Assembly (NCBI GenBank): GCA_036574215.1
Contig: JAINCR010000046.1
Location: 1 to 53,156 of the forward strand
From: Caldisericaceae bacterium
GTDB lineage: Bacteria; Caldisericota; Caldisericia; Caldisericales; Caldisericaceae
Direction: 5' to 3'
DNA: 53,156 nucleotides
The stretch's first letter is position 1, and each line of letters starts with the position of its first letter. Positions 1-53,156 of the stretch are shown here, one piece after another. The position numbers were made by a program, and so were the translations under genes. Below the pieces are notes generated by a model that saw nothing but the letters and a program-made list of their open reading frames with translations, ran no database searches and was not told the origin of the DNA.

Positions 1-476
1 CCAGAATCAAGAGTTTTTTGGATAGAGTAAGCATAGTCATCACTTTTGCCACCATAAGTTTTTGCCCATGTAATACCACCATTTTTATCGAGTTTTAAGA
101 TAAGAATATCCCAACCACCTGCTCCAAACGAGGAGGTTTGACCACAAACAATATATCCAGAATCAAGAGTTTTTTGGATAGAGTAAGCATAGTCATCACT
201 TTTACCGCCATAGGTTTTTGCCCAAGAAATGCTACCATTTGATTGCGATAAGATAAAAGCATCGTTTAACTGTTTAGCTAAAAAATCCCTTACCTCAAGA
301 TTAGTCCAACTTACCGAACCTAAAGGCAAATCAAAAGTTTTTGCTACAACATTAGCATCTTTTGAAATAATATTTAAGGCGTTTGTTTTTACTTGAGAAA
401 AAGATAACCCATAAGAAGATGGTACTAAGTAAACAAAAAAACAAATCAAAATAAAAATTATAATAATTTTTTTCAT
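1..476 (-). CDS. Secreted W-x-K-T-Y-G-G repeat protein, N-terminal part (cut by window edge)
   Basis: The frame is open from an ATG at 476 down to base 1 with no stop, so the C-terminus lies outside the window. AAGGAG sits just upstream of the ATG. The protein begins with MKKIIIIFILICFF, a signal peptide or membrane anchor, followed by about 60 residues of unique sequence. Repeats then start, with the pattern WAKTYGGKSDDYAYSIQ, a D-S-G-Y-I-V core and a LILKLDKNG end. The DNA repeat period is 156 bases (52 residues): the sequence at base 1 returns almost unchanged at 157. Such repeats are common in large extracellular proteins of thermophilic anaerobes and probably form a beta-propeller-like fold; that is inference. 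The function is unknown. Confidence 0.85.
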   Translation of the reverse strand, partial: MKKIIIIFILICFFVYLVPSSYGLSFSQVKTNALNIISKDANVVAKTFDLPLGSVSWTNLEVRDFLAKQLNDAFILSQSNGSISWAKTYGGKSDDYAYSIQKTLDSGYIVCGQTSSFGAGGWDILILKLDKNGGITWAKTYGGKSDDYAYSIQKTLDS

Positions 477-526
477 CTTCGCTCCTTATTAATTGTTATT
501 TATTACACAAATAATCTTCTACTTAA

Positions 527-532
527 ATTATA
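527..532 (-). promoter_or_regulatory. -10 box (TATAAT) for the repeat protein
   Basis: A perfect TATAAT on the minus strand lies about 50 bases upstream of the ATG at 476. No good -35 box is seen at 17 bases; a TTGATA sits only 14 bases away. Confidence 0.45.
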
Positions 533-889
533 CAAAAAAAAGACTTATCAAAAACTTTTAATATTTACAAAAAATGTCTTCTATGAAACTCTTTTAACTG
601 AATCATTTTTTTCCAAAGCAAATAAGTTTTGATAGAAAATATTTTTGATAATTTTTTATACGCTTCATTGGATTGAAGAAGAAAAAATAGATTGTTGTTT
701 GGAAGTGAAATATGTAGTCTTAGATTACTGGAATAAAAGTAGTGATTCATCTAAAGAAGGGTTAAGAAGCAAAAAGAGTGTTTAATCTGGTTTAGTTAGA
801 TAAGTTTCTTTTAAAAGCCTATTTCATAATTTTTATTGTTTGGTTTCCAAAGAATTTATAAAAAATTTTTCAAAATTTTCAAAAAACTC

Positions 890-924
890 TTGACTTTTAA
901 AAAAAAAAAAAAAAAAAATATCCT
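890..924 (+). promoter_or_regulatory. Possible promoter with an A20 tract in its spacer
   Basis: TTGACT (890-895) is followed by 20 consecutive adenines (899-918) and then TATCCT (919-924). The spacer is 23 bases, too long for sigma70, but it consists mostly of a slippage-prone homopolymer. It lies upstream of the radical SAM remnant and the rest of the RiPP-like locus. Confidence 0.35.
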
Positions 925-980
925 ATCATTAGATGAGGGTTAGTTAGGTATGGAAAAGTTTAGAAAAGAGAAAGTTTTAG

Positions 981-1412
981 ATAAGGAGGTATAATGTAGA
1001 ACTCACTGAAGTAGGAATAACGAGTGAATTTTCAATCCCATTGAATCATGATACGAACATTGAATGGGGAGATCCAGTTGACCATCTAATCCGTTTTCCA
1101 ACAATTGTAGAGCATTGTAGCACATTTGTGGGAGTAAAAGCAGATGGTTCTATACAAGTTTCGCCATATCTTCCTATAACTGTTGGTAATATAAGAAGAC
1201 ACAAATTCAGTGAATATTGGGATAAGGGTTTAGCAAGGATGTGAGAAATTACAAAAGTAAAGGAGTTTGCAAAAAGAATTGTATGTGTTAAGGATATGGG
1301 AAGAAGCGATGAGGAGATACCGGTTGTTTGGTTTGATGAAGACATTGCAATAGATATTATAGACGATAATCTTTTAGGAGGAGTAGATGAAAGAAGCAAA
1401 ACCAATGTTTAA
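981..1412 (+). pseudogene. Radical SAM/SPASM peptide maturase remnant (C-terminal half, interrupted by TGA)
   Basis: Only the C-terminal auxiliary cluster (SPASM) region of a radical SAM peptide maturase is left. Visible signs are EHCSTFVGVKADGS, VSPYLPITVGNIRR and SEYWDKGLARM, the layout of SPASM proteins that modify ribosomal peptides. The radical SAM core with CxxxCxxC is absent. The frame opens at 981 after a TAG, with no clear start: the ATG at 994 sits behind a good AAGGAGG but is followed at once by TAG in its own frame. A TGA at 1242-1244 falls exactly where Trp would complete LARMWEITK, and the same frame continues sensibly to TAA at 1410-1412. The end overlaps the next gene's start at 1387. 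The most likely reading is a decayed maturase; recoding of the TGA is a less likely alternative. Confidence 0.7.
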
Positions 1413-2268
1413 GAAAGAGAACCTCCTTTATGAAAGAGAAGAGAAAGAGGGATATTGAACCATTACTTCAAAAGTGCATCCTGAAGCAAGGGAGCTAATA
1501 ATCAACCCTACTGCAAGAGAAATATTAGAACTTACCGATGGAAGCAGAACAATGAATGAGATAGAATTGCATTTTATCAACAAATATTTTAGAGTGCCTA
1601 AAGAGAAAGTTAAGGCTGATATTTTTAGGACTTTAAGTTCCTTTACACGTCTGGGAATTGTAGAGTGGGATGGCGAAAATCCTTTCCTCTATAAGAAAGA
1701 AGAACCTCTTACTGACGGCTACTCTCTTTTCATTGCTCAAGAAGACAACCTGAGAGATCTTGAAAGTTTTATTAAATTAATGGAAGATGTACAGGGTCTT
1801 CAAGGAGGAATAGTTTTCTACAAGAATCCATTAATTACGCAAGGTGAATATTCCGAATTAGTATTAAGGCAAAAACTCTTTAAATTTTTTGAAGAATTTT
1901 TCCTGTTAAGGAAGGATTCGGAGATAAAGGGAATGATAAGTATTTCATTACCTGCTCACCCAAAGGAATTTAGTGCTGCCTTGAGATTGGTAATCTGCCC
2001 TGAGAAGTTTTTAAGCGAGTTATTTAAATATTCAAGAGATTATCTTCCGTATTTAGCTGTAAGGCATATTTCAAAGATTGAATTTTATGAAACAGATACA
2101 GAACCAGTAAATGATACTCTCAAGAAGTTCTTGTTGGAAGAAGGATTTGTAAAAGAAGGGGAATTGAAAAACGAACTTGGTTTTGGAAAAGATTTAGTGA
2201 TTTATTCTCTTTCCTATGCTAAAGAATTTATTGAAAAAGTAGAAAAACAAAGAAAGGAATTCGTTTAA
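1387..2268 (+). CDS. PqqD-like peptide-binding protein with C-terminal extension (TGA at codon 24)
   Basis: The N-terminal ~100 residues resemble the PqqD/RRE fold that delivers precursor peptides to radical SAM maturases: IINPTAREILELTDGSRT matches the typical N-x-T-x-x-x-I-L-x-L-x-D-G pattern, followed by a winged-helix-like stretch. The remaining ~190 residues are not recognised. ATG at 1387 follows GGAGGAG and overlaps the maturase remnant, as expected for coupled genes. Codon 24 (1456-1458) is TGA where these proteins usually have Trp (EGY-W-TITSK). Without readthrough, the longest product would start at GTG 1474, which has no ribosome binding site, giving 264 residues with most of the PqqD domain. 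It is either a lightly damaged gene or one that reads UGA as Trp. Confidence 0.65.
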
Positions 2269-2308
2269 TTTATGCTTAAAGATATAATAAGAAAGGAAGT
2301 AAACTAAA

Positions 2309-2488
2309 ATGCAAAACAATGAAAGCCCGACGATTGAGAGTGCAGTAGGAAGTGGAGGAACAGATCCAGATGGTTTTATTTTTGTTATGCTTGCTGCAGT
2401 AGCATGGTCACTAATAGTGGCGACTGCAGCCGCGGTAGTAAGTTACGATACTCTTTGGATACAGGTCCATAGGTATATTGATCATTGA
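2309..2488 (+). CDS. Candidate RiPP precursor peptide 1 (59 residues)
   Basis: A short ORF with AGGAAGT upstream lies 40 bases after the PqqD-like gene. The N-terminus MQNNESPTIESAVGSGG looks like a leader ending in a Gly-Gly cleavage motif. The remaining 42 residues are hydrophobic (FIFVMLAAVAW, IVATAAAVV), with two Trp, a Tyr and a polar end (HRYIDH). The first 16 or so codons, and the 15 bases before the ATG, return nearly unchanged at 3837, where the following sequence is unrelated. A conserved leader with a variable core, next to PqqD-like and SPASM genes, is the mark of ribosomal peptide natural products. There are no Cys residues, so a Cys-based sactipeptide or lanthipeptide is unlikely. 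The class is not identified. Confidence 0.6.
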   Translation: MQNNESPTIESAVGSGGTDPDGFIFVMLAAVAWSLIVATAAAVVSYDTLWIQVHRYIDH

Positions 2489-2529
2489 TCTCTAACTGTA
2501 ATAATATGTAATAATACGAGGAGGTAAAA

Positions 2530-3096
2530 ATGAAAAACTATAAAAGTTCAACGACAGAACAGTTAGGAGAGATTAGAGGTTCTCTAATCTTTAGACCTAA
2601 GTATTCAAAATGGGCTTATGTATTTCTTTCTTTGATCATTATATTTGTGGCGCTTGTGTTAGGAGGTGTTATTTGGGTTTTTAAGCAAGAGGGATCGGCA
2701 ATAACTACCATTATTTTAAGAAGTATACCTTTTGGGCTTCTTTTAATTTTTCTTCTTTTTGGTTTACTTATTTATCATACAATGAGATATGAAATCAGAG
2801 ATGATGGACTTTATCTTGTCTGTGGACCATTTTATTCAAAGATTGATTATGGAAAGATTAAAAGTTTAGAAAAAACTGATTTAACTTTAGATGTTACTTC
2901 AAGCTGGAGAATACCAGGATATGCTTTGTTTAATGTTCCATATGGAAATAAAGGTATTATAAAAATGTATTCTACAAGTGCCCTTAAAAACATTCTACTT
3001 ATTAAAACCAGCGATGGGAAGCAGTACGGTATAACACCTGCAGATGAAGAAGGCTTTTTAAAAGAACTTGAGGCAAGGATAAAAGGAAATAGGTGA
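2530..3096 (+). CDS. Bacterial PH-domain membrane protein
   Basis: 188 residues with a clear AGGAGG at the start. Two membrane segments (about residues 28-50 and 63-82) are followed by a bacterial pleckstrin-homology-like domain: the order YEIRDDGLYLVCGPF, IDYGKIKSLEKT, a R-I-P-G-Y segment and ILLIKTSDGKQYGITP fits the bPH family that places a short beta-barrel at the membrane. Family members often appear beside bacteriocin or transport genes, but their biochemical role is mostly unknown. It lies between the two precursor-like ORFs and ends 4 bases before the next start, so it belongs to the same transcript. A role in self-protection or membrane sensing is inference. Confidence 0.75.
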   Translation: MKNYKSSTTEQLGEIRGSLIFRPKYSKWAYVFLSLIIIFVALVLGGVIWVFKQEGSAITTIILRSIPFGLLLIFLLFGLLIYHTMRYEIRDDGLYLVCGPFYSKIDYGKIKSLEKTDLTLDVTSSWRIPGYALFNVPYGNKGIIKMYSTSALKNILLIKTSDGKQYGITPADEEGFLKELEARIKGNR

Positions 3097-3100
3097 GGAT

Positions 3101-3745
3101 ATGAATAATTATATTTTATTATCGATGATATTTCTTGGAGTTACTTTTATCTGGATTTATTTCTTTTTCCCTTATCCATTTTTGAAATTTTCGCCTATTA
3201 ATTTTCTTTCGGCAATCTTTGGAGCTTTAAGTGCTATTATATTTTTCTTTTTAAAAACATTTGTTCTAAGAGTATTTTCTTTTTCGAATTCGGTCCTTTG
3301 GATAATTCTATTTTCTTTTATAATTGTCCTTTTTCAAAACTTTTTAAAGACATTATTCCCGTTTATTATTTTTAAAGTCAAAAGGAATAATCCTTTGATT
3401 CTTGGTGGTTTGTGCGGTGCTTTTTTTGGGTTTACTGAATCAGTAATTTCAATATTAACTAACTCAAATTACAACATGATTTTTGCAGAGGAGGTCTTTA
3501 AAATTGGCCTAAGTACAAGCCTTATGATTCTAATTTTTTATGGACTTATAAAAGAGAGAATAATACTCTACTTCCTTCTTGCAGTGGTAATCCAAACATT
3601 TATCATTGCAACTCCAATTATTACTAATTTACAGGGAGCAATCTCAGTATGGTTCATTGTTATTACATCAAGTATCGTAATAATAATTTCGAAGTTTATA
3701 GTCTTAAAAAAATTAGATTCTACGAAACAAGTTGCGACAAAGTAA
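3101..3745 (+). CDS. Polytopic membrane protein, unknown family
   Basis: 214 residues, very hydrophobic, with roughly six membrane spans. It starts at ATG 3101 behind GGTGAGGAT, directly after the PH-domain gene. Polar residues sit within the membrane part in two places: FGFTESV (about residue 115) and FAEEVFKIG (about 128). The E-E-x-x-K pattern recalls intramembrane proteases of the PrsW type, but the order of motifs is not that of PrsW, and there is no His to support a CPBP-type zinc protease. I do not assign a family. Its place between the two precursor-like ORFs suggests a part in processing, export or immunity. Confidence 0.65.
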   Translation: MNNYILLSMIFLGVTFIWIYFFFPYPFLKFSPINFLSAIFGALSAIIFFFLKTFVLRVFSFSNSVLWIILFSFIIVLFQNFLKTLFPFIIFKVKRNNPLILGGLCGAFFGFTESVISILTNSNYNMIFAEEVFKIGLSTSLMILIFYGLIKERIILYFLLAVVIQTFIIATPIITNLQGAISVWFIVITSSIVIIISKFIVLKKLDSTKQVATK

Positions 3746-3836
3746 CATAAGTTGATTGAAAAAATGATAAAGAGTTAAGCGAACAATGATAAGTTAAAGG
3801 AAGATATATACATTAGTTTAAAGGAGGTAAACTAAA

Positions 3837-4007
3837 ATGCAAAACTAAGAAAGCCCGACGATTGAGAGTGCGGGAGGAAGTGGAAATGAATTAGAGCCAC
3901 AGGTTGTGTTAGCACTTGTAGATTTTGTTGTTGCTTCAGAGTTTATGTATATTTGGATTTGGCATGCAGTAACAGGTGTACCGGAACCCCCATACCCCAT
4001 AGGGTGA
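3837..4007 (+). pseudogene. Candidate RiPP precursor peptide 2, with TAA at codon 4
   Basis: This second copy of the precursor leader lies behind a strong AAAGGAGGT. The 19 bases spanning the ATG are identical to copy 1, and so are 23 bases coding ESPTIESA. Codon 4 reads TAA where copy 1 has AAT (Asn), so the copy as written makes only MQN. Beyond the stop the frame stays open to TGA at 4005-4007 and encodes ESPTIESAGGSGNELEP, then a different core with IWIWHAV and a Pro-rich end (VPEPPYPIG). No in-frame ATG/GTG/TTG start near the leader would rescue it. It is a nonsense-mutated paralogue, or a sequencing error in a live gene. Confidence 0.55.
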
Positions 4008-4040
4008 GATAAATAAGTTTCTTAAAGAGATTAATGTGAA

Positions 4041-4466
4041 ATGAACTTATACTTAATTTCTATTTGGATTGATGGAATTATTTTAGTATTGTGCCTTATC
4101 TTTTTGGTAAGTGAGAGGAACCCAATTTTGGGGATTAGGATCCCTGCAACACTTTCAGACCCGGAAATTTGGAAGAAAACACACAAAAAAGCTTCAAAAA
4201 TTTTATGCACAGTTTCACTTGTCCACCTTTTCTTACTATTGTTGACTCATTCAGATTATTATGCAAAAGTTTTTAACGCCTTATTACTATTTCTCTTTAT
4301 CGTGTTGCTACTTTATATTATTTATTATGCAAACACTCTTTATGAAGAAAAATTTCCAACGAAAGTGAAAAAGATAAACTTCTCTAAATCGCCTTTTTTA
4401 AACAAACTCCTCAATAATTTAAGAAAACTAAATCCAGGCTTTGCAAAAATGCAGTTTTGGATTTGA
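4041..4466 (+). CDS. SdpI-like membrane protein, putative immunity
   Basis: 141 residues with three to four membrane spans. After the first span comes NPILGIRIPATLSDPEIW followed by KKTHKKAS, which matches the hallmark of the SdpI/YhfL C-terminal family (N-x-x-x-G-x-R-x-P-x-T-L-S-x-x-x-x-W). SdpI is the immunity protein against the SDP toxin of Bacillus subtilis, and homologues are often found beside bacteriocin genes. Here it directly follows the second precursor-like ORF and precedes ABC transporter genes, so self-immunity is a reasonable inference. The ribosome binding site is weak (AAAGAGAT, some distance upstream). The ORF ends in TGA at 4464-4466. Confidence 0.7.
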   Translation: MNLYLISIWIDGIILVLCLIFLVSERNPILGIRIPATLSDPEIWKKTHKKASKILCTVSLVHLFLLLLTHSDYYAKVFNALLLFLFIVLLLYIIYYANTLYEEKFPTKVKKINFSKSPFLNKLLNNLRKLNPGFAKMQFWI

Positions 4467-4525
4467 AATAAAAAGGAAAAAGATAATGAGCAAATAAAAA
4501 TTAATTAAAGAACTATCTTCTTTTA

Positions 4526-4554
4526 TTGACAAAAATTCAAAAATGGAATATACT
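4526..4554 (+). promoter_or_regulatory. Sigma70 promoter of the ABC transporter genes
   Basis: A perfect TTGACA (4526-4531), a 17-base spacer and TATACT (4549-4554) lie 29 bases before the ATG of the ABC ATPase. It gives the transporter genes their own transcript, separate from the precursor/maturase genes. Confidence 0.85.
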
Positions 4555-4583
4555 CAAAAAAATTTGGAAACGGAGGTAAAAAA

Positions 4584-5210
4584 ATGACAGAAGTTTTAAT
4601 GGAAAATGTGAGTTTTCGGTTCTCTAAAGTACTGAAAATAGTAGAAGATTTTTCTTTAAAGGTAGAGAAAGGAGAGTTTGTTTACATTGTTGGTAAGAAT
4701 GCGGCAGGTAAGAGCACACTGTTAAGGATTATGTGTGGTATTATCCCTCCTCAAAAGGGTAGGGTAAGTCTCTTAGGTAAAGATCCACACCGCAATCCAA
4801 AGGTTCTAAAGGAAGTTGGAGTAATGATTGATGGAATGGGATTTTATAGCGATCTCAGTTTGAAAGAAAATGTGCTTATCTTTGCAAAAGAAAAGGGATT
4901 AAAGGATGGAGTAGAGAAAACATTGGATGAGTATATAAAAATTTGGGATATAGATTTTAATACTCTATACAAGAGAGGTTCTCATGGTATGAGAAGAATA
5001 GCGCAACTAACACTATCTCTCTTAACAAACCCTCAGGTTTTCATATGGGATGAACCTGAACTTGCACTTGATGAAAAAAGGCAAGGAATTTTGTTAAACT
5101 TCCTACATGACTACAAATCAAAAGGAGAGACAATTATTATAGCAGGGACAAATCCCGATCTCTACGGAGATCTTGTAGACAAAACAATCCATAAGGAGGT
5201 AATCGTATGA
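4584..5210 (+). CDS. ABC transporter ATP-binding protein
   Basis: 208 residues; AGGAGGT upstream of ATG. Walker A is GKNAAGKST (residue ~40) and Walker B is VFIWDEPELALDE. The signature region is degenerate (SHGMRRIAQL rather than LSGGQ), and the H-loop His is replaced by Thr/Asn (IIIAGTNPD), so hydrolysis may be slow or regulated. The protein is slightly shorter than usual for ABC-2 partners. It overlaps the permease gene by 4 bases (ATGA), so the two are translationally coupled and should form one complex. In a bacteriocin-like locus such pairs often act in immunity by pumping the peptide out of the membrane; that role is inferred. Confidence 0.85.
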   Translation: MTEVLMENVSFRFSKVLKIVEDFSLKVEKGEFVYIVGKNAAGKSTLLRIMCGIIPPQKGRVSLLGKDPHRNPKVLKEVGVMIDGMGFYSDLSLKENVLIFAKEKGLKDGVEKTLDEYIKIWDIDFNTLYKRGSHGMRRIAQLTLSLLTNPQVFIWDEPELALDEKRQGILLNFLHDYKSKGETIIIAGTNPDLYGDLVDKTIHKEVIV

Positions 5211-5950
5211 AGGTTCTTTTTAAACAAAAACAGTGGATTGTAATACAGGCAATATTTGTGATTATAAGTATCATAGCAGGGATATCTATTAAAGCACATA
5301 CCAAAGAACCGGTAGGTGGATTAGCAATGGGTTTGCATTTTATTGCTAGCACTACGGAGTATGGTATCCCAATTTTTTTCATTCTCTTTTCAGACCTTCT
5401 ATTCAATGTTGAGTATCTACAGGGAACATTTTTAACGCATTTAACCTGTGGGCAAAGTAGAAGAGTTTGGATGCTAAAAAAATCTATAACCTTTTATATG
5501 TTTATCCTCCTTCAAATTCTTATTACTCTTGTTTTAATATCATTAGTTACAGGTGCATTACTTGGACATTTTGGTCTACAAGGGTTGAAAGAATTAGATA
5601 AAACGGTATACAATATGAAAACAACAGAGTTGGTAAGAGGAATAGGTTTAAACACCTTAAGGATATTTATGTTTGTTAGCTTTGCAGTATTTGTATCAAC
5701 ACTCTTACCAGGTAAACTTGTAATAGGTAGCATTGCTTCTATAGGTGCAATTTTCATAATAATGAGAATTATGGCTGACCTTTATCATACTTACAAGGAT
5801 AGTAAAGTTATGGATTTTGTTGTTCGTAATTTCTTTTTTGAGAATCCAACAAAACTTGCATGGGTCTTTGGAATTCTTTGGGTTCTCATATTCACATGGC
5901 TTTCGATAGAGCGGGTAAATAGGGTTGAAATAGCAAGTAGAGGTGCTTAA
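5207..5950 (+). CDS. ABC-2-type permease
   Basis: 247 residues with about six membrane spans, starting inside the stop of the ATPase gene. There is no signal peptide; the topology and length fit ABC-2/LanFEG-type permeases that partner a separate ATPase. Sequence similarity cannot be judged by eye, so the family call rests on topology and coupling to the ATPase. A small hairpin (AGGCTT/AAGCCT, 5995-6012) follows the gene but lacks a T-run, so it is not a convincing terminator. Confidence 0.75.
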   Translation: MKVLFKQKQWIVIQAIFVIISIIAGISIKAHTKEPVGGLAMGLHFIASTTEYGIPIFFILFSDLLFNVEYLQGTFLTHLTCGQSRRVWMLKKSITFYMFILLQILITLVLISLVTGALLGHFGLQGLKELDKTVYNMKTTELVRGIGLNTLRIFMFVSFAVFVSTLLPGKLVIGSIASIGAIFIIMRIMADLYHTYKDSKVMDFVVRNFFFENPTKLAWVFGILWVLIFTWLSIERVNRVEIASRGA

Positions 5951-6049
5951 AAGTTGTCTAATTCAAATTCTATCTCAATAAATATTGATTGTATAGGCTT
6001 CTTAGCAAGCCTCTACATTGATTGTTAGTTATATTAAGAGCACATTCAA

Positions 6050-7780
6050 ATGAAAAAAGATATAAAAGCATATTTTTCTTTGCTGTTTCACTATCTTAAG
6101 GGTCACTTAAGAGACGTTATTGTAGGTGTTATCTTCGGTATTATTGGGGAAATATGCTGGGTAATTTTCCCTTTAATCACAAGGTTCTTGATTGATTTTG
6201 TAATTATTGGTAAGAATCATTCGTATTTTAAACCATTAGTCCTCTTTTCATTTCTTTTGCTTCCTGTCTTTTTAGTTACTTTCCTTATTTCAGACTTCGT
6301 TTTAGTTAAGGCCTTTAAGCAAATTGCAGCAAAACTCAAACTCGACATATTTAAGCATCTTCAATATGCATCATTGACTTTCTATGAGAAGGAAGCAAGT
6401 GGAGGGATAACTTTTCGTCTTCTTGGAGATAGTGACTCGCTTGTAGATTCATGGAGGGAAATTCTTGTTACAGTTCCGATGCAACTTGTGCTTCTTACAA
6501 GTGCTATTTTTATGGTCAAGTGGAATTTGACACTTGCAATATTTGTATTTATACTTCTTGTTATACAGGCATTCATAGTAGCTCGTTTTAGAGGACCAAT
6601 CCTTAACTGGACAAAGAAATCAAGAGAAAAAGGAGAAAAGATTAATGGTTATACAGTTGGGCATTTTATAAGAATCCAACTTATTAGGGCTATTTCTGCA
6701 GAAGAAGTTGAGCAGAAGAATTTCTTTAAGAGACTACAGGAACTCATCAAAATAGAAATAAAAACTTTTATGATTTCCAGATTCTCTGATACTCTGCAGT
6801 GGTTTGTCTATAATACTTGCTCTTTTGTTGTTCTCTTCTACGGTGGATTACTTGCAATACATGGAAAGGCAACAGTTGGAATATTAACGGGGTTTCTAAT
6901 ATTTATGAACATTCTTTACCAACCAATTGCAACTCTTACGAATCTAATTCTTTCATTAGAGAGAGTGCGGGTAAATCTTATGAGAGTAAAAGAGTACTTA
7001 GAAATTAAGGGAGATGTAGTAGAAAAAACTGATGCAGTAGATTTTGTTCCAAAAGAAGGAAGGATTAGTGTAGAGAATGTTTCTTTTAGCTACGAAGATA
7101 AAAATGTTTTATCAAACATAAATATTGAATTTCATCCAAATTCAATCACTGCCATTGTAGGTCCTACTGGCTCTGGTAAAACGACTCTTGCAAAACTACT
7201 TGTAAGGTTCTTTGATCCAAAGGAAGGTAGAATCCTTTTAGATGGAGTTGATATAAGGGATATTAAATTAACTTCACTTAGGAAAGCAGTGAAATTATTT
7301 CTTTCCAACAACTATGTTTTTAATGGCACTTTGTATGAAAATATTACTTATGGCTCAACAAATGTAAGTAAAGAGAAAATAGAATGGGCTTTAAAAGAAT
7401 CTTCTTTAGATTTTCTTTATAAACTTCCTAATGGCCTTGATACTATAATTGGTGAAGAAGGTATTAACCTTTCAGCAGGAGAAGCGCAAAGGGTAGCTCT
7501 TGCAAGGGCATTAATACTTTCTCCAAAAGTTTTCATTTTTGACGAGCCTACTTCATCTCTTGACTTAGAAACTGAAAATAAAATTAATAATGCTTTTATG
7601 AAGCTTAAAAATATTAGCACAGTTATTATCATTGCTCATAGACTTTCTACTGCAAAAATTTCAGATAAAATAGTAGTCTTAGAAAATGGGAAGATAAAAG
7701 GAGTTGGAACTCACGAAGATTTACTTTTGGAGAATGATTTTTACAAAAGAATTAACTCTATTCTCCAACAGGAAAAATAA
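6050..7780 (+). CDS. ABC exporter (fused transmembrane and ATPase domains)
   Basis: 576 residues, the normal length for a half-transporter that works as a dimer. Six membrane spans fill residues ~20-300, and the ATPase domain ~340-576. Walker A is GPTGSGKTTLAK, the signature is LSAGEAQRVALARAL (LSAGE in place of LSGGQ), Walker B is FIFDEPTSSLD, and the H-loop is IAHRLST. There is no N-terminal C39 peptidase domain, so it cannot itself cut a Gly-Gly leader. As the last gene of the RiPP-like locus, it is the best candidate exporter for the peptide product. The start has no clear ribosome binding site. Confidence 0.88.
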   Translation: MKKDIKAYFSLLFHYLKGHLRDVIVGVIFGIIGEICWVIFPLITRFLIDFVIIGKNHSYFKPLVLFSFLLLPVFLVTFLISDFVLVKAFKQIAAKLKLDIFKHLQYASLTFYEKEASGGITFRLLGDSDSLVDSWREILVTVPMQLVLLTSAIFMVKWNLTLAIFVFILLVIQAFIVARFRGPILNWTKKSREKGEKINGYTVGHFIRIQLIRAISAEEVEQKNFFKRLQELIKIEIKTFMISRFSDTLQWFVYNTCSFVVLFYGGLLAIHGKATVGILTGFLIFMNILYQPIATLTNLILSLERVRVNLMRVKEYLEIKGDVVEKTDAVDFVPKEGRISVENVSFSYEDKNVLSNINIEFHPNSITAIVGPTGSGKTTLAKLLVRFFDPKEGRILLDGVDIRDIKLTSLRKAVKLFLSNNYVFNGTLYENITYGSTNVSKEKIEWALKESSLDFLYKLPNGLDTIIGEEGINLSAGEAQRVALARALILSPKVFIFDEPTSSLDLETENKINNAFMKLKNISTVIIIAHRLSTAKISDKIVVLENGKIKGVGTHEDLLLENDFYKRINSILQQEK

Positions 7781-8257
7781 TGTTTTGTTTCTCAATTCAG
7801 TATCTGCATAAGTTACGATCTCTTAGGAACCTTATATAATTACTGTGTTGTCTTAAGTAATTTTCTTTACTCTTTTCTAATCGCAGTCTTTTCATGCGAT
7901 TCTACGAAATATTATTTGGTTGCCTCATTTAAATTAACACACGAAACTTTTCTATTTTTAAATCACAAAAACTTTTTTCAATACAATTTCAAAGCATAAA
8001 GCAAGACATCTTGGTCAACCTATGAGTTCTACAAATTCTTAAAGTATATAACCTTTCTTCTTTGTCATTTTCTGGTATCTTGTTACTTTTTCCTTCATAA
8101 CCGCTTAGCTCTTTTAAGTATAAAATCATAAAATCTTCTTCTCCCATTTTCTTTAAAATTTCTTAATTTTATCCTACTCTTCTTTGAAGTTTTGAATAGA
8201 CTTTTATGCAAGGTGAATTTAATTTTGAACTGATTTTTAGTGAAGCAATTTGGAGTA
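7781..8257. other. Intergenic gap without recognisable genes
   Basis: This AT-rich stretch lies between the ABC exporter and the stomatin promoter. An 82-codon minus-strand frame (8095-8343) overlaps the stomatin start and its ribosome binding site and has no protein-like features. No terminator hairpin or repeat is obvious. Confidence 0.5.
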
Positions 8258-8286
8258 TTGATAAAAATAAAAATTAGTAATAAAAT
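8258..8286 (+). promoter_or_regulatory. Sigma70 promoter of the stomatin/NfeD operon
   Basis: TTGATA (8258-8263), a 17-base spacer and TAAAAT (8281-8286) lie 20 bases ahead of the ATG, which has AAGGAGG in between. Confidence 0.75.
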
Positions 8287-8306
8287 AAAAATAGAAGGAG
8301 GTAAAA

Positions 8307-9236
8307 ATGTTAACGTATATTTTGTATGTAATTTTAATCGCATTTGTTATTTCGGTTGCTTCTAAAACAGTAATCATTGTTCATCAGGCAACAGCAGCAA
8401 TCGTTGAAAGACTGGGGCAATTTTCAAGGGTTCTTACTCCCGGATTGCATGTAATAATTCCTTTCTTTGAAAATGTGAAGAAGATAGTTGATCTTAGGGA
8501 ACAAGTGTGGGACTATCCACCACAAGAAATAATTACAAAGGATAATGTTGTAGTTAAAATTGACAACGTCATGTACTATATGGTAATTGATCCTGTTAAA
8601 GCCGTATATGAAGTGCAAGACGTTGATCAAGCCATCTTAAAACTCACTCAAACTGCTATAAGAAATGTATGCGGCGATCTAACGCTTGACGAACTTCTTA
8701 CCTCAAGAGAAAAGATTAATGAAACCTTGCGGCATGACTTAGATATCGCAACAGATCCATGGGGAATAAAAGTTAGTAGAGTTGAAATTAAATCAATTAT
8801 GCCACCACCTGAAATACAAGAAGCGATGACAAAACAAATGAAAGCCGAAAGAGATAAAAGAGCAACTATTCTTGAGGCAGAGGGCGTTAAACAAGCTGCC
8901 ATTCTTAAAGCAGAAGGTGAAAGACAAGCAAAAATCCTTAGCGCAGAAGGAGAAAAACAAGCACAAATCCTCAAAGCTGAAGGTGAGGCACAGGCAATCA
9001 TTACTGTTGCAAAAGCAAGAGGAGAGGGAGTGGAAGTGTACTTTACAGGCATACACAAAGGCAACCCCACAAAAGATATTATTGCAATTAATTACCTTGA
9101 CACTCTAATGAAAATAGCGGATGGAAAATCAACGAAGATATTCCTCCCATATGAATCATCGGCACTACTTGGTTCTTTAGGCACAATTAAAGAGATATTT
9201 AAAGAAGAAAATAAAGGTGGAGAAACAAACAAATAA
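8307..9236 (+). CDS. SPFH/stomatin-family membrane protein (slipin, QmcA-like)
   Basis: 309 residues. One N-terminal membrane anchor (residues ~3-20) is followed by a prohibitin-homology domain with VERLGQFSRVLTPGLH, the YMVIDPVKAVYEV segment and VSRVEIKSIMPPPEIQEAM, all typical of stomatins. Residues ~188-231 are four 11-residue repeats of the type I-L-K-A-E-G-E-x-Q-A-x (8868-8999), a charged coiled coil also usual in the family. Stomatins form ring oligomers and organise membrane microdomains. Pairing with NfeD, 11 bases downstream, is a conserved arrangement. AAGGAGGT supports the ATG at 8307. Confidence 0.93.
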   Translation: MLTYILYVILIAFVISVASKTVIIVHQATAAIVERLGQFSRVLTPGLHVIIPFFENVKKIVDLREQVWDYPPQEIITKDNVVVKIDNVMYYMVIDPVKAVYEVQDVDQAILKLTQTAIRNVCGDLTLDELLTSREKINETLRHDLDIATDPWGIKVSRVEIKSIMPPPEIQEAMTKQMKAERDKRATILEAEGVKQAAILKAEGERQAKILSAEGEKQAQILKAEGEAQAIITVAKARGEGVEVYFTGIHKGNPTKDIIAINYLDTLMKIADGKSTKIFLPYESSALLGSLGTIKEIFKEENKGGETNK

Positions 9237-9247
9237 AAGGAATTAAT

Positions 9248-9691
9248 ATGAAAGAAATAACAAATACTTGGATAATCATTGCCGTTATCTCCCTAATTGT
9301 CGAGGTTATAACTCCAACATTTTTTGCAATCTGGTTTAGTGTGGCTGCAATTATCACTCTAATTTTTAATTTTTTAGAGGTGAGCTTACCCGTTCAAGTT
9401 GCCATTTTTATACTTACCTCTTTAGTGCTAATTTTAGCCTCTGAATTTATCTTAAAAAGAAAACTCAATCTCATCAAAAAGCCTTACAAGACGAATGTGG
9501 AATCTATTATCGGAAAAATTGGTTTTGTAACAAAAGAGGTAGGAGATTTAAACCATGATGGTGAAGTATTTATTTATGGCAAATACTGGACTGCAATAAG
9601 TGAAGATGGCAAAACAATCCCTGTGAATAAAAAAGTTATTGTTGTAAGGATAGATGGAGTAAAACTAATTGTAAAAGAGGTAGAAGAATAA
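9248..9691 (+). CDS. NfeD-like membrane protein
   Basis: 147 residues: three or four membrane spans (residues 1-75) and then a C-terminal OB-fold domain with IIGKIGFVTKEV, NHDGEVFIYGKYWTA and a VVRIDGVKLIVKEV ending, the usual layout of the short NfeD (NfeD1b) proteins. These partner the stomatin encoded immediately upstream, and together they are thought to maintain membrane quality. The short type lacks the ClpP-like serine protease domain of long NfeD. AAGGAATT precedes the start. Confidence 0.9.
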   Translation: MKEITNTWIIIAVISLIVEVITPTFFAIWFSVAAIITLIFNFLEVSLPVQVAIFILTSLVLILASEFILKRKLNLIKKPYKTNVESIIGKIGFVTKEVGDLNHDGEVFIYGKYWTAISEDGKTIPVNKKVIVVRIDGVKLIVKEVEE

Positions 9692-9743
9692 CTTCTGTTT
9701 AAAAAACTTTAAAAACCCTATTTTGTAATAATTGATTTGTAAA

Positions 9744-10394
9744 TTAGAGGAAAAGCAATACTGCTAAATAATGGAGGACACTTCCTCCTATTACAAAGAA
9801 ATGCCATACAAAATGGTTGTATCTATAACTTTGACGTGCATAAAAAACAACACCAAGCGTGTAAACAAGTCCACCTGCAATGAGTAGTATTAAACATCCT
9901 TCGCTTATATTCATTACAAGTGCTTTAAAAGAAAAAACAACCAAATACCCCATTATTAGATAACTCAAAGTGAAAAGGACGGGAAACCTGCCAACAAAGA
10001 AAATTTTTAAAATTATAAAGATAATTGCAATTAGCCAAACTGCAATAAAAATACGAAATCCAAGAGCCCCTTTGATACCTAAAAGAGAAAATGGAGTATA
10101 AGTCCCTGCAATTAAAAGATAGATTGCCGAATGGTCTAAAAGCCTTAAAAAATACTTAGCTTTTTTACTTTTTACGTTGATGTAAAAAGAATGGTAGAAA
10201 GTTGAAGACGAATACAACAAAATAAGGGTAATTCCAAAAACTAAATAAGAAAATAAAGCAACTGGATTATTACTCTTTACGCCCTTAATAATAAGGAGCA
10301 CTAACCCTGCAATACTTAAAGCAGTCCCTACACCGTGAGTAATACTATTTCCAATTTCTTCTTTTCTATACAATGGCTTTTCTTTGAACTTCAT
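9744..10394 (-). CDS. trhA: Hemolysin III family membrane protein (YqfA/TrhA, PAQR-like)
   Basis: 216 residues with seven membrane spans. Conserved family features are EEIGNSITHGVGT near the N-terminus, a S-S-T-F-Y-H-S-F segment, DHSAIYLLIAGTYTPF in the middle, and YNHFVWHFFVIGGSVLHY near the end; the His and Asp residues form the putative metal site. The family (UPF0073/PAQR) is linked to membrane homeostasis. There is no ribosome binding site, but a perfect TATAAT lies 5 bases before the ATG, pointing to a leaderless mRNA. Confidence 0.92.
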   Translation of the reverse strand: MKFKEKPLYRKEEIGNSITHGVGTALSIAGLVLLIIKGVKSNNPVALFSYLVFGITLILLYSSSTFYHSFYINVKSKKAKYFLRLLDHSAIYLLIAGTYTPFSLLGIKGALGFRIFIAVWLIAIIFIILKIFFVGRFPVLFTLSYLIMGYLVVFSFKALVMNISEGCLILLIAGGLVYTLGVVFYARQSYRYNHFVWHFFVIGGSVLHYLAVLLFL

Positions 10395-10399
10395 GTTGA

Positions 10400-10405
10400 A
10401 TTATA
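10400..10405 (-). promoter_or_regulatory. -10 box placing the transcript start at the trhA ATG (leaderless)
   Basis: TATAAT on the minus strand (10405 to 10400) is separated from the ATG at 10394 by only five bases. Transcription normally starts about seven bases after the -10 box, which falls on the start codon. Confidence 0.6.
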
Positions 10406-10420
10406 CCTTAAAAAATTAAA

Positions 10421-10460
10421 AAGTGCCTAAGTCTTTATTAAAACCCAGGCACTTTACTTA
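10421..10460 (-). terminator. Intrinsic terminator of the sulfur operon
   Basis: Eight-base stem AAGTGCCT (10421-10428) and AGGCACTT (10447-10454) with an 18-base loop. On the minus strand it is followed by a T-rich tail (TTTAATTTTTT, below 10421). It ends the tusA-yedE-dsrEFH transcript just before the trhA promoter. Confidence 0.75.
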
Positions 10461-10475
10461 CTTATTGAATTCAAA

Positions 10476-10754
10476 TTAAGATATTATTTTTTCTTCTTTC
10501 TCCACCAACTCTGCAAAACCATCGTAGTCAATAAGAGAAACTTGCGAAGTATTTTCTTGAAAACCTCTTGCTAAAAAATCTTCTTTAATTGCAAAAAGCT
10601 CTACCCCTTCTTTCACTAAACTTTTTACAGAAGGGAAAATTGAGAAAATAACACCATCTTGTATGAAAAGCACTTTATCACCTGGTAGCGCACTACTCAA
10701 CAAAAATTCAGAAATTTTTTCATTTGGGCTCTTCTTCACAATTATTAATGCCAT
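10476..10754 (-). CDS. DsrH/TusB-family sulfur relay protein
   Basis: 92 residues, small and globular. The sequence ALIIVKKSPNE and LSSALPGDKVLFIQDGV fit the DsrH/TusB family, the third subunit of the DsrEFH (TusBCD) sulfur-transfer complex. It has no Cys, which is not unusual for this subunit. It is the last gene of an operon in the order tusA, yedE, dsrE, dsrF, dsrH with short spacers. The complex accepts persulfide sulfur from TusA-type carriers in the cytoplasm. AAGGAGG lies upstream of the start. Confidence 0.8.
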   Translation of the reverse strand: MALIIVKKSPNEKISEFLLSSALPGDKVLFIQDGVIFSIFPSVKSLVKEGVELFAIKEDFLARGFQENTSQVSLIDYDGFAELVEKEEKIIS

Positions 10755-10766
10755 TTTAAAGCCTCC

Positions 10767-11129
10767 TTAAAAAATTACAACTCTATCAAAAGAGTGCAAA
10801 AAGTTCGGAAAATCATCTTTTGAAACAAACTGTAGTATCTTCCATCTCTTATCAATTTCTTCTTGTTTGATGTTAAAGTGCTCTACATCTTCTTTAAGTG
10901 CATAAACGGTTGTATTGTATTTATCAAGATATCTATCAAGTATTGTTAAAGATAAACAACCTAATAATTCAGGTTTGCATGTAGACCTTAAGACTAATAC
11001 TGCATCTTTAACTAACATTACAGCTGGTTCTACATCTTCTCCATACATACCAAATGCACTTCTAAAAGCTTCGTTTATCCAAATAGATCCTGAAGGAGAA
11101 TTGTAAGCAATAAATAACACTTTTTTCAT
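10767..11129 (-). CDS. DsrF/TusC-family sulfur relay protein
   Basis: 120 residues: MKKVLFIAYNSPSGS, then a two-layer alpha/beta pattern with VMLVKDAVLVLRSTCKP and the NTTVYALKEDVEH segment, fitting DsrF/TusC. This subunit pairs with DsrE and DsrH in the sulfur relay hexamer. TTAGGAGG precedes the start. Cys residues are present at about 51 and 58. It sits between dsrE and dsrH with a 9-base gap to the former. Confidence 0.8.
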   Translation of the reverse strand: MKKVLFIAYNSPSGSIWINEAFRSAFGMYGEDVEPAVMLVKDAVLVLRSTCKPELLGCLSLTILDRYLDKYNTTVYALKEDVEHFNIKQEEIDKRWKILQFVSKDDFPNFLHSFDRVVIF

Positions 11130-11138
11130 TTTAACCTC

Positions 11139-11492
11139 CTAAGGCATAAGGTTTATATATCTATCAGACACAAACAAAAGGTGCGCCATTTCGGGAACAC
11201 CTGAGAACACTGAACCTTCGATATTCAATTCATTTGTAAGTCCCCTATAGTCAGCACAAAGTCCACAAATATTTATTTCAACGCCTTTTTGTGCAAGTTC
11301 TTTCAACTTCTCAGGAATATTTCTGTCAATTCTCATTGGTTTAACTAGTTTATTTACCGCAAGAACTGAATCTGAAAATAAAAATATTGAAACCTTATGC
11401 CCTCTTTTCAAGAAAGCTTCAGCAAAATGAATTGCAGTATCTAAATCAGCATTGGTATAAGGTGGAACATTTGCTTGAATTGTTATATGCAT
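11139..11492 (-). CDS. DsrE/TusD-family sulfur relay protein
   Basis: 117 residues from the ATG at 11492, chosen because AGGAGGT lies right before it and because the product then begins MHITIQANVPPYTNAD, the family's normal N-terminus; a frame start at 11531 would overlap the transporter gene. The key motif is INICGLCADYRGL, containing the Cys expected to carry persulfide in DsrE/TusD. The rest (AIHFAEAFLKRGHKVSIFLF) is the usual DsrE alpha/beta fold. With TusA and the YedE transporter in the same operon, it probably receives sulfur derived from imported thiosulfate. Confidence 0.85.
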   Translation of the reverse strand: MHITIQANVPPYTNADLDTAIHFAEAFLKRGHKVSIFLFSDSVLAVNKLVKPMRIDRNIPEKLKELAQKGVEINICGLCADYRGLTNELNIEGSVFSGVPEMAHLLFVSDRYINLMP

Positions 11493-11517
11493 TATATACC
11501 TCCTATCAATGAAAAAA

Positions 11518-12534
11518 TTATCTTCTTTCAAACAGATACCAAACCATTAACCAATTACCAGCAACAGCAAAAATTGTAAATACGATTGAACTAATCGCTA
11601 AATGTGGAAGACCAGACAAAACATGACCGACGTTACATCCATAAGCAACGGCTGCGCCAAAACCCATTAAGACACCACCTAAAGCAACCTGTAAAAAAGT
11701 CTTGGGATCTTTAGGCATCCTCAACTTAAATTCTTTAGAAAAAAGAGCTGCTATAAAAGCTCCAATAATTACTCCAAAAACTTCCATTCCTATCCAGTTA
11801 TATGGAACGGGTTTTGTTAAATCAACAGTTCCAGTAGTAACTCTAAAAAGATTTACCCAGCCACCAGTGATTCCAAGAGCATAACTTTTTTGAGAAAGGT
11901 ATCCGATAATTCCAACGATACCTAACGCAATGCCACCGTAAATCCAGTTAAGACCAGTTACTTTTCTCTCGGTTGTTCTCAAAAGTATTAATACAATTAA
12001 AAGTATTATTGCAAAAACGATAGCAATGATCCAAGGATTGATATTAAAAAGGTTTGCAATTGTTAAGTTTGCTTTTCCATCTGCTGTTGCGTAAACATTA
12101 GAAGGGTTATTTGTAGTTGTTATAGGGGTGCCTAATAACTTATTAAAGAATGTCAATGGCCCGCCTCTTACGGCCGAGGCTGTAATACCAAAAAATACTG
12201 CTGCAACAAACGCGGTAATATAACCTTCACCTATTCTGTAAGTAATACCACTTGCACAGCCCCCTGCTAACACCATTCCCATACCAAATAGAAAACCACC
12301 AATAATCTGAGCTAATGGCACAAAAGGAAGTGGATTTAACTTTATCCAACCAAGTGATGCTGCAAGTTGGAAGCCAATAGTTTCTACAAGGATTGCAAGA
12401 ACTGCCATTTTAAAAAGGTAATTATCCTTAGTTAACTTAACGTCTCTTATTGCTGAGTTAAAACACATTCTACTTCTCTGTAAAACTACACCGAAAAGAA
12501 TGCCAACCAAAAGACCTTGTAGTCTTGGATCCAT
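11518..12534 (-). CDS. yedE: YeeE/YedE (TsuA-like) thiosulfate/sulfur transporter
   Basis: 338 residues with about ten membrane spans. The two conserved Cys motifs GGCASG (residue ~94) and YGCNVGH (residue ~303) and an N-terminal RSRMCFNSA segment are the marks of the YeeE/YedE family. TsuA of this family moves thiosulfate through the membrane using such Cys residues. It lies between tusA and dsrEFH, so import is coupled to intracellular sulfur transfer. It could feed thiosulfate reduction or Fe-S/thiolation pathways; the sequence alone does not decide. AGGAGGT precedes the ATG at 12534. Confidence 0.92.
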   Translation of the reverse strand: MDPRLQGLLVGILFGVVLQRSRMCFNSAIRDVKLTKDNYLFKMAVLAILVETIGFQLAASLGWIKLNPLPFVPLAQIIGGFLFGMGMVLAGGCASGITYRIGEGYITAFVAAVFFGITASAVRGGPLTFFNKLLGTPITTTNNPSNVYATADGKANLTIANLFNINPWIIAIVFAIILLIVLILLRTTERKVTGLNWIYGGIALGIVGIIGYLSQKSYALGITGGWVNLFRVTTGTVDLTKPVPYNWIGMEVFGVIIGAFIAALFSKEFKLRMPKDPKTFLQVALGGVLMGFGAAVAYGCNVGHVLSGLPHLAISSIVFTIFAVAGNWLMVWYLFERR

Positions 12535-12546
12535 TGAATACCTCCT

Positions 12547-12789
12547 TTAAATTTTTTTAATAAGAATTCTCCATTCGCTCTGGCCAATTTCTTCGATAGA
12601 AAGAACTTCTCCACCGACCTCTTTAACGCCTTCTGGAATTCTTTCCTTAGAAAGTGCATAATCAATCAATACCTCAAGGACTTCTCCTGACTTCATCTCC
12701 TTAAGTTTTCTCCTTGTGTCCACGTCAGGAATTGGACACACCTCACCTCTTTCGTCTAATGTGTAGTTAGGCTTAATTTCGTTACTCAT
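12547..12789 (-). CDS. tusA: TusA-family sulfur carrier protein
   Basis: 80 residues. The signature DERGEVCPIPDVDTRRKL contains the C-P-x-P motif whose Cys carries the persulfide. GEVLEVLIDYALSKERIP is the usual middle of the fold, with a short IF3-C-like ending. This first gene of the sulfur operon hands sulfur to DsrE. AGAAAGGGGGTT upstream supports the ATG at 12789. The transcript probably starts near 12971, leaving an AT-rich leader of about 180 bases. Confidence 0.93.
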   Translation of the reverse strand: MSNEIKPNYTLDERGEVCPIPDVDTRRKLKEMKSGEVLEVLIDYALSKERIPEGVKEVGGEVLSIEEIGQSEWRILIKKI

Positions 12790-12977
12790 TTTAATAACCC
12801 CCTTTCTGGATTATTTGAAATTTAATTTTTAAATTACTTAACACTAAAAAGTATCGGTAATTACACGTAAAACTATTAAAATTAGTTAATTTTTTCTTTA
12901 TTATTAATTTTATTAACGTATAAACTATTTTTTTACCTAAATTTTTCTTTATATTAAATATTATTTTCACAATTAAT

Positions 12978-13005
12978 ATTTTAATATAAAAATATTTTTT
13001 GTCAA
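12978..13005 (-). promoter_or_regulatory. Sigma70 promoter of the sulfur operon
   Basis: On the minus strand a perfect TTGACA (13005-13000) is followed, after 16 bases, by TAAAAT (12983-12978). It is the only good promoter upstream of tusA. Confidence 0.75.
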
Positions 13006-13194
13006 TAGCTTATCAAAAAATGAAAATTGATTTAATTTGCACTAATTAGGCGATTGTTAAGTTACAAACAGATTTTCTTTGAACAGTTAAAAATTTCTCA
13101 AAATTTTTCAAACAAGATTCTCTCTCGGTAAATGTCTTTCAAGAAGAATAGCAGAGTAAGTTTTCACTTTGGAATAAAAAAGTGGGCTTTGCAC

Positions 13195-13400
13195 CATTAT
13201 AATGAGTCTTTGTAGTCATCCTAAACACATTCGCTTTGCTAAGTGTAAACTCCATAACGAAGTATATAAAAGTTAAATGGGAAAACAGAACCCCTTTAAG
13301 ACTCTCCCGAATAATGAAAAAACTGCAAAAGGATGAGATTCTTCACTTCGTTAACAATGACTTCACAAATGCAAAAGACAACAAGTCAGAGTGATGAAGA
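13195..13400. repeat. Degenerate interspersed palindromic elements
   Basis: The stretch contains GTCATCCTAAACACATTCGC (13214-13233) followed by TTTGCTAAGTGTAAACTCC, and then GGATGAGATTCTT (13333-13345) with an AATGAC arm. These are the building blocks of a dispersed palindromic repeat (GTCAT-CCT/TCGCT/AGGATGA type). A related and better preserved copy lies at 49857-49945, where the 16 bases AAAGGATGAGATTCTT are found in inverted orientation. No gene is seen between 12790 and 13600. Confidence 0.5.
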
Positions 13401-13554
13401 AAATTGAAATGACAAAGGTGAGGCATAAATAAGGGTTATGAACTACAACAAAAGTTAAAGTGATAAAATCATCAATTAACATTTACAAAGAAATTTTAAA
13501 TTTTTAACGATTTTCAGCAAAATTCTTTGCAAAATATTCTTCAAAATAAATACA

Positions 13555-13582
13555 AAAAGGAGCTAAAAAGTTAGCCCCTTTT
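13555..13582 (-). terminator. Intrinsic terminator of the transaldolase/transketolase operon
   Basis: A twelve-base stem with one mismatch, AAAAGGAGCTAA (13555-13566) and TTAGCCCCTTTT (13571-13582), encloses a four-base loop. It lies 18 bases after the transketolase stop; the T-run on the minus strand is short. Confidence 0.65.
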
Positions 13583-13600
13583 ATGAAAAGAAACTAAAAA

Positions 13601-15907
13601 TTATTTTACAATCTCTTCTATTCTTCTTAACCTTTTTTCACGGTCTTTAACAAACCGCTCAATTCCTTCAAATACATGTTTAGGATCAAGGTGAGCCTCT
13701 TCAACAACTTCATCTACAGTGCCACCAGTTCTCCATCGATTATCCCAATCCGAAGAAAGCGAATATTCTTCTACGATAGGGTTAGCAATCCAATGATGCA
13801 TAAGTTTAACAGACTCATTTGTAATAACCATTGCATCATGGAAAAGTTTCCAAGGAAGAACAGTATCTTTATATGATTGTGGTTCTCTTCTAAAGAGTTC
13901 ATAAGAAGGAGCAGAAACAATTCTCACATTGAGTTTTGCCTCTTTAAGTTGTGGTAGGACTTTAATAACTGACAGAGTAGAACTTGTTCCCTGAACAATC
14001 ACAGTCCCCATTATCTCTAAATTAGGGTCAAAATCTTTCAAAATGTAAGCTCCATGCGCAGCTTCAAAGTAAGAAGCTAAACCTAACTCTTCTCTATTAG
14101 GTATTGGAACATGAGGTCTTGTGAGCACAAGAGCAATAATAGGCGCATCAAGGGAAAGTGCCTTACCTAACAAAACTGGAACTTCATTTGCCTCCCAAGG
14201 TATAAGATCAATCACATGGCCTTGTGGAAATAAATCTCTAACACCTGGAGCGAATATACCAAAATGAGTCCTTGAGTCATCAGCAGTTTCAGGACCAGAG
14301 TGTCCAAGAACCCAAATTGTTTTACCAACTTTAAGTTGACAATCTTGAGCTAACTGTGAAAATAGCCTCATCATTCCGTATTTTAAATAGGCAAAAGAGC
14401 CGTAAGTTGAAGAAGCCGTGTAGAAACCATTAAATTCTTCAAACGGATTCTTAGCAAAGTTGACGGCAGCAACCCCAACAGAAATACCAGAGTTAACAAA
14501 TTCTGTAATCTCTTGCGGTAGGAGAATACCTTTTTCATTGTGTTCCTTATCAAACCAGCCAAACCCTGGAAAATCACCATAGGGTTTTGCAAAACCTGAT
14601 ATCTGTGTTGAATCTGCAAGGTCTGCTGACATTGCTAAGAAAAGTGGACGTCCATACTTCTTTCCTACATACGAATTAATCCAAGCACCCCATTTACTAA
14701 AAGCTTCTCTATTTGCTGCATTTGTCCCAGGTGCAAAAAAGAGATCCTTTGGATAATTTTTATAGTCGTAAAGGGCAGGATCCTTAATTGGATTTTCTCC
14801 TAAAAGCTCAAAGGTTTCAACTGTATCTGGGATACTATTTGCAATATCAATAAGTCTATTTGCAACAAAATCAAGTAATTCTTTATCGCTAAAAGCAACA
14901 CTCATTGCCACTTCAATGTTTTCTTTAAATTGTTTGTAAATTTCCTCTTGGTTTTTGGGTGCAGGTTCCCCAAAACCAACGAATTGGACTCCATACTTAC
15001 TTTGGAAGTCTTTTTTAGTTTCCCAGAAGAGTGGATCGTTCATCTTATGAGGTGCACCATGGGAAGCGTTATCATACTTTAGATAACCTCTTCCTTTTCT
15101 TGTTTTGAAATATGCAACATTAGGAATGTTTTTTTGAATATTCTTTTCATCAAAAAGTTCTTGTTCTGTTTTATAAACTTCTATAAAATCGCTTCCGTTT
15201 TCTGTCCCAACTACCCTCCAACCATGACAACCAAACCATTCTTTTGGTGTACCATAAACAGTCTCTGAAACAGGATGGTCATCAATACCGTAGTTGTTCC
15301 AATCGATAAGGAAGAAAAGATTATCTAAACCCAATGCCCAAGCAGAATTAATACTTTCATGGAAACCACCTGGAGTTAAGCCCGCATCACCTTCAATGAC
15401 TACCACTTTATTTTTATTTAACCCTGCTCTTTTTAAAGCAAACGCCTCTCCTACTGCTGCAGTAATTCCGTGTCCAGATGGGCCTGTGTTAAATTTAAGG
15501 AAGAGGGTTTTTCCTTCAAACTCAGCATGTCCAGAGAGCCCTCTATTTCTTCTAAAACCAAGTAAATCTTCAGGTAGAAGTGCAAATTCTCTTCTTAATT
15601 TAAACTTTTCGTCACCAGTTTCTTCGTATTTCTTTTGTAAAATACCATTTAAGACTGCTAGTGTAGCATACACAAGGGGTATGGTATGCCCTGCTCCAAG
15701 TATAAAACGATCTTGGAATCTCTTCTCAGGATTTCTTATATCGTATTTAAGAAAGCCCGAAAGCATAAGAGTGACGAACATGTGCATCTTTGATCTTGAA
15801 CCACCTGGATGCCCACTCTGTCTGTAGTTAAGCATTAAGTCAATAAGTGTGTCGACTATGTCTCCAACTTTCTCATAGTGTATTAGTTCTTTTTCGTTTT
15901 CAACCAT
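13601..15907 (-). CDS. Divergent transketolase-family protein
   Basis: 768 residues, about 100 longer than ordinary transketolase. It has the order of family motifs: SGHPGG (residue ~32), DRFILGAGHTIP, NTGPSGHGITAAVGEAFA, the thiamine diphosphate motif GDAGLTPGGFHES ending in DWNNYGID, a central pyrimidine-binding part around FAPGTNAANREAFSKW and SADLADSTQISG, and a C-terminal transketolase domain with GHSGPETADDSRTHFG. GDA replaces the usual GDG. Next to transaldolase it should interconvert sugar phosphates in the non-oxidative pentose phosphate pathway, although donor and acceptor preferences may differ. The start has GGAGTG and lies 2 bases after the transaldolase stop. Confidence 0.85.
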   Translation of the reverse strand: MVENEKELIHYEKVGDIVDTLIDLMLNYRQSGHPGGSRSKMHMFVTLMLSGFLKYDIRNPEKRFQDRFILGAGHTIPLVYATLAVLNGILQKKYEETGDEKFKLRREFALLPEDLLGFRRNRGLSGHAEFEGKTLFLKFNTGPSGHGITAAVGEAFALKRAGLNKNKVVVIEGDAGLTPGGFHESINSAWALGLDNLFFLIDWNNYGIDDHPVSETVYGTPKEWFGCHGWRVVGTENGSDFIEVYKTEQELFDEKNIQKNIPNVAYFKTRKGRGYLKYDNASHGAPHKMNDPLFWETKKDFQSKYGVQFVGFGEPAPKNQEEIYKQFKENIEVAMSVAFSDKELLDFVANRLIDIANSIPDTVETFELLGENPIKDPALYDYKNYPKDLFFAPGTNAANREAFSKWGAWINSYVGKKYGRPLFLAMSADLADSTQISGFAKPYGDFPGFGWFDKEHNEKGILLPQEITEFVNSGISVGVAAVNFAKNPFEEFNGFYTASSTYGSFAYLKYGMMRLFSQLAQDCQLKVGKTIWVLGHSGPETADDSRTHFGIFAPGVRDLFPQGHVIDLIPWEANEVPVLLGKALSLDAPIIALVLTRPHVPIPNREELGLASYFEAAHGAYILKDFDPNLEIMGTVIVQGTSSTLSVIKVLPQLKEAKLNVRIVSAPSYELFRREPQSYKDTVLPWKLFHDAMVITNESVKLMHHWIANPIVEEYSLSSDWDNRWRTGGTVDEVVEEAHLDPKHVFEGIERFVKDREKRLRRIEEIVK

Positions 15908-15909
15908 CT

Positions 15910-16731
15910 TTACACTCCTTTCTCAAAAATTTTCTTGTACTCCTCCTCTACATCCTTTATAAAATTCTTCATTCCTTCCTCTGTCTTTGGATGATTAACA
16001 AGATCTACCAAAACAGAAAAAGGCACAGTTGCAATATCACACCCCAGTAGCGCAACTTCTCTTACTTGCCTTGCGTTTCTTACGGATGCTGCTATTATTT
16101 TAGTATTGAAGTGATAATTTTCAAAGATTTCTTTAATCATGGAAAGCATATGCACTCCGCTTACAGCACCGTTATCTTCCAACAACTTATCTCCTAAGTA
16201 AATACCTTCTTCTGGGTAATAATCGCTTTTTTTAAAAGGTAAATTTGCGTTTGTTCTTAAAAAGTCGTCTATTCTTCCTATAAAAGGGCTTACATAATCT
16301 GCTCCTATTTTTCCTGCTAACATTGCTTGCTCTGCAGTCATTACAAGTGTAATATTAACTGGAATGCCTCTATTTTTAAGCTCTTTTGCGGCTAATAAAC
16401 CATCAAAGTTATTTCCTGCACCAATGTTTGGATTAATAGGAATTTTTATTACGACGTTATTTGCAACATAGTTAAATTTGGTATAAAGCACTTCACCTTC
16501 TATGACCATATTCTTTGTATCTACACTAACAACTTCAAGACTAACAGGCCTCAACCTTCCTGCAACACGTAAGAGCTCTTTAATGTAATCTTCCATAGAA
16601 AAGTTACCTTTTCCATACTTTTCAATTGCCTTCTTAATAAGGGAAGGATTTGTTGTTACACCATCTATAATACCCCAAGAGATACCAGTTTTAATTTCTT
16701 CAAGATCGGCGCTATCAATAAAAATTCTCAT
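15910..16731 (-). CDS. tal: Transaldolase (TalC/MipB-like family)
   Basis: 273 residues. MRIFIDSADLEEIKT and GIIDGVTTNPSLIKKA are the classic transaldolase start; VVIKIPINP contains the Schiff-base Lys; NITLVMTAEQAMLAGKIGADYVSPFIGRIDD is a conserved segment (abbreviated: NITLVMT, GADYVSPFIGR), and IIAASVRNARQV follows. It is longer than the short ~215-residue type because of insertions around residues 50-80 and 165-185. It transfers a dihydroxyacetone unit between sugar phosphates, working with the transketolase encoded right behind it. The ATG overlaps the TGA of the upstream small gene. Confidence 0.92.
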   Translation of the reverse strand: MRIFIDSADLEEIKTGISWGIIDGVTTNPSLIKKAIEKYGKGNFSMEDYIKELLRVAGRLRPVSLEVVSVDTKNMVIEGEVLYTKFNYVANNVVIKIPINPNIGAGNNFDGLLAAKELKNRGIPVNITLVMTAEQAMLAGKIGADYVSPFIGRIDDFLRTNANLPFKKSDYYPEEGIYLGDKLLEDNGAVSGVHMLSMIKEIFENYHFNTKIIAASVRNARQVREVALLGCDIATVPFSVLVDLVNHPKTEEGMKNFIKDVEEEYKKIFEKGV

Positions 16732-16973
16732 AAGTCATCATCTCCACCCTTAATATAATAATGGATAGGCAATGCAATAAGAATAATGGCTAAAGCAAAC
16801 GGGCCAATAAGTAATCCAAGTATAAACCATCCAAAGGAATTTCTACCCTTTTTCTTTGCAACAATTGCAGTTAGTATTCCGAATAAAAGAAAAATACCCA
16901 ATAAAATTGCAGAGATTATAAACTGCATGTTGTATTGCAAAAAATTAAACGTAGGTAAAGATAACTTATTCAT
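16728..16973 (-). CDS. Small membrane protein with K-K-G-R-N-x-x-G-W motif
   Basis: 81 residues with two membrane spans. Between them lies AKKKGRNSFGWFILGLLIGP, a motif seen in many small bacterial membrane proteins (K-G-R-x-x-x-x-W-x-x-L-G-x-x-x-G-P). The end is acidic (GGDDDL). The function is unknown. GGAGGTAAAA gives a strong start. It is the first gene of the transaldolase/transketolase operon, with an ATGA overlap, so it is co-transcribed and probably co-translated. Confidence 0.75.
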   Translation of the reverse strand: MNKLSLPTFNFLQYNMQFIISAILLGIFLLFGILTAIVAKKKGRNSFGWFILGLLIGPFALAIILIALPIHYYIKGGDDDL

Positions 16974-17053
16974 TTTTACCTCCTTTCTTCCTATTTTACT
17001 ATGAATTCAAAATTTTTAAAAAGTTGAAATTTATACCCAAGAGATTTTTATAG

Positions 17054-17059
17054 TATAAT
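17054..17059 (+). promoter_or_regulatory. -10 box placing the transcript start at the thiN ATG (leaderless)
   Basis: TATAAT ends five bases before the ATG at 17065. A weak -35 (TTATAC, 17031-17036) lies at 17-base spacing. No ribosome binding site could fit in the transcript. Confidence 0.65.
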
Positions 17060-17064
17060 TTATT

Positions 17065-17703
17065 ATGAAAAGTTGCTTACTGGTAGCAAATGGCACCAGA
17101 AATCCACCTCAGTTTTTAAGAGAACTATCTAAGAAAGTTAATTTTGTAATTGGTATAGACGCTGGCGCAGAGTATCTCCTTGAATCTGGGGTAAAAGTAA
17201 ATCTTGCAATAGGTGATTTTGATTCAATAAAGAATAAAAACTTACTTAAAAACATCGATTATCTTGAATACCCAAAAGAAAAAGATTACTCAGATACTGA
17301 AATTGCAATAAATCATGCAGTAGAAAAAGGATTTAATGAACTTATCTTTACAAACATGCTTGGTGGAAGAACAGACCACATTCTTTTTAATCTTTCACTC
17401 CTCTACAAAGTTTTTGGACTTGGCAAAACAGCGAAAATCCTTGAAAACAAGGAAGAAATATACATTTTTGATAAACACATAGAAATTGAAACAGAGATAA
17501 ACGATATTATATCTGTCTTTCCAATGTTGCCTCCTTTGAAATTCACAGAATCAAAAGGTTTATATTACAAATTAAAAGACAAGACGGTTACTTTAGGAGA
17601 AACTCTCACACTGAGTAATTTTGCAAATGAAAACAGGGTAAGCATCTCTCTAAGTTCTGGGGTTGCAATTTTAATTGTTAGAAAAGTAAAGCCTAAATTT
17701 TAA
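17065..17703 (+). CDS. thiN: Thiamine pyrophosphokinase
   Basis: 212 residues. Motifs are IGIDAGAEYLLESG, AIGDFDSI, YPKEKDYSDTEIAI (metal/ATP-binding Asp and Glu residues) and MLGGRTDHILFNLSLL, matching thiamine pyrophosphokinase, which makes thiamine diphosphate from thiamine with ATP. The neighbouring divergent transketolase needs this cofactor. The C-terminal part is a beta domain that binds thiamine. The gene converges with mtaD (4-base overlap of the stops). It has no ribosome binding site and appears leaderless. Confidence 0.92.
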   Translation: MKSCLLVANGTRNPPQFLRELSKKVNFVIGIDAGAEYLLESGVKVNLAIGDFDSIKNKNLLKNIDYLEYPKEKDYSDTEIAINHAVEKGFNELIFTNMLGGRTDHILFNLSLLYKVFGLGKTAKILENKEEIYIFDKHIEIETEINDIISVFPMLPPLKFTESKGLYYKLKDKTVTLGETLTLSNFANENRVSISLSSGVAILIVRKVKPKF

Positions 17704-18971
17704 TCAAAGAAACTCTTAAAAATTTTTTTAAACTCTTCTTTTACAATCTCTTCTTCAATGGTAAGTATTTTCTTATTTTGCATAACAATCTCTCCACCTA
17801 TTATTACTGTATCAACATCAGTTGGGTACATTGAATAGATTACATTTGAGATTGGTGAATGGTTTGGTATAAAATTTACGGTATTTTTATCAACAAGAAT
17901 AATATCTGCCTTAAAACCTTTCTTTATCTTGCCAACGTTTTCAAAACCCAATGCTTGCGCTCCATTGTATGTGAGGATCTCAAAGGCTTCATTTGCGGTT
18001 AAAAGCTTTGGGTTTCTTGAGATGCCTTTTGCAAGCATGCTAGTTAGTCTTATCGATTCTAAAACTGAAAGATTATTGTTAGAAGCAACACCATCAGTTC
18101 CAACAGTAAGTCTTAGACCATCTTCAACGAATTTGTTAATAGGAGGGATGAAAGACCCTAACTTCAAATTACTTTCGGGATTAAGAGAGACCCATACATT
18201 TCTTCTTTTAAGAAGTTTGATATCTTTTTCACTTACCCAAACACAGTGAGCAGCAATAACGTTTTCATCTAAAAACCCAATAGAGGCAAGAAACTCAATA
18301 GGAGTTTTAGTATAAGTTTTCAAATAATCTAAAACTTCTTGCTCTGTTTCGTGTAGATGGACTTGGATTTTTATATTAAGTTTCTTAGAAAGATTTAAGG
18401 TCAACTTAAATAGTTCTTGTGAAACTGTGTAAGGTGCATGTGGAGCAAGGCTTATAAGAATTTTGCTATCTTTATCTACAAGTTCTTTAAACTTTGTCTC
18501 TACGTTCTTAATGATTGTATTATCCATAAAAGGTTTTGAGGCATACGCTATACCAATATTAGCTCTCATACCAATTTCGGAAAGTGCCTTAAGAGTAGCG
18601 TTGGGGTAAAAGTAGAAGTCGGCCGTTGTAGTTGTACCAGTTTTTATAGACTCAATTGCTGCAAGAAGAGAAGCAAAATAAACAACATCGTAAGTCAATT
18701 TACTTTCAAGGGGGAAAATAACTTTATCTAACCAATCTTTAAGCGGTAAATCTTCTCCCAAACCCCTCATGAGAGTCATTGCAAGATGGGAGTGTGTATT
18801 GACAAAGCCAGGTAAGGCAATGTAAGAACTACCATCAATAATATGAGAATACTCACTATAAGGAGGGTTATCACCTACAAAAGCAATATTTGAATCTTTT
18901 ATTACTATATTAACAGAATCTCTGTAGGTCTCTTTATCAAGAATTGCAGAAACATTTTTTATAAGAATCAT
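17700..18971 (-). CDS. mtaD: 5-methylthioadenosine/S-adenosylhomocysteine deaminase
   Basis: 423 residues, amidohydrolase superfamily. Metal ligands are seen in FVNTHSHLAM (residue ~60), VHLHETEQE, IAAHCVW and VGTDGVASNN. These match the MtaD family, which deaminates methylthioadenosine or S-adenosylhomocysteine. Methylthioadenosine is the by-product of spermidine synthase, whose gene lies directly upstream with a 4-base ATGA overlap, so the operon makes spermidine and disposes of the by-product. The alternative is a related N-ethylammeline-type deaminase, but the context supports mtaD. Confidence 0.93.
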   Translation of the reverse strand: MILIKNVSAILDKETYRDSVNIVIKDSNIAFVGDNPPYSEYSHIIDGSSYIALPGFVNTHSHLAMTLMRGLGEDLPLKDWLDKVIFPLESKLTYDVVYFASLLAAIESIKTGTTTTADFYFYPNATLKALSEIGMRANIGIAYASKPFMDNTIIKNVETKFKELVDKDSKILISLAPHAPYTVSQELFKLTLNLSKKLNIKIQVHLHETEQEVLDYLKTYTKTPIEFLASIGFLDENVIAAHCVWVSEKDIKLLKRRNVWVSLNPESNLKLGSFIPPINKFVEDGLRLTVGTDGVASNNNLSVLESIRLTSMLAKGISRNPKLLTANEAFEILTYNGAQALGFENVGKIKKGFKADIILVDKNTVNFIPNHSPISNVIYSMYPTDVDTVIIGGEIVMQNKKILTIEEEIVKEEFKKIFKSFFD

Positions 18972-19900
18972 AGACTTTCTTTTCTTTTAAGAGGAAGGTA
19001 ATGTTCGTCGGTTATTACATCAGTATCTTTTTCGATTATTGCTCTTATATCTTTAGGTAAGTTAAAAAGAGCTAAATGAGTCTCTCCGTCATAAAACTTT
19101 AAAGTTGAAGAAATACGCTCTTTTAGTCTGTAATCAACATCCTCTTTTGTAAGGTTTTTAGGATCATGTTTTTTTGATGCAATAACAAACCCCCAAGTAG
19201 TATCAAATGAAGGCACGTATGCAAAATAACTTCTCACAATAGGGAAGACTTTTTTTAAGGTGTTCCTAATGATTGTATGCATTTTGTAGTCTGTAATTCT
19301 CAAAAGCGAGGCTTGCAAAACAAAAACTCCGTCTTCTTTTAATCGATTAAAAATCGTTTTATAAAACTCAACCGAATATAGTTTATAAGAAGGCCCTTGC
19401 TCGTACGGCTCTGTTAGATCACTAATGAACACATCAACAGAACTATTTGAAAGGCTTGTTTCAACGAATTCTCTTGCATCAGTATTTAGAAGAGTAGCTC
19501 TTTTGTCATCAAAGCTTCCTTGGTGCCACTCCTTCATGTATTCTTTTGCAATATCAGTTGCGTCCTTATCAATATCAACCATAATCGCTTTTGAAACACT
19601 TTTGTGTTTTAACACTTCTCTTAGGGTAGAGCCTTCTCCTCCACCTAAAATCACAACTACTTTTGGATTTTCTAAACATAGCATTGCAGGATGCACAAGA
19701 GATTCGTGATAGATGTATTCATCAGCAAGAGATGATTGAACATCTCCATCGATAATGAGTAATTTACCAAAGGTAGGACTCTCTACCACTTGAATATACT
19801 GGTAGGGAGTCCTCACCTCATAGATAACTTTTGAAATCCCATGAAGGTGCTCTTCATCACCTCCAAAACGGTCATGGAAGTAAAGATAACTCTTCTCCAT
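18968..19900 (-). CDS. speE: Spermidine synthase (polyamine aminopropyltransferase)
   Basis: 310 residues. The nucleotide-binding motif is VVILGGGEGSTLREVLKH and the catalytic region contains DVFISDLTEPYEQGPSYKLY, with the active-site Asp. It also has YHESLVHPAMLC, a family landmark. It transfers an aminopropyl group from decarboxylated S-adenosylmethionine to a diamine. It overlaps the end of speD by 29 bases. At 310 residues it is a little longer than many bacterial SpeE proteins because of the C-terminal extension. Confidence 0.95.
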   Translation of the reverse strand: MEKSYLYFHDRFGGDEEHLHGISKVIYEVRTPYQYIQVVESPTFGKLLIIDGDVQSSLADEYIYHESLVHPAMLCLENPKVVVILGGGEGSTLREVLKHKSVSKAIMVDIDKDATDIAKEYMKEWHQGSFDDKRATLLNTDAREFVETSLSNSSVDVFISDLTEPYEQGPSYKLYSVEFYKTIFNRLKEDGVFVLQASLLRITDYKMHTIIRNTLKKVFPIVRSYFAYVPSFDTTWGFVIASKKHDPKNLTKEDVDYRLKERISSTLKFYDGETHLALFNLPKDIRAIIEKDTDVITDEHYLPLKRKESL

Positions 19901-20294
19901 AAACTTTTTCTTTCACAGACAATGTTTTATGGCTGTATTTCCCTTCCTCGCTAACTTCTCCACGGGCAATTTCGGTTGTTTTGACATAAGTTGCCTTGAG
20001 TTCTTTTGCAACATACTCACAAGCAACTTTAGGATCAATATCGCCACAGGTATAAAAATCAAGCGCAGCATAACCAAACTCTGGCCACGTGTGAATCGAA
20101 AGATGTGATTCGGAAATTACCACCACTCCACTAACTCCCTGAGGAGTAAAGTGGTGAAACGCAACATTCAATACTGTTGCATTAGCCCTTCTTGCTGCAT
20201 CAACAAGAAGAGATCTAAGGTAATCCAAATCATTAAGAAGTTCTGGAGCACATCCAGATGCATCCATAATAATGTGTTTACCTTCTGTGCGCAT
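19872..20294 (-). CDS. speD: S-adenosylmethionine decarboxylase proenzyme
   Basis: 140 residues from the ATG at 20294, chosen because AAGGGGGTGG lies just upstream and because family members begin close to EGKHIIMDASGC. The motif VISESHLSIHTWPE holds the Glu-Ser cleavage site that makes the pyruvoyl cofactor, and YTCGDIDP includes the catalytic Cys. It is the short bacterial/archaeal class 1b enzyme. It supplies decarboxylated SAM to SpeE. A structured leader of about 200 bases precedes it. Confidence 0.96.
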   Translation of the reverse strand: MRTEGKHIIMDASGCAPELLNDLDYLRSLLVDAARRANATVLNVAFHHFTPQGVSGVVVISESHLSIHTWPEFGYAALDFYTCGDIDPKVACEYVAKELKATYVKTTEIARGEVSEEGKYSHKTLSVKEKVYGEELSLLP

Positions 20295-20500
20295 TTCATC
20301 CACCCCCTTCCAAAGAATTAGTGACAACCACCCTGCTTAATGAGGGGCTTCCTGGGTTAATCCAGGCATAACCTCCGACCAGTCCAGCCGTAGGGTTTTT
20401 TAAACTGGAGTTTTCCTTCTCCATGTTTGCCTGCGTTAGCCACTCTTTAAGCAAGAGTGCTTTGCAGAGAGAGGTGGTAAGGTAAGTTTACCTTATCGCA
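20295..20500 (-). ncRNA. Structured 5' leader of speD; candidate cis-regulatory RNA
   Basis: Roughly half G+C in an AT-rich genome and rich in helices. Read on the minus strand: AAGGTAA/TTACCTT at the 5' end (20492-20477 region); a closing helix CCACC near 20470 with GGTGG near 20332; CACTCTT-GCTTA-AAGAGTG near 20450; AAAC-TGGAG with CTCCA-GTTT near 20415; CCTGG with CCAGG near 20362. A CCCCTC segment near 20345 could pair either with the AGGGTGG strand or with the AAGGGGGTG ribosome binding site of speD, giving a possible on/off switch. It does not match SAM-I, SAM-II, TPP, cobalamin or guanidine riboswitches as I remember them. Helices were found by eye. Confidence 0.6.
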
Positions 20501-20503
20501 CAA

Positions 20504-20531
20504 TTTATACCAAAATTTGAGAAAAATGCAA
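20504..20531 (-). promoter_or_regulatory. Promoter of the speD leader transcript
   Basis: TATAAA (20509-20504) with TTGCAT (20531-20526) at 16-base spacing. Transcription would start near 20497, right before the structured leader. Confidence 0.5.
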
Positions 20532-20594
20532 TAGTTTTATGCCATTTTTATTGAATTTTTAAAAGATTTATTTTGAGTTAGAAAGAAGGCAATT

Positions 20595-21824
20595 TTACTT
20601 ACTTTTAAATTTTCTAATGTAATTCAAACCATAAAGAGAAGCGTATTTAACATGTTCATAATACACACCACCCTGAAGATAGCCTACATAAGGTGGTTTT
20701 AAGGGGGCATCAAAGGAAAGTTCAATTGAAGAGCCTTGTATAAATGAACCCGATGCCATTAGGATTTTATTACTATAACCTGCAAGAGGAGAGGGTTCAA
20801 TTAATGCATCTGAATCCACAGGTGAAAAGTTTTGAATTGCCTGAGCAAAAGCTATCAATAGTTCTTTATTCCCAAATTTAATCGCCTGAACAATATCGCC
20901 TCTCTTATCGGTATAGCGAGGTTTAACTTCAAATCCTTCGTCTTCAAACAATTTAGAAGCAAAAATTGCACCTTTTAAAGCATTTGAAACTACAAGTGGA
21001 GCAAAAAATATACCTTGAAGGATATTTCTTGTAAGACCAAGCATAGGACCAATTTCCTTTCCAACACCAGGTGCAGTAAGACGTGAAGCAATACTATTTA
21101 TTTGCTCTTCCCTACCTACTACATAACCACCAGTAAAAGCGATGGCTCCACCTGCATTTTTAATCAATGAGCCAACAACAACATCTGCACCAACTTCAGT
21201 AGGTTCATGTTCTTCTACAAATTCACCATAACAATTATCAACAAAAATAATAGCTTTTGGATTTATTTCCCTTATTTTTACAATTGCCTCTTTTAATTGA
21301 GGAATGGTAATAGAATCTTTAAACGTGTAACCTTTTGATCTCTGGAATGCAACAACTCTTGCTTGTTCTATGAGGTGTTCATTGAAACCTTCTCTAAAAT
21401 CAAACTGCGCATATTTTATGCCAAGATCTTTTAATGAGCCTTTGATATCTCTTATACCAATAATACCTTCTCCTGTTTCATAAGGCCTTCCGCTTGCGTA
21501 TACTAAAGTATCATTAGGCTTTAATAAACCAAAAAGAGTAATAGAAATTGCATGCGTGCCTGAAACTATTTGTGGCCTCACTATTGCAGCCTCTGCCTTA
21601 AAAATATTAGCAAAAATTGCTTCTACCTTTTCTCTTCCAATGTCGTTATAACCATAGCCAGAAGTAAAACCAAAATCAGAATCATGCAATAAAGCAGTTT
21701 GAAAGGCAATGAGCACCTTTAAAAAATTTTTCTCTCTAATACTATCGACACTTTTAAATTGCGGCTCAACTACTTTTTCGATTGCTTCTCCCTTTTTAAT
21801 TAAACTCTCATCAATCTTTTTCAT
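20595..21824 (-). CDS. PLP-dependent Met gamma-lyase-like protein (aluminium-resistance family)
   Basis: 409 residues. It matches the Met_gamma_lyase/YnbB family: FGFTSGYGYNDIGREKVE, RPQIVSGTHAISITLFGLL, the Asp-bearing FVDNCYGEFVE, and GSLIKNAGGAIAFTGGYVVG with the PLP Lys. YLQGGVYYEHVKYA closes the protein. The family is often annotated as aluminium resistance or cystathionine beta-lyase-like; the true substrate is unclear. It overlaps the end of miaA by 14 bases, and a miaA neighbourhood is also seen for the Firmicutes homologue. Confidence 0.88.
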   Translation of the reverse strand: MKKIDESLIKKGEAIEKVVEPQFKSVDSIREKNFLKVLIAFQTALLHDSDFGFTSGYGYNDIGREKVEAIFANIFKAEAAIVRPQIVSGTHAISITLFGLLKPNDTLVYASGRPYETGEGIIGIRDIKGSLKDLGIKYAQFDFREGFNEHLIEQARVVAFQRSKGYTFKDSITIPQLKEAIVKIREINPKAIIFVDNCYGEFVEEHEPTEVGADVVVGSLIKNAGGAIAFTGGYVVGREEQINSIASRLTAPGVGKEIGPMLGLTRNILQGIFFAPLVVSNALKGAIFASKLFEDEGFEVKPRYTDKRGDIVQAIKFGNKELLIAFAQAIQNFSPVDSDALIEPSPLAGYSNKILMASGSFIQGSSIELSFDAPLKPPYVGYLQGGVYYEHVKYASLYGLNYIRKFKSK

Positions 21825-22728
21825 GCAAAAAACTCTCCACTAAAATTTTTATTTTGTTAAATGCCTCTTCAAAATTATACACATCAAACCAATTAACATC
21901 TCTCTCTTTTTTAAACCAAGTTATCTGCCTTTTTGCGAGGTTTCTTGTATGCCTCTTAATAAGTTCAATTGCTTCCTCTAAAGTAATTTTTTGGTCTAAA
22001 TAATCTAAAATCTCCTTATATCCTATAGCTTGCCTTGCAGTTATTGACCAGTTTTTATAATGCTCCCTTAATCTTATCACTTCATTTACAAGTCCTACTT
22101 CTATCATTCTGTCAACTCTTGAGTTTATATCTTCATACAATTTAGCCCTATCTTTTATTAGACCGATTTTTAGAAACTCAAACAGTGGTGGCTCATTTTT
22201 AACGAGAGAAATTCTTAAGTTGGCAAGTTTGCAATATTCTATAAGCCGAATAAGTCTTTTTTTATCTCTAAAGCCAATTTTTTCAGTTTGGATAGGGTCA
22301 CAATCAAAAGCAATTTTTCTTAATTCATCAAGTGAAAGATTGTTTAAATTTTCTCTTAAATCCTCACTTTTGGATGCAGATCTTTCAACTGGAAAATTCT
22401 CAGTAATGACTCTTATGTAAAGACCTGACCCCCCAACAATTAGAGGAATTTTTCCTTTTTTGTAAATAGTCTCCTGTAATTCCATAAAATCCCTTTTGTA
22501 GTTTGCAATACTGTATTCTTGGGTTACATCAATAATATCGATAAAATAGTGGAAATAATTTTTTCTAATGGATGCATCTATTTTTGCAGTGCCAATATCC
22601 ATACCTTTATAAAATTGCATAGAATCTGCAGAGACAATCTCAAATGGAAAGTCGTTTACGAGTTTAAGAGCCATATCACTTTTTCCTGTTGACGTTGGTC
22701 CTAAAAGCACAACTACTTTTTTCTTCAC
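21811..22728 (-). CDS. miaA: tRNA dimethylallyltransferase
   Basis: 305 residues. The P-loop is LLGPTSTGKSDMAL, followed by VSADSMQFYKGMDIGTAK and IPLIVGGSGLYIRVI; later segments are ITARQAIGYKEILDYL and RHTRNLAKRQITWFKKE. It adds dimethylallyl to A37 of tRNAs reading U-starting codons; MiaB, encoded at 40715, then methylthiolates the base. The start is GTG at 22728. There is no ribosome binding site, and a TAAAAT -10 box ends six bases before it, so the mRNA appears leaderless. Confidence 0.95.
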   Translation of the reverse strand: MKKKVVVLLGPTSTGKSDMALKLVNDFPFEIVSADSMQFYKGMDIGTAKIDASIRKNYFHYFIDIIDVTQEYSIANYKRDFMELQETIYKKGKIPLIVGGSGLYIRVITENFPVERSASKSEDLRENLNNLSLDELRKIAFDCDPIQTEKIGFRDKKRLIRLIEYCKLANLRISLVKNEPPLFEFLKIGLIKDRAKLYEDINSRVDRMIEVGLVNEVIRLREHYKNWSITARQAIGYKEILDYLDQKITLEEAIELIKRHTRNLAKRQITWFKKERDVNWFDVYNFEEAFNKIKILVESFLHEKD

Positions 22729-22734
22729 GCAACT

Positions 22735-22740
22735 ATTTTA
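22735..22740 (-). promoter_or_regulatory. -10 box placing the transcript start at the miaA GTG (leaderless)
   Basis: TAAAAT on the minus strand (22740-22735) lies six bases before the GTG start; a TTAAAA at 17-base spacing could serve as -35. Confidence 0.5.
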
Positions 22741-22835
22741 CCAAATTTTGAAGAATTTTTTAATTTATAGCCTTATAAGACAAACAATATTTAAAACACT
22801 TGCAAAAAATTGGATTTTTGAGAAAATAGATTGGG

Positions 22836-23672
22836 ATGAAAATATTTTTAGACATAATTAATAGCATTGGGACAAAAACCATCGTTCTAAGTGTAATAGA
22901 TATCCTCATAGTGAGTTTAATATTTTACTTTGTTTTAAAAGCCATTTACAACACAAGGACTTTACAACTTGCAGAAGGAATTGCACTTTACTTTATAGGT
23001 ATATTTATCATTTCTTATTTATCAGATAAACTTGGCTTAACAACACTTCACTTCCTTACAAGTAATCTAATAAACTACTCTTTTACCTTCCTTCCATACC
23101 TACTTGTGGTGGTTTTTCAACCAGAATTGAGAAAATGGTTTACAGGCCTTGGAAAGGGTATTAAACTACAAGAATTAGAAACAGAAGAAGATTATAGGTC
23201 AATTATTGAAGAAATTGTAAAGAGTGTAAATACAATGTCTTTAAATAAAATAGGGGCACTTATCGTTATAGAAAGAGAGGTCCCACTTTCTGAATATCTT
23301 GAAACAGGTGTTGAAGTTGGAGCAAAAGTAAAAGCAGAAACTCTTACAACGATATTTTTCCCAAGTTCTCCTCTTCACGATGGAGCAGTAATAATAAGAA
23401 AAGGAGTAATCGCTGCAGCAAGATGCGTTCTACCACTCTCAATGGATAAAGAACTTGATAAAGAAGACATCGGGACTCGTCATCGGGCGGCATGTGGTAT
23501 AACTGAAGAAAGTGATGCAGTTGGGATAGTTGTTTCAGAAGAAACTGGTATAATTTCACTTGCAGTAAGAGGAAAATTAACAAGATATCTATCTCCTCTT
23601 GAACTAAGGGGAATGCTTTTGGTAATGGTAAGACCTGCTTTTGAAAAAAAGGAAACGGTGAAGAAGGGATGA
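22836..23672 (+). CDS. cdaA: Diadenylate cyclase CdaA (c-di-AMP synthase)
   Basis: 278 residues: three membrane spans (residues ~15-90) and then a DAC domain. The active-site motifs LHDGAVIIR and GTRHRAACG are intact. It makes cyclic di-AMP from two ATP, used in potassium and cell-wall homeostasis. The gene overlaps cdaR by 4 bases (ATGA), the standard pairing. In many Firmicutes glmM follows; here the next genes are ogt, truB and ribF instead. The ribosome binding site is weak (TTGGG right before ATG). Confidence 0.95.
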   Translation: MKIFLDIINSIGTKTIVLSVIDILIVSLIFYFVLKAIYNTRTLQLAEGIALYFIGIFIISYLSDKLGLTTLHFLTSNLINYSFTFLPYLLVVVFQPELRKWFTGLGKGIKLQELETEEDYRSIIEEIVKSVNTMSLNKIGALIVIEREVPLSEYLETGVEVGAKVKAETLTTIFFPSSPLHDGAVIIRKGVIAAARCVLPLSMDKELDKEDIGTRHRAACGITEESDAVGIVVSEETGIISLAVRGKLTRYLSPLELRGMLLVMVRPAFEKKETVKKG

Positions 23673-24853
23673 AATTTTTACATAGAATCTTTAACATTAA
23701 AGTGGTTGCCGTGCTTATAGGTATTGCACTTTGGTATTATGTAAGCATTACTCAAGGTCCACTAATTACAAAAACATTTAACAATGTTCCAGTTGTCCCC
23801 ATAAACTTACCGCAGGAAACATACATACAAAATAACATTAGTCCTATTTCTATTGTTGCTGAAGGACCAAGTAAAATCATCCTTGGTTTGCATAATACAG
23901 ATTTCTTTGCCTCAGTAGACCTATCAGGGAAGGCAGAAGGTAATTACAACCTCGATGTCGAAGTGCGACCTCCAACAAATGCAATAAAAATTAAATCATA
24001 TAGTCCCCAAAAAGTCTTTGTAGCAGTTGAAACTATTACAAGCAAAACATTCACTATTACAAGCGAATTTGTTAATACACCTTTACTACAGCAGATTTAC
24101 CCATCAATCCCAATTATAACACCATCAACAACTTTGATTAGCGGACCAACTTCAGAACTCGAAAAAATTAAAAGAGTGTATGTCCAAATTGATCTATCAA
24201 AAATTACTACTGCAACAACGCTTACCCTTCCACTATTGGTTGAAACAACAGATGCAAGCACTTTAAAGAATATTTACCTAAATCCATCTAATGTTGTTGT
24301 AAAATTAAACATATCTTCAAGTACTGCATTTATAACACTTCCAATTATTCCAGAAATTTCTTCTGCGCCATTGTATAACTTTGGAATAAAAAATATAAGT
24401 GTTGACCCATCTGTAATAACTGTAAGTGGACCTATAAACATAATTTCCAATTTGCAATCAATTCAAACGCAACCAATAGATGCATCCAAAATTACCCAAT
24501 CAACAAAACTTGATGTAAAATTGGCTAAAATTGAAAACATCACATATCCTTTTGATACTTGCAGTGTAACAATAGATGTAGAACCACTTGTTTCAAAAAC
24601 ATTTACCATTCCTGTTAGTGTGACTACACAACAAGGAAAACAGTTCTCCCTTTCACAGGATAATGTAAACATAGTCTTAAAAGGCTTTAAGAGCGTTATT
24701 GACTCCTTGCAAACAGATTCAATAAAATGTTCTATTGATGCTTCTTCTCTTGATAACGGCTCTTATACCCTTCCAGTAGTTGTATTGGGAGTCCCTCAAG
24801 ATGTTATTCTTGAAACTATCACCCCGTCAAGCTTAGAGGTTAGAATATATTAG
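23669..24853 (+). CDS. cdaR: CdaR/YbbR-domain regulator of CdaA
   Basis: 394 residues. One N-terminal membrane anchor (residues ~10-28) is followed by four YbbR-like beta domains outside the membrane. Repeated features such as SKTFTI and the pattern V-x-G-P occur about every 80 residues. CdaR binds and modulates the CdaA cyclase encoded immediately upstream. Length and domain number fit the family. The gene is translationally coupled to cdaA. Confidence 0.92.
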   Translation: MKFLHRIFNIKVVAVLIGIALWYYVSITQGPLITKTFNNVPVVPINLPQETYIQNNISPISIVAEGPSKIILGLHNTDFFASVDLSGKAEGNYNLDVEVRPPTNAIKIKSYSPQKVFVAVETITSKTFTITSEFVNTPLLQQIYPSIPIITPSTTLISGPTSELEKIKRVYVQIDLSKITTATTLTLPLLVETTDASTLKNIYLNPSNVVVKLNISSSTAFITLPIIPEISSAPLYNFGIKNISVDPSVITVSGPINIISNLQSIQTQPIDASKITQSTKLDVKLAKIENITYPFDTCSVTIDVEPLVSKTFTIPVSVTTQQGKQFSLSQDNVNIVLKGFKSVIDSLQTDSIKCSIDASSLDNGSYTLPVVVLGVPQDVILETITPSSLEVRIY

Positions 24854-24854
24854 T

Positions 24855-25325
24855 ATGCAAACATTAAAAATTGATTATGCAGGTACCCCAATAGAAGTAG
24901 ATACAGAACATTACCTAATAAAAGGAGTTAGATTTGTTAAAGATGCAAATTCTCATTACAAAAACGAAGAATTTGAAAAACTCGTAAAAGGTGAAAAATC
25001 CATTTTTACAATAGATTTTAATGTAATAAAACCAGATATAAAAGACATTCTATTTGAAGTAGCAAAAATTCCTTTCGGCTTTGTTTCAACTTACGGTGAT
25101 ATATCTTTAAAAGTCTTTAAAACGAAGAGATATTCGCGTTTTGTTGGATTTGCCCTTGCAAAAAATCCGCTGCCAATTGTAATACCATGCCATAGAGTTG
25201 TTGGTTTTGATTTAACTTTACACGGTTTTACAGGTGGACTTTATCTTAAAGAAAAACTACTTACGGCAGAAGGAGTTCAATTAAAAAATGGAAAAGTTGA
25301 AAAACGCTTTCTTATTAGTTTCTAA
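24855..25325 (+). CDS. ogt: Methylated-DNA--protein-cysteine methyltransferase
   Basis: 156 residues. The C-terminal domain has IPFGFVSTYGDIS, then VGFALAKNPLPIVIPCHRVV with the acceptor Cys in P-C-H-R, and LHGFTGGLYLKEKLL. It repairs O6-alkylguanine by taking the alkyl group onto this Cys, a one-use reaction. The N-terminal ~70 residues are short and divergent. It starts 1 base after cdaR and overlaps truB by 38 bases, so it is part of the same operon. Confidence 0.93.
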   Translation: MQTLKIDYAGTPIEVDTEHYLIKGVRFVKDANSHYKNEEFEKLVKGEKSIFTIDFNVIKPDIKDILFEVAKIPFGFVSTYGDISLKVFKTKRYSRFVGFALAKNPLPIVIPCHRVVGFDLTLHGFTGGLYLKEKLLTAEGVQLKNGKVEKRFLISF

Positions 25326-26145
25326 ACCATACGGGATTACTTCAAGGAAACTTTTAAACGAAATTGGCAAAGCATTGAGCATCAAAAAAATTGGGCATCT
25401 TGGAACACTTGACCCAATGGCAACTGGGCTATTGTTTATTGCAACAGGAAAATATACTCGCCTTCTTCCCTATGTTGATTTAGATACAAAAGAATACATC
25501 ATTGAAATTACTTTTGGTATAGAAACTGATACTTGGGACACACAAGGGAAAATCATTAAGAAGGAAACTGTAAATATCAAAGAAGATGATCTTCTTAAGA
25601 TACTTCCACAATTTGTGGGTGAAATTAAACAGAAAGTGCCGTTTTTTTCTGCAAAAAAGATCAAAGGCATTGAACTATACAAACTTGCAAGAAAAGAGAC
25701 GTTTATAGAAATTTTCAAACGAGCAAAGATACTTGATATAGAATATATGTGCTTTAAAAACAATAAACTCATTTTAAAAGTAGCGTCTGAAAAGGGTGCC
25801 TACATGAGAGCACTTGCATACGAAATAGGAGAAAAGCTAAATGTCCCTGCTACACTTTCTGCAATTGTAAGGACAAAGATAGGCAATCTCTCAATTGAAG
25901 ATGCAACCACACTAACGAAACTTAGAAATAATGACTTTTCAAAAGGTATTATTAACCCTATGTCAGTAATCTCGCTTCCATCAGTTATTTTAAGAAACAA
26001 AACTAATTATATGTTAGGTAAACCAGAATCAATTGATAATGTGCTCGTGTTTGACGATAAGAATTCTTTTATTGGTATTGGGAAAGTAGAAGAGAATAGT
26101 ATTACACCTAAGATACTTATTGATGAAGATACTAAAACAATTTGA
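25288..26145 (+). CDS. truB: tRNA pseudouridine-55 synthase
   Basis: 285 residues. LLVSKPYGITSRKLLNE and IGHLGTLDPMATGLLFIATG (with the catalytic Asp) are the classic TruB start; KQKVPFFSAKKIKGIELY and SEKGAYMRALAYEIGEKL follow. It makes pseudouridine in the T-loop of tRNA. The pairing truB-ribF is widespread. It starts within ogt at a site with AGTTC/AAAAAATGG context and no strong ribosome binding site, consistent with coupling. Confidence 0.95.
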   Translation: MEKLKNAFLLVSKPYGITSRKLLNEIGKALSIKKIGHLGTLDPMATGLLFIATGKYTRLLPYVDLDTKEYIIEITFGIETDTWDTQGKIIKKETVNIKEDDLLKILPQFVGEIKQKVPFFSAKKIKGIELYKLARKETFIEIFKRAKILDIEYMCFKNNKLILKVASEKGAYMRALAYEIGEKLNVPATLSAIVRTKIGNLSIEDATTLTKLRNNDFSKGIINPMSVISLPSVILRNKTNYMLGKPESIDNVLVFDDKNSFIGIGKVEENSITPKILIDEDTKTI

Positions 26146-27064
26146 CACTTTTAAACATAGCACAGCAGTTACAATTGGAATGTTTGATGGTGTCCATATC
26201 GGACACAGGAAACTAATAGAAGAAACCTTTAATCAAAGCGAAGAGTTAAAATTAGTCCCATTGGTTTATACATTTTCAATGCATCCACTAAAAGAGAAAA
26301 AAAGAGCACTCATCACAACATTAAACGAAAAATTATTTTTAGTAGAAAAACTCGGGATTGATGTTTGTTATGTTGCTAACCTTGATAACAAATTTATGAA
26401 ATTATCCCCTTTAGAGTTTGTTGAAAAAGAATTAATTGAAAGGCTCAATACAAAAGTAGTCGTTGTAGGAGAAAATTTCAGATTTGGATATAAGAAAAGT
26501 GGAGATATAAACACCCTAATTACACTTGGCAACCAATTCAAAATAAAAGTTATTACTGTTGAGCCTATAACGGTAGATGGTTATATTGTGTCAAGCTCTC
26601 TTATACATGATATAATAAAGGAAGGTGACATAGAAAAAGCCAATAAACTTTTGGGACACACATTCTTCGTGCAAGGAGTAGTTGAAAAAGGTAAGGGATT
26701 AGGGAAACATCTTGGCTTTCCTACAATAAACCTAAAATTTGAAAATCACAACAAGTTATTACCACCAAACGGAATATACATAACTTTAACAGAGATAGAT
26801 AAAGAAATATTTAGAAGTGTTACAAACGTTGGCTTTAACCCCACTGTTGAAGATCAAAAACGCATTCACATTGAATCACATATCATTGATAAAGAAGGAA
26901 ATTTTTACGAACAATTTACAAGGGTACATTTTATACAAAAAATAAGAGAAGAGATAAAATTTGACAATTTAAAAGCTTTGCGTCTTCAGGTTGCAAAAGA
27001 TATAGAGATAACAAAAGCATTCTTTCAAGAGCACAATGTGGACTCTATAAAAGTATATTTTTAA
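26120..27064 (+). CDS. ribF: Bifunctional riboflavin kinase/FAD synthetase
   Basis: 314 residues. N-terminal FAD synthetase domain: TIGMFDGVHIGHRKLIEE, VVVGENFRFGYKKSGD and the YIVSSSLIHDIIKEGDIEKA segment. C-terminal riboflavin kinase domain: VEKGKGLGKHLGFPTINL, LLPPNGIYIT, NVGFNPTV and IHIESHIID. It phosphorylates riboflavin to FMN and adenylylates it to FAD. The start overlaps truB by 26 bases. This is the last gene of the cdaA operon; no clear terminator follows. Confidence 0.95.
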   Translation: MMKILKQFDTFKHSTAVTIGMFDGVHIGHRKLIEETFNQSEELKLVPLVYTFSMHPLKEKKRALITTLNEKLFLVEKLGIDVCYVANLDNKFMKLSPLEFVEKELIERLNTKVVVVGENFRFGYKKSGDINTLITLGNQFKIKVITVEPITVDGYIVSSSLIHDIIKEGDIEKANKLLGHTFFVQGVVEKGKGLGKHLGFPTINLKFENHNKLLPPNGIYITLTEIDKEIFRSVTNVGFNPTVEDQKRIHIESHIIDKEGNFYEQFTRVHFIQKIREEIKFDNLKALRLQVAKDIEITKAFFQEHNVDSIKVYF

Positions 27065-27153
27065 AATTTTTCAACATCATTTCTTCTTTCATAATTCCTT
27101 CACAATCAAAAGTTATAATCAATTGCAGTTAAAAAATTCATAGGAGGTGAAGC

Positions 27154-27927
27154 ATGAAAAAATGGATGTTAGGATTAATTGTTGGTGTAATGGTCTTTGG
27201 TATTGTTGCTTCTATTTTTACAGCAACTAATGCCTATGCATGGGGAAACCCTAATGAAGAATTCTCTGGTTTTGGATCAAGAGTACAACAAGCTTTTAAA
27301 AGAGGTTTTAGGCTTGGTGTAGAGTATGGCATAAACCAAGATGTTGCAAATTTTCTTGGAATTACATTAGACCAACTGAGAAGTGAAATAAAGTCTGGTA
27401 AAACTCTTGCAGCAATTGCAACCGAACATGGTAAAACAGAACAAGAACTCATTAACTTCATCGTAGCAAAAGAGAAAGCAATCTTAGACGATGCTTTAAA
27501 AACTGGAAAGATTACACAAGATAGATACAATGCCATGATTGCAAATCTTGAAGCAAGAGTAAAAGAAAGAGTAGAAACAACCGCACAGTTTAAAGCAAGA
27601 TCAAGAGTAAAACAAGCTTTTAAAAGAGGTTTTAGGCTTGGTGTAGAGTATGGTATAAACCAAGATGTTGCAAATTTCCTTGGAATTACATTAGACCAAC
27701 TGAGAAGTGAAGTAAAGTCTGGTAAAACTCTTGCAGCAATTGCAACCGAACATGGTAAAACAGAACAAGAACTCATTGACTTCATCGTAGCAAAAGAGAA
27801 AGCAATCTTAGACGATGCTTTAAAAACTGGAAAGATTACACAAGATAGATACAATGCCATGATTGCAAATCTTGAAGCAAGAGTAAAAGAAAGAGTAGAA
27901 ACTACTCCACATGTAGGAAGGCCGTAA
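27154..27927 (+). CDS. Secreted protein with two near-identical 108-residue repeats
   Basis: 257 residues. A signal peptide (residues 1-30, ending near NAYA-W) is followed by two tandem copies of a helical domain: QAFKRGFRLGVEYGINQD, FLGITLDQLRSE, GKTLAAIATEHGKTEQEL and KTGKITQDRYNAMIANLEAR. The pattern L-G-I-x-x-x-x-L-x-x-x-x-x-x-G-K-T-L-A-x-I-A is shared with many secreted clostridial proteins of unknown function. The repeats differ at only a few positions, and the DNA period is 324 bases (27291 and 27615), so the duplication is recent or kept uniform by gene conversion. AGGAGGTG supports the ATG, and a TATAAT lies at 27114. Confidence 0.85.
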   Translation: MKKWMLGLIVGVMVFGIVASIFTATNAYAWGNPNEEFSGFGSRVQQAFKRGFRLGVEYGINQDVANFLGITLDQLRSEIKSGKTLAAIATEHGKTEQELINFIVAKEKAILDDALKTGKITQDRYNAMIANLEARVKERVETTAQFKARSRVKQAFKRGFRLGVEYGINQDVANFLGITLDQLRSEVKSGKTLAAIATEHGKTEQELIDFIVAKEKAILDDALKTGKITQDRYNAMIANLEARVKERVETTPHVGRP

Positions 27928-27956
27928 AATTACACTGGTACTTTTTTCTTACCTTA

Positions 27957-27993
27957 CCTCCTTGCAAACTTGCAAGGAGGTTTTTATTTTTTT
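27957..27993 (+). terminator. Strong intrinsic terminator
   Basis: CCTCCTTGCAA (27957-27967) and TTGCAAGGAGG (27970-27980) form a near-perfect stem followed by TTTTTATTTTTTT. It ends the transcript of the repeat protein. Confidence 0.93.
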
Positions 27994-28031
27994 GTAAAAA
28001 GTCAATATAATAAGTTGGTAGGAGGTGGAAT

Positions 28032-30635
28032 TTGAAAGGATTTATCAAAAAATCGTTATTGATTACCATTGTGATAATTTTTGTTTTTGTATCCTTAGGA
28101 GGAGTATTAATCTTTAACTTCTTTGGAAAAAATACGCCAACCAATAACTTAACTCTTATAGGTAGTCAATTTTTAACAAAAAGCATTGTAAGTGCAAACA
28201 ACCTTCCAAGTGATAAACTTGATTTTTCTATTAATGCACCTCAATACCAACTGCCACTTAATTTATCATCAATTAAAAATCTCAATACAGTTATCAATAA
28301 GCTTGAAATTAAAGAAATTCCAGATGAATTACTTTCAAAAAATGGTTTTGTTGTGTTTAAAACCGCAGGCTTGCTTAAAGATACTAAAATATACACCGCT
28401 TACTCTGAAACTGCCCCACTTTCACCTGAAAACGATTTTACAGCCTTTTATAGAGCCTTGAACGATAACAAAATACCTGTATTTATAACTTCTGACTCAG
28501 TTCTTCACCTTTTTCACATCTTTTTTGACCTAACCCTCAAGCAAATAGAAGAAAAAACATTCTTCAATTACCTATGGGACATAAGCAAAACTTTATTTGA
28601 TGAATCGGTAAAAGATTATGAAACTTCTTCAGGAGAACTTAAAGAAGCTTCTAAAAGAAACGTTGCCTACTTTGCCGTTGCCTTAAATTTACTAAAACCG
28701 AAAGAAGATCAAATTTTAACAGATGAAAAATTAAAAGAATTATACTGTCAGGAATGGATGTCAGATGAAGAGTGTAAGCAGATCATTGAAATGCAAAAAA
28801 CGAATTTAAATGTTTTTTCAAAAGATTCTCTTTTACGCTACTCTTTTACAACACCTTCTTATGTTCAAGATTTGGTTAATAAAGAACTTTCTCTTATTGA
28901 AAATCACTCTGGTTTTGCACGATCACCAATATTCATCTATAAAGAAGATTATTCACAATACGTCCCAAGAGGACACTATACTTCAAAAGAATTACTTAAA
29001 AACTACTTTAAAGCCTTAATGTGGTATGGAAGAATGACTTTTCTTTTAAAAGGTTCTAATAAGATAAAACCCGGAGAAACTGAATGTGGGGGATATGAAG
29101 GGATTATATCAACTTACGATGCAAAGATTCAAACATTGCAATCTTCTCTTATTACTCTACATTTCCTTGCAAATGAAGATGTTCAGAAAAAATGGTCTTC
29201 CATGTATGCATTAACAAGCTTTTTTGTGGGAGTTTCAGATGATCTTGGACCCGAAGAGTATGGTAAAAGTATTGCTGAAATTTTAGGAAAAGATACAGTA
29301 AATATAGATGATTTAACTAAAAAACTTCCCCAAATTGAAAGCACTCTAGAGAAGCTTCCATACGAACCAAAAATTTACAGTGGGCTTGGAGAGTGTGAGA
29401 TGGTAATGCCTTGTCCACCGTTAACTGACGAAGATATTCAAAAATTAAAGGTAGAGGCAAAAGAACTACTTTCACAAACAAAAGGCTTTAGATTAATGGG
29501 GCAGAGATTTACAATTGACTCTTGGGCTTTTTCTGAAATTGTATCTCCTTACTCGGGAGAATACACGGGAGAAAAATCTCCTCTTCCAACAGATAACCTG
29601 CCATTTACCTATACATGGAATGATGAATACCCTGACGAAAAAGAAAATAGGCCATTTACATGGGTTAAGACGCTCGTAAAATTCTGTGGAAACACGGGAA
29701 GAGAAGTAAGAGGATTCCCAAGAGGGCTTGATCTTATGGCAGTTATGGGCTCTGAAAGGGCTTACGAAATCTTAAAAGAGATAGGTGATACAAACTACTC
29801 AGATTACGATAAAAAATTCAAAGAAATTAAATCTTATTTTGACTCAATTTCATATGAAGAGTGGAACAAAAATCTATACACAAGTTGGCTATATTCCTTA
29901 AAGGCACTTCTTGAACCTTTTGATAAAGGATACCCTACGTTTATGCAAACTAAAGCATGGCAAGACAAAGAACTTACAACCGCACTATCTTCATGGACAG
30001 AACTTAGACACGATACAATCCTCTATGTGAAACAGAGTTATACAATGGCTGAAAAAGGTGGAGATTTAGAAGAGCCTATTACAGGTTATGTAGAACCGAT
30101 GCCACAACTCTATAAAAGGATGATAAACATGGTTAACATTGCTAAAGACGGATTGAATAAATTAATTCCAGATGAAGAAACAAAATCGGGGATTAACTAC
30201 CAATTGGAAATGTTTTTAGAGAACCTGAATAGACTCTACGAAATTTCTAAAAAGGAACTTACAGGCACCCCACTTGATGTAAGTGATGCCTATTTTATTG
30301 GGTATTTTGGAGACAGACTTGAAGGCTTAATTAAGTTCATTTTTAGAGAGGAATCAAACTTTAAACTTCTTGAATCTTCTGTAGTTGCAGATGTCCATAC
30401 AGAGGGAAACACAAAACTTGTCCTTGAAGAAGGAACAGGTTTTATAGACACGATGCTTGTTGCCGTTAAAACTCCTGAGGGAAACATACACATTACTGTA
30501 GGACCTGTCTTTTCATATTACGAATTTAAAGAAAAAATGGAGGATAGACTCACAGACGAAAAATGGAAGGAAATGCTTTTAAAAGGAAATGTCCCTGAAG
30601 AGCCTGTATGGGTTAAATCGTATAAAGGAAACTAA
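28032..30635 (+). CDS. DUF3160-family secreted/anchored protein
   Basis: 867 residues from TTG at 28032, supported by AGGAGGTGG nine bases upstream. It has one N-terminal membrane segment (residues ~8-32), then a large extracellular domain with PVFITSDSVLHLFHIFFD, FMQTKAWQDKELTTALSSW and a WTELRHDTILYVKQSY segment that I associate with the DUF3160 family. The biochemical function of the family is unknown. The protein is rich in helices, with Cys pairs in ELYCQEWMSDEECKQ and GECEMVMPCPP that could form disulfides. The next gene, a Memo-CapA fusion, is also extracytoplasmic and starts 45 bases later, so the two may act together. Confidence 0.8.
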   Translation: MKGFIKKSLLITIVIIFVFVSLGGVLIFNFFGKNTPTNNLTLIGSQFLTKSIVSANNLPSDKLDFSINAPQYQLPLNLSSIKNLNTVINKLEIKEIPDELLSKNGFVVFKTAGLLKDTKIYTAYSETAPLSPENDFTAFYRALNDNKIPVFITSDSVLHLFHIFFDLTLKQIEEKTFFNYLWDISKTLFDESVKDYETSSGELKEASKRNVAYFAVALNLLKPKEDQILTDEKLKELYCQEWMSDEECKQIIEMQKTNLNVFSKDSLLRYSFTTPSYVQDLVNKELSLIENHSGFARSPIFIYKEDYSQYVPRGHYTSKELLKNYFKALMWYGRMTFLLKGSNKIKPGETECGGYEGIISTYDAKIQTLQSSLITLHFLANEDVQKKWSSMYALTSFFVGVSDDLGPEEYGKSIAEILGKDTVNIDDLTKKLPQIESTLEKLPYEPKIYSGLGECEMVMPCPPLTDEDIQKLKVEAKELLSQTKGFRLMGQRFTIDSWAFSEIVSPYSGEYTGEKSPLPTDNLPFTYTWNDEYPDEKENRPFTWVKTLVKFCGNTGREVRGFPRGLDLMAVMGSERAYEILKEIGDTNYSDYDKKFKEIKSYFDSISYEEWNKNLYTSWLYSLKALLEPFDKGYPTFMQTKAWQDKELTTALSSWTELRHDTILYVKQSYTMAEKGGDLEEPITGYVEPMPQLYKRMINMVNIAKDGLNKLIPDEETKSGINYQLEMFLENLNRLYEISKKELTGTPLDVSDAYFIGYFGDRLEGLIKFIFREESNFKLLESSVVADVHTEGNTKLVLEEGTGFIDTMLVAVKTPEGNIHITVGPVFSYYEFKEKMEDRLTDEKWKEMLLKGNVPEEPVWVKSYKGN

Positions 30636-30680
30636 TTTTTAAAACCGATGAAATTAAAAAGGGGCAAGTAAGTTAAAGGG

Positions 30681-32396
30681 ATGAAAAAACAATTTATAGT
30701 TATCTTCATTACTTTGATATTTGTGCTCTCTTTAGTCATTTTTCCTTTAACGTTATTTGCCCCAAAACAGAATATAGAAATTTATGCAGGGGTTGTGCCG
30801 CATCACCTTCTTGCTTCAGATATCATCTTAAACTTTTTTAAAAACCTAAGGATGGATGAAAGCGATGTAATAGTTCTTCTTTCGGTAGACCATTTTTATC
30901 AGTGTAATTCAAAAGGTGTTGATTTTATAACTACAGATTTAACGAATTTTAAGGACTTTCAAGTTGAAAGAGGAGTCATCAAAGGTCTTGCAAATAATTT
31001 TTCATTGCTTGAAAATAACGCAATGCTTTCTTTAGACCATGGCATCGTCGATATACTACCATTTTTAAAACTTTACTTTCCTCATATAAAGTTGGTACCA
31101 GTTATTATCTCACGGAGTTTAACTTTTGAAAAGGCAAAACAATTCACCGAAACACTCTTCACTTTGTCAAAAGCAAAAACAACAGTTATTGCAAGTGTTG
31201 ATTTTTCTCATGACCTACCTGAAGAAATTGCAAAACTCCACGATGAAAGAAGCATAAGACTTTTTCTTAATTTTGAAGAAGAAGGGTTTTCAAACATTGA
31301 TGTAGATTCTCCACAGGCCCTTTTTATTGCAAGGTATTTTGCAAAATTGAAGGGTGCAGATTCCTTTACTGTAATTGGTAAAGAAAATTCCAACAACTAT
31401 CTTAAAGAGAAACAGCCACAAACTACATCTTATTTTAGCGCTCTTATAGGGAAAGGCTTAAAAGAAGAACTTACCAAAAAAACAACCGAAACGTTTATTT
31501 TTACAGGTGATATCATGCTTGATAGAAGTGTTAATAAACTCATGCAAGCGTTTGGATTTGATTACCCTTTTGAAAAAATTACAAAAACTCTTTCCTCTAT
31601 AGACTACGTTGTAGGGAATCTTGAAGGACCAATCCTTTACAATAAAAAACCTTACATAAGAAACTCACTTAACTTTTCATTTGACAAAAAAACTGCAGTA
31701 GTGCTGTCATCTACTCACTTCAATATTTTAAGCCTTGCAAATAACCACACCGACAATTCGGGTGCTAAAGGGCTTACAGAAACAAGAGAAATTTTAAAGG
31801 CTCATTCAATCACACCTATAGGGGATCCATTATACTTTAATGACAAATTTACATACAAAGAAAATAACACACTTTTTTTAGCTTTTAATTTTACGTATTT
31901 TTTTGATAACACTGCGATAAAAACTGTGCAAAAAGTAAGAGAAACATACAAAGATGCTTTTATAATCGTCCTTGTGCATTGGGGAGAAGAATACATTCCC
32001 ATTAGTTCTTCTTATGTAAGGACAATTGCCCACCAAATCATTGATGTAGGGGGAGATATTATCATTGGCAGTCATCCACATGTTGTTCAAGAAGTAGAAC
32101 TTTACCACTCAGAGGGAAGAAACAAAGATTCACTAATTTTTTATTCACTTGGTAATTTTATATTTGACCAATACTTTTCAAAAGAAACTCAGATGGGCCT
32201 TGCAGTGGGGTTAATTAAAGATAAAGATTACCAAGAATTTATACTTATCCCTATTGACTTAACAAATTCACAACCAAAATTAATGGAAGAAAAAGAGAAA
32301 AAACTATTTCTTAAAGAACTTGCAAAAAGGTCTTCAATAAAAATAAGAAGTGCAATAGAAAAAGGCGTTATAAAATTACCAACTTTTCAGGGTTAA
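30681..32396 (+). CDS. Membrane-anchored fusion: Memo/AmmB-like domain plus CapA-like phosphoesterase
   Basis: 571 residues. After an N-terminal membrane anchor, residues ~35-255 resemble the Memo family (AmmeMemoRadiSam protein B): VVPHHLLAS, LSVDHFYQC, LDHGIVDILPFL, VPVIISRS and ASVDFSHDL carry the His residues of that fold. Residues ~270-530 are a CapA/PgsA-type metallophosphoesterase-like domain: FTGDIMLDRSVN, VVGNLEGPI, LSLANNHTDNSG, VLVHWGEEY, IGSHPHVVQ and YSLGNFIFDQ. CapA proteins act in poly-gamma-glutamate or capsule synthesis. The fusion is unusual and outside the membrane; its role is unknown. Confidence 0.85.
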   Translation: MKKQFIVIFITLIFVLSLVIFPLTLFAPKQNIEIYAGVVPHHLLASDIILNFFKNLRMDESDVIVLLSVDHFYQCNSKGVDFITTDLTNFKDFQVERGVIKGLANNFSLLENNAMLSLDHGIVDILPFLKLYFPHIKLVPVIISRSLTFEKAKQFTETLFTLSKAKTTVIASVDFSHDLPEEIAKLHDERSIRLFLNFEEEGFSNIDVDSPQALFIARYFAKLKGADSFTVIGKENSNNYLKEKQPQTTSYFSALIGKGLKEELTKKTTETFIFTGDIMLDRSVNKLMQAFGFDYPFEKITKTLSSIDYVVGNLEGPILYNKKPYIRNSLNFSFDKKTAVVLSSTHFNILSLANNHTDNSGAKGLTETREILKAHSITPIGDPLYFNDKFTYKENNTLFLAFNFTYFFDNTAIKTVQKVRETYKDAFIIVLVHWGEEYIPISSSYVRTIAHQIIDVGGDIIIGSHPHVVQEVELYHSEGRNKDSLIFYSLGNFIFDQYFSKETQMGLAVGLIKDKDYQEFILIPIDLTNSQPKLMEEKEKKLFLKELAKRSSIKIRSAIEKGVIKLPTFQG

Positions 32397-33074
32397 GTTA
32401 TCCAAATTTCGTGTAATATCTTTTAAGGTCATTAGTTGCTTGTTAAGTGCGTCTTTATCAGCCTTATATAAGGGGTCTTCTATCTTCGAATATTGTGAAC
32501 CTGTGTTAACTGGTTCAACCATCACCATTCGGGCCTGCTCTAAGAAGGATTTAAAATTTTTTAAATAAGCAATTTCACTGTCGGTTAAACTTTCCCCGTC
32601 TTTTATGTGATTAACAATGCGATTTATAATTTTCTTATTAGTGTCAATGCTCAGCGCAAATCTCACATAGTCTCTCATTACAGATACTTCTGGAAAGTTA
32701 GTTAGCTCTTTTTCATTTGGAATCTCTTCTTCAACAAAAAACACAGGAATTGTCCCAAACATACTGAATGTATTAACTATATTCTCAATTTTGCTAATAG
32801 TGTATAATTCTGTCTTTGCATTAGAATTTTGCCATGCTAACAAAAAAGACGAAAGATTAGAAACTAATATGTTTGTATAAGATTTGACTGCTGCCATATA
32901 CAAGTGGTTTATAGAAGAGACCCTACTTTTAAGTTTTGCAACTTCACTTTTATTTTCAGTAATTTCTTTAAACATATCAACATTTTTCTTAGCCAAAACT
33001 ACATTTAATATAATGCTTACAGATAACACAACCAAAAGTGCTACTAAAAAAATTTTAAGTTCTTTTTCTTTCAT
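32376..33074 (-). CDS. Single-span membrane protein, unknown function
   Basis: 232 residues: an N-terminal membrane span (residues ~7-28), a short coiled-coil-like stretch (EITENKSEVAKLKSR) and an alpha-helical extracellular domain. No family is recognised. The start has AAAGGAGGTAG. The gene converges with the Memo-CapA gene, with a 21-base overlap of the ends. Its upstream region shares a ~90 bp element with the region before the peptidase remnant at 50252. Confidence 0.65.
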   Translation of the reverse strand: MKEKELKIFLVALLVVLSVSIILNVVLAKKNVDMFKEITENKSEVAKLKSRVSSINHLYMAAVKSYTNILVSNLSSFLLAWQNSNAKTELYTISKIENIVNTFSMFGTIPVFFVEEEIPNEKELTNFPEVSVMRDYVRFALSIDTNKKIINRIVNHIKDGESLTDSEIAYLKNFKSFLEQARMVMVEPVNTGSQYSKIEDPLYKADKDALNKQLMTLKDITRNLDNLTLKSW

Positions 33075-33120
33075 ACGACTACCTCCTTTAAAACTTTACG
33101 ATATGGCTTTCTTATCTTAT

Positions 33121-33206
33121 AAATTATACTCCTTTCTACTACATTATACTCTCTTACGTCAATACCTTTTAAAGGGAATTTTTAGTTTTTCTAAATATAT
33201 TTTGCT
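33121..33206 (-). repeat. Shared promoter-region element, copy A
   Basis: Read on the minus strand, it has the blocks GCAAAATATATTT, TAGAAAAACT, AAATTCCCT, TTGAC, AGAGAGTATAA and TAGTAGAAA in this order. The same order and nearly the same bases occur at 50051-50145 on the plus strand. Two TATAAT boxes (33148-33143 and 33128-33123) lie within it. Confidence 0.7.
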
Positions 33207-33561
33207 TTAATCAAAATTCCTTTTCCTCATATATTAGATACGAAAACTTACAAAAAAGTTCTATTAATTTAAGAGATTTGTATAATTTGTTTATAGATTT
33301 TTTTAAACACGTTTTAATGAGAAACCAATCAATTATTTCTTGATGTTAAAATCGCCAAAGAAATAACAAATTTGTAAATACAACTTTTAAAAGGTTTATA
33401 TAACACTCTTTTTCAAACTAATAAAAATTTGTTATTTTCTTTTACTTGGTCCTTTCTAATTAACACATAAAAGTATTTTAAAAAATGTAAAAAATCATAG
33501 AATATAGTGGTTTAATGAAAGTTTTAGTTAATGTATTTTGGCATGAAGGAAAGGAGGCAGT
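33207..33561. other. Intergenic gap upstream of tdh
   Basis: AT-rich, with no gene-like frame. A TATAAT at 33281 has no good -35 partner. Nothing else is recognised apart from the ribosome binding site of tdh (AAAGGAGG) at its right end. Confidence 0.5.
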
Positions 33562-34590
33562 ATGAAAGCTGTATTAAAAAAAGAGAAAGGGGTTGGTTTT
33601 GTAATAGAGGAAATTCCCACACCTTCAATTGGTGATGATGAAATACTTGTAAAGGTTGAAGTTGCTTCAATCTGTGGCACTGATGTTCATATCTACGAAT
33701 GGAATGATTGGGCTCAAAATAGAATTAAACCACCTATCGTGGTCGGTCATGAATTTGCTGGTGTTGTCGTAGAGAAAGGAAAAGAAGTTAAAAGGATTAA
33801 TGTTGGTGATTTTGTATCCGCAGAAACTCATATCTATTGCAATCACTGCGATATGTGCCTTATGAATCATAGAGAAGTTTGTAGAAATCTTAAAATAATT
33901 GGTGTCGATATAGACGGTGCTTTTGCAGAGTATGTAAAAATTCCTGAAAGGGTTGCCTGGGTAAACCCAAAAGAAATTCCACATAAGTTTGCCTCTATTC
34001 AAGAACCACTTGGAAATGCCGTTGATACCGTCCTTGCAGAGGACATTTCGGGAAAAACTGTCCTTATCACAGGTGCAGGCCCTATTGGTCTTCTTGCAAT
34101 AGCTGTCTCAAGAATATTTGGTGCAACAAAAATCATTGCAACTGATTTATCTAACTACCATCTTGAAATTGCAAAGAAAGTTGGTGCAGATGTTGTAGTT
34201 AATCCATTGAGGGAGAACATTTACGATATTGTTTTATCAGAAACACATGGGCTTGGTGTTGATGTTTCGCTTGAAATGTCTGGAAGTAAAAACGCACTCC
34301 GTGATGCACTAAAACTTACAAAATACCTTGGAAGAGTTTCTCTTCTTGGCTTATTTGATAAATCTATAGATATCGATTTAACAAATGATGTAATCTTTAA
34401 AAAATTACGTATATATGGAATTACAGGAAGGCGTATTTTTGAAACTTGGGAAACCGTATCTTTGCTTCTTTCAAGTAAAAGGCTTGATGTATCTCCCATC
34501 ATAACACACGAAATGAAGTTTGAAGATATAGACAAAGGCATTGAATTAATGAAGAGCCATCAATCGGGGAAAATTTTACTTTATCCTTAG
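33562..34590 (+). CDS. tdh: L-threonine 3-dehydrogenase
   Basis: 342 residues, zinc-dependent alcohol dehydrogenase family. SICGTDVHIYEWNDWAQ is specific to threonine dehydrogenase; GHEFAGVV follows; the structural zinc site is CNHCDMCLMNHREVC; the NAD-binding motif is ITGAGPIGLLAIAVSRIFGA. It oxidises threonine to 2-amino-3-ketobutyrate. The gene for the next enzyme, kbl, begins 12 bases later. AAAGGAGG supports the start. Confidence 0.96.
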   Translation: MKAVLKKEKGVGFVIEEIPTPSIGDDEILVKVEVASICGTDVHIYEWNDWAQNRIKPPIVVGHEFAGVVVEKGKEVKRINVGDFVSAETHIYCNHCDMCLMNHREVCRNLKIIGVDIDGAFAEYVKIPERVAWVNPKEIPHKFASIQEPLGNAVDTVLAEDISGKTVLITGAGPIGLLAIAVSRIFGATKIIATDLSNYHLEIAKKVGADVVVNPLRENIYDIVLSETHGLGVDVSLEMSGSKNALRDALKLTKYLGRVSLLGLFDKSIDIDLTNDVIFKKLRIYGITGRRIFETWETVSLLLSSKRLDVSPIITHEMKFEDIDKGIELMKSHQSGKILLYP

Positions 34591-34602
34591 GAGGTGAATT
34601 AA

Positions 34603-35784
34603 ATGGCAAAATTTGATTTTTTAAAAAATGAATTAAACGAACTTAAAGAAAAGGGGACTTATAACACCATAAGAGTGCTTGAAAGTGCACAAGGTCCTTG
34701 GGTTACGATCAACGGTAAAAAGATGCTAAATTTATGTGCAAATAATTATCTGGGGCTTATTACAAACGAAGAAGTAAAAGCTAAAGCAAAAGAAGCAGTT
34801 GACAAATTTGGCGTTGGAGCAGGGGCTGTTAGAACGATTGCAGGCACCTTAACTTTACATGAGGAACTTGAAAGGAAACTTGCAGCCTTCAAACATGCTG
34901 AATCGGTAATACTTTTCCAATCAGGCCTTATCACAAACATTGCAGTTATCCCTATTGTTGTTTCTGAAGGGGATTTAATATTTTCTGATGAGTTAAACCA
35001 CGCTTCAATTATTGATGGCTGTAGATTGAGTAAAGCAACTATTGTAAGATACAAGCATCTTGATGTAGATGACCTTAAATCAAAGTTAGAAGACTACAAG
35101 GACTATAAAGTAAGAAAGTTGATTGTAACAGACGGTGTTTTTAGTATGGATGGAGATATTGCTCCACTTCCACAGATTGTTGAACTGGGAGAGACTTATG
35201 GAGCAATTACCATGGTTGATGATGCTCACGGTGAAGGTGTATTGGGAGACCATGGAAGGGGAATATTGAGTTATTTTAACCTTGAAGGAAAAGTTGATAT
35301 TGATGTTGGAACTTTATCAAAGGCTTTTGGAGTTATAGGTGGATATGTAGCAGGAAGCCAAACTTTAATTGATTATTTAAAACAAAGAGCAAGACCATTT
35401 CTATTTTCTACCCCATTAAGTCCTGCAGATACTGCCGCTTTAATCAAAGTGGTTGATATTTTGCAAGAAGATGATTCTTTAGTCAAAAAACTCTGGGAAA
35501 ATGGAAATTACATAAAGGAACAACTAAAATCATACGGTTTTAATATTGGACACTCTCAAACACCGATTACTCCTGTTATTATTGGAGATGAAAAAACAAC
35601 TATGGAGTTTAGTAAATTGTTGTTTGAAGAAGGTATTTTTGCTCAAGGTATTGTTTTCCCAACTGTGCCAAGAGGGACAGCAAGAATAAGGGTAATGGTT
35701 TCTGCAGCCCATTCAAAAGAAGACATCGATTTTGGAATAAAGAAATTTGTAGAGATTGGCAAGACTTTGGGGGTTATAAAATGA
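34603..35784 (+). CDS. kbl: Glycine C-acetyltransferase (2-amino-3-ketobutyrate CoA ligase)
   Basis: 393 residues, alpha-oxoamine synthase family, PLP-dependent. [56 protein letters not shown] and the Lys-bearing [16 protein letters not shown] are diagnostic. It splits 2-amino-3-ketobutyrate with CoA to glycine and acetyl-CoA, completing threonine breakdown started by Tdh. TTAGGAGGTG precedes the ATG. It overlaps glmU by 4 bases. Confidence 0.95.
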
Positions 35785-37142
35785 TTACTTCAATAGTTCT
35801 CGGTGCAGGTATTGGCAAGAGAATGCACTCAAAACTCCCTAAAGTCCTCCATAAGATATGTGGAAGAGAACTAATTTTTTATGCAATTGATGCCGTTAAA
35901 CAAATTTCAGATGGCGGCGTAATTGTTGTTATCAATGAAAAAATGGATGCTAATCTTTTTTCTGATTACTCTGTAAGGATTCAGAAAGAGCCTTTAGGCA
36001 CTGCTGATGCAGTAAAAGTTGCCATTTCCGATTTGGATACAGATATTGCCTTAATAACAACAGGTGATAATCCACTTCTTGAACCAAACGATATTTTGGA
36101 GTTTTATAAATTTTTTAAAGAAACTAACTCAGATATTGCTTTTATTTCTGCTGAAGCCGACAACCCATCTAATTTAGGAAGAGTAATAAAAAGTGAAGGG
36201 AAATTTATTAAGATTGTAGAAGAAGCCGATGCAAGTGATGAAGAAAAGAAAATAAAGGAGATTAACGTTGGCGTATATTTTGCAAAATTCAGTATCCTTA
36301 AAAACTTAATACAGAAAATTTCAAACAAAAATGCACAAGGAGAATACTACTTAACAGACATTTTATATAAGGCGTTGGAAGAGAAGTTTAACGTTTCGGT
36401 TTACAAACTACCTAAAAAACTTCCAATATATGGAGTAAATAATCGAATTGAGTTATCAATGGCAGAAGAAATTATCCAAAAAAAGATTATAGAAAAGCAC
36501 ATGCTAAATGGCGTTACCATCCACAATCCACAAACGCAGAAAATTGATTATTCTGTTGAAATTGGTGAGGATGTAGAGTTGCTCCCTGGTTGTATTTTAG
36601 AAGGTAAAACAAAGATTGAAAGTGATTGTATTATTGGTCCTTATACACAGATAATTAACTCCCATATTTCTAAAAAAAGTTCTGTTAAGCAATCTGTTGT
36701 TATTGAGTCTTACGTTGGTGAGAATTGCTCAATTGGACCTTTTGCCTATGTAAGACCAGAAAATATTTTATCAAACAATGTAAAAATTGGGACTTTTGTT
36801 GAAGTAAAAAAATCACACTTTGGTGAAAATACAAAAGTGCCACATCTGTCATATATTGGAGATGCAACAGTTGGAAAGAATGTAAATATTGGAGCAGGGA
36901 CAATCACGTGTAATTACTCTGGATTAGAAGGAAATAAGAAAAATCCAACTTACATTGAAGATGAAGTATTTATTGGTTCGCATTCAACCCTCGTTGCTCC
37001 ACTTATTATTAGAAAAGGGGCCTATACAGCGGCAGGCTCTGTTATAACTGACGAAGTTGAAGAAGATTCACTTGCAATTGGAAGAGCACGGCAAGTAAAT
37101 AAAGTAGGGTGGGTTAAGAGGAGGAAAGAACAAAATGGTTAA
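35781..37142 (+). CDS. glmU: Bifunctional N-acetylglucosamine-1-phosphate uridylyltransferase/acetyltransferase
   Basis: 453 residues, the normal GlmU length. The N-terminal nucleotidyltransferase domain has [29 protein letters not shown] and TTGDNPLL. The C-terminal left-handed beta-helix has hexapeptide repeats with [31 protein letters not shown] and CNYSG. It makes UDP-GlcNAc for the cell wall. The pairing with prs directly downstream is common in Gram-positive-type genomes. ATGA overlap with kbl and 8-base overlap with prs. Confidence 0.96.
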
Positions 37143-38094
37143 TACAATTCTAAAACAAGATGTAAGGTTTTTTTCAGGAAATTCTAATATACCTCTTGCT
37201 CAAGCAATAGTTAATTATCTTGGTGTTAGTTTAAGTTCTGCGATTGTTTCAAGGTTTCCTGATGGAGAAATCCAGGTTCGTTGTCTTGAAAGTGTAAGAG
37301 GTAAAGATGTCTTTATCATTCAGTCAACTCAAACTCCGGCAGAAAACCTTCTTGAACTACTTATCCTTATTGATGCTGTAAAAAGGGCTTCTGCAAGAAG
37401 TATTACTGCTGTAGTCCCCTTTTTTGGTTATGCAAGGCAAGATAGGAAAACGAAATCAAGAGAGCCAATTTCAGCAAAACTCGTTTCTAACCTTATAACA
37501 ACTGCTGGTGCATCAAGAGTTGTTGCAGTTGATTTACATGCAGCCCAAATCCAAGGGTTTTTTGATATTCCAACCGATAATTTAACTGCAATGTTAATCT
37601 TAGGTAAATACTTTAGGGAACTTAACCTTGAGAATCCCGTAGTTGTTGCTCCTGATGTTGGTGCTGTGCAGAGGGCAACTGATTTTGCAAAAGAGATACC
37701 AAACTCAACTCAAGCAATTTTTGTTAAAAAAAGACTAAGTCCATTCGAGGTTGACACAACAAGGCTCATTGGAGATGTAGAAGGCAAAACTGTTATTCTT
37801 GTGGATGATGCAATACACACAGGTAATACCCTTATTAACGCAGCAAATGAGGTTTTAAGAAGAGGAGCAAAAGCAGTTTATGCAACAGCAACACATGGGA
37901 TTTTTGCCCAAGATTCCTTGAAAAAATTCGAAGATTCACTCATTAAAGAAATAGTAGTTACAGATACCCTTCCTGTTTTGTCAAGACCCGATTTAATAAG
38001 TAAAGTAAAAGTTTTGAGTGTTGCCCCCCTTATTGGTGAAGCAATAAAAAGAATTATCATGCATGAGTCTATTTCTGAACTTTTTGAAAAATAG
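37135..38094 (+). CDS. prs: Ribose-phosphate pyrophosphokinase
   Basis: 319 residues. FPDGEIQVRCLESVRGKDVF, FFGYARQDRKTKSREPISAK, VVAVDLHAAQIQGFFDIP, VVAPDVGAVQRA and the PRPP loop VILVDDAIHTGNTL are all intact. It makes PRPP for nucleotide, His and Trp synthesis from ribose 5-phosphate, a product of the pentose phosphate enzymes at 13.6-16.7 kb. The gene starts within the end of glmU behind GAGGAAAG. Confidence 0.97.
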   Translation: MVNTILKQDVRFFSGNSNIPLAQAIVNYLGVSLSSAIVSRFPDGEIQVRCLESVRGKDVFIIQSTQTPAENLLELLILIDAVKRASARSITAVVPFFGYARQDRKTKSREPISAKLVSNLITTAGASRVVAVDLHAAQIQGFFDIPTDNLTAMLILGKYFRELNLENPVVVAPDVGAVQRATDFAKEIPNSTQAIFVKKRLSPFEVDTTRLIGDVEGKTVILVDDAIHTGNTLINAANEVLRRGAKAVYATATHGIFAQDSLKKFEDSLIKEIVVTDTLPVLSRPDLISKVKVLSVAPLIGEAIKRIIMHESISELFEK

Positions 38095-38110
38095 GAAATT
38101 TAAGTATAAT
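38084..38110 (+). promoter_or_regulatory. Possible promoter of rplY
   Basis: TTGAAA (38084-38089) and a perfect TATAAT (38105-38110) have a 15-base spacer, slightly short. It overlaps the end of prs and would give rplY an additional transcript. Confidence 0.4.
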
Positions 38111-38142
38111 AATTAGGTAAATTTTTTATTTGGGAGGAAGAT

Positions 38143-38805
38143 GTGAAAAGAGTTGCTATAAACGCTGAAATAAGGCCTATTAACACTAAGGGTAACTTAA
38201 AAGCTTACAGAATGGAAGGAAAAATTCCAGGTATAGTGTATGGTAAAATTGTAGATACTTTTCCTATCTTAGTAGATGGAAGGGCTTTTTCTAAACTTTC
38301 AAGGGAAGTTGGTAGGACTGCAATCTTTGATATCAACATTAGTGGGAAAATATATCCAGCCGTTGTTAAAGAGGTTCAAATAGACCCCATAAAGAGAAAT
38401 GTAATCCATTTAGATTTTGAGGCTGTTGATCTTGAAAAGCCCGTTTATGTAAATTTGCCAGTCGTTATTAAAGGTGAATCTATTGGCGTGAAGAAAGGCG
38501 GCATTCTTGATCAATCCCTTCGTGAAGTCGAAGTTGAGGGGTTACTTACTGATCTTCCAGATAAAGTTGAAGTTGACGTCACAAATCTTGATATTAAAGA
38601 TGTAATATACGTGAAAGACATTGATCTTGGAGATAAGATAAAAATTTATACTGACCCTGAGGCAGTTGTTGTTTCAGTAGTTACAGCTACAGAAGAAGAA
38701 GTAGCAGCACCAGCGCCTGAGGCAGAGGGAGAGACTGCTACACCTCAAAGTGCTTCAACTCAAACAGGTAAAGGCGAAGTAAAAGAAGAAAAGAAAGAGA
38801 AATAA
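38143..38805 (+). CDS. rplY: 50S ribosomal protein L25/general stress protein Ctc
   Basis: 220 residues, the long (CTC) type. The N-terminal L25 domain is seen in KRVAINAEIRP, MEGKIPGIVYG and KEVQIDPIKRNVIHLDFEAV; a beta-domain follows (VYVNLPVVIKGESIGVKKGG, LREVEVEGL, DKVEVDVTNLDI). An acidic/Ala-Pro-rich tail covers the last ~35 residues. It binds 5S rRNA. The start is GTG behind GGGAGGAAG. Position after prs is the usual one. Confidence 0.95.
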   Translation: MKRVAINAEIRPINTKGNLKAYRMEGKIPGIVYGKIVDTFPILVDGRAFSKLSREVGRTAIFDINISGKIYPAVVKEVQIDPIKRNVIHLDFEAVDLEKPVYVNLPVVIKGESIGVKKGGILDQSLREVEVEGLLTDLPDKVEVDVTNLDIKDVIYVKDIDLGDKIKIYTDPEAVVVSVVTATEEEVAAPAPEAEGETATPQSASTQTGKGEVKEEKKEK

Positions 38806-38835
38806 TTTGCGAAAGTGTTCTATAATTGTTTCTTT

Positions 38836-38870
38836 GGCTACCTTCAATAAATGGGTAGCCATGTTTTTTT
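38836..38870 (+). terminator. Intrinsic terminator after rplY
   Basis: GGCTACC (38836-38842) and GGTAGCC (38854-38860) form a seven-base stem with an 11-base loop, followed by ATGTTTTTTT. It ends the tdh-kbl-glmU-prs-rplY transcript. Confidence 0.88.
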
Positions 38871-38893
38871 AATACTAAAGAAAGGAAGAGTAT

Positions 38894-39679
38894 ATGAGGG
38901 TCGTTTTTTTAGGAGATATCTTTGCAGAACCTGGGAGGAACGCAGTTAAAAATGGGTTAAGAGAACTTATAGAGAAATACAAGCCGAATTTTGTTGTTGC
39001 AAATGGTGAGAATGCTGCTCATGGTGCTGGTATAACTTACGAGATTGCTCTTGAAATTCATTCTTATGGGGTTGATGTAATAACAGGTGGAAACCACACT
39101 TTTGATAAAAAGGTCTTTTGGGATAAATTTGAAATGTTCCCGTATCTATTAAGGCCTGCAAATTTTCCATTAGGTGCTTTAGGTAAAGGCCATGTTGTGA
39201 TAGAAAAAGGCGGTCTTGCTCTTGGTGTGTTGAATTTACAAGGAAGGGTGGAGATGCAACCAATTGACTCCCCTTTTGAAATTGGGATGAATATTATTAA
39301 AGAGATTAGAAAGAAGACTTCCTATATCATTGTAGATTTTCATGCCGAAGCAACAGCTGAAAAAGAGGCTTTAGGTTACTATTTTGACGGAATGGTTTCT
39401 GCTGTTGTGGGAACTCATACACATGTGCAAACGGCAGATGAAAAAATTCTTCCCAATGGAACTGCTTACATTTCAGATGTAGGCATGTGTGGAGTTGAAG
39501 ACTCTGTTATAGGGCTTGATAAGGAGATTGCTATAAAGAGGTTCACAACTGGTATGCCGTGGAATTTCAAACCTGCAGAAGGAAGTGCAACATTACACTA
39601 TGTTGTAATTGATATAGATTCAAGTGGATTAGCAACACAGATTGAACGGGGAAAGTGGAAAAAAACTTCAAATACTTAG
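38894..39679 (+). CDS. ymdB: YmdB-family metallophosphoesterase
   Basis: 261 residues, matching the TIGR00282/YmdB family: FLGDIFAEPGRNAVKNGL, NGENAAHGAGITYEIA, GGNHTFDKK, VDFHAEATAEKEALGYYFDG, VVGTHTHVQTADEKILPNGT and SDVGMCG carry the metal ligands. YmdB of Bacillus hydrolyses 2',3'-cyclic nucleotides such as cAMP and affects RNA turnover and biofilms; in vivo roles elsewhere are unclear. AAAGGAAG precedes ATG. Its end overlaps the next gene by 25 bases. Confidence 0.92.
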   Translation: MRVVFLGDIFAEPGRNAVKNGLRELIEKYKPNFVVANGENAAHGAGITYEIALEIHSYGVDVITGGNHTFDKKVFWDKFEMFPYLLRPANFPLGALGKGHVVIEKGGLALGVLNLQGRVEMQPIDSPFEIGMNIIKEIRKKTSYIIVDFHAEATAEKEALGYYFDGMVSAVVGTHTHVQTADEKILPNGTAYISDVGMCGVEDSVIGLDKEIAIKRFTTGMPWNFKPAEGSATLHYVVIDIDSSGLATQIERGKWKKTSNT

Positions 39680-40737
39680 CGAGTTTAATTCCTGAAGAAA
39701 TTTTGAAGCCAGTTTTACTTGATACTTCATTTCTTGTTGGTGGGGCAGTAAGAGATTTTTTGTTTAACCTTGAACCTAACGATTTTGATATCGTAGTAGA
39801 AAGAAAGTATTTTAATGATTTAATAAGTTATTTTAGTAAGAAAGGATTTAAGTTTATTTATCTAAATCCAAGAAAATTTCCCCTTTTGAGGGTATTTTAC
39901 AAGGATGGTACTTTTGATTTTACATTCTACGACGATTTAGAGACCGACCTAATGCACAGAGACTTTACAATAAACGCTATCTATGTGAATCTTTCTAATT
40001 TTAATTTTATTAGTCATGCTTCATCTTTTTTTGATTTAGAAAATAGAATTTTAAATGTTGTAAGCACAAACTCAATTAAGATTGATCCTGTTAGGTATAT
40101 GCGTGCCTTTAGATTTATTGCAAATTTTGATTTAACTGTTGAAGAAAAAACAAGAGAAATTCTTGTAGAGGATGCAAGATTATACTCGCATAGTAAGAAA
40201 GAAAGAGCAAGAGAAGAACTCTTTAAGTTTCTAAGTTTGGATAGTGAAACTATTGAAAAAGCATTATCAAAAGTTTATAAAGGATTTACTTTGAAAGGCA
40301 AAGAAAGGATTCATTTATCTTACTCGATTGAAGAATTTTATGGAGAAGTGAACTTTGGAGTAACTTACTCAGATTTACTTAAACTTTACTTTGTTTCGTT
40401 AGATTTTGAAAATTTTACCTATGGATTATCAAAGAAGGAAAATGTAATCATGAATTTTTTAAAAAAAGAGATTAAAGAAGATTTTGATGAACTTTTTGAA
40501 GTTTACTTTGAGAATCACAAAAAAACAATATATATAATGTTAAATGTAGTTGCACGTTATCCTCTTGAGAAGATCAGTAAATATTTGTTATTGTTGAGGG
40601 CATTTGCTAACACAAAAGTAGATTTTGATGATATTACTGAGTTTAAGAATACAAAAAAAGTTGATATTGCAATAGCGCACAAATTGGCATTAAAAGAGAA
40701 ATTGAGGGAAGTATATGAAAACATTTTTGGTAGTTAG
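39655..40737 (+). CDS. CCA tRNA nucleotidyltransferase/poly(A) polymerase-family protein
   Basis: 360 residues from GTG at 39655 (behind CGGGGAAA). It shows the class II nucleotidyltransferase head: FLVGGAVRDFLFN, then the metal-binding NDFDIVVE (D-x-D), LMHRDFTINAIYV and IDPVRYMRAFRF with the R-x-x-R-x-x-x-F pattern. The C-terminal half is divergent and short compared with Bacillus CCA-adding enzyme. It could add CCA, A only or CC only; the sequence by eye does not decide. It lies between ymdB and miaB with overlaps on both sides. Confidence 0.85.
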   Translation: MEKNFKYLASLIPEEILKPVLLDTSFLVGGAVRDFLFNLEPNDFDIVVERKYFNDLISYFSKKGFKFIYLNPRKFPLLRVFYKDGTFDFTFYDDLETDLMHRDFTINAIYVNLSNFNFISHASSFFDLENRILNVVSTNSIKIDPVRYMRAFRFIANFDLTVEEKTREILVEDARLYSHSKKERAREELFKFLSLDSETIEKALSKVYKGFTLKGKERIHLSYSIEEFYGEVNFGVTYSDLLKLYFVSLDFENFTYGLSKKENVIMNFLKKEIKEDFDELFEVYFENHKKTIYIMLNVVARYPLEKISKYLLLLRAFANTKVDFDDITEFKNTKKVDIAIAHKLALKEKLREVYENIFGS

Positions 40738-41992
40738 TTTTGGTTGCCAGATGAATGAGTATGAGGCAGAAAAATTAAAAGAGGTTTTCTATGACTTCGG
40801 GCTTTACGAGGTTAACAACATAGAAGAAGCTGACATTGTCTTATTTAATAGTTGTGCAGTTAGAAGTAAATCCGAACAAAAATTGTTAAGTAGTGTTGGG
40901 TATGCGTACTCCCTATTTAAAAAATTTGGACGTCCTTATGTTATCGTGACAGGTTGTGTTGCATCTATCAAAGAAAAAGAAATTAAAAACATTGCAAAAA
41001 ATAGCCTTATTTCAATTTCAAAAGGTTATGAACTTATATATGATAGAGTTAACAAGTTAAGGGAGACACTCTTTCAGTATTTATCTTTCCATTCCCAAAG
41101 TGGAGAAAAGAAAGAAAGTCAAGTTTTTGCTTATGTGCCAGTGATCTTTGGTTGTAATAATTTTTGCACATACTGTATAGTGCCTGCAACAAGGGGTAGA
41201 GAAAAGTCTCGCCCTCTAAATGAAATCGTTAATGAAGTAAAACAATACGTTGAAGAAGGTGTTAAAGAAATCGTGCTTTTAGGACAGAACATCAACCACT
41301 ACGGTTATGATTTTGGAAACAAAAATGGTTTTATTGAACTACTTGAAGATATTGATAAAGTGCCCCATTTAGAGCGATTAAGATACCTTACACCTCATCC
41401 TGCTTTATTTACAAAGGAGCTAATTTTGAGGATGAAGAACTTAAAGACGCTTATGCCACATTTTCATCTTCCAGTCCAGTCTGGGAGTGATAAAATTTTA
41501 AATTTAATGCGAAGGGAATATACAAGAGAACAGTATCTTTCTCTTATTGATGTCATAAAAAGTGAGTTTAGCAATGCTTCTATAACAACTGACATTATAG
41601 TTGGTTTCCCACAAGAAACTGATGAAGATTTTTTGCAAACGGTTTCTTTAGTAAAAACTGTTGAATTTGATAAAAGTTTTATTGCATCATATTCAAAGAG
41701 GCCAAATACACCTGCATCAAAGATGGAAGGACAGATAGAAGATAGGGTAAAAAAGGAGCGTCTGAATTACCTATTAAATGTGCAAAACAAGATAAGTTTA
41801 AAGAAAAACTTAAGTTATGTTGGTAAAACTTACAGCGTGCTTGTTGAAAATGTGAAAGGAAACATTGCATACGGGCGTATCCCCCAAGATAAACTTGTCA
41901 TAGTAAGTTCGGGAAAAAACATTTCAAAAGGAGAAATTATTCCTGTAAAGATTACCGAAGCAGACTTTATCCATTTAAAAGGTGAATACTAA
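40715..41992 (+). CDS. miaB: tRNA-2-methylthio-N6-dimethylallyladenosine synthase
   Basis: 425 residues. The N-terminal UPF0004 domain has three cluster Cys residues (SFGCQMNEYEAEKL, NSCAVRSK, TGCVAS); the radical SAM motif is FGCNNFCTYCIVPATRGRE; LPVQSGSDKILNLMRREYT and ITTDIIVGFPQETDEDF are typical MiaB; a TRAM domain closes the protein. It methylthiolates i6A37 made by MiaA (encoded at 21811 on the minus strand). The start overlaps the previous gene by 23 bases. Confidence 0.95.
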   Translation: MKTFLVVSFGCQMNEYEAEKLKEVFYDFGLYEVNNIEEADIVLFNSCAVRSKSEQKLLSSVGYAYSLFKKFGRPYVIVTGCVASIKEKEIKNIAKNSLISISKGYELIYDRVNKLRETLFQYLSFHSQSGEKKESQVFAYVPVIFGCNNFCTYCIVPATRGREKSRPLNEIVNEVKQYVEEGVKEIVLLGQNINHYGYDFGNKNGFIELLEDIDKVPHLERLRYLTPHPALFTKELILRMKNLKTLMPHFHLPVQSGSDKILNLMRREYTREQYLSLIDVIKSEFSNASITTDIIVGFPQETDEDFLQTVSLVKTVEFDKSFIASYSKRPNTPASKMEGQIEDRVKKERLNYLLNVQNKISLKKNLSYVGKTYSVLVENVKGNIAYGRIPQDKLVIVSSGKNISKGEIIPVKITEADFIHLKGEY

Positions 41993-41993
41993 T

Positions 41994-42218
41994 TTAAAGA
42001 CCAATTCTTTCAAGGAATTCAAAAACTTTTGAGAGATACTCGTTTATAAAATCTTCGTTTTTCTTATCGTAAAAAAACGTTAAACTTTCTGAGTCTCCCA
42101 ACGTAATTGCTGCCATATGTGTATCTTCAAAGATTGCTTGAACAAACCAAATCCATTCTTTTTTCATTTTTATTCGTCTAACTACTTCTCTTTTTTTCAC
42201 CTCATTAATGTCTTCCAT
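41994..42218 (-). CDS. Small conserved-looking protein, possibly DUF4911-like
   Basis: 74 residues, acidic/basic mixed, with no membrane segment. The central stretch IWFVQAIFEDTHMAAITLGD has the alpha/beta feel of the small DUF4911 proteins sometimes found near tRNA-modification or cell-wall genes, but the match is weak and made by eye. It overlaps the end of mltG by 14 bases, so it is the last gene of the alaS-ruvX-mltG operon. Its end abuts miaB on the opposite strand. Confidence 0.6.
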   Translation of the reverse strand: MEDINEVKKREVVRRIKMKKEWIWFVQAIFEDTHMAAITLGDSESLTFFYDKKNEDFINEYLSKVFEFLERIGL

Positions 42219-43152
42219 AGTATTTCCTCAAATTCTTCTCGTGCTCTTCAAGAGTTTTTGAGAATATCGCATGTCCTTCGGGAGTTGTCATAAAGTAGTA
42301 GTAGTTGGTATTAGGTGCCTGTAAAACTGCAAGTATAGATTTTATACTCGGATTGCATATGGGAGTTGGAGGTAAACCTGTATATTTATACGTGTTATAA
42401 GGTGAATCAATTTTGTAGTCTTCCTTTGAAAGCCATTCTTTGTGCAAACCCAAAGCATAAAGGATAGTAGAATCTGCTTGAAGTGGCATGCCAATCTTTA
42501 GTCTATTTAAGAATACCGATGCTATAAGAGATCTATCTTCATCAAATTTTGCTTCTTTTTCTACAATCGAAGCAAGAACTATTACCTCTCCTTCTGTTAG
42601 CCCCTTACTTTGGGCAAGTTCTTTGAAGTTTTGAGGGAGTAATTCTAAAAGTCTTTTTTTCATTTTTGAGACGATACTCTCATAACTTTCATTTTCATAG
42701 AAATAATAAGTGTCTGGGTAAAGGTAACCTTCGTCTTTTTTTATAAAATTATAAAAGTCGTCAAAGTTTTTAACAATTCCTTTATCAAATAGACGTTCTG
42801 CTACATCTTTTGTTGTAAAACCTTCAACGATCGTTACAAGTATTTCTTTTGGTTTTACTCCTTTTGATAGAGTTGAGAAAAGATCAAATACAGTTCTTAC
42901 AGGCATAATTTCATATATACCACTTTTAAATGTTCGTTCATTCCCTGTAAGATGTGCCCATATTTTGAATGAGTAAGACTCAAGGATAATTCCGTTATCT
43001 TGAAGAGTTTTTGCTATATCGTTAAGAGTTGCACCGTCTTTTATTTCAATCGTTTTAGGGCTTGTAAAAATCATTGTTGGCTCAAAGATGGTAAAACCTA
43101 AAACTCCTAGAAGTATTAACAAAATAATTAATCCAAGAAAAACCCTTTTTAT
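42205..43152 (-). CDS. mltG: Endolytic murein transglycosylase MltG (probable AUA start)
   Basis: About 315 residues. One N-terminal membrane span is followed by a LysM-like part (TIEIKDGATLNDIAKTLQDN) and the YceG/MltG catalytic domain: LASIVEKEAKFDEDRSLIASVF (cut here: ASIVEKEA with the catalytic Glu), LKIGMPLQADSTILYALG, SPYNTYKYTGLPPTPICNPS. It cuts nascent peptidoglycan strands. The first standard start (TTG, 43122) falls inside the membrane segment and has no ribosome binding site. An in-frame ATA at 43152-43150 lies five bases after AAGGAGG, overlaps the ruvX TAA stop, and yields a proper KRVFLGLIILLILLG anchor, so I place the start there. Confidence 0.9.
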   Translation of the reverse strand: MKRVFLGLIILLILLGVLGFTIFEPTMIFTSPKTIEIKDGATLNDIAKTLQDNGIILESYSFKIWAHLTGNERTFKSGIYEIMPVRTVFDLFSTLSKGVKPKEILVTIVEGFTTKDVAERLFDKGIVKNFDDFYNFIKKDEGYLYPDTYYFYENESYESIVSKMKKRLLELLPQNFKELAQSKGLTEGEVIVLASIVEKEAKFDEDRSLIASVFLNRLKIGMPLQADSTILYALGLHKEWLSKEDYKIDSPYNTYKYTGLPPTPICNPSIKSILAVLQAPNTNYYYFMTTPEGHAIFSKTLEEHEKNLRKYYGRH

Positions 43153-43592
43153 TTCTTCCTCCTTAAATATTCAAGATAACTTTCAAGAATAAATAGAGCC
43201 TCAAATTTGTCTTTAATCTTTCTTTCCTTTTTAGATTTTATCCCAATAAACTTTAACATTTTGTGAGTTATAACACTCGTATAACGCTCGTCCCATAAAA
43301 TAAAATTGATATTTGGAAGTTCCATTTTTAGTGCATCAATAAAATTAAGGACCATTTGTGCTTGTGGACCAATACTTCCGTTAAGGTTTTTAGGAAGGCC
43401 TACTACAACAGTTTCAACATCTTTTAATTTGATTATCTCTTTTATTTTTTCAATTTCGTTTCCATCTCTTTTAATTATCTCAAGAGGAATGGCAAAAATT
43501 TGCTCTTTATCAGAGATTGCAATTCCAATGTTCACATTACCAATATCAAGCGCTAAAACTGGTTTTAAAGCTTTTTCTTCCATCACTTCCAT
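43149..43592 (-). CDS. ruvX: Putative pre-16S rRNA nuclease (YqgF/RuvX)
   Basis: 147 residues. The RNase H-like fold is marked by LALDIGNVNIGIAIS (catalytic Asp), VVVGLPKNLNGS, and LWDERYTSVITHKML. It trims the 5' end of 16S rRNA. It overlaps the end of alaS by 10 bases; a second ATG at 43583 would give a TGATG overlap and may be the true start. Its last codons (LRRKK) contain the AAGGAGG ribosome binding site of mltG. The order alaS-ruvX-mltG is common in bacteria. Confidence 0.93.
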   Translation of the reverse strand: MEVMEEKALKPVLALDIGNVNIGIAISDKEQIFAIPLEIIKRDGNEIEKIKEIIKLKDVETVVVGLPKNLNGSIGPQAQMVLNFIDALKMELPNINFILWDERYTSVITHKMLKFIGIKSKKERKIKDKFEALFILESYLEYLRRKK

Positions 43593-46165
43593 AAATGTTT
43601 TATAATTTTCTCTAAATCAACTTTACCATCTACACTACCTTGTGCAATTCTTTCGTTGCCACCACCTTTTATTTCCACTACTTCTTTTATTTTATTGAAC
43701 AATTCAAAAGGCTTAATCTTATCGTCGAGGCTTCCAATTAGAATAAAGGAGTTCTGTTGCGTGTTTGAAACAAATATCACACTACCAACTTTCAGGTATC
43801 TTTTTGCAGTATCGTATGCTTTTCTTAGATCATTTAAATCCGCATTTTCGAAATTGTGTATAAAAATTGGTGTATCATTGTAAGTAAGGTTGGGTTTAAA
43901 ATTCATAATAATAGACTCAAAGATTTTACTTCTTAAAGTCTGTATGTTTTTTTCAAGATTTTTAGTTTTAGTGAGGTTTTCTTTTATTTTATCTACAAGT
44001 TTTTCTTCTTGGGTTTTTAGCACATCTTCAATTGTTAACACAAGTTTTCTTTTTTCTGTTAAATAGTTGTATGCTTTTAAACCTGTTAAGCCTTCTATTC
44101 TTTTAATTTGTGAAGCAACTGTCTTTTGAGAAACTAATGCCACCAAACCAATTTCTCCTGTATTTGAAACGTGTGTGCCACCACAAAGTTCTTTACTAAT
44201 ACCTTCAACTTCTATTACTCTTACAATATTTCCGTATTTTTCTTCAAAGAAGGAGAGCGCCCCAAAATTTTTTGCTTCTTCAAGACTCATTGTGTGAACT
44301 TTTACGAGTATGTTTTTAAGGACTATTTCGTTTATTTCTTTTTCAATTTCTAAAAGTTTCTCTTGCTCCAAAGTAGCACCAAAATTAAAATCAAATCTAA
44401 ACTCGTCATCTTTTACTTGTGAACCTTGCTGTCTAACATATTCTCCAAAATGCTTCCTCAAAACTGCTTGTAAAATATGCGTAGAAGTGTGTGAACGTTT
44501 TATTGCTTGCCTTCTTAAAGCATCAACTTTTAGTGTTGCAGTATCATTTACTTTAACAAAACCATTAAGTTTTCCTATGTGGACGATGATACCTTCAATT
44601 GGTGTTTGTGTATCCTCCACGATAAATTCAAAGTTCTCACCTATTATTATCCCAGTATCACCAACTTGCCCACCTTTTTCTGCATAAAAAGGTGTTTTAT
44701 CTACTATTAACATTGCTTGCGTATTACTTGCTTCTTCTACTACTTCTCCTTCAACAACGATAGCCAAAACTTTACCCACTTCTTCAAGTTTCTCATAACC
44801 TACAAATTCAACTTTGTTAACTATTTTTTTGATATTATTAAACGACACCCTTTCAAGGAAGGCTTCGTTGCCTTTAAATGCTTTTCGAGCCTTTTCTCTT
44901 TGTTCCTCTAAGAGTTCCTCAAATTTCTCTCTGCCAAATGAAAAACCGTTTTCCTTTAAAAATAGCTCCGTGATTTCAACAGGGACACCTAAAGTATCGT
45001 ATAAGTAAAAGACAATTTCACCATCTAATATGTTTTTTTCTCTTTTCTTTAGGGTTTCAACAGCGTTTTCAAGGTAGAAGTATCCTTCTTTTAAGGTGGA
45101 GTTGAATCGCTCTTCCTCGTTTTTTATGGTATTTGCGACAATATTAATGCTGTCTTTCGCTTCTGGGTAGATGTCACCCATGGTATCCGCTACTGTGTAG
45201 GATAGTTTGTGGAGAAATGGTTCATTGAGATTTATATACCTACCAAAAAGCATTGCCCTTCTTAAAAGTCTTCTTACAACATAACCTCTTTTTTCATTAC
45301 TCGGAATTACTCCATCTGCAATGAGAAATGTAATTGCTCTAATATGGTCGGAAATGGCACGCATCGCTTTAGTGCTTTTTTCACTTTCTCTATAGTGAAC
45401 TTTTGAAAGTTCCTCGATTTTATTGATGATTGGGACGAATAGGTCTGTTTCAAAGTCTGACTCAACACCTTCAATAATACTCGTGATTCTTTCTAAGCCC
45501 ATGCCTGTGTCTATGTTTTTTCGTGCAAGGGGTTTTAGTGTGCCGTCTTCAAGTCTATTGAATTGTGTAAAGACAAGGTTCCAAAATTCAAGAAACCTTC
45601 TTTCGGAACTTCCTGGGAGTTCATGCTCTTCTTTTTCGTTTGTTGCGCCTCTATCATAATAAATTTCAGAGCAAGGACCGCATGGGCCTACAGGACCCAT
45701 CATCCAAAAATTATCTTCCTCTCCTAAAGGGATTATCCTTTCTTCTTTAATGCCGTGTTTCTTCCAGATCTCTTTTGTTTCAATGTCATTTTTGTAAATC
45801 GTCACCCAAAGCCTATCTTTGGGTAGTTTTAAGTAATCTAAGATATACTCCATCGCAAAGGCAATTGCTTCCTCTTTGAAGTAATCTCCTATTGAGAAAT
45901 TTCCAAGCATTTCAAAAAAGGTATGGTGCCTGGGTGTATTGCCAACGTTTTCAATGTCGTTTGTTCTTACACATTTCTGAACGGTTGTAATCCTTCTATT
46001 TGGTGGTGTTTCTTCACCTAAAAAATATGCCTTTAAAGGAACCATACCTGCTGCAGTAAAAAGCAAAGTAGGATCCTGCGGAATTAATGAAAAACTTTTC
46101 AACCTTAAATGTCCTTTACTCTCAAAAAAATTTAAAAAACTTTCTCTAATGTTCTTGCTGTCCAT
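43583..46165 (-). CDS. alaS: Alanyl-tRNA synthetase
   Basis: 860 residues, normal length. It begins with SFLNFFESKGHLRL and SLIPQDPTLLFTAAGMVPLK; motif 2/3 regions follow (NTPRHHTFFEMLGNFSIGDY, GMGLERI). The editing domain has RSHTSTHILQAVLRKHFGE and CGGTHVSNTGEI, giving the four zinc/editing residues. The C-terminal ~180 residues carry a coiled coil and the C-Ala domain. It charges tRNA-Ala and removes mischarged Ser/Gly. It starts behind AGGGGTG and is first in an operon with ruvX and mltG. Confidence 0.97.
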   Translation of the reverse strand: MDSKNIRESFLNFFESKGHLRLKSFSLIPQDPTLLFTAAGMVPLKAYFLGEETPPNRRITTVQKCVRTNDIENVGNTPRHHTFFEMLGNFSIGDYFKEEAIAFAMEYILDYLKLPKDRLWVTIYKNDIETKEIWKKHGIKEERIIPLGEEDNFWMMGPVGPCGPCSEIYYDRGATNEKEEHELPGSSERRFLEFWNLVFTQFNRLEDGTLKPLARKNIDTGMGLERITSIIEGVESDFETDLFVPIINKIEELSKVHYRESEKSTKAMRAISDHIRAITFLIADGVIPSNEKRGYVVRRLLRRAMLFGRYINLNEPFLHKLSYTVADTMGDIYPEAKDSINIVANTIKNEEERFNSTLKEGYFYLENAVETLKKREKNILDGEIVFYLYDTLGVPVEITELFLKENGFSFGREKFEELLEEQREKARKAFKGNEAFLERVSFNNIKKIVNKVEFVGYEKLEEVGKVLAIVVEGEVVEEASNTQAMLIVDKTPFYAEKGGQVGDTGIIIGENFEFIVEDTQTPIEGIIVHIGKLNGFVKVNDTATLKVDALRRQAIKRSHTSTHILQAVLRKHFGEYVRQQGSQVKDDEFRFDFNFGATLEQEKLLEIEKEINEIVLKNILVKVHTMSLEEAKNFGALSFFEEKYGNIVRVIEVEGISKELCGGTHVSNTGEIGLVALVSQKTVASQIKRIEGLTGLKAYNYLTEKRKLVLTIEDVLKTQEEKLVDKIKENLTKTKNLEKNIQTLRSKIFESIIMNFKPNLTYNDTPIFIHNFENADLNDLRKAYDTAKRYLKVGSVIFVSNTQQNSFILIGSLDDKIKPFELFNKIKEVVEIKGGGNERIAQGSVDGKVDLEKIIKHLWK

Positions 46166-46186
46166 TTTGCACCCCTAAATTGTCTA

Positions 46187-46215
46187 ATTTTATCACGTTA
46201 TTTACAAATTTACAA
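46187..46215 (-). promoter_or_regulatory. Sigma70 promoter of the alaS operon
   Basis: On the minus strand TTGTAA (46215-46210), a 17-base spacer and TAAAAT (46192-46187) lie 21 bases before the ATG of alaS. Confidence 0.65.
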
Positions 46216-46318
46216 CAGGTTGAATTGTTTCTTTTAAAAACGGTTAAAAAGCAGTTGACTGGTTTAAAGATTTTATAAGGTAGTCTTTTAAAAGTTTTAA
46301 TTTTGTTTTTAAATTTAT

Positions 46319-46347
46319 TTGACTAAATCTTGCCAATTTGTTAAAAT
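46319..46347 (+). promoter_or_regulatory. Sigma70 promoter of the carbamate kinase operon
   Basis: TTGACT (46319-46324), a 17-base spacer and TAAAAT (46342-46347) lie 35 bases before the ATG at 46383, followed by a CGAAAGGAG ribosome binding site. Confidence 0.8.
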
Positions 46348-46382
46348 GTATATAAATTTACAGAGCGAAAGGAGTAGAAAAT

Positions 46383-47465
46383 ATGGCTAAGCAAGTAAGA
46401 ATTTTTGCCTTTGGTGGAAATGAAGTCTCCCCTGTTGGTCTTGTTGATGAAAAAGGAAAACCTGTGATCCCTGATATTGCAATGCAATGGTCAAGAACCC
46501 ATGAGACATCAAAGCATATTGCAAAGATTGTCGAATCATTTCCAAATGATACCTATGTAATTACCCATGGTAATGGGCCACAGGTTGGGAATGTGTTTTT
46601 AAGAAGCGAGTATTCAAGACCTATACTTCCTCCAATTCCTCTTGATGTTGCAGGTTCAGATACTCAAGGTGCAATGGGATACATGATTGCCCAAATCCTT
46701 GGAAATGAGTTAAGAACAAGAGGTATAAATAAAACAATTGTAGGAATTGTAACGCAGGTTGTTGTTGACAAAAACGATCCAGGTTTTCAAAATCCAACAA
46801 AATACATAGGGCCCTCTTACACTAAGGAAGAAGCAGAGAAAAGAATGAAAGAAGACGGTTGGATAATGAAGCTTTACAAAAAAGATGAATTGGGTAACGA
46901 GATATGGAGAAAGGTCGTTCCATCTCCAGTTCCACTTGATATTGTTGAGTTTGAAACCATAGTTAATGCAATTGAATCAGGTTTTATCCCCATAACAGTT
47001 GGTGGTGGAGGAATTCCTGTTGTAGAAGTTGAGCCTGATGACATCGGTAATTTCCAAGCTAATTATGGCATAGTTTTTAAAAATGGCAAAAACGCAAAAG
47101 TATACAGAGGCGTTGAAGCAGTAATTGATAAAGATCTTGCCTCAGCACTTCTTGGAGTAATGCTTATTAAATGGGCAAAAGAACACGGAGAAGATTTAGA
47201 CGTAACTCTTACGATTTTTACAGGAGAAGATGGAGCAAAACTTAACTATCAAAAACCAAACCAGGTAGATTTAAGACATCTTACTCTTGAAGAAGCAAAA
47301 AAACTCTATGAAGAGGGTCACTTTCCAGCGGGAAGTATGGGACCAAAGATTCTTGCCTGTATAAAATTCCTTGAGGGCGGTGGTAAAAAGGCATATATTT
47401 CACTTACCTCAAGATACCTTGAAACCCTTGAAGGAAAAGCAGGCACAACAATTGTAAGAGAGTAG
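46383..47465 (+). CDS. arcC: Carbamate kinase family protein
   Basis: 360 residues, amino acid kinase fold, about 45 longer than typical ArcC. Motifs are THGNGPQVGNVFLRSE, DVAGSDTQGAMGYMIAQ, TVGGGGIPVVEVEPDD, VIDKDLASALLG and FPAGSMGPKILACI. The N-terminus reads FAFGGNEVSP where most carbamate kinases have GGNAL. It should convert carbamoyl phosphate and ADP to ATP and carbamate, with the carbamoyltransferase encoded at 48681 supplying carbamoyl phosphate. It is first in a three-gene operon. Confidence 0.9.
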   Translation: MAKQVRIFAFGGNEVSPVGLVDEKGKPVIPDIAMQWSRTHETSKHIAKIVESFPNDTYVITHGNGPQVGNVFLRSEYSRPILPPIPLDVAGSDTQGAMGYMIAQILGNELRTRGINKTIVGIVTQVVVDKNDPGFQNPTKYIGPSYTKEEAEKRMKEDGWIMKLYKKDELGNEIWRKVVPSPVPLDIVEFETIVNAIESGFIPITVGGGGIPVVEVEPDDIGNFQANYGIVFKNGKNAKVYRGVEAVIDKDLASALLGVMLIKWAKEHGEDLDVTLTIFTGEDGAKLNYQKPNQVDLRHLTLEEAKKLYEEGHFPAGSMGPKILACIKFLEGGGKKAYISLTSRYLETLEGKAGTTIVRE

Positions 47466-47475
47466 GCGATTAAAA

Positions 47476-48672
47476 ATGGAAGAACGTATAAAAGAATTGG
47501 TAAAAAAATACGAAAGTGATATTATCGACTTTTCTAAAAAAATTGTGCAAACTAAATCTTATTCTTCTCAAGAAGCTGAATTAGTTAAACTCCTTGAGGA
47601 TAAGATGAAAGAACTTGGTTTTGATGAGGTAATAATTGATGAAACTGGTAATATCATTGGAAGAGTAGGAAATGGCCCTGTAAAACTTCTCTACGATGCG
47701 CATATTGACACAGTAAAAGCAGAAGACAGAGAAAATTGGAGCGTTGACCCTTTTTCTGGCGAGATCAAAGACGGTAAACTCTACGGGAGAGGTTCTTCTG
47801 ATGAAAAGGTTGCAATTGGTTGTATGATTTATGGAGCAAAAATCCTAAAAGAAATTGGTATTCCTAAAGAAATAAGCCTTTATATTTTGGGTTCTGTGCA
47901 GGAGGAAGATTGCGATGGCCTTTCCATGTATTACACATTTAATGAGGTTGTTAAGCCCGATTTTGTAGTTTTAGGAGAGCCAACAAGCCTTGATGTTTAC
48001 CGTGGACACAGAGGAAGAGTTGAAGTTGAGATTATTACAAAAGGTAAGTCTTCCCATGCAGCACATCCAGATAAAGGGGATAACGCAATATATAAAATGG
48101 CACAAACTGTTTTAAATATTAAAGAAATGACCAAAAACTTCAAAGAAGACCTTTTCCTTGGCAAAGGAACAGCAGTTGTTTCTCATATTGAATCTAAAGC
48201 TCCATCGATTAATTCCGTTCCATATGAAGCAAAAATTTTTATTGATAGAAGGCTCACGGTTGGTGAAACAAAAGAGTCTGCTATTAAAGAATTTGAGTCG
48301 TGTCTTGTAGATAAGGCCAATTCAGAGATTAGAGTTCTTACATACGAAACAAAGTCATGGAAGGGCAGACTCATTTCTCAGGAAAAGTATTTCCCAACGT
48401 GGATCCTCGAAGAAGATCACCCTCTTGTTAAGGCAGGTTTTGAAACTGCAAAACTTGTCCGACCAAATGAAGATGTGAAAATTTCTAGATGGATATTTTC
48501 AACAAACGGTGTAACATCTATGGGAAGATTCCATATACCATCAATTGGTTTTGGACCTGGCGATGAATGGTTAGCCCATGCCGTTGATGAATACGTGCGA
48601 GTATCAGATCTACCAAAGGCAACAGAATTTTATGCACTTTTACCTTTCAAATTATTAGAAAAAATTAAGTAG
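47476..48672 (+). CDS. M20-family amidohydrolase, YgeY-like
   Basis: 398 residues. Zinc-site motifs are LYDAHIDTVKAEDRENW, GRGSSDEKVAIGCMIYG, GSVQEEDCDGLSM and VLGEPTSLDVYRGHRGRVE; the dimerisation domain follows (GKSSHAAHPDKGDNAIY, IDRRLTVGETKESA). The closest family I recall is YgeY, found with ygeW and a carbamate kinase in purine/ureide-type catabolic clusters and often linked to selenium metabolism. The substrate is unknown, possibly an N-carbamoyl or amide compound that feeds the neighbouring carbamoyltransferase. It starts 10 bases after arcC. Confidence 0.88.
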   Translation: MEERIKELVKKYESDIIDFSKKIVQTKSYSSQEAELVKLLEDKMKELGFDEVIIDETGNIIGRVGNGPVKLLYDAHIDTVKAEDRENWSVDPFSGEIKDGKLYGRGSSDEKVAIGCMIYGAKILKEIGIPKEISLYILGSVQEEDCDGLSMYYTFNEVVKPDFVVLGEPTSLDVYRGHRGRVEVEIITKGKSSHAAHPDKGDNAIYKMAQTVLNIKEMTKNFKEDLFLGKGTAVVSHIESKAPSINSVPYEAKIFIDRRLTVGETKESAIKEFESCLVDKANSEIRVLTYETKSWKGRLISQEKYFPTWILEEDHPLVKAGFETAKLVRPNEDVKISRWIFSTNGVTSMGRFHIPSIGFGPGDEWLAHAVDEYVRVSDLPKATEFYALLPFKLLEKIK

Positions 48673-48680
48673 GAGGCATT

Positions 48681-49664
48681 ATGAATACAAAACTTAAAGG
48701 GAGAGATTTTCTCTCAACAAACGATTGGACACTTGAAGAACTTGAGCAAGTTTTAGATCTTGCTTTTGAATTCAAAAAGAAATTTGCTCTTGGAGAACCA
48801 ACGCCTTACCTTCTCTATAAAACACTTTTTATGATTTTTAAAGATAAATCCACAAGAACAAGAAACTCAACTGAAGCTGCAATGACCCAGCTTGGAGGAC
48901 ATGCACATTATATCAGTGAAGAATCCTCTCAGATTTCTCACGGAGACACGGCAAAGGAAATTGGTATTATTCTTTCAAGATACGGCCATGGAATTGCAAT
49001 AAGAGACGATATATATTTAGGTGTTGGACACAAGTATATGGAAGAAGTTGCAAAATGGGCAACAATTCCTGTAATTAACCTTGAATCAGATTGGGATCAT
49101 CCACTTCAAATTCTTGCAGATATTATGACCATTAAAGAAAAATTCAATAATGACTTAAGAGGAAGAAAGTTTGTAATCTCCTGGGCGTATGCAAAAAGTC
49201 ATGCAAAACCACTTGCTGTGCCTCAAGGCCTTATAATGGCAATGCCAAGGTTTGGTCTGGATGTCACTCTTGCAATGCCAAAAGAATTTGAACTCCTTCC
49301 TGAAGCAATGGAAATTGCAAGGAAGAATGCAGAAGAGACTGGCGTAAAATTTGAGGTTGTAAACGATATGGACGAAGCCTTTAAAGATGCAGATATTGTT
49401 TATCCAAAATCATGGGGTGCGTATGTTTATGCAGGCAACGACTTTGAAGAAATGAAGAAAGTTGCAGAGAAATATAAAGATTGGATTGCAGATGAAAGAA
49501 GAATGAACTTAACAAAGAAAAATGCAATTTATATGCATTGTTTACCTGCAGATAGAGGTTTTGAGGTAACCGATGCAGTAATCGATGGTCCTAAATCTGT
49601 AATTTATGATGAAGCAGAAAATAGATTACATACGGTAAAATCAATTTTAGCTCTTACCATGTAA
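48681..49664 (+). CDS. Carbamoyltransferase, YgeW/ornithine carbamoyltransferase-like
   Basis: 327 residues. The carbamoyl phosphate site KDKSTRTRNSTEAAMTQLGG and the HCLPADRG motif are intact. QISHGDTAKEIGIIL and AIRDDIYLGVGHKYMEEV resemble the YgeW-type knotted carbamoyltransferases more than anabolic ornithine carbamoyltransferase. With the carbamate kinase at 46383 it should work in the catabolic direction, phosphorolysing a carbamoylated compound to yield carbamoyl phosphate and then ATP. Whether the partner is ornithine, oxamate or a ureide cannot be told from sequence. TAGGAGGC supports the start. Confidence 0.87.
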   Translation: MNTKLKGRDFLSTNDWTLEELEQVLDLAFEFKKKFALGEPTPYLLYKTLFMIFKDKSTRTRNSTEAAMTQLGGHAHYISEESSQISHGDTAKEIGIILSRYGHGIAIRDDIYLGVGHKYMEEVAKWATIPVINLESDWDHPLQILADIMTIKEKFNNDLRGRKFVISWAYAKSHAKPLAVPQGLIMAMPRFGLDVTLAMPKEFELLPEAMEIARKNAEETGVKFEVVNDMDEAFKDADIVYPKSWGAYVYAGNDFEEMKKVAEKYKDWIADERRMNLTKKNAIYMHCLPADRGFEVTDAVIDGPKSVIYDEAENRLHTVKSILALTM

Positions 49665-49685
49665 AAAGTTTACTTTAAGATCTTT

Positions 49686-49716
49686 AAGAGGCTCAAGAGA
49701 ATTGGGCCTCTTTTTT
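49686..49716 (+). terminator. Intrinsic terminator of the carbamate kinase operon
   Basis: AAGAGGC (49686-49692) and GCCTCTT (49706-49712) with a 13-base loop, ending in TTTTTT. It lies about 20 bases after the carbamoyltransferase stop. Confidence 0.88.
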
Positions 49717-49856
49717 AAATTCAAGGTGTTGTTCTATGGTATAATTCTTACGAGGTATCTCTACGGTGTTATTCTGGGAAGTGCCTTTTGCCGACAAAAA
49801 ATCTTATCTTCTATATGAGGGGATAAAAGGTTCCTCCTCTATGCTCCCGAAATAAC

Positions 49857-49945
49857 GAGATCCTTCGTCTCTATCGCTCCTCAGGATGACTGAGTGCGCT
49901 GTCATTCTAACAAGTGAACGTAGCAAGCGATAAAGAATCTCATCC
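49857..49945. repeat. Interspersed palindromic element
   Basis: Imperfect inverted repeat: the left half has GAGATCCTTCG, TATCGCT and AGGATGAC; the right half has GTCATTCT, AGCGATA and AAGAATCTC in inverted order. Local composition is richer in GC than the surroundings. Degenerate related pieces occur at 13195-13400. Such elements are dispersed in many bacterial genomes and are not coding. Confidence 0.65.
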
Positions 49946-50050
49946 TTTATTCGAGGGGTGAAAGTCTTCTTAAATCTCCTTCATAAAAATAATAACTTTA
50001 CTCTCTTGATACTTCCAAATTCAAATTTGATTAAACACTTTTTAAAATAG

Positions 50051-50145
50051 AGCAAAATATATTTTTTAGAAAAACTGAAAAAATTCCCTCTAAAAAGCGT
50101 TGACAAGAGAGAGTATAAAATATAGTAGAAAAGGAATAAAAACTG
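50051..50145 (+). repeat. Shared promoter-region element, copy B
   Basis: The same blocks as copy A (33121-33206, minus strand) appear here on the plus strand: GCAAAATATATTT, TTAGAAAAACT, AAATTCCCT, TTGAC at 50100, AGAGAGTATAA and TAGTAGAAA. It lies about 110 bases before the peptidase remnant. The TTGACA (50100-50105) and TATAGT (50121-50126) have a 15-base spacer, so the promoter assignment is uncertain. Confidence 0.7.
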
Positions 50146-50251
50146 TAAAGAAAAGAAATGATGTAATATTGGAGCAAAAAGGAAGGTAGATGGGAGGTGA
50201 GAAAAGAGAAAAAATATCATGTAAATAAAGTAATTTGAAAAAAATTCTAAA

Positions 50252-51163
50252 ATGAAGAAGGTAAAGATGAAAAAAGCTTTAAGTTTCAGTTTAATTATTG
50301 CTATTTTTGTGGTGAGTGTTTTACTCCCGGCTGGAATAATCAAATCGGATGGAGAAAATGAAGGTTTAGATAATCCTAACTTTCAAAAAGGACATCAACC
50401 CTTCCCTCCATTAACAGCTGAAGAGAAAAAATTGGAAGAAGAAAAATTACAGAGGTTTAGGGAATGGCTTTCAAAGCAACCAAGAATAGATGCAAAGAAT
50501 TTTGATATGCCTCTGTCAAATAACGATTTATCATTAATGGGAACTTCAATAAAAGAATCTTGAGAGTTGTCAATTTTTTATCGAGAACAAGAAAAGACTT
50601 ATTATTGCGGCCCTGCTACTGCTCAAATAATCCTAAATTATGACTGGGGAATGATAGGATCAAGTAATTGTTATACTCAATCATATTTTGCCGATTATAT
50701 GGGAACTAACTTAACAAATGGAACTTATGTTTACAGATTAAAAAACGCTTTAAATGAGCTCAAAAACCCAAATAAAGCTTCATATTGGGTTTACACAAAA
50801 CTTCCATCTAATGAAACAGATGCTGCAAATGCTCTTTATTCTTATGTAAAATCGGATGTTACTAACTATGATCAAGCTTTAGCTTTTCATACTGATACTT
50901 GGCTACAAGCAGGTAAAGATGTTTGGGGAGAAGCGTATGGGTTAGTTGGATATAGAGACCCTCAGACTGGACAAGCAGGAGTTTCTTTAGGACACTATGT
51001 GACAGGATATGGCTATCGTCTATACTCCGATGGAAAACATACAATACTTTATGCCGACAGTTGGAATCATGACTACGGATGGGGAAACTGTCTTGGATAC
51101 CATGAAGTTGATGCAAGAAATATGGCAACTTGCATAAACGGGAACGCTGGATATATTATCTAG
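50252..51163 (+). pseudogene. Secreted C39-like cysteine peptidase, interrupted by an in-frame TGA
   Basis: A signal peptide (KKALSFSLIIAIFVVSVLLP) and a charged spacer are followed by a papain-like C39-type domain: TYYCGPATAQIILNYDWG with the catalytic Cys, SLGHYVTGYGYRL with the His, and ILYADSW with the Asp. The TGA at 50561-50563 splits the frame into 103 and 198 residues. Both parts are in the same frame, and Trp at the TGA would fit (KES-W-ELSIFYREQ). Without readthrough, the secretion signal and the catalytic domain are separated. A TTG at 50567 could restart the second part but has no ribosome binding site. The gene is followed by a lipoprotein gene after 10 bases. Confidence 0.72.
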
Positions 51164-51173
51164 TGAGGTAGTA

Positions 51174-52640
51174 ATGAAAAAAATAAACAAAGCTTTTTAC
51201 GCCTTAGCTATATTATTTGCTATTTCCATATTGCTTTTTACCTCATGTAGCACAAGTCATCCTGTTCTTCAAAGAAATAACCTACCACAATATGTGAAAG
51301 ATTTCTCTTCTATCTTTAGCAAAAAGGATATAAAGATTTCATACGATCCTATTGAAGTAAAACCTGCTTCACCTCCAGATAAACCTTATCCTGTTCATAA
51401 GAGAACTATTCCTGAAAATTGGATTGATGGAGAACTAAGATGGTATGTAGGAAAACCTACCAATCCTACAGACTTTTTAGAGACTAGTATTGTAGAATTC
51501 AAAGGAGATTTCATCTTAGAAAGCACTGTTGATAGGAATTTTAAGGCCCCTCCTTCCCACCCTAAAGCAAAAAAACCTATCTATAAACTTTACAAGAGAA
51601 AGAATTTGAATGCTCCACTTCCTAAAACAATTACAAATTCAGATTTTGAGTTAATAAAGACACTTGATAAAGAAGAAGAGCAAGGCGTCTTACCTCAAAA
51701 TCAACTTGCAGAACTTTCAGATAAATTTGTAATATGGAGTAGTGCTTCTTTTGAATTTACTCAAGAGTGGACAATCTGGGGATATGATATAACTAATGAT
51801 ACAATATTTGAGATCTATTCTCACAACGATGCTGAAAAAGACTTCGAACCTATTGAAATTCCACACTACAATATAATTGAAGAAGAGAATATTCTAATTA
51901 TAGATATCACAGGCGATGATAAAGAGGGACAACTCAAAAATAAAATCATCTTTTATGACTTAGAAAAAAGAAAAATTGCAAAAGAGTTTGAAAGTAATAG
52001 TTATAAAAGGCAGTATCTTCGTAGTTGGTGGGATCCTCCCTCCCTATACTCAATTAATGGTTATTTATATGGAGAAAGATTTTATCTTGATAATAGTAAA
52101 AACATTTTAAACGAGTATATACTCTCTGATATTATAAAAGTAAACTTAACTACCTTTGAAGAAGAAACTGTCATTGAAAGATCTCCTTTTCGCTTAGTTT
52201 CAACTTCATCTGATGGTAAATTATCCCTTGTGCCTTATGTGAAGAATGGCCTTTGTCACGACATATGGATATGGGATATAAAAGAAAATAAAATAAGCTG
52301 TTTGGAAAAAATTTGCTATTCAGAAGCCCATTCCCTTCCGCCTGAGACATCTTCAGATATCCCCTCTGCACCACCTGAGATCTCATTATGCAATAAAGGA
52401 ATCCAATATAGCTATCGTGAAGAAAGAACCTCTGAAGAATGTGTAACCTTCTATTCATATAAAGAGAAAAGAGTTTACTACGATTACGATTCCTTAGGAG
52501 AATACATAGATATGGAAGGAAGATTTCTTATGTATAAATCACCTTATGCCTTATTTAACCCTCCTCCACCATTTGATTATCCTGGCAAAGAAGACATACT
52601 AAAGGGATATCAAACTTTTCTCATTGTAAAGCCAGAGTAA
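51174..52640 (+). CDS. Putative lipoprotein, possibly beta-propeller
   Basis: 488 residues. The N-terminus ILLFTSCSTSH has a lipobox-like Cys (residue ~25) after a hydrophobic signal, so it is probably lipid-anchored outside the membrane; Phe at -3 is unusual. The body has blade-like pieces ending in aromatic and Asp-rich strands (IIFYDLEKRKIAKEFE, DIWIWDIKENKI, VTFYSYKEKRVYYDYD), suggesting a beta-propeller. There are Pro-rich linkers (SLPPETSSDIPSAPPE). No family is recognised. It is in an operon with the peptidase upstream (GTGAGGTAGTA before the ATG). Confidence 0.7.
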   Translation: MKKINKAFYALAILFAISILLFTSCSTSHPVLQRNNLPQYVKDFSSIFSKKDIKISYDPIEVKPASPPDKPYPVHKRTIPENWIDGELRWYVGKPTNPTDFLETSIVEFKGDFILESTVDRNFKAPPSHPKAKKPIYKLYKRKNLNAPLPKTITNSDFELIKTLDKEEEQGVLPQNQLAELSDKFVIWSSASFEFTQEWTIWGYDITNDTIFEIYSHNDAEKDFEPIEIPHYNIIEEENILIIDITGDDKEGQLKNKIIFYDLEKRKIAKEFESNSYKRQYLRSWWDPPSLYSINGYLYGERFYLDNSKNILNEYILSDIIKVNLTTFEEETVIERSPFRLVSTSSDGKLSLVPYVKNGLCHDIWIWDIKENKISCLEKICYSEAHSLPPETSSDIPSAPPEISLCNKGIQYSYREERTSEECVTFYSYKEKRVYYDYDSLGEYIDMEGRFLMYKSPYALFNPPPPFDYPGKEDILKGYQTFLIVKPE

Positions 52641-53009
52641 ATATATAACGGTGTGAAGGTAAAAGGATCAGTTCATAGGCACATAAACAGCTAAGATTTT
52701 GAAGGTGCAAAGACAAAATAGGAGGAAAATATCTTATCTTCTTCCTAAGAAATTTTTGCTTAAGTTGTCTTTCATAAATCTAGTAGTTTAGTTCTGTCAT
52801 GCTTAACTTTTTCAAATGCCGTATGTTTAAGGAAAAAACTTTAAAAACACCATCCCTTCAAATAGAACGAAGGATGGTATAGCTTTAAAAATGCAAATCC
52901 TACTATATATACAAGTAATAGTTATTATCATTTCTACTTCACAAATTCTAACAAAGATAGTGCTGTATATTATAATGTTAATGAATAATTGCAATAGGAG
53001 GTATATAAA
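52641..53009. other. Intergenic gap with one hairpin
   Basis: No gene is seen. A hairpin of ACCATCCCTTC (52847-52857) and GAAGGATGGT (52869-52878 region) has a T-rich tail only on the minus strand (TTTTTAAAGTTTTTT), although no minus-strand gene ends here. At the right end TATAAT (52971-52976) and AGGAGGT precede the last gene. Confidence 0.5.
52971..52976 (+). promoter_or_regulatory. -10 box of the last gene
   Basis: Perfect TATAAT, 33 bases before the ATG at 53010. The -35 region is weak. Confidence 0.5.
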
Positions 53010-53156
53010 ATGAAAAAAAGAATAGTCTTATTTTTATCTATCTTAACTATTATTTTTTCTGTTGGAGTGTTCATAACAGTTCATTCTATACTATCCAAAT
53101 CTTCTGATGTTGAAGATTTCAGTAGTATTACTCTTCCATCATACAGTTTACCAGAA
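53010..53156 (+). CDS. N-terminal fragment of a secreted or membrane protein (cut by window edge)
   Basis: 49 codons are visible from an ATG with AGGAGGT. The product begins MKKRIVLFLSILTIIFS, a signal peptide or anchor of about 25 residues, followed by a Ser-rich stretch (SKSSDVEDFSS, LPSYSLPE). The rest lies beyond the window, so no function can be given. Confidence 0.75.
   Translation, partial: MKKRIVLFLSILTIIFSVGVFITVHSILSKSSDVEDFSSITLPSYSLPE

Follow-up and report, generated by a model that had tools for sequence, protein, structure and literature searches.

The locus considered here lies at the beginning of a 53,156-nucleotide stretch of DNA (hereafter the window) from Caldisericaceae bacterium GCA_036574215.1 (contig JAINCR010000046.1). 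It consists of the following features, where other Caldisericota genomes are denoted by G and a number:

890–929, +: promoter-like site of the maturase gene (TTGACT, an A20 tract at 899–918 and TATCAT, with a spacer of 28 nt); homologous modules in G027 and G004
996–1412, +: radical SAM maturase pseudogene, aligned to the intact G027 gene
1387–2268, +: PqqD/RRE-domain protein fused to a putative GNAT-like domain (PF05402; homologues in G027 and Collinsella; hhalign for the C-terminus)
2309–2488, +: precursor 1 (P1), an open ORF of 59 aa; by leader comparison, Y4 is replaced by N and G13 by V
2530–3096, +: bPH_5 membrane protein, putative immunity (PF10882, E 9e-14; homologues beside the leader ORFs of G011 and G014)
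3101–3745, +: 214-aa membrane protein, an open ORF with no Pfam or NCBIfam family
3837–4007, +: precursor 2 (P2) pseudogene, with TAA at codon 4 (3846–3848)
4041–4466, +: SdpI-family immunity protein (PF13630, E 1.5e-13; 81% identical in G001)
4584–5210, +: ABC transporter ATPase of a putative self-protection pair (PF00005, E 5.7e-22)
5207–5950, +: permease partner, overlapping the ATPase gene (71% identical in G001; no Pfam family)
6050–7780, +: ABC exporter, membrane and ATPase domains joined in one protein, putatively for peptide export (PF00664, PF00005)

The frame at 1041–1412, described in the original prediction as the remnant of a SPASM-type maturase, indeed aligns with the C-terminal part of a radical SAM protein that is intact in a relative (81–82% amino acid identity over 123 aa). 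Alignment to the intact G027 gene (377 aa), the reference for calling lesions, shows that 996–1046 is the 5' start of the same gene, which thus begins at 996, and bears out the suspected loss of the maturase core and the decay of this member: the window has GTA in place of the GTG start codon, a 717-nt in-frame deletion of the core with the junction at about 1047, and a TGG-to-TGA stop at 1242. The SPASM part of the assignment holds only by alignment to SPASM proteins, the conserved SPASM cysteines being absent from the maturase, intact relatives included; of their cysteines, the G027 and Collinsella enzymes share only C36, C40, C43, C78, C80 and C175. The SPYLP sequence in the SPASM-like motif was considered as a further lesion and rejected, being identical in G027 and almost unchanged in Collinsella. 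Recoding of TGA as tryptophan was likewise rejected, given the lost start codon, the deleted core and the TAA inside P2. The maturase reaches no NCBIfam equivalog cutoff; the nearest scores of the G027 enzyme include haem-synthesis, GeoRSP, ScmE and mycofactocin radical SAM proteins, TIGR04078 (the YydG radical SAM epimerases of epipeptides) is not among the best 25 of its 70 NCBIfam matches, and its PDB match to YydG is weak (E 7e-5).

The predicted PqqD-like N-terminus is confirmed by PF05402, which is detected at 24.2 bits in the genome scan, over the cutoff of 23.4, and at 21.7 bits, under it, with the read-through protein; the gene starts at 1387. The frame is interrupted by a TGA at 1456, the longest remaining ORF beginning at 1474. 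The first 20 aa are 95% identical in G027, where they lie directly behind the intact maturase. The C-terminal part of about 190 aa, for which Pfam contains no family, may be GNAT-like, a lead that comes from hhalign alone, in an alignment gapped at the CoA loop. A PDB sequence search yielded nothing useful, and the AlphaFold2 model of the read-through protein is poor (pLDDT 37).

The short ORFs share a leader, MQN?ESPTIESAxGSG, present in two copies, at 2309 and 3837, with 64 of 80 nucleotides identical including the RBS region. The prediction of twin precursors holds as far as this duplication goes, but the second copy is not open, so that the window contains one open precursor ORF rather than two. 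Leader matches with E-values of 1e-10 or better occur in four other Caldisericota genomes, which is more than expected by chance: G004, G011 (three copies), G014 and G022, where the ORFs adjoin SdpI/ABC genes or another radical SAM cluster. The strict leader pattern matches a single entry among the genome contigs, Caldisericum sp. CG2_30_36_11, which is G011; among the viral contigs, the leader pattern finds nothing. In the relatives, the leader reads NYESP[TM]IExAGG, and the changes in deep leader comparisons mostly affect synonymous codons. The N-E-S-P-T-I-E reading of the window leader recurs, except that its N stands where the relatives have Y (NYESPTIE); the window leader is a degenerate copy, the invariant Tyr having been lost from both precursors, through N in P1 and through TAA in P2. 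The cores contain no Cys in P1, G004, G011a, G011b, G014, G022 and Collinsella, and one Cys in G011c. As the original prediction held, the peptides belong to no nameable class: no NCBIfam or Pfam family covers the precursors and the maturase stays under the equivalog cutoffs, yet the leader of the relatives matches YxxP, a documented recognition motif of RRE domains in several RiPP classes, those of lasso, PQQ and sactipeptide systems among them (PMC12710340). One further precursor candidate, G004:C1:658681, was rejected because it lies inside an oxidoreductase operon and contains stops.

A homologous locus is found in another phylum. The Collinsella aerofaciens locus encodes a PqqD fusion (26% identical over its full length), a radical SAM protein (43% identical to the intact G027 enzyme), a DUF1648 protein, an ABC exporter and a 60-aa peptide. 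The PqqD and radical SAM genes are open and adjacent, and the peptide gene follows directly downstream with the RBS AAGGAG. The precursor appears to be mis-started in the public annotation, which hides the leader; re-calling the start yields MYETPEVE, followed by a Cys-free V/A-rich core. The short ORFs thus have a counterpart directly 3' of radical SAM and PqqD-fusion genes, a neighborhood on which the original prediction had hinged. Among plasmids, the PqqD query finds Collinsella only; among viral contigs, neither the maturase nor the PqqD query finds a close relative, just four weak (23–27%) radical SAM matches.

The expected SdpI hallmark protein and the two ABC systems, one an ATPase–permease pair and the other a full exporter, are all present downstream of the precursors, and the six immunity and export ORFs are open. 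Homologues of the exporter, 69–74% identical, lie beside leader ORFs in G004 and G011. In the relatives, the locus is variously preserved. The G027 contig ends within the PqqD gene, after the maturase and the 20 aa mentioned above, so that a locus intact throughout is seen in none of the Caldisericota genomes. G001 and G014 carry decayed versions of the window locus: the SdpI homologue of G001 is split by a stop, and the SdpI and ABC genes of G014 look broken too. Neither G014 (100% complete by tool estimate) nor G022 contains a PqqD match or a close relative of the window maturase along with its leader ORFs; hence precursor and maturase do not always occur together. G004 has a YcaO cluster upstream of its precursor.

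Taken together, these observations make it likely that the window contains a RiPP cluster, probably for a bacteriocin, that no longer makes its product, so that the bacterium would be an immunity-retaining non-producer; the prediction of a ribosomal peptide cluster is supported by the Collinsella gene set, the conserved leader and the relatives. Four of the four making genes are damaged as against none of the six others, a split with a chance of 1 in 210 if lesions fell randomly by gene, in a test picked after the data were seen. In the proposed pathway, the PqqD/RRE domain would bind the YExPx[IV]E leader and hand the precursor over for modification of its Cys-free hydrophobic core, rich in V, A and aromatic residues, by the radical SAM enzyme; a protease, for which no gene was identified, would cut off the leader, and the exporter at 6050–7780 would secrete the presumably toxic peptide. 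Protection of the membrane would fall to SdpI, to the bPH protein and to the ABC pair at 4584–5950. Thioether formation is unlikely because the cores contain almost no Cys and the SPASM cysteines are missing; C–C or C–N cross-linking and epimerisation are the candidate modifications.

The main alternative, which we regard as improbable, is that the short ORFs encode hydrophobic bacteriocins of an SDP-like or class II-like kind that stay unmodified, exported by the ABC system and neutralised by SdpI, with the radical SAM and PqqD genes incidental or serving another peptide. Leader ORFs indeed accompany SdpI and the same ABC exporter in G011 and G014 with no PqqD match, and in G004 other, Cys-containing peptides adjoin other radical SAM genes. 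The G011 contig, however, ends just upstream of its precursors, leaving the upstream genes out of view; an invariant YxxP-type leader needs a reader; Collinsella pairs the leader with a homologous maturase and PqqD fusion across phyla; and the leader Tyr is lost in the window exactly where the maturase and PqqD genes are broken. The SDP system (SdpC/SdpI) of Bacillus likewise places SdpI/DUF1648-type immunity beside a small hydrophobic peptide, but the window cluster has radical SAM and PqqD genes, and none of the nine cluster proteins scanned matches the SdpA, SdpB or SdpC families in Pfam. It is far less probable that the lesions arose in sequencing or assembly and that the cluster is intact in the living organism. 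The genome is a draft of 109 contigs, and homopolymer lengths are especially open to misjudgement; against this, the lesions are mostly substitutions, together with a single clean deletion of 717 nt, the six ORFs next to them are open, and the same locus has decayed in G001 and G014. That the radical SAM and PqqD genes belong to a known pathway, such as one for a cofactor or a lasso peptide, and not to a new RiPP family is very improbable, for all the NCBIfam neighbours listed above and the resemblance to lasso leaders, because these scores all fall far under the equivalog cutoffs, the lasso B2 protease is missing from the six genomes searched and the same leader type stands at two radical SAM loci in two phyla.

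In StsB/StsC sactipeptides and PqqE/PqqD, a PF05402 partner likewise adjoins the radical SAM gene, with a W/Y/LxxP-type motif (PMC12710340), but here nearly all members have Cys-free cores, the maturase lacks the SPASM cysteines, PqqD is fused to the putative GNAT-like domain, and the G027 enzyme scores only 83 bits with StsB (cutoff 625). Sactipeptides and ranthipeptides use core Cys as thioether donors, of which only the single Cys of G011c is found here. The lasso leader consensus, which we take to be YxxPx[I/L]xxxG, has the same spacing; the window cluster differs in having a radical SAM gene instead of the B2 protease and cyclase. The transglutaminase-like B2 protease (PF13471) was found in none of six genomes, and an asparagine-synthetase-like cyclase neither among the nine proteins scanned with Pfam nor in the Collinsella annotation. 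The GeoRSP and SynChlorMet (ScmE/ScmF) radical SAM and PqqD systems are similar by TIGR04303 (110 bits) and TIGR04250 (100 bits), against cutoffs of 400; their gene sets are different. Thermoacidophisin, a TOMM of Caldisericum exile, comes from the same bacterial group and involves YcaO heterocyclisation (PMC4603692), which lies outside the window locus, where Pfam detects no YcaO cyclodehydratase among the nine proteins.

The locus points to a RiPP family that the searched libraries do not cover, with members in Caldisericota and in Collinsella, a genus of the human gut; we found no published description of this family. Its hallmarks, as judged from sequence, would be the YExPx[IV]E leader, a hydrophobic core free of Cys, a radical SAM enzyme that lacks the SPASM cysteines and the PqqD–GNAT-like fusion. 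The family is directly testable because the genes of the Collinsella strain are intact, and the window is a clear case of loss of the making genes with retention of the immunity genes. Rfam gave no match in the window.

The A20 tract of the promoter-like site is the only A/T run of at least 15 in this genome, and homologous 5' modules with 8–17 A's stand at the head of radical SAM cassettes in the relatives, which suggests that the poly-A spacer forms a phase-variable promoter. A wider and more tentative scenario, which may well prove wrong, is that RiPP cassettes of the Caldisericum group sit behind a duplicated 5' module in which slippage of the hypermutable poly-A tract turns expression on and off, precursor and maturase cassettes being exchanged behind the module, so that a short ORF would be all that is left of the first maturase gene, from its 5' end; the window would hold one such locus, with the 28-nt spacer in the off state and a decayed cassette. 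If the promoter switches, peptide production would be phase-variable in a lineage with hardly any other long homopolymers.

The putative ribosomal peptide cluster of the window comprises four genes that would make the product, encoding a radical SAM maturase, a PqqD protein and two precursors, and six other open reading frames, encoding a bPH_5 protein, a 214-aa membrane protein, SdpI, an ABC ATPase (4584-5210), a permease (5207-5950) and an ABC exporter (6050-7780). Every one of the four making genes is damaged and the six other frames are all open, so the strain most likely produces no peptide while remaining immune. In an intact cluster, the leader would be bound by the RiPP recognition element (RRE), the core would be modified by the radical SAM enzyme, the peptide would be secreted by the exporter 6050-7780, and protection would be provided by SdpI, the bPH protein and the ABC pair; modification, activity and protection are predicted here from family roles.

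Within the complete 53-kb contig, which comes from a 1.31-Mb draft genome, region 996-1412 translates in a single frame as VELTEVGITSEFSIPLNHDTNIEWGDPVDHLIRF...SPYLPITVGNIRRHKFSEYWDKGLARM*EITKVKEF... The genome G027, from the same taxonomic family, contains an intact 377-codon maturase gene that matches this fragment at both ends; at the C-terminus, 123 aa align with 82% amino acid identity. Compared to G027, the window gene has lost its start (GTA at 996 instead of GTG), lacks 717 nt in frame, with the deletion ends joined at a shared CAT, and reads TGA instead of TGG at 1242. Third codon positions account for most of the changes (35 of 59 differences in 122 codons compared), which makes the decay look recent. 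Another Caldisericota family also has a member of this maturase family, a fragment at a contig end (G013:C48, L040:6-293; 57% identity); by eye, it has Arg in place of the third CX3CX2C cysteine.

A tblastn search of plasmid records started with the intact maturase identifies a locus in Collinsella aerofaciens (NZ_OY725717.1; 40% identity over 88%). The radical SAM gene, whose product is 43% identical to the G027 maturase, adjoins a gene annotated "PqqD family protein"; the window and Collinsella PqqD proteins align from end to end, extra domain included (26%). A 51-aa ORF is annotated 3' of the radical SAM gene, and an upstream ATG with the RBS AAGGAG extends it to MYETPEVEKMDSKTGPVPVVVNFAAVVDNVVAAVYDAVVAAYAFWYSADNDGTGTSAAQN, a peptide with the YExPx[IV]E leader also seen in the Caldisericota relatives, followed by a Cys-free V/A-rich core. 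The flanking genes encode a DUF1648 protein, a DUF3784 protein and an ABC exporter. We take this locus as the strongest evidence that the maturase, PqqD and leader peptide belong together. Both complete maturases contain CX3CX2C, and the only other cysteines common to them are C78, C80 and C175 (G027 numbering); since no further cysteines are shared, the SPASM auxiliary-cluster ligands are absent, despite alignment of the sequence to SPASM families. Among the best 25 NCBIfam matches, none reaches the cutoff of its family. The public annotation of the Collinsella peptide (L094:10081-10263) places its start at 10108 and so leaves out the YETPEVE leader. The neighboring stretch L094:12654-15590 contains a second putative RiPP locus, with a DUF5969 protein that carries V/N-rich repeats, a radical SAM protein resembling YydG (TIGR04078 at E 1.2e-20, under the cutoff) and a methyltransferase.

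The PqqD gene (1387-2268) starts at 1387, overlapping the maturase gene end, and is interrupted by TGA at 1456. The G027 contig stops after the first 20 residues of its counterpart, which are 95% identical. PF05402 identifies the N-terminal domain; the remaining ~190 C-terminal residues have no Pfam match. Comparison of this region with an E. coli RimJ/SpeG/RimL profile gives P 6.3e-5 (0.29-0.71 for column-shuffled controls), with an alignment gap at the CoA-binding site of GNATs. A GNAT-like domain is a lead only, because the test was picked after inspection of the sequence by eye.

Precursor 1 (2309-2488) is an open ORF, and precursor 2 (3837-4007) is closed by TAA at its fourth codon. With a profile derived from relatives, the leader is detected at an E of 1e-10 or lower in the genomes G004, G011 (three copies), G014 and G022; G023 contains a weak, frameshifted copy. 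The leader reads NYESP[TM]IExAGG in relatives and NNESPTIESAVG and N*ESPTIESAGG in the window, so that Y is lost in both window copies and G13 in precursor 1; both positions lie within the YxxPxIxxxG pattern, and YxxP has been characterised as a motif for RREs (PMC12710340). Leader codons of taxonomic families f1 and f3 differ mostly synonymously, the pattern expected of a translated, selected leader. The cores are Cys-free, with the sole exception of the third G011 copy. In G023 (L035:6480-6730), an MKKYESPTIE leader precedes the frameshift, near a bPH protein and, by eye, a DUF3887-like lipoprotein and a CPBP-like protein.

In G004, G011 and G014, leader ORFs are accompanied by SdpI-family and/or bPH proteins and a homolog of the window exporter, which is 69-74% identical to it in G004 and G011 and is broken in G014. 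G001 retains no more than a 28-aa PqqD remnant, the bPH protein, a split SdpI and the permease. In G022, the leader peptide adjoins a radical SAM gene of the geopeptide type and an ABC pair. Locus decay is thus common in the group. The G014 locus (L014:5995-10157), a further decayed copy, combines an intact leader peptide with an ABC exporter and an SdpI gene that both look frameshifted; the G022 radical SAM ORF (L034:6588-8312) has a transposase-like N-terminus joined to it in frame, and the leader peptide MKNYESPMIEPAGG lies 3' of the ABC pair.

The maturase pseudogene is preceded by a promoter-like site with homologs in G004 (stretches L033 and L012):

890-929, window: promoter-like site, TTGACT (890), A20 tract, TATCAT (924)
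L033:3113-3366: 5' module (promoter and truncated maturase)
L033:6702-6947: 5' module, same composition
L033:10388-10641: 5' module, same composition
L012:5547-5702: 5' module, same composition

A20 is the sole A/T run of at least 9 in the 53-kb window (a first-order Markov model predicts ~16) and of at least 15 in the 1.31-Mb genome. The homologous module contains A13 ahead of the intact G027 maturase and A8, A9, A17 and A17 ahead of the four G004 radical SAM cassettes, a range of 8-20 A across these promoters with the window included; the spacers are 17, 17, 21, 25, 26 and 28 nt, with the -10 set at the homologous position. Three of the four G004 modules are near-identical (246-254 bp, 97-99%), and the small peptide whose RBS marks their end differs each time; each of the four precedes a different Cys-containing small peptide and a radical SAM gene, as if cassettes had been exchanged behind the module. 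A/T runs of at least 15 occur in G004 only within two of its modules, and also in four other genomes of the phylum; no radical SAM cassette is seen at the TTGAC-poly-A sites of G012 and G009 in the short stretches read. Slippage at poly-A promoters is known for the Mycoplasma hyorhinis vlp genes (PMC10502178). The window promoter is possibly phase-variable, switching being an unproven possibility because homopolymer length can be misjudged in draft assemblies.

The window also contains repetitive sequence at 1-480 (minus strand), truncated by the contig end, that by eye resembles a repeat-containing protein of G004 (L012:14114-16453). A molybdenum/tungsten cofactor riboswitch (RF01055, 73 bits) is located at L012:17891-18012 (minus strand) in G004.
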